Source of the DNA: a virus
DNA: 35,000 nt
Strand: one strand, 5' to 3'
IMG/VR virus record: IMGVR_UViG_3300028837_000509
Location: 1 to 35,000 of that record
Shown: positions 1 to 35,000 of the stretch, piece by piece
Layout of the letters: every line of letters begins with the position of its first letter
Position numbering within the stretch: the first letter of the stretch is position 1
Program-made: the position numbers and the translations under genes
Notes under the pieces: generated by a model
What the model saw: the letters and a program-made list of their open reading frames with translations, nothing else
The model's database searches: none
What the model was told of the DNA's origin: nothing

Positions 1-263
1 TTAACACGTATTTCTTGGTCTACCGCTGCATCGTGTATAAGATTGTACGTTTGATATGAGTCACTAGATGCCACTGCGTATAAGTCAGGCTGATTTTCAA
101 AAGTTATTTCGCCAAAGCCGAATCTTGAAAATAATTCTTCTCCAACGCTATTCTTCTTTAATTTACCGCCATCAGGATAACACTGAATCCAAGTTCCATC
201 AGGGTCAGTATCGCTAATGGAGATGTTTAAATAAATCTTGTATCGTGCATCAAAATCGTACAT
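1..263 (-). CDS. tail-region protein, 3' end outside window
   Basis: The frame is open from ATG at 263 to the window edge (87 codons, begins MYDFDARYKIYLNIS). It is the next gene after the 256-aa protein that follows the tape measure, so a distal-tail or baseplate role is inferred from position only. The visible part is rich in aromatic and acidic residues, with no signal peptide or membrane segment. Because the C-terminus is missing, I cannot assign a family. Confidence 0.75.
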   Translation of the reverse strand, partial: MYDFDARYKIYLNISISDTDPDGTWIQCYPDGGKLKKNSVGEELFSRFGFGEITFENQPDLYAVASSDSYQTYNLIHDAAVDQEIRV

Positions 264-292
264 AAATAATTTCTATCAAATAATAATTAAAT

Positions 293-1063
293 CTATATGC
301 TATTGTAACTTTGTAAATAATCTTTTTGCTTAAATTTAAAGTCTATTATATAAATATCATTCCCAAATGTTGATTTACTTTCTGAATTTTGAATATCATA
401 TATGTCTACAGAGTCTCCATTCCATGTTACTGTAACCGTCCCGTTTATTTCTACTACAGGCAGCCTAGAAAGAAAATTCAATGTCTTATTATACCCTGAT
501 ATTTCAAATGTTTTTACATTGTTACTGGATGCAAATGCGGGTATGTCACCATATGTCTTTTCTATGCCCGTGACTTTTAGTTCAAATTCATCGCTTGGTA
601 AAATAGCATCTAAATAAACAGTATGGGTGAATAAATCTAATGGGAAACTACCTATACTTAAAGATGCTGCTGCCATAACAGCCGTAATCTTTAGGAATGA
701 ACTAACATCTGTTCGCCAACAAAACACATCACTGTAAATATCTACTGCATCATAAGTTACCTTATAGTAATATTTTCCGTCATCTTCTCCCGATGTAGTA
801 GCCCCTGTTAGTTTAATTTTGCTATAAGCAGTCCCAGCCGCATTAGTAGTGGAAACAACCGTACATGATCCAGCTTTAATCGAAACATCATTAATATCAT
901 AAAGAATATATGTAGCCACAGATACTACTGCATCAATAACTATCTGAAAAGCAGGAAGGCTATCTGTTACGAAATGATGCAATATCCCCTGATTGTCAGT
1001 ATTGTCATACTGCCTATTAGTTTTCGCCGTGTACCATCCTAATGTTCCAAAGTTGTAAATCAT
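293..1063 (-). CDS. tail protein downstream of tape measure (distal-tail candidate)
   Basis: 256 aa starting MIYNFGTLGWYTAK. Its ATG overlaps the tape-measure stop as ATGA, so translation is probably coupled. The sequence looks beta-rich and has no membrane segment. In siphophages the gene directly after the tape measure is usually the distal tail protein, and that is the basis for the suggestion; I recognise no motif that proves it. The product would sit at the tail tip. Confidence 0.7.
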   Translation of the reverse strand: MIYNFGTLGWYTAKTNRQYDNTDNQGILHHFVTDSLPAFQIVIDAVVSVATYILYDINDVSIKAGSCTVVSTTNAAGTAYSKIKLTGATTSGEDDGKYYYKVTYDAVDIYSDVFCWRTDVSSFLKITAVMAAASLSIGSFPLDLFTHTVYLDAILPSDEFELKVTGIEKTYGDIPAFASSNNVKTFEISGYNKTLNFLSRLPVVEINGTVTVTWNGDSVDIYDIQNSESKSTFGNDIYIIDFKFKQKDYLQSYNSI

Positions 1064-4000
1064 ATCTTAAATTTACCTATATATCCTTTACGTCTAACAT
1101 ACTTATATCCGCCTTCATAAGAAACTGATTCTGGTGTTTTGTCTCTTATTTCCTTCAATACCGAATTTGTGGGACTCATGTCTATTGCATCATAAGTGGC
1201 ATTTGTTGCTTGCTGTGCTAATATTTGAGTCGTTTTATCATGTGGGATTATCTCAGATCCCGGAACAATGTCATAAATAGATGGAGTATCTGAACTGAGC
1301 CATTTTTTACCAGAAGGCTCTATAACCATTTCTTTTCCACCTGACTTTAATTTTTTTCCGGGAGCATCTCCAAGTATTGACAATCCACCGGGAGCCTCTT
1401 TTATACCTTCCCCGAATTGAGGTAACGGCGTAGCAGCAACTCCGGCTAAAGTAATTCCTCCAAGTATTCCTGCTAACAGTGCTTGTGGTGATATAAATCC
1501 GTATTCTGCAATAGCCTTCGCAATGTCTAATCCAACACTAAATATAGTTTCTAATTTTTTTCTTATTGCCTCTCTTTTTGCTATTTTACGATCTTCTTTC
1601 TCTAATTTTCGCTTTGCCACTAATTGCCCAGCCGTAGAGTCTCCCGCCAGTTGAATCTCTCTGTCGTATCTATTTTGTGCCCTTTGAGATGCTGCATCAT
1701 TCAACGTCCCAGCTAAATCAAACCCAGCTTGTCCTATTTGACCTATGAAATCAATTGTTTCTTGTGCTTTTTCTTTTTTTGTTTTCTCTGTTTCTGCAAA
1801 TAAATCCCTTTTCCCTTTTTCAAGTGCTTCATGTATGGCAAGAATTCTATCTGCCATTTCTTTTTCTGCATCAATAGATAAGTCTCCAGTATCAATGAGG
1901 GATTGTAGTCTATCTGACTCTAGTTTAAGTATATCTTGATTTAATTGTAATTCTATGAGCCTTTTTTGCCTAGCTACATTCTTACTGTTTTGTAGGTCTG
2001 TTGTAGCTTTCTCTGATAAAGCTAACGCCTCTTTGTTTATACCAGCATAAGTATTGCCTAATAATTCATCGTCTTTTTCTTTTTGATCGTCTCTCTGCTT
2101 TTTGAACCCACGCTTTCTTTCGCTTATTTGAAAATTAGTTAATTCTGTTTCTTTGTCTGCATAAAGTTTATTCCTGTCTGCCAATATAGCCTTTTCTTCT
2201 TTGCTGCCAGATTTAACTAAATTTAATAATTCATCTTGTTGTTTTATTTTTAAATCAATTAACTCAATGGCATTTTCATGTTCGGATGATGCTAGTGCAG
2301 CATTATAGTCACTTTCATTTTGAAACACCTCAGCTAAGTGCGACTGTGATAATGCTAATTCTTGTTGTTGTTTTAATTTTAGAAGTTCTAGCTCTTGTTT
2401 ATTTTGTTCTTTCTGTATCTTAAATTTAGTTTTGCCAGCTTTATCAAGATCAAATAATTCTTGTTCAATTAATATTCTTGCTTGAACATTGTCTTTTTCT
2501 GATATAAGTAGACTAGTTAAGTATTTTTTATATGATTCTACATCTTTTGTTATGAATTTATTATTCCCAGCAAAGAATGCTTTTGTTTCTTCTGACTGTA
2601 GTTTATTGTATTCAGTGAACGCTTGTTTCTTCGCCTTTAATCCTGACTTATATTTTTCGACATCAAACTCCCTTCTTCTAATCTCCTTGTCAATCAATTC
2701 AATATAAGCCATCGTGTCTGTAGCTTTTTGAAAATCTCCCTTTTTTACATCTTGATAATATTTAAGTATTTGAACTTGTGCCAACTGCAACTCCTCTAGC
2801 TGAGGAACATTAAGCTTACCTAGTTTGGACATTTGGGCTTGTTCTTTTCTCGTTCTTTGTTCACCCTTTGTTCGCATGTCGTAATACTCTTCCCAGAATC
2901 TTCTTGCCTTCCATGCTCTCACTCCACTAACTTCATCAACGGCTTTTATAGTAACATCCTTTAGCGATAATAAATCAGCGTATGGAATATCTTTTAAGTC
3001 CTGCACGATGGCGGCAACTTCTTCCTTGTCGCCTATCAGGTGCTTTAAATCTGCGTATTCGGCGGTAGAGGCTAGGTATGTAACATCATTTAGAAACTTA
3101 GTGAAAAAGTTCAAGAATCCTTTAAATGTATCAGATTGATCAAGCGATTTAACAAATTCAAGCCACTGAGTATTAAATCTACCCTGAGCGGCTGTTAGTG
3201 TATTAATATTTGTTATGGTACTAATACCATAAACTTCTTCCATCGTTTTAGCAAACTTTGGCATGATTTCTTCGGAAAGAAGCTCTCCTGCCTTTAGCAT
3301 CTTGTCAAGTTCTCTTGTGTTTTTACCAACGGCTATTGCCATGATTTGAAATGCTCCTGGTAATCTTTCACCCAACTGCCTACGTAATTCTTCTGTTGTA
3401 ACCTTACCTTTACTAAGCATTTGCTCTAATGCTAAAAAAATACCAGACACTTCGTCTGTCTTTAATCCCAATACCCCAGACACCTTTGCGAATGATTCAA
3501 ATATATCCTGAACCTCTTGTACTGCTAGTTTAGTTGAGATGGTGGCTGCTCTAAACTTTAAATATCTCTCAGATAGGTTAAGTAAATCAAGTCCATATCT
3601 TTTTGAAATATCAATTAAGTATTCTTGCGTTTGAGCTAATTCGTTTTGGCTTTTAATAACTTTTTTAAATGCAAAATCCAATGATTCTAATTTTCTAGTA
3701 TCTGCAAATATTTTACGCAATAAATTCCGAGCCTGAGATACGCCAATATAAGCAACTGCTAATTTCCCAACAGAAGTAATAAGTCCCTTGAATGATTGCC
3801 CAAGATTTTTCTTTCCTACTGCTGCTTTCTTTTCGGCTGCTTCCTCTTTTCTTAATTGTGCTAAGTACTCCCTTGACTGCTGTTTGCTTAACGCTGCTCT
3901 GCGGGCTACTTCTGCTGCTTTCGCTCTTTCTGCTTGTTTTACTGTATCCGCTTCTTTTTTTGCAGCCTTTCCCCGAAGACCCATTTCCTTTATATATTCA

Positions 4001-4254
4001 GATGATCTTTGTTTGCTTAACGCTGCTCTGCGGGCTACTTCTGCTGCAAGGTCTTTTTCTGCTTGCTCTACTTCAGTCAGTGCAGTTTTAGCCTTTTTCG
4101 CACCTTCTGTTACTTCTTTGAACCCACCATCTTTAATGCCGGACTTCATTTCTTTAGCGGACTTTAATATATTCTCAAACTTCAATACAATATCGGAAAA
4201 TACCTTTAAAGCATCTTCACTAATAATATCCGTTTTTTTAATTTGACCGCTCAT
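1060..4254 (-). CDS. tail tape measure protein
   Basis: 1064 aa, the longest gene here. It sets tail length and is threaded through the tail tube. The N-terminal ~160 residues are KE/AR-rich coiled coil. A tape-measure domain follows around residues 165-360, with family-typical text such as LSERYLKF and TTEELRRQLGERLPGA. A long charged coiled coil covers about 480-930. Near residues 940-980 there is a hydrophobic segment (ALLAGILGGITLAGVAATP), and a Gly-rich C-terminus with a VPGSEIIPH-like ending, as in many tape measure proteins. It overlaps the gene before it by 17 nt and the gene after it by 4 nt. The N-terminal coiled coil holds an in-frame duplication. Confidence 0.95.
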   Translation of the reverse strand: MSGQIKKTDIISEDALKVFSDIVLKFENILKSAKEMKSGIKDGGFKEVTEGAKKAKTALTEVEQAEKDLAAEVARRAALSKQRSSEYIKEMGLRGKAAKKEADTVKQAERAKAAEVARRAALSKQQSREYLAQLRKEEAAEKKAAVGKKNLGQSFKGLITSVGKLAVAYIGVSQARNLLRKIFADTRKLESLDFAFKKVIKSQNELAQTQEYLIDISKRYGLDLLNLSERYLKFRAATISTKLAVQEVQDIFESFAKVSGVLGLKTDEVSGIFLALEQMLSKGKVTTEELRRQLGERLPGAFQIMAIAVGKNTRELDKMLKAGELLSEEIMPKFAKTMEEVYGISTITNINTLTAAQGRFNTQWLEFVKSLDQSDTFKGFLNFFTKFLNDVTYLASTAEYADLKHLIGDKEEVAAIVQDLKDIPYADLLSLKDVTIKAVDEVSGVRAWKARRFWEEYYDMRTKGEQRTRKEQAQMSKLGKLNVPQLEELQLAQVQILKYYQDVKKGDFQKATDTMAYIELIDKEIRRREFDVEKYKSGLKAKKQAFTEYNKLQSEETKAFFAGNNKFITKDVESYKKYLTSLLISEKDNVQARILIEQELFDLDKAGKTKFKIQKEQNKQELELLKLKQQQELALSQSHLAEVFQNESDYNAALASSEHENAIELIDLKIKQQDELLNLVKSGSKEEKAILADRNKLYADKETELTNFQISERKRGFKKQRDDQKEKDDELLGNTYAGINKEALALSEKATTDLQNSKNVARQKRLIELQLNQDILKLESDRLQSLIDTGDLSIDAEKEMADRILAIHEALEKGKRDLFAETEKTKKEKAQETIDFIGQIGQAGFDLAGTLNDAASQRAQNRYDREIQLAGDSTAGQLVAKRKLEKEDRKIAKREAIRKKLETIFSVGLDIAKAIAEYGFISPQALLAGILGGITLAGVAATPLPQFGEGIKEAPGGLSILGDAPGKKLKSGGKEMVIEPSGKKWLSSDTPSIYDIVPGSEIIPHDKTTQILAQQATNATYDAIDMSPTNSVLKEIRDKTPESVSYEGGYKYVRRKGYIGKFKI
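3881..4047. repeat. 38-bp in-frame direct repeat inside the tape measure gene
   Basis: Two identical 38-bp copies at 3881-3918 and 4010-4047 lie 129 bp (43 codons) apart. Each encodes AAEVARRAALSKQ in the N-terminal coiled coil. The spacing keeps frame, so changes in copy number would alter tail length in 43-residue steps. Confidence 0.9.
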
Positions 4255-4987
4255 TTTCTTCTCTTATACTTTTAAGGATACCATCCCACTCTATTAATAA
4301 TATGTTTGTGTCTACCTTATAATCTCGTTTTCTTATTTGTGCCATCATTACATAAAAATCAATTGGCTTATTGTCTTCTGTTTTTGATGGTTTAAATTTT
4401 AATTCATGGTTTGTTATTCTGCCTTTTATTTTTTGTTCTATTTGTTGGATAGTTCCAGTTAATCCTATTTCCTTTAATGCATCCCATCCTGAATCCATTC
4501 CCATTTTAGCTAACATTAAAGCTGTTTTCATTTCAACTAACTCCCAGTCCCACTTAACATCCTTTTTAAACCCCTTTACGAATAAATCAAATGAATCTTG
4601 GTCTACGTACTCATAATGCTCTGTGAGTATCTTATTCCACGCCTCATTAGCTGCTTCGTCACTTGCCTTTCCCTTTTTTAGCAAGTTCATTGCTGTTTGC
4701 CACTTTTGGTGTAAGTTTAGCAGGTTTTCGTTTAATTCTTTTGGGTTTAGGTTCGGCAAGTTCTCCTGCATCTGTTGAATCTCCGACATCTCCTTTTGGA
4801 TGTGATAAAACAACTTTGCTTTTATTTCTTCGAAACTTAATAATTTCGACAAGTCCGTTACTTCCAACACTTTCGAGGTCTTCGGTGAAATCGTAAACTT
4901 TTTTACCAACGCCTCTGAGTGAGAATACATGTAAAGCCACATCGACTTCCATCTTTTCTGAATATCTAACCGCCAAATTCCTGACAT
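4238..4987 (-). CDS. tail assembly chaperone candidate, second frame
   Basis: The open frame runs 249 codons to the tape-measure start and overlaps it by 17 nt. Its last ~145 residues (DSFDLFVKGFKKDVKWDWEL onward) are the only plausible coding there. The first 329 nt lie under the 122-aa gene in another frame. Two readings fit. One is independent initiation at ATG 4789, just after AAAAGGAG. The other is a frameshift from the 122-aa gene, with this frame +1 (or -2) relative to it, at an A6 run before GGG (about 4675-4681) or the A6 run about 150 nt earlier in the gene. The position directly before the tape measure is where lambda-like G/GT chaperone pairs sit. The function is inferred from that position, not from a motif. 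Confidence 0.7.
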   Translation of the reverse strand: MSGIWRLDIQKRWKSMWLYMYSHSEALVKKFTISPKTSKVLEVTDLSKLLSFEEIKAKLFYHIQKEMSEIQQMQENLPNLNPKELNENLLNLHQKWQTAMNLLKKGKASDEAANEAWNKILTEHYEYVDQDSFDLFVKGFKKDVKWDWELVEMKTALMLAKMGMDSGWDALKEIGLTGTIQQIEQKIKGRITNHELKFKPSKTEDNKPIDFYVMMAQIRKRDYKVDTNILLIEWDGILKSIREENERSN

Positions 4988-5027
4988 AATCTTTATCTAA
5001 TCTTTGTGTTCCACTACAACAAGCCAT
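4659..5027 (-). CDS. small tail protein, first frame of the overlapping pair
   Basis: 122 aa beginning MACCSGTQRLDKDY. Residues 1-75 look like a compact domain with a CC pair near the N-terminus. The rest is a low-complexity Lys/Pro/Arg tail ending KKGKGK. The last 329 nt are shared out of frame with the next gene. Its place after the tail tube candidate and before the tape measure suits the shorter (G-type) tail assembly chaperone. I recall similar short proteins with a CCxG start in Bacteroidetes phages but cannot confirm a family here. Confidence 0.7.
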   Translation of the reverse strand: MACCSGTQRLDKDYVRNLAVRYSEKMEVDVALHVFSLRGVGKKVYDFTEDLESVGSNGLVEIIKFRRNKSKVVLSHPKGDVGDSTDAGELAEPKPKRIKRKPAKLTPKVANSNELAKKGKGK

Positions 5028-5030
5028 AAT

Positions 5031-5258
5031 TTATATTTTAAGTGCTTTTTTAAGCATTCCCTGATAAATATCTGACACATCATTTGTAATTGTGCCTTTC
5101 TTATAAAGTGTTCTTATATTGGCTAATTTTAGCCTTAAAACACACATGAACCAAATCGCTATAAAAAACCCGAATAAACTTTTATTCTTTCTTAGATTTT
5201 CAAGTTCTGTCATGTACAGAATGTATTTTAAATGAAATATATCAGTATCCGAGTGCAT
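5031..5258 (-). CDS. small membrane-associated protein in tail operon
   Basis: 75 aa with one hydrophobic stretch around residues 28-45 (SLFGFFIAIWFMCVLRLKL) flanked by basic residues, so probably a single-pass membrane protein. Its start overlaps the preceding gene by 17 nt and it ends 3 nt before the next start region, so it is a tightly packed operon member. Function unknown. Confidence 0.6.
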   Translation of the reverse strand: MHSDTDIFHLKYILYMTELENLRKNKSLFGFFIAIWFMCVLRLKLANIRTLYKKGTITNDVSDIYQGMLKKALKI

Positions 5259-5709
5259 TTCTTATTTTCTTAATTAAAACAGGATATAGTTGTTTTGTAT
5301 ATATGATTAAATTTTCATTAGTAAGTGCAAATATTAATTGTCCACCATCCTGACCTCTTTCTTTGGATACTAACAGTTCTAATTTTAATGTTTTATTATC
5401 CGTTGAGTCAATTTCAATGTCACCATACAAATTAAAACTAACAACCATATCATCGTGAAAGTCACCCTCTAGTTCAAGATTATATAATCCGTATGGAGCG
5501 TGATAAGATGCAATGTGTTCAGATTTAAGATTTGCATAACTTTCCCATTTATATTCTCCAAGTATCCCACCGTCAGATGCTACACCAAAAAGGTTTTGTG
5601 TTTTTACATGACCCAATAAACTTTCCTTTGTTTCTATTACAGATTGCTTGAAAAGTTCATTTATGTCCAACTTCTTAAACCTCGATATTTGCTGTTCAAT
5701 CTTATTCAT
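5242..5709 (-). CDS. tail-region protein of unknown function
   Basis: 155 aa from the chosen start MNKIEQQISRFKK at 5709. The frame is open 8 codons further, but that extension runs into a stem-loop (5717-5736), so the inner ATG is preferred. Acidic and mixed alpha/beta, with no signal peptide. It lies between the tail tube candidate and the small membrane protein. A tail terminator or minor tail role is possible, but nothing in the sequence proves it. Confidence 0.7.
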   Translation of the reverse strand: MNKIEQQISRFKKLDINELFKQSVIETKESLLGHVKTQNLFGVASDGGILGEYKWESYANLKSEHIASYHAPYGLYNLELEGDFHDDMVVSFNLYGDIEIDSTDNKTLKLELLVSKERGQDGGQLIFALTNENLIIYTKQLYPVLIKKIRNALGY

Positions 5710-5716
5710 GTAAATT

Positions 5717-5736
5717 GGGGTGAGTTGCCCCACCCC
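5717..5736 (-). terminator. GC-rich stem-loop between tail tube gene and next gene
   Basis: GGGGTG pairs with CACCCC across an 8-nt loop, 4 nt after the stop of the upstream gene and 8 nt before the next ATG. It is the only GC-rich stem in the late operon. Only a weak AATTT follows it, so it may be an attenuating or RNA-end-protecting hairpin rather than a full terminator. It would be expected to raise tail tube mRNA relative to downstream genes. Confidence 0.5.
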
Positions 5737-5740
5737 TATT

Positions 5741-6619
5741 TTATGCTACCGTAATGGTAATAGTTCCGCTTGAAATAACAAGGACATCATCTGACCTAGG
5801 CACTGATGGTGCAGCTAAGTTAAATGTTCCAGTTGCAAACGTAGTTCCAGTTATGGTGTATCTTCCAGGTATAGTTGAACTTTCTACAGCAGAAACTACC
5901 GTTCCATTTTCAACTACCCAATCAGCAGACGTTAATCCAAGTCCAGCAATGGCTTTTGTGTTTCCATAACAAGTAGATGTTACATCAACAACTACAGTTG
6001 TAGCACTAGCCGTTCCTATTAATGTAAGATCAACTTCTGTTAATCCATCAAGGTCTTCGGGTTCCCATGACATAACTCTTCCATAATCATACAAGTTCAA
6101 GTCTTTTTGATTCTCTAATTGAATGATTATATCAACAGTTCCACCTTCTCCGCCAGTTGTCAATAATTTCTCTTTGTCAACTATTGTCATTGAAACTCTT
6201 ATTGGCACAACATTAATTCCAGAATCGATGGTTCTTCCACGGATTGCTTCGCCATAAGTGAAATAAACGCCTTCTGTAAATCCATCGAAATAAATCAATT
6301 TCTTTTTAAGGCATTCATTAACTTCTAGTGTGAACATGTACTTATATTTTCCACGCTTAACTAGCTTCTCTGTGTCGTTCTCATACGTTCTAAGCGTAAC
6401 ATCAGAGCTTGAATCTGTTACGTTCTTAACGATCTCTTCTCCTATTACTGGATACAATAACTGACTTTTAATACCAGTCAACCATGTTGCTTCTAACAAA
6501 AAGTTAGCAGCAGTTTGGGTATGCCCTCTGTCGGCAAAAATAAATCCAGTAGGACGGTCGTATATAGTGCCAGCGACACAATATTTTCGACCTGTATTTC
6601 CTGTACTATAACAACTCAT
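5741..6619 (-). CDS. major tail tube protein candidate
   Basis: 292 aa beginning MSCYSTGNTGRKYC. An N-terminal beta-rich region (about 1-185) is followed by an Ala/Thr/Val-rich C-terminal domain (about 200-292) that looks like an Ig-like fold. Major tail proteins often carry such a decorative domain. It follows the tail-completion candidate (14-nt overlap), and a stem-loop lies right after its stop, as expected for a highly expressed structural gene. The assignment is by position, size and composition; no catalytic motif is expected. Confidence 0.6.
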   Translation of the reverse strand: MSCYSTGNTGRKYCVAGTIYDRPTGFIFADRGHTQTAANFLLEATWLTGIKSQLLYPVIGEEIVKNVTDSSSDVTLRTYENDTEKLVKRGKYKYMFTLEVNECLKKKLIYFDGFTEGVYFTYGEAIRGRTIDSGINVVPIRVSMTIVDKEKLLTTGGEGGTVDIIIQLENQKDLNLYDYGRVMSWEPEDLDGLTEVDLTLIGTASATTVVVDVTSTCYGNTKAIAGLGLTSADWVVENGTVVSAVESSTIPGRYTITGTTFATGTFNLAAPSVPRSDDVLVISSGTITITVA

Positions 6620-7142
6620 TACAATTTATATTTTTATATGTTAATTTAACTGTAAAACTAAAATTTATCCAAGGCTGCATGTTTCTGTATTCATATCTTG
6701 ACCAATCAAAATCAGAATACACATCTGGCAACTCTTTTTTAACGCCAATTATGTTTAATCCAGCCTGTTCAACTGCTTTCTTTGCTGTGAGAAACGCTTT
6801 TTCATCTTCTCTTTGAGTTGACTCACTGAGATTGTCAAGTTGAAGCGAAAAAGCTATATCTACATCATGAAAAACAGTACCATTATTAATTTCTGGTATC
6901 TTTTCTGGAATAAACGCAATCATATCCTGAGTATCATCAACAAATACTGGGATATATTTCGTAGTAAAAACCTCTGGAACAATACTTTTCTTACCATCAA
7001 CTTCTCTCGTGTTTCGATAAACCTTTCCGTATATTTCTATACCCCAGTTATTCTCAACATTTAAAGAAGCATTAAGCCTTCCAATGATCCTATTGATCCT
7101 ACGATCTAATCCAACTGCATTTGTCTTTAAATGAATACTCAT
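6606..7142 (-). CDS. neck or tail-completion protein candidate
   Basis: 178 aa starting MSIHLKTNAVGLDRRINRII. It overlaps the upstream gene by 4 nt and the tail tube candidate by 14 nt. It has no membrane segment; the C-terminal part is aromatic (WSRYEYRNMQPWINFSF). Genes between the connector and tail tube commonly encode tail completion or terminator proteins. Family not recognised. Confidence 0.6.
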   Translation of the reverse strand: MSIHLKTNAVGLDRRINRIIGRLNASLNVENNWGIEIYGKVYRNTREVDGKKSIVPEVFTTKYIPVFVDDTQDMIAFIPEKIPEINNGTVFHDVDIAFSLQLDNLSESTQREDEKAFLTAKKAVEQAGLNIIGVKKELPDVYSDFDWSRYEYRNMQPWINFSFTVKLTYKNINCNELL

Positions 7143-8182
7143 GATCTCAATGTTACCCGTTTAATACGCGGCTCTGAAAAAATATTTCTCAATCGCTTAA
7201 TTTCTCCATTCAAATCATTCATTATACCTACGCTTTCTGGGATTGTCTTGTTATACTTATTGCCGTTAAGCTCTAAATTAGCACGTGACTTAATTATCCT
7301 TTCGGTTTCGCTTGACCTCGTGGATGCTGCTATGACTTTTAAAATCTCAACAGCAGATTGGATTTGAATCGCTTTTGCAAACAATGTTTTATTTTTGTTT
7401 ACTAAGTCGGTGTAATCCCAATAAGTAGACATATCCAAATTAATGCCCCAAATCTCAGAAGTGTACTCTATGTCATTTACATCAAATAGAGTAGCAGAAT
7501 CCCAATCAACAACTTTTATTGGACGAACATTAAAATGCCCGAAAGAAGTTGGGATGCTTGCCATCTTGTATTCTCTGTCGTATGGACTAATAGATAAAGC
7601 AGAAGTTAAATACCCTAAGTAATATTTGCCGCCTACACCGCTAGTGTAATCTAAAACCCAATTAACAATCGAGTTTGTTTCACCATCGGTTACGGCTACT
7701 TCTTTTGTTTGAATGGCTGTTTTCTTTCCGCTTTGAAATAATTTAAGCGAAATTGTTCCAATACCATTAAAACTAAGAATAATATTATTTATGATGTTCG
7801 ATAACTCCTTCTTATTAATAACACTTATCTCAACTCCAACAAATGCTGTTTCAAGTGTAAGCGGGTGTTGAAAATCATATTCTTCTTTATACAATAACTC
7901 ATTGCGAAGAAGATTTGGTTTTTCTGAGAAAATCTGATTTAATACATTACTTGCCGCTTCGTTTATGATCTCGGTCAAGTAAGTATTAAAATCTCCATCA
8001 GAAATACCATCATCTTCCATAAGAAGTTTTAGATTCTTGATAGTTGCTATTCTACTAGCACCCTGAACATAAAGACCAGTGGTTGAAGCTAAATTTGCAT
8101 CGTCAACAATAGCATAAGTGGATATAGTTGGCTGTTTATAACCAACTATACCCGTAAATGATATGTTTGAAAATCTTAGCAT
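7139..8182 (-). CDS. head-tail connector region protein
   Basis: 347 aa starting MLRFSNISFTGIVGYKQPT. Mixed alpha/beta. It lies after the secreted-type pair and before the tail-completion candidate, with a 4-nt overlap at its stop and only 1 nt from the preceding gene. In related layouts large connector-region proteins of unknown function occupy this slot. I see no diagnostic motif. It may be a neck protein or an adaptor between the capsid vertex and tail. Confidence 0.6.
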   Translation of the reverse strand: MLRFSNISFTGIVGYKQPTISTYAIVDDANLASTTGLYVQGASRIATIKNLKLLMEDDGISDGDFNTYLTEIINEAASNVLNQIFSEKPNLLRNELLYKEEYDFQHPLTLETAFVGVEISVINKKELSNIINNIILSFNGIGTISLKLFQSGKKTAIQTKEVAVTDGETNSIVNWVLDYTSGVGGKYYLGYLTSALSISPYDREYKMASIPTSFGHFNVRPIKVVDWDSATLFDVNDIEYTSEIWGINLDMSTYWDYTDLVNKNKTLFAKAIQIQSAVEILKVIAASTRSSETERIIKSRANLELNGNKYNKTIPESVGIMNDLNGEIKRLRNIFSEPRIKRVTLRS

Positions 8183-8617
8183 CTAGTGTAAAAACATTTT
8201 AAATTCCTGATTTTGGATAGTTGAAGTACCCGTTCCTGTTCCGAGATAATTAAACTTAAATTCCCGATATGCAGTGAATGACGTATTTATTATCGTTACA
8301 GTATCAGTTCCAGCCGTTGAATTAACGGTAGAGCCAATCTGTGTCCACGAACTAGTATCAAACTCCCTTCCCCATAAACTAACCGCGATATTAGTGTGGT
8401 TACCAGATGTAGAATCCAAAATACAAGTGAAGATCTGCGTGCTATTGTATTTCTTTGATGCAACTATTTTAAACCACGATGCAGTTGTATTTGTCAATAA
8501 ATAATCAGTAGCACGTTCAATGTATGTCCCATCACTAGGGATGGTAAATGTTGCTGTCTGTCCTCTGACCATCGTAGCTACTACGACTAAAGCCAGAATT
8601 AGTATTAACCGTCTCAT
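8183..8617 (-). CDS. exported-type virion-operon protein, paralogue of next gene
   Basis: 144 aa. Residues 1-20 (MRRLILILALVVVATMVRGQ) look like a Sec signal peptide cut after GQ. The mature part is beta-rich and Thr/Ser-rich. Its last ~85 residues align with residues ~65-150 of the 465-aa upstream neighbour: LDSTSG matches IDSVSG, GREFDTSSWTQIG matches GRVFDSDSWTTIG, and the end EFKMFLH matches KFKTWL. Encoded between connector and head genes, so it may be a virion decoration, an exported surface protein, or both. Confidence 0.75.
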   Translation of the reverse strand: MRRLILILALVVVATMVRGQTATFTIPSDGTYIERATDYLLTNTTASWFKIVASKKYNSTQIFTCILDSTSGNHTNIAVSLWGREFDTSSWTQIGSTVNSTAGTDTVTIINTSFTAYREFKFNYLGTGTGTSTIQNQEFKMFLH

Positions 8618-8618
8618 A

Positions 8619-10016
8619 TTAATACGTTATAAATATTGGCCCTTTATCGGCAGTAAACGTAGTCCCCGGAGTTATGTCTGCTTTAGTTCCATAAGTACCT
8701 GCTGCTGTTGCCGCCACAAATGGACTGCCTGCAATTGGGTATGTTCTGAATTTAGCAGTAGTCCCGTTAAATTGGACAGCTACATAATAAACACCAGCGG
8801 TTGCCGCATAAGGAGTATCAAAGTCAACACTTTGAAACTCAGCAGCCGTTCCTACTATATCGGCAGCAGCCCCAACATCTCTTGATGTAGCTACTTCTAC
8901 GCCAGCAGAATTACATAATTGAACAACAACCGAATCAGTTCCACCAACAGAGCCTACCAAATATGATATTCCTGTTAATGTTACATTATTAGGTATCATT
9001 ATTTCAGTCCAATATCTAGCACCATCAGAACAGGCTACATCTGTACCACTAGTTGCTAAAGCAACGCTTCCACCTGTAGCCCATATATGAGTAGATTCAG
9101 TTGGGTTTGTTATCCCTGCCCCTGCGGTGATTATACCATCAGAGGTAATCGCTCCAATACCTGTCATGTCACCAGTAGCGCCTATATCCCAGTCTGAACT
9201 ATTTACAGCTACCGTTTGTGTTCCTGCGCCTATTGTAAGTGAAGTTGTTCCAACTAATGCCTGAGAAGTTCCTAAATCAACACCAGAAGTCGCCGTAATA
9301 CCAGCATCAGAAGCAATAGTTCCAGCGGTTAAATCACCAACAACGTCTAGGTCGTTTCCTACGATTACATCTCCAGTTGCGCCAGCAACAGTAAACTTAT
9401 CCGTATTGATAGTTATGTCGGAAGTAGCTGAACCTATAAGGTCATCTCCTGCCCCTAATGTAATTCCTCCATTTGCCGTTACTGCACCCGTAAGTGTAGA
9501 TGTACCTGTAACAACTAAATTTCCACTCAATGACAAAGAGGCAGTAGATAAATCTCCACCAGTAAGCCATGTCTTAAATTTTACATCAGCAATTAAAGAT
9601 TGTTGATCTGTTGCATCGGCAACAAATTCAAGTCTATAAAAACGATATGCGTTTGCAGTGGTATTGCTATACAGAAATGTTGTATCGACTGTTCCAGCCC
9701 ACACAACAGGAGTTCCAATAGTAGTCCAAGAATCACTATCAAACACCCTTCCTTTTAGGGTGATAGTAACACCTGGCCCGCCACTAACAGAATCAATATC
9801 AATCCAAACATTCTGCATCTGATGGTATTTCTTTTCGCAATTATATAAAATCCAATATGTTTCAGATTCATTAATTGTATCAGATGCATTAAATGAAAGG
9901 TCAGAATAAGTACCACCGGGAGATGATGCTGTTTCTGGTTCAATTGTTACTGTTTTGTTCTGCGCAAACACTGTTGCTCCGAACAGTAGTATTGCTAATA
10001 TTAAGAAATATCTCAT
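8619..10016 (-). CDS. exported-type fibre-like protein with beta repeats
   Basis: 465 aa. Residues 1-19 (MRYFLILAILLFGATVFAQ) form a clear signal peptide. Residues 20-150 are the domain shared with the 144-aa neighbour. Residues ~155-310 are short Gly/Thr/Ala repeats (LSGNLVVTGTSTLTGAVTA) typical of beta-helical fibre shafts. Residues ~315-465 form a C-terminal beta domain that could bind a receptor or glycan. It follows the major capsid gene directly, like head-fibre genes of other phages. A Sec signal on a capsid-operon protein is unusual. It could be a fibre or a host-surface protein. Confidence 0.75.
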   Translation of the reverse strand: MRYFLILAILLFGATVFAQNKTVTIEPETASSPGGTYSDLSFNASDTINESETYWILYNCEKKYHQMQNVWIDIDSVSGGPGVTITLKGRVFDSDSWTTIGTPVVWAGTVDTTFLYSNTTANAYRFYRLEFVADATDQQSLIADVKFKTWLTGGDLSTASLSLSGNLVVTGTSTLTGAVTANGGITLGAGDDLIGSATSDITINTDKFTVAGATGDVIVGNDLDVVGDLTAGTIASDAGITATSGVDLGTSQALVGTTSLTIGAGTQTVAVNSSDWDIGATGDMTGIGAITSDGIITAGAGITNPTESTHIWATGGSVALATSGTDVACSDGARYWTEIMIPNNVTLTGISYLVGSVGGTDSVVVQLCNSAGVEVATSRDVGAAADIVGTAAEFQSVDFDTPYAATAGVYYVAVQFNGTTAKFRTYPIAGSPFVAATAAGTYGTKADITPGTTFTADKGPIFITY

Positions 10017-10017
10017 A

Positions 10018-11097
10018 TTAATCTACTCCTGCTGGTAAAAGTCCAAATTCATAAACCATTGAGTCAGTTTTACCTGCCCATGTTCCAGTAGCACGATATG
10101 TAGATAATGGAGCTGACAAATAAGCCATATCCAAAGAAACTTCTACTTCGATCTCAACATCTTGCGCTGACCCACCTTCTCCAGAAGCATCTGCACGTTG
10201 AGCATAAGAGTGAATTGCAAAATCTAAGGAATAAGCAATGCTTCCTTTGTCATCATAAACTGGCACTTTAACTGAGCCAAAACTGCCATTGAAACTCAAC
10301 GCATCCTTGGGGTCTAATGGTTGCCTATTGATAGGCGGAATCCAAGGAATAATACCAACAGTATTCATATCGAATGCTATTGCAGCACCGTTATAATCAG
10401 TGTCGATATCGGAAGCGGTTGCCATTATATTCATTCCATTAAATTGGAATCCAAGATTGGTGGCATTTGCCGCACCTTGTGCAGCACCAAAATCAGCATT
10501 CATGTAAGCAAGTGAATCAGCAATAACCATCACATTGTTACGAAAAAGGTTATTCTTCATCGATGTCCTTACATTTTGGAAGAACTTTTCTTCTGCTGAA
10601 TTATTTATTTCCATCACATAATCAACAGGGTTCCATGCTCCTTGTATAGTCCCTTTGTTGATTTGGGTACGATCAGCAATTAAATTAGCTAACTGAGCCG
10701 TCTCTTGACGCTCAAGAATATTCATAATAGAACTATTGAACTGAGACGCATAGTTTTCCTCAAAAGATAGCACGTTATTATCATTTTGCTTCAATGAAAT
10801 AGAAAACGTCTCCACAATTGAGTTCCAACTTAATGTTGAAGCAGCAGAATCACCACGATCTCCTGTGTGATTGTATGCACGAGCTGTTGCTGTGCCTTTA
10901 GCTCTACGTATAGGCATATAAGCATATACAGAACGATCTTCCCTTGTTCTCAGGGACGCTAAGAAAGGGTTGGCTTTTTGCCCTGTATGCATACTAGCCA
11001 ATACGGCAGTGTCAGGTAATCTCCATTCGCCTTTCTTGTAATTTTGTAAAAAAAGTGCTTGTCCTGCGACTAATGCACTAGGTTCAAAATACGACAT
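10018..11097 (-). CDS. major capsid protein
   Basis: 359 aa starting MSYFEPSALVAGQALFLQNY. It forms the icosahedral shell. Support: position directly after a scaffold-like gene, size typical of HK97-fold coats, and a composition with few Cys and many Ala/Asn. It also has its own 67-nt leader, an A/T-rich stretch just before the ATG, unlike the tightly packed neighbours. A stretch such as VMVIADSLAYMNADFG resembles the P-domain of other Bacteroidetes phage coats. I see no delta-domain cleavage site, which fits a separate scaffold. Confidence 0.8.
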   Translation of the reverse strand: MSYFEPSALVAGQALFLQNYKKGEWRLPDTAVLASMHTGQKANPFLASLRTREDRSVYAYMPIRRAKGTATARAYNHTGDRGDSAASTLSWNSIVETFSISLKQNDNNVLSFEENYASQFNSSIMNILERQETAQLANLIADRTQINKGTIQGAWNPVDYVMEINNSAEEKFFQNVRTSMKNNLFRNNVMVIADSLAYMNADFGAAQGAANATNLGFQFNGMNIMATASDIDTDYNGAAIAFDMNTVGIIPWIPPINRQPLDPKDALSFNGSFGSVKVPVYDDKGSIAYSLDFAIHSYAQRADASGEGGSAQDVEIEVEVSLDMAYLSAPLSTYRATGTWAGKTDSMVYEFGLLPAGVD

Positions 11098-11164
11098 ATT
11101 AAAAATTTATTTGTTAATAATTAAAAATTACAATGGACACCGCCATATATCTCTTATAGCACCG

Positions 11165-12013
11165 CTATTTCTTTTCTCCTTCTAATGTTAATTGTGCAAA
11201 TAATTCAGAACCCTCTTGCGACATTGCTGGGATACCTTTTTTGGCTAAATAAGCTTCTGCATCACTATAGCTCAAATTATTCGGCACTGTTTTTCTGTCT
11301 GGATTTTGATCTTTTCCTTCTTTTCCGTTGCCTTTTACCCAGCCCTTATCTTCTACAAGTTGCAAAATAACATCTTGAAATTCTGCTGGCTTGCCAGTTG
11401 CGTCAAGTACGTTTTTGCCATTTATCTTGTGATACGTAACGCCCTCTATTTCTTCTGATGTGATTGAATTTTTAGCAATCAATAATGCGTCATTTTTATC
11501 TTGAAGCATCTTGTCAGGAAAATATGAAAGGATGTTATTGTCTCTTTCTTTTTCTTTGGTTTCGTTTTTAAACTTATTGGAATTTTCTTTTTCCAATTCA
11601 AGCTCTGTCAGTTTTTCCTCGTATGTTTTGTATAGGATATTATACTTATCAATTTCAGTGTCTCTTGCTTTTTGTGCGGCTTTTAATTCTTCTGATGGAG
11701 TCCTGTCTTTGTATTTTTCTTCCATTTCGGCTTCTACTGCACCTCTTAGTTTCCCTGCGATTATCTTTACGTCTTTATCGCCTTCCTTTAGTTCTAATTC
11801 AAGTTCCTTAGCTATTTTTTTGTAGCCAACCTCAATCCATGCATCCTGATTTTTTGTTCCAATATCTTTTATTTGTTCAGGAGTATAAACTGTTCCGTCT
11901 AACTTCAACCCAAGCGTTACCTCGTCTTCTGAAGATAAAGCACCGCTTAATTCTTCGGCTGTTTTTCCAAACACCGTTTGAATTACTTGTAAATCTGCTT
12001 GTGATAATGCCAT
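11165..12013 (-). CDS. capsid scaffold-like protein
   Basis: 282 aa, strongly charged. Residues ~60-175 are a long Glu/Lys coiled coil (KTYEEKLTELELEKENSNK). A short conserved-looking C-terminal segment (YSDAEAYLAKKGIPAMSQEG) could bind the coat. It lies immediately before the major capsid gene, the normal place for scaffold. It would direct procapsid assembly and leave or be degraded on maturation. No protease motif is visible, so it is probably a pure scaffold. Confidence 0.75.
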   Translation of the reverse strand: MALSQADLQVIQTVFGKTAEELSGALSSEDEVTLGLKLDGTVYTPEQIKDIGTKNQDAWIEVGYKKIAKELELELKEGDKDVKIIAGKLRGAVEAEMEEKYKDRTPSEELKAAQKARDTEIDKYNILYKTYEEKLTELELEKENSNKFKNETKEKERDNNILSYFPDKMLQDKNDALLIAKNSITSEEIEGVTYHKINGKNVLDATGKPAEFQDVILQLVEDKGWVKGNGKEGKDQNPDRKTVPNNLSYSDAEAYLAKKGIPAMSQEGSELFAQLTLEGEKK

Positions 12014-12014
12014 T

Positions 12015-12467
12015 TTACTTGTCTTTTGATTCGTTAATTTTTTCGATTAATGTTTCTTTTTTCATTACATGGGCACTCTTGATGCCTAATTCTTTTGCCT
12101 CCGCTTTCAGTTTGTCTAGTTCTGGGTCGCTCTCTTTGTTCTGATCAGCTAACTTTTTGCGTTCTGCCTCGATCTTCTCTTTTTCCTTCTTCTTGGCTAG
12201 TTCTTTTTCCAACTGTTCTTTCTTGATTTTCTCAGCTTTTAGCTTTTCTTCTTCAATTTCTGCTGATTTGTCCTCAACCCAAACATAACCAGATGCTCCT
12301 GAGTTTGAGTTTAATTCTTCTGCAACAGAATCCGTAATACGAGTGTCCCTAATAAAATCACCTGCTATTGGATTTCCTTCTTTATTAGTCAGAAATAACA
12401 GAGTGTTCGGATCTCTTTTAACGTGATGCTTGTTGTAGGTCTTCTTACTTGACTTTACTTTCATCAT
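12015..12467 (-). CDS. KE-rich head protein with SAP/HeH-like C-terminus
   Basis: 150 aa starting MMKVKSSKKTYNKHH. N-terminal ~65 residues are a small domain (LFLTNKEGNPIAGDFIRDTR). Residues ~70-115 are a Lys/Glu coiled coil. The C-terminus (LDKLKAEAKELGIKSAHVMK, then KKETLIEKINE) has the helix-extended-helix pattern seen in SAP, HeH and Rho-N nucleic-acid-binding modules. It overlaps the portal gene by 23 nt and ends 1 nt before the scaffold start. A head-assembly or head-completion role is inferred from position. Confidence 0.65.
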   Translation of the reverse strand: MMKVKSSKKTYNKHHVKRDPNTLLFLTNKEGNPIAGDFIRDTRITDSVAEELNSNSGASGYVWVEDKSAEIEEEKLKAEKIKKEQLEKELAKKKEKEKIEAERKKLADQNKESDPELDKLKAEAKELGIKSAHVMKKETLIEKINESKDK

Positions 12468-14094
12468 TAATTACTTTTAATTTAACATATTTATTTAAAT
12501 CGCCTCTTAACGATTCTATACCGCTGGACAACATCTCTTCTGTTGATTTTGTTTGCACCCATTCGCCAAAGAACTCTTTTCTTTGTTTGTCTTTATTTGA
12601 TATAGTAAGGGATTCTCTTACTAATGCTATATCCCAATGTACGAATGGTTCTAATTTTACTTTCTTCGTTTCTACGATGTACATTTGCTCATTTTCCCTA
12701 AATTCAGATTCTAAATACTGAGACAAAAGAATATCCAAAGTTGAAACTGGGGCTTTTTCTAATTTAGCCTTTAGGTACTTTTCCCAAATTTGATCAGGTG
12801 TTTCTATAAGGTATCTGCGACCATATTGAATAAAAGCCTTGTCGAATGTTAATGGGAAATAAAAATTACCTAAAAAGTTCGCTATAATTGTATGCGCTTG
12901 TTCTATTGATTTTGAATATTTATTAAGTCTGTTATTTACAGGCTGTGCATCAATATATCTTCCGGTAGCTGTTTCGTTTTTACCTTCTCTTGATACTACT
13001 GTTCCCCAGTGAGAAAAGAAAATTCTATTCCACGTTCTGTCTACCGACTTGATCATCAATTCCCATGGTTCAGTAGGCATGTCAACAACGCCCTTGGGAG
13101 GAACTGTCAACATAGGCGTGTCCTTATCTTTCGCCACCTTCATATACGTAACATCCGTAACATCCTTTTTAACAAATCTACCATTTTGACAATTAGGACA
13201 CTTCTCATATGGCTTATCAGGGAAAGTTTCATTTAGATTTCCACTACCACCGCATCTAACGCAGTCATCAGCATACTCATATACTTGTGGGTAATTATGG
13301 AAAAACTCTGCTATATTTAGGACAGAATGGGATACAACGTATTTGTTTAATAATTCAACCTGAGCATCTATTGGTGATTTTTTCCATCCGGTAACGTTAT
13401 CCACAATACTCGAACATAGCATCGCCGGAGTTCTATTGAATCCATGTGGGATTACGTTTTCTATAATTACTTTTCCGGCTTCCTGTTTTACTAAATACCA
13501 ATTCACCTCATCGACTGCCCAAAATCTTTTAATGATTTCTGAGGATAACCCTATTTTTTCTGTTTTTATTTCTTCGTGAGGTTCAAATACAACCCAATCA
13601 ACGAATACTCCATTTTGTTTGTATCCTTTTATCGAATGAATAGATTTATACGTGGGATACGCCTCTTCTCCTTCTTCGGTTGATTCAATAACGATAAGCC
13701 CATTTGGGTCTGTTATAAATTTATTAAACCATTCATTTTCAATATACCAACTAAGAGAATGAGAATTTCTTATCTCTGAAAGCTTATTTGTGAACTGAAT
13801 CTCTTTTAATTCTGAATCTGTTTTGAATTTGTAGTTTTTAGAACCACCACGGGCATTAAATGCATTGTCTGTTGGTCGGAGTAGTTCCTCTGTGATAAAC
13901 TTATTTGAAATTGCATGTTTCTCACGTGCCTTAAACTGTTCTTCGTTTTCGTAGTTGTTTATACGGGCAAGGAAATCCTGTAATCCTACACCATCTACGT
14001 GCAAGACCAGCTTATTGCTCATTTCCCTAGCTGCAATTATCCTAGGGTCAGGCTTTGATTCAATAATAGATTTTAACTCTATAAAAGATAACAT
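12445..14094 (-). CDS. portal protein with internal zinc-ribbon
   Basis: 549 aa, first gene of the late operon. The portal forms the dodecameric vertex through which the terminase pumps DNA. The size, the place before scaffold and capsid, and segments such as WYIENEWFNKFITDP and SVDRTWNRIFFSHWG fit the portal group of Bacteroidetes phages. Residues 278-302 carry four cysteines (CVRC, then CPNC) with Gly-rich knuckles, resembling a DnaJ-type zinc ribbon inserted in the portal body. The C-terminal ~100 residues contain a long basic helix (TISNKDKQRKEFFGEW) and overlap the next gene. Confidence 0.85.
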   Translation of the reverse strand: MLSFIELKSIIESKPDPRIIAAREMSNKLVLHVDGVGLQDFLARINNYENEEQFKAREKHAISNKFITEELLRPTDNAFNARGGSKNYKFKTDSELKEIQFTNKLSEIRNSHSLSWYIENEWFNKFITDPNGLIVIESTEEGEEAYPTYKSIHSIKGYKQNGVFVDWVVFEPHEEIKTEKIGLSSEIIKRFWAVDEVNWYLVKQEAGKVIIENVIPHGFNRTPAMLCSSIVDNVTGWKKSPIDAQVELLNKYVVSHSVLNIAEFFHNYPQVYEYADDCVRCGGSGNLNETFPDKPYEKCPNCQNGRFVKKDVTDVTYMKVAKDKDTPMLTVPPKGVVDMPTEPWELMIKSVDRTWNRIFFSHWGTVVSREGKNETATGRYIDAQPVNNRLNKYSKSIEQAHTIIANFLGNFYFPLTFDKAFIQYGRRYLIETPDQIWEKYLKAKLEKAPVSTLDILLSQYLESEFRENEQMYIVETKKVKLEPFVHWDIALVRESLTISNKDKQRKEFFGEWVQTKSTEEMLSSGIESLRGDLNKYVKLKVINDESKVK

Positions 14095-14130
14095 TCACCG
14101 AATTTGTATACTCACCGAGCAGTTATTTAG

Positions 14131-14138
14131 CAAATATA
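14131..14138 (-). promoter_or_regulatory. candidate late promoter -7 box
   Basis: On the minus strand the text reads TATATTTG, an exact match to the Bacteroidetes TAnnTTTG -7 consensus, 37 nt before the portal ATG. A good -33 TTG was not found at the expected spacing, so an activator may be needed. It would drive the portal-to-tail operon separately from the terminase genes, which lie beyond an oppositely oriented island. Confidence 0.45.
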
Positions 14139-14263
14139 GATAAAATCTATTGAATAAAAAATATTCTATAGAAAAACTATTAAAGAAAATCTATTGAAAA
14201 TAAAAATTTGAATAAAAAAGTATATAAATCATAATGAAAATATTACAATTCATATACTCAGTT

Positions 14264-14279
14264 ATCGTTCAGTTTAAAA
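14264..14279 (+). repeat. 16-bp upstream repeat, copy 1
   Basis: ATCGTTCAGTTTAAAA occurs here and, identical, at 15486-15501. Each copy lies upstream of a plus-strand accessory gene (25 and 65 nt before the ATG) and each has ATTCATATA a short way upstream. It is probably a shared promoter or regulator site. Confidence 0.6.
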
Positions 14280-14304
14280 TAAGAATTTGAAGACAAAATA
14301 GGAA

Positions 14305-14676
14305 ATGAATGAAATAGAAAAGTCATATAATAAACGAAGGGATAAATTCAGGTTCAATCAATTTGATGTTGGTAATAACAATGATCGTGGAGTAAATTTC
14401 TATGGAAGAAACCATGTAGAACAATACACAGAAGTTAGCGATAAACTTTATAAACACGGCAACATGGAGTTCGTTCCTGTTCCTTATAAGCCTTATTTCT
14501 TGTGGCGGTTACTGTGGTTTTTTCTTAAATTAATTAAACCATACCATCCCAATAAAAGATTAGACAAACAAAGCAAAAGGCATATAACGATAGTGGTACT
14601 CATGGCGTTGACAATTTTAATAATGCTTTTTATAGCAATAAGGCAAGGAATATTTGACTTTGGTGTACATGACTAA
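14305..14676 (+). CDS. accessory membrane protein
   Basis: 123 aa starting MNEIEKSYNKRRDKFRF. The N-terminal ~50 residues are polar. An amphipathic aromatic stretch (YFLWRLLWFFLKLI) covers ~64-77, and a clear transmembrane helix covers ~93-112 (HITIVVLMALTILIMLFIAI), so the N-terminus is probably cytoplasmic. It is transcribed away from the portal gene under a 16-bp repeat. Function unknown; a superinfection-exclusion role is one possibility for a lone membrane moron but is not shown. Confidence 0.65.
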   Translation: MNEIEKSYNKRRDKFRFNQFDVGNNNDRGVNFYGRNHVEQYTEVSDKLYKHGNMEFVPVPYKPYFLWRLLWFFLKLIKPYHPNKRLDKQSKRHITIVVLMALTILIMLFIAIRQGIFDFGVHD

Positions 14677-14696
14677 AAACAAACTATCCCACGCTT

Positions 14697-14766
14697 GGGG
14701 GTTTACATTTTTTCAAAATGTGTTGATGTAAGAATAATTTAAAAACATAAACTAAAAATTAACATT
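14697..14766 (+). promoter_or_regulatory. G-run/hairpin leader, copy 1
   Basis: GGGGG at 14697-14701, then TTT, then a perfect 7-bp hairpin (ACATTTT, loop TTC, AAAATGT; 14705-14721), then GTTGAT. An A-rich leader follows with CATAAACTAAAAATTAAC before the ATG at 14767. The same order occurs at 15518 and 16139. The 18-nt A-rich segment is identical to the one in the 16139 copy. Confidence 0.6.
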
Positions 14767-15063
14767 ATGACTAGAGAAGAAAAATCAGACAAAGTTTTCG
14801 ACATTATAAATAATGGAAAAATTATTTTAACAGGGAAATACCCAAGTTTCAATGCCACCAATCCATTTGATTTTAGGATTTCGAAAGACATTAATAATAA
14901 GAACGCAGTTCAATTTTCAAATATTAACGAAGCAATTGATATAATTTGCGAAAATATGAACCCAGAATACGAAACAAAATTAAGAGAACAAATATTAAAT
15001 CAAGCAAAATCAACCAACACGAATACTACAAAAGAATTTATCCTTGAATTTTTAATGCTCTAA
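14767..15063 (+). CDS. small accessory protein
   Basis: 98 aa starting MTREEKSDKVFDIINNGK. Soluble and helical, with no cysteine pairs beyond one Cys. Preceded by the G-run/hairpin leader. Its 3' end overlaps a convergent minus-strand gene by 26 nt. Family not recognised. Confidence 0.65.
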   Translation: MTREEKSDKVFDIINNGKIILTGKYPSFNATNPFDFRISKDINNKNAVQFSNINEAIDIICENMNPEYETKLREQILNQAKSTNTNTTKEFILEFLML

Positions 15064-15232
15064 ATAAATGCACAATGACTTCTTTCAATGCCTTCTTATC
15101 ATCTATGCCTATTAATATATTTCGAGCATCTAGCAAATCATTTAATGCTTTGTGCTGATTCTTAGATAATTTAGGATCAAAAACAAACGACTTTGAATTA
15201 TAACAAAATTGTAAATTAGACGGATTACTCAT
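15038..15232 (-). CDS. small accessory protein next to attC-like element
   Basis: 64 aa starting MSNPSNLQFCYNSKS. Residues ~20-64 have amphipathic helical texture (LSKNQHKALNDLLDARNILI). It faces the plus-strand genes and starts 42 nt from the end of the palindrome at 15274-15400. On the minus strand it is the first gene after that element. It could be a cassette gene. Function unknown. Confidence 0.5.
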   Translation of the reverse strand: MSNPSNLQFCYNSKSFVFDPKLSKNQHKALNDLLDARNILIGIDDKKALKEVIVHLFRALKIQG

Positions 15233-15273
15233 GAATAAATTTTTATTTACCGATTAAAGACAAACAACGCACG

Positions 15274-15400
15274 ATAACAAAGTGTCATATTTCATTCGCC
15301 AATCAAAAGTACGCTAGTTTATATTAAATTAATTATCTATAAATAGTGTATGAAATGTGACTAGTTGTTAATGGCGAACAAAACATACACAAACCGTTAT
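15274..15400. repeat. attC-like imperfect palindrome F1
   Basis: Outer boxes ATAAC and GTTAT enclose arms that pair with regularly spaced mismatches: GTGT/ACAC, TTT/AAA and TTCGCCA/TGGCGAA, then a variable AT-rich centre of about 70 nt. The right arm (ACAAAACATACACAAACC then GTTAT) is almost identical to that of the element at 16621-16739, while the inner 7-bp arms differ but still pair. The architecture is that of integron attC sites. No integron integrase is in the window. Confidence 0.65.
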
Positions 15401-15485
15401 TTAAATATACAATAATTTTTTAAATAATCAATCAAAAAGTAGAAAAAACTAGTGGATTCATATAATATGAACAGACAAACTAGTC

Positions 15486-15501
15486 ATCGTTCAGTTTAAA
15501 A
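15486..15501 (+). repeat. 16-bp upstream repeat, copy 2
   Basis: Identical to ATCGTTCAGTTTAAAA at 14264. Here it lies 16 nt before the G-run leader of the next gene, so transcription probably starts close to it. Confidence 0.6.
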
Positions 15502-15517
15502 GAAAAGTAAAATGTTT

Positions 15518-15566
15518 GGGGTATTCAGTTTTTGTAAAACTGTTGGGAAAGAAAAAGAAATGAATC
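15518..15566 (+). promoter_or_regulatory. G-run/hairpin leader, copy 2
   Basis: GGGG, then TATT, then a perfect 7-bp hairpin (CAGTTTT, loop TGT, AAAACTG; 15526-15542), then GTTGGG and an A-rich stretch before the ATG at 15567. The stem sequence differs from copy 1 but its length, loop size and place after the G-run are the same, so structure appears conserved. Confidence 0.6.
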
Positions 15567-16028
15567 ATGGAAGAAAAACAGTATAAACAAATAGTAAGAA
15601 ATGATATTTTAGATGAAATATTGACGCTGTTAATGTTTTATGAAACTCCTGACTTTAATGAAATTTCAGATATAACATATTCATCAAAAATAAATATGGA
15701 TGTTATTGCTGACATGATGCCGTTATACGAATGGGAAGATTACATGAAGAAGTCTTTTGAAAAGGAATTATTGAATAAAGGATACATAGTCAAGGACAAT
15801 AATGGTAACCTATCAATAACGGAACTAGGAAATGAATTTAAAAGAAAGGGAGGTTACAAATCAGCCACTAAGAAAGAAAACCAAGAAAATACAATAAGAG
15901 TAAAGACAATTGAATCTTTCAAATATGCAAGATGGGGCTTTTATCTAGCCTTAATCGGAGGTTTTGTAGGTTTTGTTATCGCTAACTGGAAAGATATTTT
16001 AATAACGCTTCAAATAGTAGATAAGTAG
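15567..16028 (+). CDS. accessory protein, winged-helix-like with C-terminal membrane helix
   Basis: 153 aa starting MEEKQYKQIVRNDILDE. Residues ~60-95 have the pattern of a recognition helix and wing (KELLNKGYIVKDNNGNLSIT). Residues 123-140 form a transmembrane helix (WGFYLALIGGFVGFVIAN) near the C-terminus, giving a tail-anchored layout. Preceded by a 16-bp repeat and a hairpin leader. A DNA- or protein-binding domain on a membrane anchor is inferred. No family recognised. Confidence 0.65.
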   Translation: MEEKQYKQIVRNDILDEILTLLMFYETPDFNEISDITYSSKINMDVIADMMPLYEWEDYMKKSFEKELLNKGYIVKDNNGNLSITELGNEFKRKGGYKSATKKENQENTIRVKTIESFKYARWGFYLALIGGFVGFVIANWKDILITLQIVDK

Positions 16029-16138
16029 TACAGCCAATAAATATCCATTTTATTGTAAATAAAACATTGTAAAAATATTTTCCAAACCGATTCATTGCCT
16101 AAAAATTTAAAATGAACTAAAACAACTAAAACAAAATT

Positions 16139-16198
16139 GGGGGGTACATTTCTCCGAAACGTGTTCTTGATAAAATCATAAACTAAAAATTAACTAAA
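16139..16198 (+). promoter_or_regulatory. G-run/hairpin leader, copy 3
   Basis: GGGGGG, then TACATTT, an internal CTCCG loop and AAACGTGT form a bulged hairpin at 16146-16164. GTTCTTGAT and CATAAACTAAAAATTAAC follow, 4 nt before the ATG at 16199. It shares ACATTT, GTGTT and the 18-nt A-rich segment with copy 1. Confidence 0.6.
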
Positions 16199-16399
16199 AT
16201 GATCAAGGTAATTAAAGAATCTCCAACAGGGAGAAACGAAAAATTTCTCGACACCACCAAAAATAAAGAAATGACAAGAACTCAATTTGTCAAAGAAATC
16301 GAAGGTGGAAATTACAAGAAATATGTAGTCAAAAAGATAAATGGAATAAAAACCCCAGTATCTAAACCAGACGGAAACAAAAAGAATAATTTAGGATAA
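16199..16399 (+). CDS. conserved small protein, DUF3892-like
   Basis: 66 aa starting MIKVIKESPTGRNEKF. The pattern (T)GRNEKFLDT, TRTQFVKEIEGG, INGIKTPVSKPDG and a KKNNLG end is one I recall from short conserved proteins widespread in Bacteroidetes and their phages. Probably a compact beta-alpha fold; function unknown. It has the best-preserved leader of the three G-run/hairpin leaders. Confidence 0.75.
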   Translation: MIKVIKESPTGRNEKFLDTTKNKEMTRTQFVKEIEGGNYKKYVVKKINGIKTPVSKPDGNKKNNLG

Positions 16400-16594
16400 G
16401 AATACATAAAATGGATTATCTATCTTAATCTTGATGTCGTCTTTAAAATGGACTACATAGGAACATATGTCTATTCCGCCGCTATCTTTGCCATGTTTAA
16501 TTTCTTCTATAGATTTACATCCAAGTAGCCCAACATGAAAGCACGAGAATGAATTATCATCTTTTCTATCAAATAAAATATACGGCCTTTTCAA
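16391..16594 (-). CDS. short gene, possibly 5'-truncated at attC-like element
   Basis: The frame encodes a convincing hydrophilic domain (PYILFDRKDDNSFSCFHVG, ending IDNPFYVFLS) but has no ATG. The frame is open up to a TTG at 16627 inside the palindrome F2; a TTG at 16594 is the more reasonable start. It converges with the preceding plus-strand gene (9-nt overlap). Either it uses TTG or its 5' end was lost where the palindrome begins. Confidence 0.4.
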   Translation of the reverse strand: MKRPYILFDRKDDNSFSCFHVGLLGCKSIEEIKHGKDSGGIDICSYVVHFKDDIKIKIDNPFYVFLS

Positions 16595-16620
16595 TGGAAG
16601 AAAAAATAAAAACCGAAACG

Positions 16621-16739
16621 ATAACAAAGTTTATATTTCATCGTGCATTAATTACTTTGAAAACGGATTTGCTAATCGAAACGATGGTTAATACTTAGTT
16701 AATTATCTCTTGCACGACAAAACATACACAAACCGTTAT
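16621..16739. repeat. attC-like imperfect palindrome F2
   Basis: Starts ATAACAAAGT and ends ACAAACCGTTAT like F1. The inner arms TCGTGCA and TGCACGA pair perfectly but differ from TTCGCCA/TGGCGAA of F1, so the stem is conserved by compensating changes. TTT/AAA and AT/AT steps are kept as in F1. It begins 45 nt after the terminase stop on the minus strand. Confidence 0.65.
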
Positions 16740-16783
16740 TCAAATGTAAGATAATTAAATTTAATATGCAAATATAAGTGTGA

Positions 16784-19021
16784 TTATTGTTGACCCCAGA
16801 ATACTCTTTGCTTTTTAGTGTTCCATCCGATGTGGGCATATCTAGCCCCGTCCCAACAATTATGCACAAGAACTCCGTTTGCGAGATACTCATGCGTATT
16901 TGCTACTGAAATATCATAAACCATTTTTTTCTTTGTATCTTCTCTTGCCGATACCCCAACGACAAGCATAGTCTGCACATACCCTTGCTTTGCTGTATTT
17001 GCTTGTGGTGAACTCTTCTCCGCAGTATTCGCATATTTTCGTAATGTTATCAAATCCCATAATTCTTCTGTATTTTGATTTGCATTTGTTTGAGCAAAAT
17101 CTCTGCTCAGATGTTTTTGCCTCAAACATAGAATCACATATTTCACACTTTCTTTCACCAAATGTTTTATTCCCAAAATCAAACTTTTTAGCGTGTTCTC
17201 TGTGCCATTCCCTCCCAGCTTCGCTTTTATGCCACTCCTTTGCTGCTTCAATCCCTCTTGAATGGAATTTATTCCAATATTCTGGATTGTTTTTAAACCT
17301 ATCTTTTTGATGATTTCTTTGATGAAGTGAACTTTCAATAACTTCGAGATTAGATATGTCGTTATTGAATGGATTTTCGTTTTTGTGGTGAATGTCGTGT
17401 CCGCTTGGTATTTCCCCATTATAGTACTTCCATACGACAATGTGCAGTCGTTTCGCTCCTCTTGAAAAGTATCTTTCTCCTTTATATAATTTGTAACTTT
17501 TCCCATCAAACATTTGGACAGGTATATCTTGTCCATTGACCTTAACTGTTTTATTTTTTTCCATCCCTTATCTGTTTTTATTAAATGATCGCTAGTGCAT
17601 GTTAACTTAACAGCAAAGTTACTAAAATTTATCGTATATTCAAATACCTCGCGCAATCCATTGTCAAATACTTCCAATATTGGGAAGTATCCATTGGAAG
17701 TAAGAACTAAATCACCATGTTTTAGTTTATTTATTTGCACATCCCCATTGATTGTTGATATTGATGTATTCCCAATAAAGCAGTGATTAAATTTATCTAT
17801 CGGTTGGTTTATTTGGAATCCATTTATTGTTTTTAATCTATAATTCTCCTGTTCTCTTTTAGCTTCTTTATAGTATTGATTTTTAACTATATGTATTCTC
17901 TTTTTTTTCATAGATGTTATCCAATACATTATAGATTTTGTCTTCTTTACTTTTTCTATATTAGACCATCCGATATTTTTCAATCCTTTTACAAATTCAA
18001 TTGACCCTTTATTTTCTGAAATGTGTTTATCTGAAGAATCTGCGAATGTTTTTATTTTTATATTTAATCCAGTTGCTATCGCGTGTTCGTTTATAGCCTC
18101 CGGCGTTTCCATCGGCTCGTAACTGAATAACTCAATCCATATATTACCGTCAAATGATTCGTCTTTAATATTGTCCTCTGCATACTTCACGATAACACAA
18201 GGATCAACAGTGTATCCAAAATCCATTCCGTAAATAAATCCCATCCCGTCAGGAAACCTATCTATCCATTTAACATGTTGAAATATTATACCCTCTGCTG
18301 CCGCTGCTTCACCTTCTCCGTAAACTCTCCACATGTATTCATCTGCCGTTCCTGCTGAAATATTTACAGGGTGTGGTCTGCGATCTTTCATTGGAAGATG
18401 CCTGTCTTCTGGATGAGTTGGTTCGTATCTTAATTTAGCCAATCTTTCTTTTGGAGGAAGAAACGCACAGGTCAAGAATGTTGTTTTAAGAAATTTGACG
18501 TCTGGTCTGTTTTTTATCTTGTCATAGACCCAGTGGGCTGTAAACTTCGGATTGTAATCTGCTATAAATATTCCGCTTAACCTACCCTCTAGTTGATCAA
18601 ATGCTGAGCTATTATCATCGTTCATTAACTCATTAAAATAGATAAGATCATTACGTTGCCCATGCGAAGATGAATCATCTCGTCCCTTAAAACTTATTGT
18701 ATTTCCTTCCAGTATATATTTTTGTGGATGCGACTGAACGTGATTTTTTTCATCATATATGCCAGCATCCTTTAGAATTCTAATGAAATCAGCAAGGACG
18801 GTATCTTTAGTGGCTGCATACGATTCTCTTGTTATAAGTATTCTTAACCCTTTGTTTTTGTAGTTAGTGCAATATGTGAGAATGAAAATTAGCGCATCGA
18901 AAGTTTTTCCGCTGCCAGAACTGCCTTGAAGAAGGAAATTATAACTCCCATTATTATCCCAATCAAAATTATTGTGAATAAAAGCGTAGTTTATACCTGC
19001 TCTTAATTGTTTTCCTGCCAT
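16784..19021 (-). CDS. terminase large subunit, intein-containing
   Basis: 745-aa precursor; the spliced product would be 437 aa, normal for TerL. It cuts concatemers and pumps DNA into the prohead. ATPase: Walker A GSSGSGKT at 33-40, Walker B LIYFNE around 126-131. Nuclease: motif I YGMDFGYTVDP around 264-274, motif II FADSSDKH around 326-333, motif III NHC/WDGARYA. The intein splits motif III after H413, with the downstream extein starting at C722. ATG overlaps the preceding stop (TAATG). Without splicing the nuclease active site would be broken, so packaging depends on splicing. Confidence 0.95.
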   Translation of the reverse strand: MAGKQLRAGINYAFIHNNFDWDNNGSYNFLLQGSSGSGKTFDALIFILTYCTNYKNKGLRILITRESYAATKDTVLADFIRILKDAGIYDEKNHVQSHPQKYILEGNTISFKGRDDSSSHGQRNDLIYFNELMNDDNSSAFDQLEGRLSGIFIADYNPKFTAHWVYDKIKNRPDVKFLKTTFLTCAFLPPKERLAKLRYEPTHPEDRHLPMKDRRPHPVNISAGTADEYMWRVYGEGEAAAAEGIIFQHVKWIDRFPDGMGFIYGMDFGYTVDPCVIVKYAEDNIKDESFDGNIWIELFSYEPMETPEAINEHAIATGLNIKIKTFADSSDKHISENKGSIEFVKGLKNIGWSNIEKVKKTKSIMYWITSMKKKRIHIVKNQYYKEAKREQENYRLKTINGFQINQPIDKFNHCFIGNTSISTINGDVQINKLKHGDLVLTSNGYFPILEVFDNGLREVFEYTINFSNFAVKLTCTSDHLIKTDKGWKKIKQLRSMDKIYLSKCLMGKVTNYIKEKDTFQEERNDCTLSYGSTIMGKYQADTTFTTKTKIHSITTYLISKLLKVHFIKEIIKKIGLKTIQNIGINSIQEGLKQQRSGIKAKLGGNGTENTLKSLILGIKHLVKESVKYVILCLRQKHLSRDFAQTNANQNTEELWDLITLRKYANTAEKSSPQANTAKQGYVQTMLVVGVSAREDTKKKMVYDISVANTHEYLANGVLVHNCWDGARYAHIGWNTKKQRVFWGQQ
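16859..17782 (-). mobile_element. intein in terminase nuclease motif III
   Basis: 308 residues (414-721 of the precursor). Block A is CFIGNTSISTINGD with Cys1. Block B is TCTSDHLIKTDKGW with the TxxH motif (T476, H479). Block F is VYDISVANTHEYLANG, and block G is VLVHN followed by the C+1 nucleophile. All residues needed for splicing are present. The central ~200 residues in this frame look like translated non-coding sequence, because the HNH gene occupies another frame there. Confidence 0.92.
16914..17564 (-). CDS. HNH homing endonuclease nested out of frame in the intein
   Basis: 216 aa starting MEKNKTVKVNGQDIP. An N-terminal strand region (KSYKLYKGERYFSRGAKRLH) leads into the HNH core (VVWKYYNGEIPSGHDIHHKN, then NNDISNLEVIESSLHQRNH) with H59-H60, N67/N68 and H81. 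The C-terminal half has zinc-knuckle pairs (CEIC, CSNKC, CEYC, CADYAC). It is read in the -1 frame relative to the intein and ends at TGA overlapping intein block F. A free-standing homing nuclease that would mobilise the intein is the natural reading. It starts at ATG 17564, or by -1 slippage on the adjacent A7. Confidence 0.88.
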   Translation of the reverse strand: MEKNKTVKVNGQDIPVQMFDGKSYKLYKGERYFSRGAKRLHIVVWKYYNGEIPSGHDIHHKNENPFNNDISNLEVIESSLHQRNHQKDRFKNNPEYWNKFHSRGIEAAKEWHKSEAGREWHREHAKKFDFGNKTFGERKCEICDSMFEAKTSEQRFCSNKCKSKYRRIMGFDNITKICEYCGEEFTTSKYSKARVCADYACRWGIGKRRYKEKNGL

Positions 19022-19596
19022 TATCTTTTTGATTTAATGTCTATGATTTTAAATAATTCTTTTTCTTCTATTGATGGCTTTATTATTTTTACTATATTAT
19101 TAAGCATAATCTCACCATTCCAGGAAGATGCATTAACCATCTGTTCTTCGCTATCGCTGTTTTCGTCTAGCCAGAAATCAACCATTGAGCTATATTTTAA
19201 TTTATACCTATGATACCTGTATCTCAATAAGCAATAACTACCGTCAGAATATATAACCTTATATATTTTATCTTTTTTAAGCTTAAATACTTGAGTCTGA
19301 ATTTTCTCTTTCAATTCGACTGCACCTAGCCTTACTAATAAATGACTAATTTCTTTAGCCTTCTCTGAATACATTGATTTTATGTGCAATAATGATTCTT
19401 CGTTCGATGCTATTACTGTTTTGTAATATAATTCAGATACCATTCCTTTTGCCTTGTTGTTGCTGTATTCGCTTTCACAATCAGATGTAAGTGAAGCAAG
19501 ATCATCTGACCCATCCCTATTATCCATTCTGATTTTTATTTTAAATTCTTTTTTCATAGTATTCGCTATTCTATTTTTCATTGTCCTTGATATCAA
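19021..19596 (-). CDS. unknown packaging-operon protein
   Basis: 191 aa. Stop overlaps the TerL start (TAATG), so the two are coupled. Basic N-terminus, middle region with KDKIYKVIYSDGSYCLLRYR, no membrane segment. In-frame ATGs at codons 6 and 15 are alternative starts. Location suggests a DNA-packaging accessory factor, but I recognise no family. Confidence 0.65.
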   Translation of the reverse strand: MISRTMKNRIANTMKKEFKIKIRMDNRDGSDDLASLTSDCESEYSNNKAKGMVSELYYKTVIASNEESLLHIKSMYSEKAKEISHLLVRLGAVELKEKIQTQVFKLKKDKIYKVIYSDGSYCLLRYRYHRYKLKYSSMVDFWLDENSDSEEQMVNASSWNGEIMLNNIVKIIKPSIEEKELFKIIDIKSKR

Positions 19597-19921
19597 TATC
19601 TTTGCATTTTTGGCAAATATTTATATCATATAATCCTTCCAAATTTACAATTACATCTTCATTCCCATTTGATGTAGTTATCTGCTCATTTACTTCTATT
19701 GCTTTCGTTAGTAATTTTATCTTTTCGAGTAAGTCTCTTTTTGATTTATTGTCGCTATTGCGGTTTGAATATTGTAAGGTTAAGTCTAATAACGTTGACT
19801 TTGAATCGCTTTTTAATTGCTGTGTGTCTACAAATCTAGCCGTAGCAGTCTTATTATTCCCAAAATCCTCTTTGAATCTCATCTGTATTTCTCCGTTTTT
19901 CAATTGGTAAAACTCCCTCAT
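19571..19921 (-). CDS. unknown packaging-operon protein, start uncertain
   Basis: 116 aa from ATG 19921; overlaps the next gene by 26 nt. It contains a CQKC pair near the C-terminus and a helical centre. The open frame continues upstream to the stop of the preceding gene, and the upstream codons (TIKLNEDQINAVVDW) look like coding. Only ATA is available there, so the real N-terminus may use a non-standard start or arise by readthrough. Confidence 0.65.
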   Translation of the reverse strand: MREFYQLKNGEIQMRFKEDFGNNKTATARFVDTQQLKSDSKSTLLDLTLQYSNRNSDNKSKRDLLEKIKLLTKAIEVNEQITTSNGNEDVIVNLEGLYDINICQKCKDIDIKDNEK

Positions 19922-19966
19922 CCAATCTACTACTGCGTTTATTTGATCTTCGTTTAGCTTTATAGT

Positions 19967-20167
19967 TTAAATGTCTTTTTGTTGTACGTCCCTCTCTATC
20001 ATTTGCTCCAAAGCCAAAAACACTCCAAAACATTCATCTGGATGTAATTCAAGTTCAATACTTGCCTCCAAGATAGATTCAACTATCTTATTGATGGTCT
20101 TCTTTTTCATTCCGTTCTCTTTTGCTTTAGACCGGAAAGATTTTACTGCTTTTTTAGTTTTGTTCAT
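19967..20167 (-). CDS. small basic protein
   Basis: 66 aa starting MNKTKKAVKSFRSKAKENG; basic N-terminus, helical C-terminus (NKIVESILEASIELELHPDE). Preceded by GAAATAAAAACAA, the A-rich leader typical here. Function unknown; could be a small nucleic-acid-binding protein. Confidence 0.65.
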   Translation of the reverse strand: MNKTKKAVKSFRSKAKENGMKKKTINKIVESILEASIELELHPDECFGVFLALEQMIERDVQQKDI

Positions 20168-20207
20168 TTGTTTTTATTTCCATGTTGGCACAATAAAAAA
20201 TAAAAGC

Positions 20208-20406
20208 CTACTCCACGTATTCAAATTGGTCTGGCTTATCTTCACTTGTCCCTTTATCAATATAAATTGTTATCACTCCATCTTTTCCAGTTCCTTGCAT
20301 AGCCTCAAAATTATCTGATGCAAATTGTACTGTTAAATCATCGCAGTTTTCAAATACTGTTCCTGCTGGTATAACCCAGTCTTTTTTTTAAAATAATTTT
20401 ACCCAT
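20208..20406 (-). pseudogene. small gene interrupted at an A8 run
   Basis: ATG at 20406 opens MGKIILKK, then an A8 run (20382-20389) shifts the frame to an early stop. Removing one A joins it to a convincing frame (DWVIPAGTVFENCDDLTVQF, ending DQFEYVE) that stops at 20208, giving a 65-aa protein. It may be a mutated gene, a sequencing error in the homopolymer, or expressed through slippage. Confidence 0.6.
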
Positions 20407-20429
20407 CGCTTTTTTATTTTTTACAGATA

Positions 20430-20556
20430 CCTAACAATAAATAAAATAATAGGCAGTCTGTGGTTTATAATTAATTTTAATTCTATTTTCAATCTTTGCG
20501 GTTAATCTAAGTTTTTTCAGCGTTGTTTTGCCTACTATTCTTATTCAAACCAGTTT
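20430..20556. repeat. attC-like imperfect palindrome G
   Basis: The left part CCTAACAATAAATAAA is identical over 16 nt to the left part of element B at 32205-32220. Arms AATAA/TTATT, ATA/TAT and TAGGCA/TGCCTA pair with single mismatches between steps. Read on the minus strand the element ends GTTAGGT, matching the integron core GTTRRRY, just before the frameshifted small gene. Confidence 0.6.
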
Positions 20557-20581
20557 CCATACGATATCCGTCATGGAAAGC

Positions 20582-21034
20582 TTACCCATTCTCCCTGAAC
20601 CATTCTCTAGCTTCGTCCAATTCCAAAAAGTCATCAAGTTTATTGGCAACTTCCTCGGCGGTGAACTGGTTACTTTGTACTGTATTATCGTTGTCATATC
20701 CGATTAAATCACGCATCCATTTAGCTCCTTTTTCAAATCCTTGTTGTTCATATAGTGATTCCGGGTCTATCCCAAGTTCAACACAATAATTGACTTCCTT
20801 TTCTGCCCGCTTCTCAATTTCATTGTCAGAAGGCAATGAAACGGTAACGATAGGTAATGCTGCGTTCTTGTGTGAAAGCTTTTCCAGCCCACCGTTATCT
20901 ACAAACAGTATAGCATCTTTTGCAATTTCTTCAAACTCTTCCGTTGTTACACCTATTTTTAAATCTTTGTGTAGTCGTTCCATTTCTTTATTGTGTTCTA
21001 TAATCATTTCTGCTGTAATTTTGTAAAGTTTCAT
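20582..21034 (-). CDS. unknown acidic protein
   Basis: 150 aa from ATG 21034 (MKLYKITAEMIIEHNKE), chosen because an A-rich leader (AAAAACAAAAAT) precedes it; the frame is open 15 codons further. Helical and acidic. Contains ELGIDPESLYEQQGFEKGAK and ends WFRENG. No motif recognised. Followed by attC-like element G. Confidence 0.7.
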   Translation of the reverse strand: MKLYKITAEMIIEHNKEMERLHKDLKIGVTTEEFEEIAKDAILFVDNGGLEKLSHKNAALPIVTVSLPSDNEIEKRAEKEVNYCVELGIDPESLYEQQGFEKGAKWMRDLIGYDNDNTVQSNQFTAEEVANKLDDFLELDEAREWFRENG

Positions 21035-21098
21035 ATTTTTGTTTTTTTTTGCCTTGGCTATTTTGTCATATTTACTCATATAATAATTTCATCTGGCA

Positions 21099-21245
21099 TC
21101 AATGCACAATAAACCACATTACACTTGCTGCTACGATAAATACAGCACCAATACAGCACCAATACCAATTGTCGTCTATGTATCCTTTTATTGTGAAGAA
21201 TCCAGCAAGGACTGTAAAAATTATCATTAGCCAAAAGTTACTCAT
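21099..21245 (-). CDS. small two-helix membrane protein
   Basis: 48 aa, MSNFWLMIIFTVLAGFFTIK then GYIDDNWYW and a second hydrophobic segment (CCIGAVFIVAASVMWFIV). Two transmembrane helices joined by a short acidic turn. Starts 3 nt after the upstream gene stops. A holin-like role is possible from shape alone but there is no lysin beside it. Confidence 0.55.
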   Translation of the reverse strand: MSNFWLMIIFTVLAGFFTIKGYIDDNWYWCCIGAVFIVAASVMWFIVH

Positions 21246-21248
21246 GGT

Positions 21249-21584
21249 TTATTTTAAACGCCATTTCTTGCTAATGTTATTAAACCTAATGTCCAAATGC
21301 CTTGGGTCTTGCTTATTGTACATGTGAGTGAGTGATGCGTTTATACAATCTAACATAATTTGATTAACGTCTTCTGTAGAATATGTCGGCATAACCTCGG
21401 TGATAGTGGTGTTGCTATTTATCGTAGCGTCAAACTCTCCCTTAGTAAGTTCCAATATGCGTGTAGCATCGTGGTCTATAAAATCGAGAATTGAGTAGTA
21501 TCCAAACTTACTCTGGATTCTATCTATCCTTATCTTTATTCTTTTTGCGAATAACACAACCATTTCAATATCGTCTTTTCCCAT
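21249..21584 (-). CDS. unknown helical protein
   Basis: 111 aa from ATG 21584 (MGKDDIEMVVLFAKRIK); the 27 codons upstream in the same frame are Cys-rich and unlike coding, so they were dropped. Contains DFIDHDATRILELTKGEFDA and ends NNISKKWRLK. A possible -7 box (TATTTTTG on the minus strand, 21614-21621) lies 30 nt upstream. Function unknown. Confidence 0.65.
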   Translation of the reverse strand: MGKDDIEMVVLFAKRIKIRIDRIQSKFGYYSILDFIDHDATRILELTKGEFDATINSNTTITEVMPTYSTEDVNQIMLDCINASLTHMYNKQDPRHLDIRFNNISKKWRLK

Positions 21585-21753
21585 ATCTTTATTTATACCG
21601 CAATATACAAAACCAAAAATACACTCACAATAATTCAAACATGCTAAACAACACCAACGCCCCAAAAATAACCACTACAGCCGAAGGCTCGATTTTTTTT
21701 TCAGCATTTCACCAAATCCGCCATAGAGCCTCAAATTTTTCAGGGGAGAATTT

Positions 21754-22101
21754 TCAAAGTGCAGAATCGTCAACCTTTAGGTATTTGTGGCACATCCCAA
21801 CCATCCACCCCAAAAAGTAACATTGAGGCTCATCATTCTCGATTTCAAGCATTATTCCACGATCTTCAAATATCAAAGCAAGCAAATGTAAACACTCGTG
21901 GGCAATCATCCTACTATTACAATCCATCGTGAATCCAATAAAATACTTCGAATAACCACCCTTGTCGTGATCCCTGAAAGAACATGCCTCAAAACCATGC
22001 ATGTCCATTAATCCATGACTCTTTTGAATCTCTTTCAAATCCTCAACTTGATAAATCGTTAAATCACCAAAGTAGATCGGAATCTTCATTGTTTTCTTCA
22101 T
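21754..22101 (-). CDS. zincin-like protein with HExxH motif
   Basis: 115 aa from MKKTMKIPIYFGD. Residues 68-72 are HECLH, an HExxH zinc-protease signature in the helix MIAHECLHLLALIFEDRG, followed by E91 in NDEPQCYFLGWMVG that could be the third ligand. Similar short HExxH proteins are common in phages and most have no known substrate. It could be a peptidase or a metal-binding structural protein. The frame is open 6 codons upstream. Confidence 0.7.
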   Translation of the reverse strand: MKKTMKIPIYFGDLTIYQVEDLKEIQKSHGLMDMHGFEACSFRDHDKGGYSKYFIGFTMDCNSRMIAHECLHLLALIFEDRGIMLEIENDEPQCYFLGWMVGMCHKYLKVDDSAL

Positions 22102-22150
22102 GCAGTAAATATAAACCATTTTAAGGTCACTTCAAAGCCCATTTAAGCCA

Positions 22151-22423
22151 TTATAGACTAAATCTATACAATCGTAAGTTCTGATTATTCTCTGGATTAG
22201 GAATAAATACACACGCCACTAGCCTATGAATCATAAAATAGGACATGTCTCCATTTTTACACAGCGTAACCCATAAATAACCACCCTTACCCGTTTTGGT
22301 TGCCAGTATTCTCTCTTTGATAGTTCTGCCTCCAAATGTACGATACATACTTTTAACTCGCCCAATACTACTTATCTGGTAATAACCAGCAAATCCATCA
22401 ATATCATTCCAAATTTCACTCAT
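22151..22423 (-). pseudogene. truncated NUMOD4-type homing endonuclease
   Basis: 90 aa. SEIWNDIDGFAGYYQISSIG and RVKS, KERIL, GGYLWVTLCKNG, IHRLVACVFIPNPE match the NUMOD4 module that precedes an HNH core in phage homing nucleases. After NPEN the expected HNH core (NHxxGxxxNN) is absent and the frame ends in 12 unrelated residues. This is a remnant, or a NUMOD4-only protein. It shows that a second homing-type gene has entered the packaging region. Confidence 0.75.
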
Positions 22424-23146
22424 TGTACTTTTTATTAAACTATACTGAAAGAAATCGGGAAACGGTCAGTACTTCCGCTTTCATCTGGACATGACCCCAG
22501 ACTATCCCTATACAAATATAAGCATTTTCCATCAAAAAACCATAGAAACTAAAAAATGGGTAGGATTATTTCAGTGATGGTATTGATCGTTATAGCCTTG
22601 CCGTTCTAGGTGTATAGGGGGTCTATTTGTAGCCAGTATCTTATTTCTAGTGTGCATGCCTTCTTGATATGCTATTATGGATAGACAGCAAACCATTAAT
22701 ATCAAACTGTAAGAGATACCCCCTTATTTATTTGAAAATCAACACTTTGTCTTATAATTGTTATTCTGTTAAATAGGATTATGCTCCAGTGTACCAACCG
22801 ATCAATTAAGAATAACATATTTAATTCTATTGGCTTGTTATGTGGTCAGGATTAATAGACATACTCAATTTACCAACCCTGTTCACTTTATACCTAAATA
22901 CGCCTAATACGCTGCAACATAGTGATTAAGAGACTGCCACAAAGTCCTTAACAATAAATTATATTTGATTTACTTACGATTTCGCACACGCTTAGTTATC
23001 AGGTAGTTAGTCAGGGTATTGCACGGGGTGGATACAACCAGAAACCGGCATATTCTGGATGTTGGTATAAATCTAACATTTATCATACTGTTTATATTAT
23101 AGACTGAAAATAACTAAAAGTTATGTGCCTATGTGTCAGGAACTAA
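22424..23146. other. 720-bp region without a credible gene
   Basis: No frame longer than about 20 codons with coding texture on either strand. The minus strand has a TATATTTG -7-like box (22513-22520) that could serve the NUMOD4 remnant. The rest may be decayed endonuclease sequence or a regulatory spacer. No tRNA-like fold was seen. Confidence 0.5.
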
Positions 23147-23179
23147 ACAAAAAAACCCGCCTAACTTAATAAACGGGTT
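23147..23179 (-). terminator. Rho-independent terminator after small terminase
   Basis: On the minus strand AACCCG, a 14-nt loop and CGGGTT are followed directly by a T run (CGGGTTTTTTTG), about 25 nt after the terS stop. This separates terS transcription from the genes leading to TerL. Confidence 0.8.
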
Positions 23180-23203
23180 CAAAACAAAAACTACAAAACT
23201 AAA

Positions 23204-23878
23204 TCAACTTACATTCTTTTTAACTTCCATACCTGATCTATCAGTAACCTCCTCGATTACATTAGCATCCTCTATGTGCTCCAAGCTCATTCCCTCAGGT
23301 AATTCAACTTTAACGCCTGTAAGCCTGTTTATCTCTTTGCCACCACTTGTTATATCCTGCTTATCAGTAAGCCCCAGTTTACGGGCTACGATGTTGGCAT
23401 TATAGACTCCAACGGTCGCGCCTTCGTACTGTTGCTGAAAAATAATTTGCTCTATACGTGTGCAAATGTGAAAAAAATCTATTTCGTTTTGGGCTTCAAT
23501 TATCCCTATTTCATTGGTGTTTGAGATATTATTTTCATTTGTTTCGTGTTCCTGCAGATGTTTCCCTTTTTTTTGTTTATAGTTATTAAATGAATGAACT
23601 GTAATACCTATATAGTTGCACATAGCTTCCTTGCTGAAAGGTAGTAACATTTTTCTTGATACTTCTATTCCATCTTTTCCAACCCATTCTTGTTTATCCC
23701 ATGTACGTTTGAAAGCATACTCGAAATATTCTTGTGCTAAATTCCATAATTCAGAAGGGTGACTAAATAATGGCTTTCTTCCTGAGCTTTCTCTGAGCTT
23801 CCAGAAGTTATTTCCTTTTAAGTAGGTGTGGTCTCCTCTATTGCCTTGGGTTTTATGTTTTTGTTTTGGTTGTTTCAT
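23204..23878 (-). CDS. terminase small subunit
   Basis: 224 aa from ATG 23878 (MKQPKQKHKTQGNRGDH). Residues 25-60 (FWKLRESSGRKPLFSHPSEL then AQEYFEYAF), 80-105 (PFSKEAMCNYIGITVHSFNN, an HTH-like helix pair) and 139-174 (CTRIEQIIFQQQYEGATVGV then NANIVARKLGLTDKQ) match the DNA-packaging small terminase of Bacteroidetes phages. It recognises the packaging site and loads TerL. The frame is open to 23983, but that part overlaps a real upstream gene, so the ATG in the ATGA/TAATG overlap was chosen. It lies 4 kb from TerL. Confidence 0.85.
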   Translation of the reverse strand: MKQPKQKHKTQGNRGDHTYLKGNNFWKLRESSGRKPLFSHPSELWNLAQEYFEYAFKRTWDKQEWVGKDGIEVSRKMLLPFSKEAMCNYIGITVHSFNNYKQKKGKHLQEHETNENNISNTNEIGIIEAQNEIDFFHICTRIEQIIFQQQYEGATVGVYNANIVARKLGLTDKQDITSGGKEINRLTGVKVELPEGMSLEHIEDANVIEEVTDRSGMEVKKNVS

Positions 23879-24030
23879 TATTCTTTCAAGTCTGATTCTT
23901 TTATCCCTAGTTTCTTGTGTAGTTCCTTTACTTTTGCTTTTAATCCTTCCAACTCTTTTCTGTAATCTTCTTTTTGTTTCCAACTAACTGAGCTTATCAG
24001 GCTATTTGTTATATTTTGGTTTGAATTCAT
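23878..24030 (-). CDS. small coiled-coil protein coupled to small terminase
   Basis: 50 aa: MNSNQNITNSLISSVSWKQK, then a charged helix (EDYRKELEGLKAKVKELHKK) ending SDLKE. Its stop overlaps the terS start (TAATG), indicating coupled translation. Could be a packaging accessory factor; family unknown. Confidence 0.65.
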   Translation of the reverse strand: MNSNQNITNSLISSVSWKQKEDYRKELEGLKAKVKELHKKLGIKESDLKE

Positions 24031-24215
24031 TTAGTTTAGTATTGTTTCAAAATATAATTCATTTATTGAGAATGTTGACAGTTTATACAATATAGCTTTG
24101 TTGTATAGTTCTATTCGCGCCGGGAAGCTTTTGATTTGGAAAGCTCCTGACTTTGTTATCTGAAAGTCCTTAAAATTACCCTGTTTATATGTTTTCCCTT
24201 TATTTCTCACCTATA

Positions 24216-24223
24216 CAAAGATA
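24216..24223 (-). promoter_or_regulatory. candidate minus-strand promoter -7 box for terS operon
   Basis: Minus strand reads TATCTTTG (TAnnTTTG). It is about 185 nt before the first gene of the terS pair and back-to-back with the plus-strand promoter at 24355. No good -33 box was seen. Confidence 0.4.
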
Positions 24224-24354
24224 TGAAATTTTCCTGACTTATAGAAATAATCTATTGAAAATCTTTTTAGTTATTGTTTTCTTTAGATGTTACTTAGAAC
24301 AGTTATTGATTAGTGTTTATGGTCCAGGATAGTTGATCTTTTTCGCCTCAACTA

Positions 24355-24385
24355 TTGCACAGTATTAATTAATTAACTATATTTG
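24355..24385 (+). promoter_or_regulatory. Bacteroidetes-type promoter of the plus-strand operon
   Basis: TTG at 24355-24357 and TATATTTG at 24378-24385, 20 nt apart, match the -33/-7 consensus with full score in the -7. Transcription should start near 24392. It reads into the small-gene operon through a leader of about 270 nt. Confidence 0.65.
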
Positions 24386-24390
24386 GTTAT

Positions 24391-24412
24391 TGAAAGTTTA
24401 TTAATACTTTCA
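24391..24412 (+). promoter_or_regulatory. palindrome at the predicted transcription start
   Basis: TGAAAGT, 8 nt, ACTTTCA is a perfect 7-bp inverted repeat starting about 6 nt after the -7 box. It may be a repressor operator or a 5'-end protective hairpin. Confidence 0.5.
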
Positions 24413-24640
24413 GTCTGGCACTCCTGCCAAGGTCGCGCGGTTTTTACGGGTTAATTACTGCAAAGCAAACAAACATAGGTTTTTAACTTATGGGAATCGG
24501 AAAGCGAACCGCACCAAAAAATACGCTAAGCGCAAAGGATAAGCGGTAATTATCTAGTAATGTGAAAACAAAAGAAAACATTGCGGCTCACCTGTAAAGA
24601 GCTTAATTAGACTCTATGCTTTGATGTAATTACAGGTACA
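24413..24640 (+). ncRNA. structured leader RNA candidate
   Basis: Several stems can be drawn in order. TGGCA/TGCCA with a CTCC loop (24416-24429). A 10-bp closing stem 24452-24461 with 24543-24552 (one G-U). Inside it an 8-bp hairpin CATAGGTT/AACTTATG with a TTT loop (24474-24492) and CGG/CCG. Finally ACCTGTAA/TTACAGGT (24590-24637) with nested AGAG/CTCT. No coding frame is present and the local GC is higher than the flanks. It may be a cis-regulatory leader or an independent RNA. No known riboswitch class recognised. Confidence 0.5.
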
Positions 24641-24663
24641 TTTTAATTTTAAATAATACAGTT

Positions 24664-24861
24664 ATGAAACAAATTGAATTTTTCGAATATCTCAGAACTC
24701 ACAAATGGAGACGAGACGCATTAAAAATGCAGGCTGAAAACAATGGAGACGGCGCATTTTATTTTTATCTAGGTTCTATCTTTGGCGACTTAGATATAAA
24801 TGGATGGGAGTCTGAAACGTTTATAGATAAAGTTTGTGAAATTTGCGACACTGAATTTTAA
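24664..24861 (+). CDS. small protein, first gene of plus-strand operon
   Basis: 65 aa starting MKQIEFFEYLRTHKWRR; acidic C-terminal half with CEICDTEF. Preceded by the structured leader. Function unknown; early-type position. Confidence 0.65.
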   Translation: MKQIEFFEYLRTHKWRRDALKMQAENNGDGAFYFYLGSIFGDLDINGWESETFIDKVCEICDTEF

Positions 24862-24929
24862 ACTTTTCGGTTTAATCCTTTTAATAGGATATTTTATTAA
24901 TAAAAAACAAGAATCTAAAAAATAAAGTT

Positions 24930-25103
24930 ATGGAACTATACAAAATTTCACTATCTAAGGCAGATATACAGGTGCTTATTGAATCATTAGACCACTATCA
25001 ATTCAATGTATCTCCAAAAATCAAAGGTAATTCTCCAATAGCTAACAACTTGAAAACATTGCCTAAATACTTAAAAAAAGACTTTGTTAACTTAATCAAA
25101 TAG
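24930..25103 (+). CDS. small helical protein
   Basis: 57 aa: MELYKISLSKADIQVLIESL then DHYQFNVSPKIKG, ending KDFVNLIK. Follows an A-rich leader with a TAAAAAAC copy at 24901. The next ATG is 5 nt after the stop. Function unknown. Confidence 0.6.
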   Translation: MELYKISLSKADIQVLIESLDHYQFNVSPKIKGNSPIANNLKTLPKYLKKDFVNLIK

Positions 25104-25108
25104 AAACC

Positions 25109-25282
25109 ATGAAAACTCTAAAAATCGACACCAAATTTTTTACCCTTCTTTTTATCTCCCTATCTCTCATTTTTTCAATTGGTGAACCAGTTGTTAATTT
25201 TTTAATTATTCCCTTTGGAATTCTATTTGTTTTTAATGCTGCCTATTGTGCAGCGTTTGGTTTTAAATATCCTGAAAATTAA
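25109..25282 (+). CDS. small two-helix membrane protein
   Basis: 57 aa starting MKTLKIDTKFFTLLFISLSL. Two hydrophobic segments (about 11-25 and 30-50, FLIIPFGILFVFNAAYCAAF). Probably an inner-membrane protein; function unknown. Confidence 0.6.
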   Translation: MKTLKIDTKFFTLLFISLSLIFSIGEPVVNFLIIPFGILFVFNAAYCAAFGFKYPEN

Positions 25283-25285
25283 GCT

Positions 25286-25477
25286 ATGAAAATCCATTCA
25301 GATAATTTTAAAAAAGAGAATCAAATTAATGTATATGATTTTATCAGGAATAATGTTCCAGATGAATATTATACTAAATTCATGAGGGCATTTACGAACT
25401 GGGATAGCACCCTGAATATGTCATCCTATTCCGAGGGCGTTTGTTGGATGATGTTGGATGAAGCCTATGGAAACTAA
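25286..25477 (+). CDS. small acidic protein
   Basis: 63 aa starting MKIHSDNFKKENQINVY; aromatic and acidic, ends WMMLDEAYGN. Starts 3 nt after the previous stop. Family not recognised. Confidence 0.6.
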   Translation: MKIHSDNFKKENQINVYDFIRNNVPDEYYTKFMRAFTNWDSTLNMSSYSEGVCWMMLDEAYGN

Positions 25478-25562
25478 AAACACTTCAAAGAACTAACTCC
25501 CAAAACACTAATCTATAAAAAATTACGATAAAAAACAATTTTAATCTATTAAATCTATTAAA

Positions 25563-25796
25563 ATGAAAACTAAAAATAAAATTGAATTTACAAGAATCAA
25601 TAATGACATTAATGGAAACCCTAGATATGTTTGTCATTTTTTGAATTTATCAGACCACTACGGGTCTGCAATATTAATTGCCAACTCAATTGATGGGCGG
25701 AAATTCCACAATAAACAATATGGCGGAGGTTTGGTTTTTCAATCATATAACATTGATAATCTAGGAAAAAGATTGCTAGAGTTGAAAGAAAACTAA
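25563..25796 (+). CDS. small protein of unknown function
   Basis: 77 aa starting MKTKNKIEFTRINNDING. Beta-type texture (NPRYVCHFLNL, SAILIANSIDGRKF). An A-rich leader with a TAAAAAAC copy at ~25529 precedes it. Function unknown. Confidence 0.65.
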   Translation: MKTKNKIEFTRINNDINGNPRYVCHFLNLSDHYGSAILIANSIDGRKFHNKQYGGGLVFQSYNIDNLGKRLLELKEN

Positions 25797-25830
25797 TTCC
25801 ACCCGTCTAAAGTCGGCAAAAATATGATAG

Positions 25831-25846
25831 GCACGGGCAACCGTGT
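25831..25846 (+). promoter_or_regulatory. GNRA-capped hairpin in leader
   Basis: CACGG and CCGTG (with an extra G-U pair) are closed by a GCAA tetraloop, about 38 nt before the next ATG. The very stable cap suggests an RNA structure that is selected, perhaps a translation control or processing site. Confidence 0.4.
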
Positions 25847-25883
25847 TAAATATACTGGAATTATAAATTTAAAACTAAGAAAA

Positions 25884-26192
25884 ATGAAAACGAAAGTTTC
25901 GAACATGACAAGTAGCAGAGGCAACACGATTGCAAATCAATTTGAAATCACAACCGAAAAAGGCGTATTTTTTCAGTCCTATGATTCTATTATTGCTTTT
26001 ATTCCTAAAAATCACCCTCGCACGGTAACGAGTGCGACACCTCCAGGTTGGCGTATTAAGTTAGATAAAAGAACATGGGATTATTCGGTGACAACTGGCA
26101 AGTATCGTAATCAGTTTTTAGGTGAAAGCAAAAAAGAGACTGAACAGAAAATTAAAGATGGAATTTATATTTTAACTGACCTCAACAAGTAA
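25884..26192 (+). CDS. small protein of unknown function
   Basis: 102 aa from ATG 25884 (MKTKVSNMTSSRGNTIAN), chosen because AAAACTAAGAAAA precedes it; the frame is open 20 codons upstream through the GNRA hairpin. Contains GVFFQSYDSIIAFIP and WRIKLDKRTWDYSVTTGKYR. This could be a compact beta domain. Similar short proteins occur in Bacteroidetes phage early regions; function unknown. Confidence 0.65.
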   Translation: MKTKVSNMTSSRGNTIANQFEITTEKGVFFQSYDSIIAFIPKNHPRTVTSATPPGWRIKLDKRTWDYSVTTGKYRNQFLGESKKETEQKIKDGIYILTDLNK

Positions 26193-26211
26193 CAAATCTC
26201 TTTAAAAAACC

Positions 26212-26234
26212 TAAACAAGTTTTAAAACTGTTTA
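26212..26234. promoter_or_regulatory. AT-rich palindrome in intergenic region
   Basis: TAAAC, AGTTTT, AAAACT and GTTTA form an almost perfect palindrome about 100 nt before the next ATG. It is a possible operator or internal promoter element. No good -33/-7 pair lies beside it. Confidence 0.35.
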
Positions 26235-26332
26235 CATGCCTTCGCTGGTGAAATTTAATAGCCTAAACAGCTATAAAATACAAAGATTCAATTTCTTTGG
26301 TTGGCACAATTTTAACCATAAAAACTAATATC

Positions 26333-26518
26333 ATGAGTACAAAATCAGAACATTCAGCAGAAATAAAAACAGAAGTATTGCAAATATGCGAAGCCTTTGG
26401 GTTAGGTTCTTATGTTGGATTATTGTCCTTTGAGGAGTCAAGTAAAGTTGACGGGTATATTTTTACTCAATTTGAAACAACAAATGGAAGGTATAACCAT
26501 TATTTTAGAATTAGATAA
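26333..26518 (+). CDS. small protein of unknown function
   Basis: 61 aa from ATG 26333 (MSTKSEHSAEIKTEVLQI), chosen because ACCATAAAAACTAATATC precedes it. The frame is open 12 codons upstream. Ends FETTNGRYNHYFRIR. No motif. Confidence 0.6.
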   Translation: MSTKSEHSAEIKTEVLQICEAFGLGSYVGLLSFEESSKVDGYIFTQFETTNGRYNHYFRIR

Positions 26519-26608
26519 AATCATAAAAAACAACAACCAACCGGGGCCATAATTGGTTCCCGGTTTTGTTGGTAAAAAACAGAATGTAAATCATAAAAAA
26601 CTTAAACC

Positions 26609-26839
26609 ATGCTAAAAATAATGAAAAATCATAGGGTTGGTATAATAGCAGATAATAATATTTTCGAATTTTGTCTATTTGATACCGATAAAAAACAACA
26701 AAGCAAAGTTGAATTACCCACAGAAGATGCAAAGATACTGGCTTCTGATAGAAAAATGGAATGCGTTGCACCTATTCATGCAATGTATGAAGGTCTTTTT
26801 AATTATCAACATATTGAGTTAAAAAACTTCTGTTCTTAA
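26609..26839 (+). CDS. small protein of unknown function
   Basis: 76 aa starting MLKIMKNHRVGIIADNN. Preceded by TCATAAAAAAC 8 nt upstream of the ATG; another motif copy lies inside the gene. Ends IELKNFCS. Soluble, no motif. Confidence 0.6.
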   Translation: MLKIMKNHRVGIIADNNIFEFCLFDTDKKQQSKVELPTEDAKILASDRKMECVAPIHAMYEGLFNYQHIELKNFCS

Positions 26840-26857
26840 CCATAAAAAACCAATCAA

Positions 26858-27019
26858 ATGAATATTAGAGATAGAATTAATACCCTTTCGAAAAGGATGG
26901 ATATTTTAGACAATTTCCGTAAAAAACGCAATAACTCAATGACCTGTGATAAATGGAAACGATATTTCCGGTTAAAACACATTGTCAGCACAGAATATGC
27001 TACATTAATTAGATTGTAA
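26858..27019 (+). CDS. small basic protein
   Basis: 53 aa: MNIRDRINTLSKRMDILDNF then RKKRNNSMTCDKWKRYF; strongly basic, helical. ATG lies 7 nt after a CCATAAAAAAC copy. Possibly nucleic-acid binding by charge. Confidence 0.6.
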   Translation: MNIRDRINTLSKRMDILDNFRKKRNNSMTCDKWKRYFRLKHIVSTEYATLIRL

Positions 27020-27032
27020 TCAGCCGTAAAAA

Positions 27033-27203
27033 ATGAACATGAAAAATAACAACATGAAAACAGATACTAACAAAGAAATACTAAACCTTAGCAATGAAAA
27101 TGTAAGGATCAATAAAGCCAGATTAAAAAAAGAAGTCGAAAATACATCTTTGGGCTGGTCTTGTGTTAAGTCATTAGTTAAAATGAAAATTTGTAATAAT
27201 TAA
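27033..27203 (+). CDS. small protein, start uncertain
   Basis: 56 aa from ATG 27033; in-frame ATGs at 27039 and 27054 are alternatives. The third (MKTDTNKEILNLSNENV) has a good A-rich leader. Helical, Asn/Lys-rich, ends KMKICNN. Function unknown. Confidence 0.5.
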   Translation: MNMKNNNMKTDTNKEILNLSNENVRINKARLKKEVENTSLGWSCVKSLVKMKICNN

Positions 27204-27221
27204 CCATAAAAAACCAATAAA

Positions 27222-27491
27222 ATGGAAACAATAAAATTAGAATCATTTAATATTTTTGGCAACAAACGGAAAGAGGGCATTATGAAGTTTGATTTTGAAA
27301 ATAGTACCATAACATCAAACTCAGGTAAAAAATTCAAAGTTGTTAATGATTATGAATTTGCATATAAAATACAAAAAACACAAATAAATGCGTCAGGTGG
27401 GATAAGTGGATTGCTAAAATTTATAAACGAAATAAATATCAGTGACAGTCCATTTAATCCGGCAGTAACAGAAATGTTTATTGAATTATAA
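27222..27491 (+). CDS. small protein of unknown function
   Basis: 89 aa starting METIKLESFNIFGNKRKE. N-terminal beta part, then NASGGISGLLKFINEINISD. Preceded by CCATAAAAAAC 8 nt before the ATG. No motif recognised. Confidence 0.6.
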   Translation: METIKLESFNIFGNKRKEGIMKFDFENSTITSNSGKKFKVVNDYEFAYKIQKTQINASGGISGLLKFINEINISDSPFNPAVTEMFIEL

Positions 27492-27598
27492 TTAACAACA
27501 TTTCAAAGAACACAACCATAAAAAACTGGCATAAAAAACAATAGTAAATTTAGTCATAAAAAACTTAATATCAAAACTTTAATCATAAAAACTACAAG

Positions 27599-27781
27599 AT
27601 GAAACACAAAAAACTTAAAGATTTAATTCTACAAATCGCACAAAGATTAAACCTGACCTGTAACGTAAAAAACTACGGACTCGAATCAGTTGTAAAAAAT
27701 GTCTATAAAAAACTGGACAGTGAAATTTTCTCCAGTATTGATTCAATTATCGAAGATGAAATTTTGGAACTGTCATTTTAA
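27599..27781 (+). CDS. small helical protein
   Basis: 60 aa starting MKHKKLKDLILQIAQRL; acidic C-terminus (IIEDEILELSF). Its 107-nt leader holds three TAAAAAAC copies and one shortened copy, the densest group. Function unknown. Confidence 0.6.
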   Translation: MKHKKLKDLILQIAQRLNLTCNVKNYGLESVVKNVYKKLDSEIFSSIDSIIEDEILELSF

Positions 27782-27793
27782 AAAATAAACGAC

Positions 27794-27982
27794 ATGAAAA
27801 CAAAAATTGAGAATATCCACGAACCATCAAATAGAGTAAATGGGTTTTACTTTAGATGTAAAAATTGTGGGATGATTATTTTTCCAATAGGCGCATACTT
27901 AAAAGAGGGTATTGGTGATATCGCATGTTATTGTGATAATCCAGAGATAGAGAACACGTTTTTTATTCATAAACGCAAATAA
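27794..27982 (+). CDS. small zinc-ribbon-like protein
   Basis: 62 aa starting MKTKIENIHEPSNRVNG. Two cysteine pairs, CKNCG and CYC, spaced about 20 residues apart suggest a single zinc ribbon. No other domain. Begins 12 nt after the previous stop. Confidence 0.65.
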   Translation: MKTKIENIHEPSNRVNGFYFRCKNCGMIIFPIGAYLKEGIGDIACYCDNPEIENTFFIHKRK

Positions 27983-27986
27983 ACAA

Positions 27987-28352
27987 ATGAAAGTAATATT
28001 AATCTTACTGATATTTGCCTCCGCAAAAAACAAGGAGATAAAAAACATAACCGGAACTTGTTATCAAGCGGTAAAAAACCAATGTGACGATTCACCGCTA
28101 TTAACAGCCAATCAGAAAAAGATAAACGAACAAGATCCACTGTCACATCGTTGGATAGCCGTTTCAAGGGATTTGAAGGAGTTTTACGCCTTTGGTGATA
28201 CAATTGTAGTCTCAGGCACTAAGAATGCTATCTACGATGGCAAATGGGTTGTTCAGGACTTGATGAATGTCCGCTGGAAAAACAAGATTGATTTTCTGGT
28301 TGGAAAAAACGATTACATTGATAAATTTGAAAACTTAACCATAAAAAAATGA
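27987..28352 (+). CDS. 3D-domain (MltA/Rpf2-type) protein with signal-like N-terminus
   Basis: 121 aa. Residues 1-13 (MKVILILLIFASA) are hydrophobic, like a signal peptide or anchor. Residues 22-106 match the 3D domain: GTCYQAVKNQCDDSPLLTAN, then RWIAVSRDLKEFYAFGD, YDGKWVVQDLMN and KIDFLVG, with conserved Asp at 71, 91 and 102. In MltA-like proteins this double-psi barrel acts on or near peptidoglycan. In a phage it may aid lysis or cell-wall entry. Overlaps the next gene by 4 nt. Confidence 0.75.
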   Translation: MKVILILLIFASAKNKEIKNITGTCYQAVKNQCDDSPLLTANQKKINEQDPLSHRWIAVSRDLKEFYAFGDTIVVSGTKNAIYDGKWVVQDLMNVRWKNKIDFLVGKNDYIDKFENLTIKK

Positions 28353-28579
28353 AAATAACAAAAATTGAACAAGACGGGGATATATTTACCGTAACCAGAG
28401 AACCTAGGCTTATAGAAAAAATGGTAGGTATAGTTTGCAGAACAGACAGATATAAAGATACTGGATTTATTTATATGTTCGGAGGTGGACATGAATATGT
28501 CAACGAAAAAGGAGAATCAGAAGGGAATACATTTAGCAAAACAAGGGAAGCTATTGATAATTGGAGAAGAAAGTTTTAA
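28349..28579 (+). CDS. conserved small phage protein
   Basis: 76 aa starting MKITKIEQDGDIFTVTRE. Beta-rich, with IYMFGGGHEYVNEKGE and a basic C-terminus (EAIDNWRRKF). I recall similar proteins in Bacteroidetes phages. Function unknown. Coupled to the 3D-domain gene by an ATGA overlap. Confidence 0.65.
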   Translation: MKITKIEQDGDIFTVTREPRLIEKMVGIVCRTDRYKDTGFIYMFGGGHEYVNEKGESEGNTFSKTREAIDNWRRKF

Positions 28580-28606
28580 TATCAAATTAACTATAAAAAA
28601 TAAACA

Positions 28607-29029
28607 ATGCCTACAAAAAAGGAAATAATGACAGAAGTGGAAGAGTCCCCACACTCAAATTTCAGCAAAAGCAAAGTTAAAGTATTAATAAACTCAATAG
28701 CAGAAAGGAAAAGCCCACCATTAAAGCTAAAAAAAGGAGATGTAATATCCATAAATGGAGGAGTAAAAAAGAGACCATGTGTTATTATCAAAATAATTAA
28801 TGGGGTCACTTACTCCATCCCACTAAGTACTACCGAGGATGAATTGAATCTAATTCCTTTTGAAAATAGATTTTTTGGACACGGATGGTTTTCTAGGTCT
28901 TTAGTTACGTGCATCTATTCAGTAGCCATTTCTCAGTTCATAGGTGTATTCGATGATAACAGAACGCTAAACAAAGCATCTAACGAGTTATTTATGGAAT
29001 TCGAAAAAATATTCAACAAAAAACTATAA
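28607..29029 (+). CDS. MazF/PemK-like protein
   Basis: 140 aa. N-terminal ~35 residues basic. Residues ~40-135 fit the MazF/PemK barrel: LKKGDVISINGGVKKRPCVI then KIINGVTYSIPLSTTEDE, FFGHGWFSRSLV and RFIGV-like FIGVFDDNRTLNK. MazF proteins cleave mRNA, but several active-site positions cannot be checked by eye. There is no obvious antitoxin gene directly upstream; the 59-aa gene downstream is a candidate partner. Could also be a non-toxic SH3-like phage protein. Confidence 0.65.
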   Translation: MPTKKEIMTEVEESPHSNFSKSKVKVLINSIAERKSPPLKLKKGDVISINGGVKKRPCVIIKIINGVTYSIPLSTTEDELNLIPFENRFFGHGWFSRSLVTCIYSVAISQFIGVFDDNRTLNKASNELFMEFEKIFNKKL

Positions 29030-29033
29030 AAAT

Positions 29034-29213
29034 ATGAACGATAAACCAATAATGCCTACTCTTAAAAAACTAGAGGTAGGAGAAAACACAAGCTATCCTA
29101 TTCAACGATTAAACTCAGTGAGGGTAAGCTGTAACTATTTAAAGAACGTTGACGAGAAGGTGTTTAAGACGCGCCTTGATAAAAAACTGATCGAGGTAGA
29201 AAGAATTTCATAA
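29034..29213 (+). CDS. small protein, last gene of plus-strand operon
   Basis: 59 aa: MNDKPIMPTLKKLEVGENTS then YPIQRLNSVRVSCNYL and KTRLDKKLIEVERIS. Looks like a short substrate-clamp or HTH-like phage protein of the type with a GESFxxP-R-xSVR pattern. Overlaps the terminator stem by one base. Possible partner of the MazF-like gene 4 nt upstream. Confidence 0.65.
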   Translation: MNDKPIMPTLKKLEVGENTSYPIQRLNSVRVSCNYLKNVDEKVFKTRLDKKLIEVERIS

Positions 29214-29248
29214 AAAATGGCAGGGAAAATTAATTCTCTGCCATTTTT
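29213..29248 (+). terminator. strong Rho-independent terminator of plus-strand operon
   Basis: AAAAATGGCAG pairs with CTGCCATTTTT (11 bp), and four more pairs (one G-U) close a 6-nt loop. The T-rich 3' arm follows the stop codon at once. The A-run at the 5' side could also let it work for minus-strand transcripts. Confidence 0.85.
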
Positions 29249-29275
29249 ATTTGTTTTGTATTATAGACAAAATCC

Positions 29276-29377
29276 ATGATAAAAAATAATGCTATTGATT
29301 TTGTTTATATGACATTAATTCTAATTGTTTCATTAATTTTGATATTTCCTTTCTTCGTGCCTTATTCATTTTGCTAA
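29276..29377 (+). CDS. possible membrane micropeptide
   Basis: 33 aa: MIKNNAIDFVYMTLILIVSL then ILIFPFFVPYSFC. One hydrophobic helix. It lies just after a strong terminator, with no clear promoter, so expression is doubtful. The rest of 29249-29451 shows no gene. Confidence 0.25.
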   Translation: MIKNNAIDFVYMTLILIVSLILIFPFFVPYSFC

Positions 29378-29451
29378 TTTTTATGATTTATAATACTTCA
29401 AAGATAACTCTCCTCGGTACACGAAACAATGACTAAAATCATGTTTTAGAA

Positions 29452-29586
29452 TTAAAGTCCAAGAAATTCCATTAAAAGCTCTATTAAGTGCTTTCTTCTT
29501 ATTCGTTTATTTTTTACCTTCTTTTTCTTTTGAGGCTTGAAGTCAGTAATCCCGCCTGAACTTGGATATGGATTTTCTTTTTCCAT
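29452..29586 (-). CDS. small basic protein
   Basis: 44 aa: MEKENPYPSSGGITDFKPQK then a strongly basic stretch (KKKVKNKRIRRKHLIELL). Starts 2 nt after the stop of the exported-protein gene upstream. Possibly nucleic-acid binding by charge. Confidence 0.55.
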   Translation of the reverse strand: MEKENPYPSSGGITDFKPQKKKKVKNKRIRRKHLIELLMEFLGL

Positions 29587-29588
29587 GG

Positions 29589-30068
29589 CTATTTTTTAAA
29601 TTGTTTTTTAAACCTTAGATACTTTTTCCCGTGAGCTCTACCCCATCCACGCCTCTGATTGTTGAAATTGTAGTAGAATATTTGTCCGGTATCTGTTAAC
29701 ACTATTACGTTTATCCTATACATCATAGCGGCACGAATTGATTCACCATCCATTATTTTGTAATACACGAAGCTTCCAATTTGGCTGTAGCGTTCAGATA
29801 TGCCAAGAATTTTACTATTGTATCTAATCCCAAAGAACCCGATTCCATCCAGAGGTAAAGCCTTTGCGTGCCTGATTTGATTTACTGGATATAATGTAAA
29901 AGGAACCGGTTCGTTGTCTCCTTTTAGATCAAGCAATATGTTATTCAACCCATCTGCGCAAACATTTGCTCCTGTAGTAATATCTGCCGACATGGCTGAA
30001 TTATCAATAATATTTTGACCATACATAAATACAGGTAGCAATAATAATATTAATGTTAGTGTTTTCAT
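29589..30068 (-). CDS. exported protein of unknown function
   Basis: 159 aa from ATG 30068 (MKTLTLILLLLPVFMYGQ), a textbook Bacteroidetes signal peptide ending YGQ. The 7 codons upstream in frame lack ATG and were dropped. Mature part has IGFFGIRYNSKILGISERYS and a basic C-terminus (KKYLRFKKQFKK). Probably periplasmic. Part of a run of six exported or anchored proteins. Confidence 0.7.
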   Translation of the reverse strand: MKTLTLILLLLPVFMYGQNIIDNSAMSADITTGANVCADGLNNILLDLKGDNEPVPFTLYPVNQIRHAKALPLDGIGFFGIRYNSKILGISERYSQIGSFVYYKIMDGESIRAAMMYRINVIVLTDTGQIFYYNFNNQRRGWGRAHGKKYLRFKKQFKK

Positions 30069-30079
30069 ATCAATAATTT

Positions 30080-30190
30080 TTAAAGCCAATGATTACAATA
30101 CCAAATATACCCATAAACTAATGCATAGACTAAACCAATTAAGCCTAGAATAATAAATACTGCACGTTTAATTATTTTCTTGAATGTCAT
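30080..30190 (-). CDS. single-pass membrane micropeptide
   Basis: 36 aa: basic MTFKKIIKRA then VFIILGLIGLVYALVYGYIW. Starts 17 nt after the upstream stop, behind the repeated leader CATTTCTTTTTGTTTTTAAT (plus-strand text). Function unknown. Confidence 0.5.
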   Translation of the reverse strand: MTFKKIIKRAVFIILGLIGLVYALVYGYIWYCNHWL

Positions 30191-30207
30191 TTCTTTTTGT
30201 TTTTAAT

Positions 30208-30492
30208 TTATTCATAACGCACATTAAGCATGATGCTACAAGTATCTGACTGAGTATATGTAAAAATACTGAACGCATAAAATTCGAATAACTTATTATT
30301 TTCTAATAGGTACTCTGATATTTCAGTATCAATAGTGTCTATTGTAATCCAATTTATAGAATCAAAACTGCCCATTAATATTCTATCTATCCTTGGCTCT
30401 ATGTGTTCATGTTCTGTCTTTGGTCGTACTATAATCACAACAAGCAAGACCATCGTAAATACAAATATACATATATGCACTATTTTTTTCAT
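30208..30492 (-). CDS. membrane-anchored or exported protein
   Basis: 94 aa. Residues 4-22 (IVHICIFVFTMVLLVVIIV) form a membrane anchor or uncleaved signal. The mature part is acidic and beta-rich. ATG overlaps the upstream stop as ATGA. Function unknown. Confidence 0.6.
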   Translation of the reverse strand: MKKIVHICIFVFTMVLLVVIIVRPKTEHEHIEPRIDRILMGSFDSINWITIDTIDTEISEYLLENNKLFEFYAFSIFTYTQSDTCSIMLNVRYE

Positions 30493-30698
30493 TTCTTTTT
30501 GTTTTTAATTTCTTCCTGCTGCTTGATCCAATTATAAAATAACTCATCAGAATATTTATAAACCTGTCTTTTATTTAGGTTTTCTGTTGTCGTAATTGTT
30601 GTTATTGTTTTTTCCTCTTTAGTGCCGTCTTTATGGACATTCACTATTATTGGATCAATATTATATGTAACATCCTTTAATATCCAGTTGCACCACAC
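30489..30698 (-). CDS. small protein in exported cluster
   Basis: 69 aa starting MWCNWILKDVTYNIDPI; polar C-terminus (WIKQQEEIKNKKK). Overlaps the upstream gene by 22 nt and the downstream one by 4 nt. No signal peptide. Function unknown. Confidence 0.55.
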   Translation of the reverse strand: MWCNWILKDVTYNIDPIIVNVHKDGTKEEKTITTITTTENLNKRQVYKYSDELFYNWIKQQEEIKNKKK

Positions 30699-30946
30699 CG
30701 TCTACACGTTGTACTCCATGATATTTCAATGGGAGTAACCAATACAATAGAATCTGGATATGTTATATTATACTTTGGCGGCGCGTCTCCCATATATTGC
30801 GGAGTTCCAATTGAAAGACATGACCATAAATGACCATCCTTGTTGCATATTTCCAAACTGTCTTTATCTGCAAAAAAATCAACTACCCCCTGACCATTAC
30901 AAATTGAGGCAATTAGAACCATAAAAATAATAGCTATCTTTTTCAT
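30677..30946 (-). CDS. small exported protein with CxxC
   Basis: 89 aa. Signal peptide MKKIAIIFMVLIASICNGQ, then an acidic domain and a C-terminal CRRCGATGY pair. Two further Cys in between could form disulphides in the periplasm. Function unknown. Confidence 0.6.
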   Translation of the reverse strand: MKKIAIIFMVLIASICNGQGVVDFFADKDSLEICNKDGHLWSCLSIGTPQYMGDAPPKYNITYPDSIVLVTPIEISWSTTCRRCGATGY

Positions 30947-30960
30947 GTTTAATTTATTGG

Positions 30961-31389
30961 TTACTTATTATATTTTTTGCGAATCCATTGCACAAAATCA
31001 GGGAATGTAGGTTGTTTGTGAAACCATTTATATTTATAGTGGTCTGGATTTACACAACCGTCACCGTACGAATAGCACATATCTGATATAGTGCTTAAAG
31101 TGCTATGCGGACTGGTTGTAGTATCAGTTGAATTTATAAAGACAGATTCATTTGGATAGATATGTACCCTTTCATACGTACTGTCATTATAGCGTTCATC
31201 TGCATATTGAAGTATTAGTTTTACGGTCAATAATTCTACACCATAAAACGTAACCTCAGAGCTATCTTCATTTATCGTGATTAACGATCTGTAATTAAAA
31301 CTAGAACCATCAATGAATGGTATTGAATCTTGTGCAAACAAATAGCTGCACGACATAAATAAAATTACTAACAATGTTGCTTTTTTCAT
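30961..31389 (-). CDS. exported protein of unknown function
   Basis: 142 aa. Signal peptide MKKATLLVILFMSCSYLFAQ. A Cys at position 14 lies within the hydrophobic stretch, so Sec type I is preferred over a lipoprotein. Mature part has paired Cys (SDMCYSYGDGCVNPDHYKYK). Its start overlaps the stop of the truncated gene upstream (ATGA). Confidence 0.65.
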   Translation of the reverse strand: MKKATLLVILFMSCSYLFAQDSIPFIDGSSFNYRSLITINEDSSEVTFYGVELLTVKLILQYADERYNDSTYERVHIYPNESVFINSTDTTTSPHSTLSTISDMCYSYGDGCVNPDHYKYKWFHKQPTFPDFVQWIRKKYNK

Positions 31390-31571
31390 TTTGATACTGT
31401 TATTGATTTAATATAAAAATTATAATTCTCGTTATTCATTTCGTCATTACAGGCATTGTTTAATATCAAATAATTTTCTGCATCTGATACGAATTGCCAG
31501 TTTTTGCTTCTTAATGAAGATACTAATACTCTATCAAAATAGAAATCATATCCATCTTTTAATAATACATA
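31386..31571 (-). pseudogene. 5'-truncated gene fragment beside attC-like sequence
   Basis: A 61-codon frame with good coding texture (LLKDGYDFYFDRVLVSSLRS then NWQFVSDAENYLILNNACND) has no usable start and is cut by an in-frame TAG at the edge of the attC-like right arm. The 5' end has probably been replaced by the element. Its TGA overlaps the next start. Confidence 0.5.
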
Positions 31572-31608
31572 CTAAACATACCCAAACCGCAATCAGTTTG
31601 TCAGTTAT
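31566..31608. repeat. partial attC-like right arm
   Basis: CATACTAAACATACCCAAAC then CGC, a 14-nt spacer, then GTTAT. This matches the right arm of F1/F2 (ACAAAACATACACAAACC then GTTAT) with an insertion before the box. No matching left arm was found. The stop of the 98-aa gene adjoins the box. Confidence 0.45.
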
Positions 31609-31897
31609 TCTCGGCTTTATCCTTCCTGCCACATACGCAAATAATAACATGCGTTAGGTCTTTGCAAATAGGACAAACTAACTGTTCGCTTTGCCCCATA
31701 ACAATATGTTTATGTAAGCTGTTTTCTCTCGTAGATTCGGGCTTGCCTTCACACGCTTTTATTCTTTTCTTAACTGCGGGTAATTGCCACCATCTATTAA
31801 ATGGTAATGGGTCATTCATCGGGAATTGTTTCCCCATTTCTTTACCTTCTCTAAATCCTTCTTGATATGTAAATTTCAATAGTGCTTTTAAATCCAT
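31601..31897 (-). CDS. accessory protein with zinc-binding C-terminus
   Basis: 98 aa starting MDLKALLKFTYQEGFREG. C-terminal CPIC and CVCG pairs suggest a zinc ribbon. The segment HKHIVMGQSEQL is shared with the 89-aa gene at 34255 (HENIVGQSEQL), with an 18-bp identity in the DNA. Lies between two attC-like boxes, as a cassette gene would. Confidence 0.65.
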   Translation of the reverse strand: MDLKALLKFTYQEGFREGKEMGKQFPMNDPLPFNRWWQLPAVKKRIKACEGKPESTRENSLHKHIVMGQSEQLVCPICKDLTHVIICVCGRKDKAENN

Positions 31898-31929
31898 CGC
31901 TTCGGTATTTAATTGTTATTTACTCGTAT

Positions 31930-31982
31930 TTAATTTTTAGGTAATTGTCACAACAGCCTCCACAAACACCAACCGTTAGGGC
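31930..31982. repeat. attC-like element A
   Basis: Right end ACAAACACCAACC then GTTAGGGC (31975-31982). The left half pairs weakly (AGGT, TGT against ACA, ACC). GTTAGGGC is the exact complement of GCCCTAAC at 32203-32210, which bounds the same gene on its other side, as in an integron cassette. A 10-bp direct repeat (GTATTTAATT) lies just to the left. Confidence 0.5.
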
Positions 31983-31985
31983 AAA

Positions 31986-32186
31986 TTAAAGTTCGTCCAA
32001 CATTGTAAGAACTTTGTGTTCTTCAATATGAATATCACACATTTCATCAAGCTCTGCCTGATTATTTGCTTTATCTGTCATTAATTCAGTAACCGCATAC
32101 TGTCTGGCTGATGTAATATTGTCGAATATTCTATCAACTTGTGAACCGCCATTACCATTATCTTCATAAACTATATAAACTATCAT
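31986..32186 (-). CDS. small accessory protein, cassette gene
   Basis: 66 aa starting MIVYIVYEDNGNGGSQV. Beta-alpha pattern with DNITSARQYAVTELMTD and acidic C-terminus, resembling small phage/plasmid DUF7336-like proteins. It fills its cassette: the stop is 3 nt from the GTTAGGGC box and the start 16 nt from GCCCTAAC. Function unknown. Confidence 0.65.
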   Translation of the reverse strand: MIVYIVYEDNGNGGSQVDRIFDNITSARQYAVTELMTDKANNQAELDEMCDIHIEEHKVLTMLDEL

Positions 32187-32202
32187 ATCAATAAATTAAC
32201 TC

Positions 32203-32298
32203 GCCCTAACAATAAATAAACCCAATATGGCAGGGGCAAGGTTCTGCCATTGTTTAAAGTATAGTGGGCTGCCATACTGTGTTTATTAAAACCGTTAC
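32203..32298. repeat. attC-like palindrome B
   Basis: Boxes TAAC (32207-32210) and GTTA (32294-32297). Arms AATAAAC/GTTTATT (32215-32221, 32281-32287) and TATGGCAG/CTGCCATA (32226-32233, 32269-32276) pair perfectly, around a 35-nt centre. The best-formed attC-like site in the array. Its left 16 nt recur in element G. Confidence 0.7.
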
Positions 32299-32513
32299 AA
32301 ACAATTAAAACCTGAAACGGTATTCAGTATTTTCAATCTCTGTTCAACTGCATCATAGTCTTTATTGTTCTTAACATTTTTCAATTGTTCTTGTAGTTTT
32401 TGAGCTTCCTTAAACTTTTCATCCGAACTTTTACCTTTCAATGAATCGTTAATCATTTCATTTAATGTAAGTAAGTTGGTTATTGATAATCCATTTATAA
32501 AATCTTGTGTCAT
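32295..32513 (-). CDS. small coiled-coil protein, cassette gene
   Basis: 72 aa starting MTQDFINGLSITNLLTL; Lys/Glu helices (KEAQKLQEQLKNVKNNKDYD). The stop codon TAA is part of the TAAC box of element B. Ends of the cassette, TTACAAA and TTTGTAA, are complementary. Function unknown. Confidence 0.6.
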   Translation of the reverse strand: MTQDFINGLSITNLLTLNEMINDSLKGKSSDEKFKEAQKLQEQLKNVKNNKDYDAVEQRLKILNTVSGFNCL

Positions 32514-32532
32514 TGTATCAGGTTTTAAAAGA

Positions 32533-32615
32533 TTTGTAAAAAAACAGGCGTAGGCAGCGTTTACGCTCTGAATTTAGGTTAGTGGTTACGCCCGATTTTT
32601 TATACTCAACGTTAT
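32533..32615. repeat. attC-like palindrome C
   Basis: Left TTTGTAA, then AAAAA, C and GGCGTA pair with TACGCC, G and TTTTT across a centre holding AGCG/CGCT. Right box GTTAT (32611-32615). Mismatches between steps are symmetrical, as in attC sites. Confidence 0.6.
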
Positions 32616-33214
32616 GCCCCATTTAAGGGCGCAAAGTCGGCTTCGATTATACATTGTGCTAAATCTCCAATTCGCTGAAAAAATTGCTCTCTATTTTCTA
32701 ATGCTGCATTTAATCTATCATTATCATTTTTAGAATAGTTAGAAATATCACAATCCATTGTAGGGCTACTTTGAAAAATGCAGTGAATCAAGAAACCTTC
32801 ATCTTTTAAAAACGCAGGTGTCCACGGCTTGCATTGTTCTATATATTCCAATTCACTATCACACCACGTTAACCACTCATTTAATGGTTTACTACATTGG
32901 CAACATATTTCAATACTTTCGTGGTCTCCATTATTATCGTAATAAACTTCTTCAACATGAGTACCTTTTCCGTATTGCTTTCTAATATCAGCTTTTGTTT
33001 GTTTAATACATTTTTCATCATCACAGCAATCAAATTCGCCTGAAACTTCTTCATCTTTCACTTTGAAGTAATAAGTCCAGCGTGATACTTCTTTTTTGCT
33101 AAATGGCTCAATTATTTCTCTTGCCGATTTAATCAGCTTTTCAAATTCATCTGTAAATCTTGCGGAATAATTCATTCCGTAAGTTTCTCTAACAGGGTCT
33201 TTTATAGCTTTCAT
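32612..33214 (-). CDS. accessory protein with Cys pairs
   Basis: 200 aa from ATG 33214 (MKAIKDPVRETYGMNYSARF). The frame is open to 33277 but that part lies under a real small gene, so the later ATG was chosen. Contains FDCCDDEKCIKQTK and ICCQCSKPLNEW, possible metal sites. Helical N-terminal half. The stop TAA is in the GTTAT box of element C. Function unknown. Confidence 0.65.
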   Translation of the reverse strand: MKAIKDPVRETYGMNYSARFTDEFEKLIKSAREIIEPFSKKEVSRWTYYFKVKDEEVSGEFDCCDDEKCIKQTKADIRKQYGKGTHVEEVYYDNNGDHESIEICCQCSKPLNEWLTWCDSELEYIEQCKPWTPAFLKDEGFLIHCIFQSSPTMDCDISNYSKNDNDRLNAALENREQFFQRIGDLAQCIIEADFAPLNGA

Positions 33215-33215
33215 A

Positions 33216-33371
33216 TTATTGTTCGGCAAATTCTTCCGCTTCTTCCTGAGTAAAGTTTTTAATATCAAATCCTTCATCTACCTTGAATCCATCTTGTCTT
33301 AATTGTACCTCTTTTTCAAATCTCACGAAGTTTGGCATCTTCGGTGGAATAATCTTAAATAATTTTTGCAT
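33216..33371 (-). CDS. small protein upstream of Cys-rich gene
   Basis: 51 aa: MQKLFKIIPPKMPNFVRFEK then EVQLRQDGFKVDEGFDI, ending EEAEEFAEQ. Ends 1 nt before the next ATG, so co-translated. Preceded by AAAACAAAATTTAAA. Function unknown. Confidence 0.6.
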   Translation of the reverse strand: MQKLFKIIPPKMPNFVRFEKEVQLRQDGFKVDEGFDIKNFTQEEAEEFAEQ

Positions 33372-33390
33372 TTTAAATTTTGTTTTGCAC

Positions 33391-33420
33391 CACCCACGCT
33401 CAAAAACGAAACGCTAACAT
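33391..33420. repeat. degenerate attC-like arm D
   Basis: CACGCTCAAAAACGAAACGC then TAAC. Shares the CACGCT(A)CAAAAAC segment with element E at 34080-34093. No opposite arm was seen. Confidence 0.3.
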
Positions 33421-33453
33421 GTTTCATAGTAAAGATTGTAGGTAAATCCATAA

Positions 33454-33612
33454 TTATTTTTGCCTACGCTCTTTTTGCTTTTTCAAAGCAATATGATCTT
33501 GCAATATCTTCCTAACATAGTTAGATAGTGGTCTGCCGTCTTCTTTTGCAAACTGGGTCAAGCAGTCTAAATCTTCCTGCTCAACCCTTGCTGGTAGTTG
33601 TACTTTTGCCAT
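33454..33612 (-). CDS. ribbon-helix-helix (CopG/Arc-like) regulator
   Basis: 52 aa: MAKVQLPARVEQEDLDCLTQ, then FAKEDGRPLSNYVRKILQDH and a basic tail. The short beta strand (VQLPARV) and two helices with G-R-P-x-S turn are typical of RHH DNA-binding proteins, often antitoxins or plasmid/phage repressors. ATG lies 2 nt after the preceding stop; the 102-aa upstream gene could be its partner. Confidence 0.7.
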   Translation of the reverse strand: MAKVQLPARVEQEDLDCLTQFAKEDGRPLSNYVRKILQDHIALKKQKERRQK

Positions 33613-33614
33613 AA

Positions 33615-33923
33615 TTAATTATTGTATATTTCACCTTCAAATACTCCTTTTTCTTCCCAGTGTCTTCCAAGGTTAAATCTAAACTTACCTTCTGCGGTTT
33701 CAAGAAAAAGCAAATCATATCTTCTTTTTCCTTTTTTAACTTTTACTATTTCGCTTCTCAACTTCAAGTTCTTTGAAGCAAGCCCACGATATAAGTTCTT
33801 AACGTGGTCAAAATTCTCAGAAGCCATCCTCCCATAAAGTTCTTTGATACATAGCTCAACGTTTGTTCTGTTTTTTCCGTTAAACATTCTGTTCAACATC
33901 CAAATAACTAATTTTACTAACAT
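33615..33923 (-). CDS. accessory protein upstream of RHH gene
   Basis: 102 aa starting MLVKLVIWMLNRMFNGK. Basic, with helical N-terminal half and a beta C-terminal half (RYDLLFLETAEGKFRFNLGR). Paired with the RHH gene, which may control it, as in a toxin-antitoxin-like unit. No catalytic motif recognised. Confidence 0.6.
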   Translation of the reverse strand: MLVKLVIWMLNRMFNGKNRTNVELCIKELYGRMASENFDHVKNLYRGLASKNLKLRSEIVKVKKGKRRYDLLFLETAEGKFRFNLGRHWEEKGVFEGEIYNN

Positions 33924-34029
33924 AATTCTAGTTTTTAATTATTGCATTATTGCACTTCAAAGATATGTCATTTGTATTACAATAGCAAGCGTTTAGTAAT
34001 AAAAGATTAAAAAAATAAATCCCTCCTCC

Positions 34030-34109
34030 AAAAAAATAATTATTACGGCAGTTTTTCATAGGAAAGTTCATCGGTATGCCACGCTACAAAAACATACATT
34101 TTCCGTTAT
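34030..34109. repeat. attC-like element E
   Basis: Right arm GCTACAAAAACATACATTTT then CCGTTAT (box 34105-34109) matches F1/F2 right arms. The left arm is degenerate (GGCA/TGCC only). The stop of the adjacent gene lies in the box. Confidence 0.45.
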
Positions 34110-34264
34110 AAACAAATAAAATTATTCAGTTTTAATTTTATCCATTTGTACGTATCTACAATCAGTGTCCATGCATTTGCGTATATTAATATACCATCAC
34201 TTTCTTGTTTAACTCTCAATCCTAATCTACCTTTTGTGTATTCTTGTGCTTCTTTTAAGTCCAT
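34106..34264 (-). CDS. small accessory protein, cassette gene
   Basis: 52 aa: MDLKEAQEYTKGRLGLRVKQ then ESDGILIYANAWTLIVD, ending LNNFICL. TAA stop falls inside the GTTAT box of element E. Overlaps the upstream gene by 10 nt. The region 33924-34105 holds no other gene. Confidence 0.6.
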   Translation of the reverse strand: MDLKEAQEYTKGRLGLRVKQESDGILIYANAWTLIVDTYKWIKLKLNNFICL

Positions 34265-34524
34265 AATTTTATCAGATTTATAACAATGTATTTTTTTGCC
34301 TCTTTCTCGTAATCGAAGTCATGGTTATTAATTAATCCTTTGTCGTTTAAGTGAATTAAAAAATTAATTAACTGTTCGCTTTGCCCTACAATATTTTCAT
34401 GTAATGCTTTGTCGCTATATTCGTAGTAGTTTGGGTGCCTGTTCCATTTTTCACTTTGGCAGTTTCCATATCCTTCTTGGCGTGTCATCTTGCTCCAGCT
34501 TTTACAATCTCTGCAATTATTCAT
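34255..34524 (-). CDS. small Cys-containing accessory protein
   Basis: 89 aa starting MNNCRDCKSWSKMTRQE. N-terminal CRDC and a later Cys (GNCQSEKW) suggest a zinc knuckle. Shares HENIVGQSEQL with the 98-aa gene at 31601. Function unknown. Confidence 0.6.
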   Translation of the reverse strand: MNNCRDCKSWSKMTRQEGYGNCQSEKWNRHPNYYEYSDKALHENIVGQSEQLINFLIHLNDKGLINNHDFDYEKEAKKYIVINLIKLWT

Positions 34525-34554
34525 AGTATTTAATCTTTAGTTTGTCCGCAATAT

Positions 34555-34845
34555 TTATTTATCAAATGTGTCGTTTATCATTTTATCAATGATTGGCTTT
34601 ATGAAATTAAAGTCCTTTCGTAGGTTCTCTTTTACGTCTTCATCACATATAGCATACCATACTAATACAGGTGTTGGAATATCAAATATATCAGACACCT
34701 TTTTAATCATATTGTCACTAGGGTTCTTTAATCCATTTTCAACTAATGACATATAAGATTGAGTCATTCCTAACTGCTTAGAAAATTCACATTGCGTAAT
34801 GTTTCTTTTTCTTCTTATTGCTTTGATCGTTTTTCCTATTTGCAT
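34555..34845 (-). CDS. XRE-family transcriptional regulator
   Basis: 96 aa. Residues 7-60 form an HTH_3 domain (IKAIRRKRNITQCEFSKQLG then MTQSYMSLVENGLKNPSD). A C-terminal helical extension (~60-96) may dimerise. Typical of phage repressor-type regulators; could act on the accessory genes or the divergent control region. Preceded by TTAAAAATAAAAAATATT. Confidence 0.85.
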   Translation of the reverse strand: MQIGKTIKAIRRKRNITQCEFSKQLGMTQSYMSLVENGLKNPSDNMIKKVSDIFDIPTPVLVWYAICDEDVKENLRKDFNFIKPIIDKMINDTFDK

Positions 34846-34866
34846 TTTAATATTTTTTATTTTTAA

Positions 34867-35000
34867 TTAATCATCTCCCTCGGTTGCTGCGAATACCGCT
34901 GAACCTAAATTGTATTTAGGGGCAAGTATCCAGTTAGTAGCAAATTTAGGCTCGCAGGTGCAAATAAATTGCATTACCGCACTCTCAACATCTTCAGGGG
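34867..35000 (-). CDS. C-terminus of unidentified gene
   Basis: 44 codons visible (PEDVESAVMQFICTCEPKFA then TNWILAPKYNLGSAVFAATE), stop at 34867. The 5' end is outside the window. Operon with the XRE gene, 22 nt apart. Family unknown. Confidence 0.55.
   Translation of the reverse strand, partial: PEDVESAVMQFICTCEPKFATNWILAPKYNLGSAVFAATEGDD

Follow-up and report, generated by a model that had tools for sequence, protein, structure and literature searches.

The genome of a flavobacterial-type phage probably carries integron-type gene cassettes at two places, encodes no integrase in the sequence available, and swaps these cassettes with a shared pool by means of an enzyme acting in trans. The window, that is, the whole stretch of 35,000 bases that was analyzed, is a virus record from IMG/VR; its portal, capsid and terminase genes lie on the minus strand. 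An attC site is a DNA hairpin site with the layout R''-L''...L'-R'. Integrons ordinarily use a tyrosine recombinase that binds such sites as folded single-stranded DNA and, by cutting at G^TTRRRY, exchanges cassettes as whole units. The recombinase serving this phage would most likely be supplied in trans by the host or by a co-resident element, and phages would pick up and swap small accessory genes out of a common cassette pool. It would be IntI or an IntI-like enzyme that exchanges the cassettes; the exchange would be ongoing today, and the cassette genes would help the phage.

Three attC-type sites lie in the window (Table 1). In all of them R'' (YAAC) and R' (GTTR) boxes flank an imperfect L''/L' inverted repeat, and the site at 32.2 kb holds a strong palindrome (32215-32287; 19 nt, 89%). 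The covariance model used here, R1, was made from 28 aligned sites of other phages, with their variable loops trimmed first and with all window sites and the homologues of the window site left out; at a (rough) E of 10 or better it matches the window at these three places only, always on the minus strand. The pair finder, which is the method that had also picked the training sites of the model, returns the same three sites at a score of at least 31, while 200 shuffles of the window average 0.045 oriented sites of that score per window. One other pair-finder match (5967-6042) was rejected: it lies inside a coding gene and has no AACG box. A search of the window with Rfam gave no attC match, and the single-strand folding energies of the three sites (z -0.2 to -1.75) do not differ significantly from those of shuffles, which counts against the assignment.

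Table 1. Cassette-related features of the window, and tyrosine recombinases of two attC-bearing contigs (the last two lines). E-values are rough, the covariance model having been given a short calibration.
Feature	Position	Strand	Details
attC-type site	15270-15404	minus	between portal and terminase genes; 44.8 bits, E 7e-8; pair finder 34; double G-T signature
attC-type site	16617-16743	minus	between portal and terminase genes; 46.4 bits, E 3e-8; pair finder 31; double G-T signature
attC-type site	32202-32302	minus	R'' TTTGTAAC ... R' GTTAGGGC; 37.5 bits, E 2.9e-6, by the model without its homologues
Degenerate attC-like hairpin	32522-32614	minus	retains R'' GCATAAC and L arms but has lost R' GTT; pair finder 33.5 with the relaxed TTA box only; 3.9 bits (background)
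Cassette	31975-32210	minus	gene 31986-32186, 66 aa; complementary ends GTTAGGGC / GCCCTAAC
Probable cassette	32294-32535	minus	gene 32295-32513, 72 aa; ends (G>T)TTACAAA / TTTGTAAC; R'' box supplies the TAA stop
Cassette-like unit (doubtful)	14261-15278	minus	ends GTTATCGTTC / GCACGATAAC, 9/10 complementary; right edge is R' of attC 15270-15404; ORFs 14305-14676(+), 14767-15063(+), 15038-15232(-)
Second unit of similar build (doubtful)	15483-16625	minus	ends GTCATCGTTC / ...AACGATAAC; right edge is R' of attC 16617-16743; ORFs 15567-16028(+), 16199-16399(+, DUF3892), 16391-16627(-)
221-aa ORF	32612-33277	minus	upstream of the degenerate hairpin; not between two intact attC sites
XerA/IntI-like tyrosine recombinase	G016:12178-12969 (L062)		263 aa; ~0.6 kb downstream of the array's last attC, same strand
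XerA/IntI-like tyrosine recombinase	G014:21147-21881 (L061)		272 aa; ~10 kb from the array

The identity of the sites is directly supported by the structure model and by covariation. In the alignment of the 28 sites 89.9% of cells pair, and the covariation score is 0.586, shuffles giving 0.165 and slid versions of the alignment 0.13 or less (sliding being a control that tests register only); the paired percentage and the covariation are both inflated because the sites had been selected for complementary arms. The model finds independent support in the three sites of the window and in 26 further matches in new contigs. Covariation among these sites of other phages is that of an element in which structure is kept rather than sequence, as in attC. 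What selection for complementary arms does not explain is the near-invariance of two G-T pairs spaced by five bases: 27 of the 28 sites have the one at columns 23/71, and 24 of the 28 the one at 28/66. On the bottom strand, the strand of attC that integrases use, these would be C-A mismatches. The phage sites mostly have two such mismatch positions (top-strand G opposite T) and no bulges, some of them having a bulge at the second position; the two G-T pairs presumably do the same job as the bulges of class 1 sites. Mismatches in place of bulges weaken the label of a class-1-like attC. No class 1 integron attC matched the phage model at E 0.5, which counts against the integron reading, and the phage stem therefore differs from the textbook site.

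The initial annotation had placed an array of attC-like palindromes in the interval 31566-34109. One true site (32202-32302) survives of it, the remaining boxes being at background or decayed-looking, and two stronger sites, those between the portal and terminase genes, lie outside the interval and had been overlooked. The covariance-model search that the annotation proposed, run with our own model, likewise lifts the three sites of the window above background and leaves the other proposed boxes there: with filters off, the best score in 31400-34400 after that of the true site is 7.6 bits, and the neighboring hairpin (32521-32619 in this search) reaches 3.9 bits. On account of such background scores the boxes at 34106 and 31986/31975, as well as the hairpin, were rejected as intact sites; the hairpin may be a decayed attC site. 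The genes of the interval do run in one direction, on the minus strand, and the stop codons at 32295 and 32612 are indeed the TAA of a TAAC box, the third box so described (34106) having been rejected as an intact site. The further suggestion of a CALIN-like cluster carried by a phage stands with respect to the class of element, for which homologous sites in long arrays of other phages, different flanking genes and the lack of a recombinase in the window all speak; it does not stand for the interval itself, which holds one intact site, one hairpin without R' and partnerless boxes instead of a run of several attC sites. The CALIN configuration (at least two attC sites within a few kb and no intI) is found between the portal and terminase genes, where 1.3 kb separates the site at 15.3 kb from that at 16.7 kb, in a window with no PF00589 match. 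The site at 32.2 kb is isolated, the other two intact sites being 15-17 kb away.

The notion of a fixed operon with transcription terminators or chance repeats in place of recombination sites holds for most of the boxes originally listed, with their background scores and with the chance-level ends of the window. Extended to the three intact sites it is very improbable and already contradicted there by model E-values between 3e-6 and 3e-8, by R boxes and by covariation in the stem; moreover, one of these sites has homologues between unrelated genes. The three sites show neither the background scores nor the genes fixed in relatives that had been named as grounds for abandoning the cassette interpretation.

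Complementary ends are the hallmark of integron cassettes. The cassette at 31975-32210 has ends (31975-31982 and 32203-32210) that are complementary at 8/8 positions and enclose a single gene in one orientation, just as had been noted from the sequence; ends like these enclose a different gene in another phage locus (L010). Those around gene 32295-32513 were also found, the outer box having T in place of G. As a hallmark within the window alone, however, such ends fail: the five perfect 8-nt pairs counted in 29-35 kb are at the chance level, shuffles giving 5.35. Generic counts of end complementarity are too weak in AT-rich DNA. Direct support comes instead from the relatives. In 31 cassettes between consecutive same-strand model sites, taken from seven phage sequences, the ends are complementary at 219 of 279 positions, compared with a mean of 164 upon random re-pairing, and 0 of 10,000 trials reached 219; because the model ignores cassette ends, this test is independent of the choice of sites. 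IMG/VR protein searches with the genes 31601-31897 and 32295-32513 returned no relatives, and the 221-aa protein encoded next to the degenerate hairpin has no PHROG, Pfam or phage-record match.

With several ORFs each, distributed over both strands, the two units at 14261-16625 are doubtful as cassettes and not of the simple one-gene kind; the use of both strands, which simple cassettes do not show, counts against the favored reading. The two units are alike in having a membrane-protein-like ORF, a short second ORF after a repeated leader and a minus-strand ORF, and these neighbors look like a diverged tandem duplication. The adjoining terminase ORF (16784-19021, minus strand, 745 aa) appears by eye to be interrupted by an intein-like stretch, and an ORF in another frame within it (16914-17564, minus strand), also by eye, is HNH endonuclease-like.

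The varied neighbors of the site at 32202-32302 are a matter of direct observation. A 20-mer of its palindrome located homologues in two IMG/VR contigs, and a 23-nt pattern located a third. L010 and L011, which are counted once because they come from near-identical phages, match window positions 32184-32296 with 94% identity over 113 bp and have unrelated genes on both sides. L026 matches 32207-32288 (93% over 82 bp), the match starting at the R' box, and its neighbors are different again. The site therefore recurs in three other phage contigs, of two phage types, with different neighboring genes each time. In the contig of L011 (G004), cassettes whose ends are complementary at 9/9 positions follow one another, and hairpins that have R'' and R' boxes stand between them; the TAA of TAAC is there the stop codon of several genes. 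The array of G005 adjoins a DnaB helicase gene and its neighbor, both common to G004; no cassette protein of one array matches the other at E 1e-4. Thus, for the site at 32202-32302 and for the place of the G004/G005 arrays, relatives have different gene content at one position. Searches with the G004 array led to sites in Tenacibaculum phage Gundel_1 and in LS06-2018-MD05, and Polaribacter phage P12002L also carries many such sites. In certain long attC sites (L019:8140-8358, L019:8865-9058 and the array end of L062 = G016) the next gene has its start codon inside the loop of the hairpin, and its reading frame crosses L' and R', which makes the recombination site a portion of that gene.

These matches also bear on the idea that attC sites are now passive blocks of homology at which annealing recombinases of the Erf/RecT type swap genes, no site-specific recombinase taking part. 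In its favor, the match between the window and L010 continues beyond the R' box into the leader that follows; most attC-bearing phages lack a tyrosine recombinase, and the annotation of LS06-2018-MD05 includes an Erf-like annealing protein. Such an explanation nevertheless leaves unaccounted for the complementary ends of each single cassette, the start of the L026 match at the R' box and the strong covariation of the stem despite divergence of its sequence, and we regard it as unlikely.

The window and most attC-bearing phage records encode no tyrosine recombinase, so the absence of an integron integrase from the window, as first annotated, is borne out. PF00589 has no match in the window or in ten related records (relatives of the window, G003-G007 and the complete genomes Gundel_1, LS06-2018-MD05 and P12002L), one of which, G002, has no attC model match; the window, having no tyrosine recombinase by this search, does not contain a complete integron. 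An integrase was not found in hosts either: none of 84,980 species genomes of bacteria and archaea contains the exact attC patterns, a negative that counts against a host source and is weak evidence because only two narrow exact patterns were scanned. A later scan covered 12 contigs, 8 of them with model matches, and two encode small XerA-like tyrosine recombinases (Table 1). The two proteins are 35% identical, resemble XerA/XerC, and match NF040815, TIGR02224 and TIGR02249 below cut-off. In the alignment with IntI1, which shows 26% identity, a large gap faces the extra residues of IntI1.

It is distinctly improbable that a small phage-borne enzyme of this kind, XerA/IntI-like and without the IntI-specific insert, is what moves the cassettes. 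Its presence in two attC-bearing contigs, the position of the G016 gene just past the last attC on the same strand, and the likeness to integrase families noted above speak for it. Against it, the window and most attC-bearing records have no such enzyme, the G014 gene is distant from the array, and such enzymes may serve phages for lysogeny. A broader version would give flavobacterial-type phages a cassette system of their own, with a double-G-T class of attC that small XerA-like recombinases without the IntI insert would move in place of IntI; a minority of phages (G014, G016) or the hosts would encode these enzymes, which would act in trans on the remaining arrays. This, too, is an outside chance. 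Supply in trans of an IntI-type enzyme is the reading retained here.

The assignment to flavobacterial-type phages comes from capsid relatives. For the capsid protein of the window, G001 contains an identical copy (100%) and G002 a relative at 66%; weak relatives occur among cultured phages, including the Polaribacter phages P12002L/S (23.7% identity for P12002L); other matches are a Pseudanabaena phage (31.6%) and LS06-2018-MD05, which is labeled a Rhodobacteraceae phage. Because of these phage relatives the hosts would be (marine) flavobacteria. The sample of phage records consists mostly of fragments, and the only close relative of the window phage in it is G001, a 100% identical fragment; none with another set of cassettes spans the window, which counts against the exchange reading. 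The closest distinct phage, G002, has accessory genes between terminase and portal without an attC model match there, and therefore provides no demonstration of cassette gain or loss. Elsewhere in the window, a small-gene region contains a type-P3 twister ribozyme (25795-25862, plus strand; Rfam RF03154, 50.1 bits, above the gathering score), and a 63-bp direct repeat (3881-3943 and 4010-4072, 87% identity) lies within a 1064-aa ORF (1060-4254).

If exchange is active, phages carry and mix integron cassettes rather than being incidental hosts of them, and small accessory genes would have a route between phages and bacteria. A common attC family and a model of it make the question of which recombinase moves phage cassettes directly testable.

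Sedentary chromosomal integrons share with the phage elements, of which G004 is an example, arrays of many small genes with one attC per gene; they differ in that no intI was found with the phage arrays. Class 1 integron attC sites (of aadA, dfrA and similar cassettes) have the same R''-L''...L'-R' layout, TAAC/GTTR boxes and cassette logic, and the pair finder recovers several of them; their L arms have one-base bulges, whereas the phage sites mostly have two G-T pairs five bases apart. The class of element is already known, because CALINs with functional attC sites have been published for phages, including Polaribacter phage P12002L (Qi et al. 2023, PMC9892861), whose CALIN comprises two methyltransferases and one proven site (PMC9892861). 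Model R1 matches P12002L at 30003-30061 and 30904-30960, two sites outside the training set that lie between methyltransferase genes; by their gene context these matches fit the published CALIN (PMC9892861). As far as a non-exhaustive literature search goes, novelty may lie in the G-T signature and in the fact that one site could be followed between unrelated phages. The window phage resembles the phage CALINs in having attC-type sites without an integrase, and the P12002L sites match the same model; it differs in being uncultivated, in having its sites divided between two places, and in that one of these sites has been traced between unrelated phages carrying different genes.
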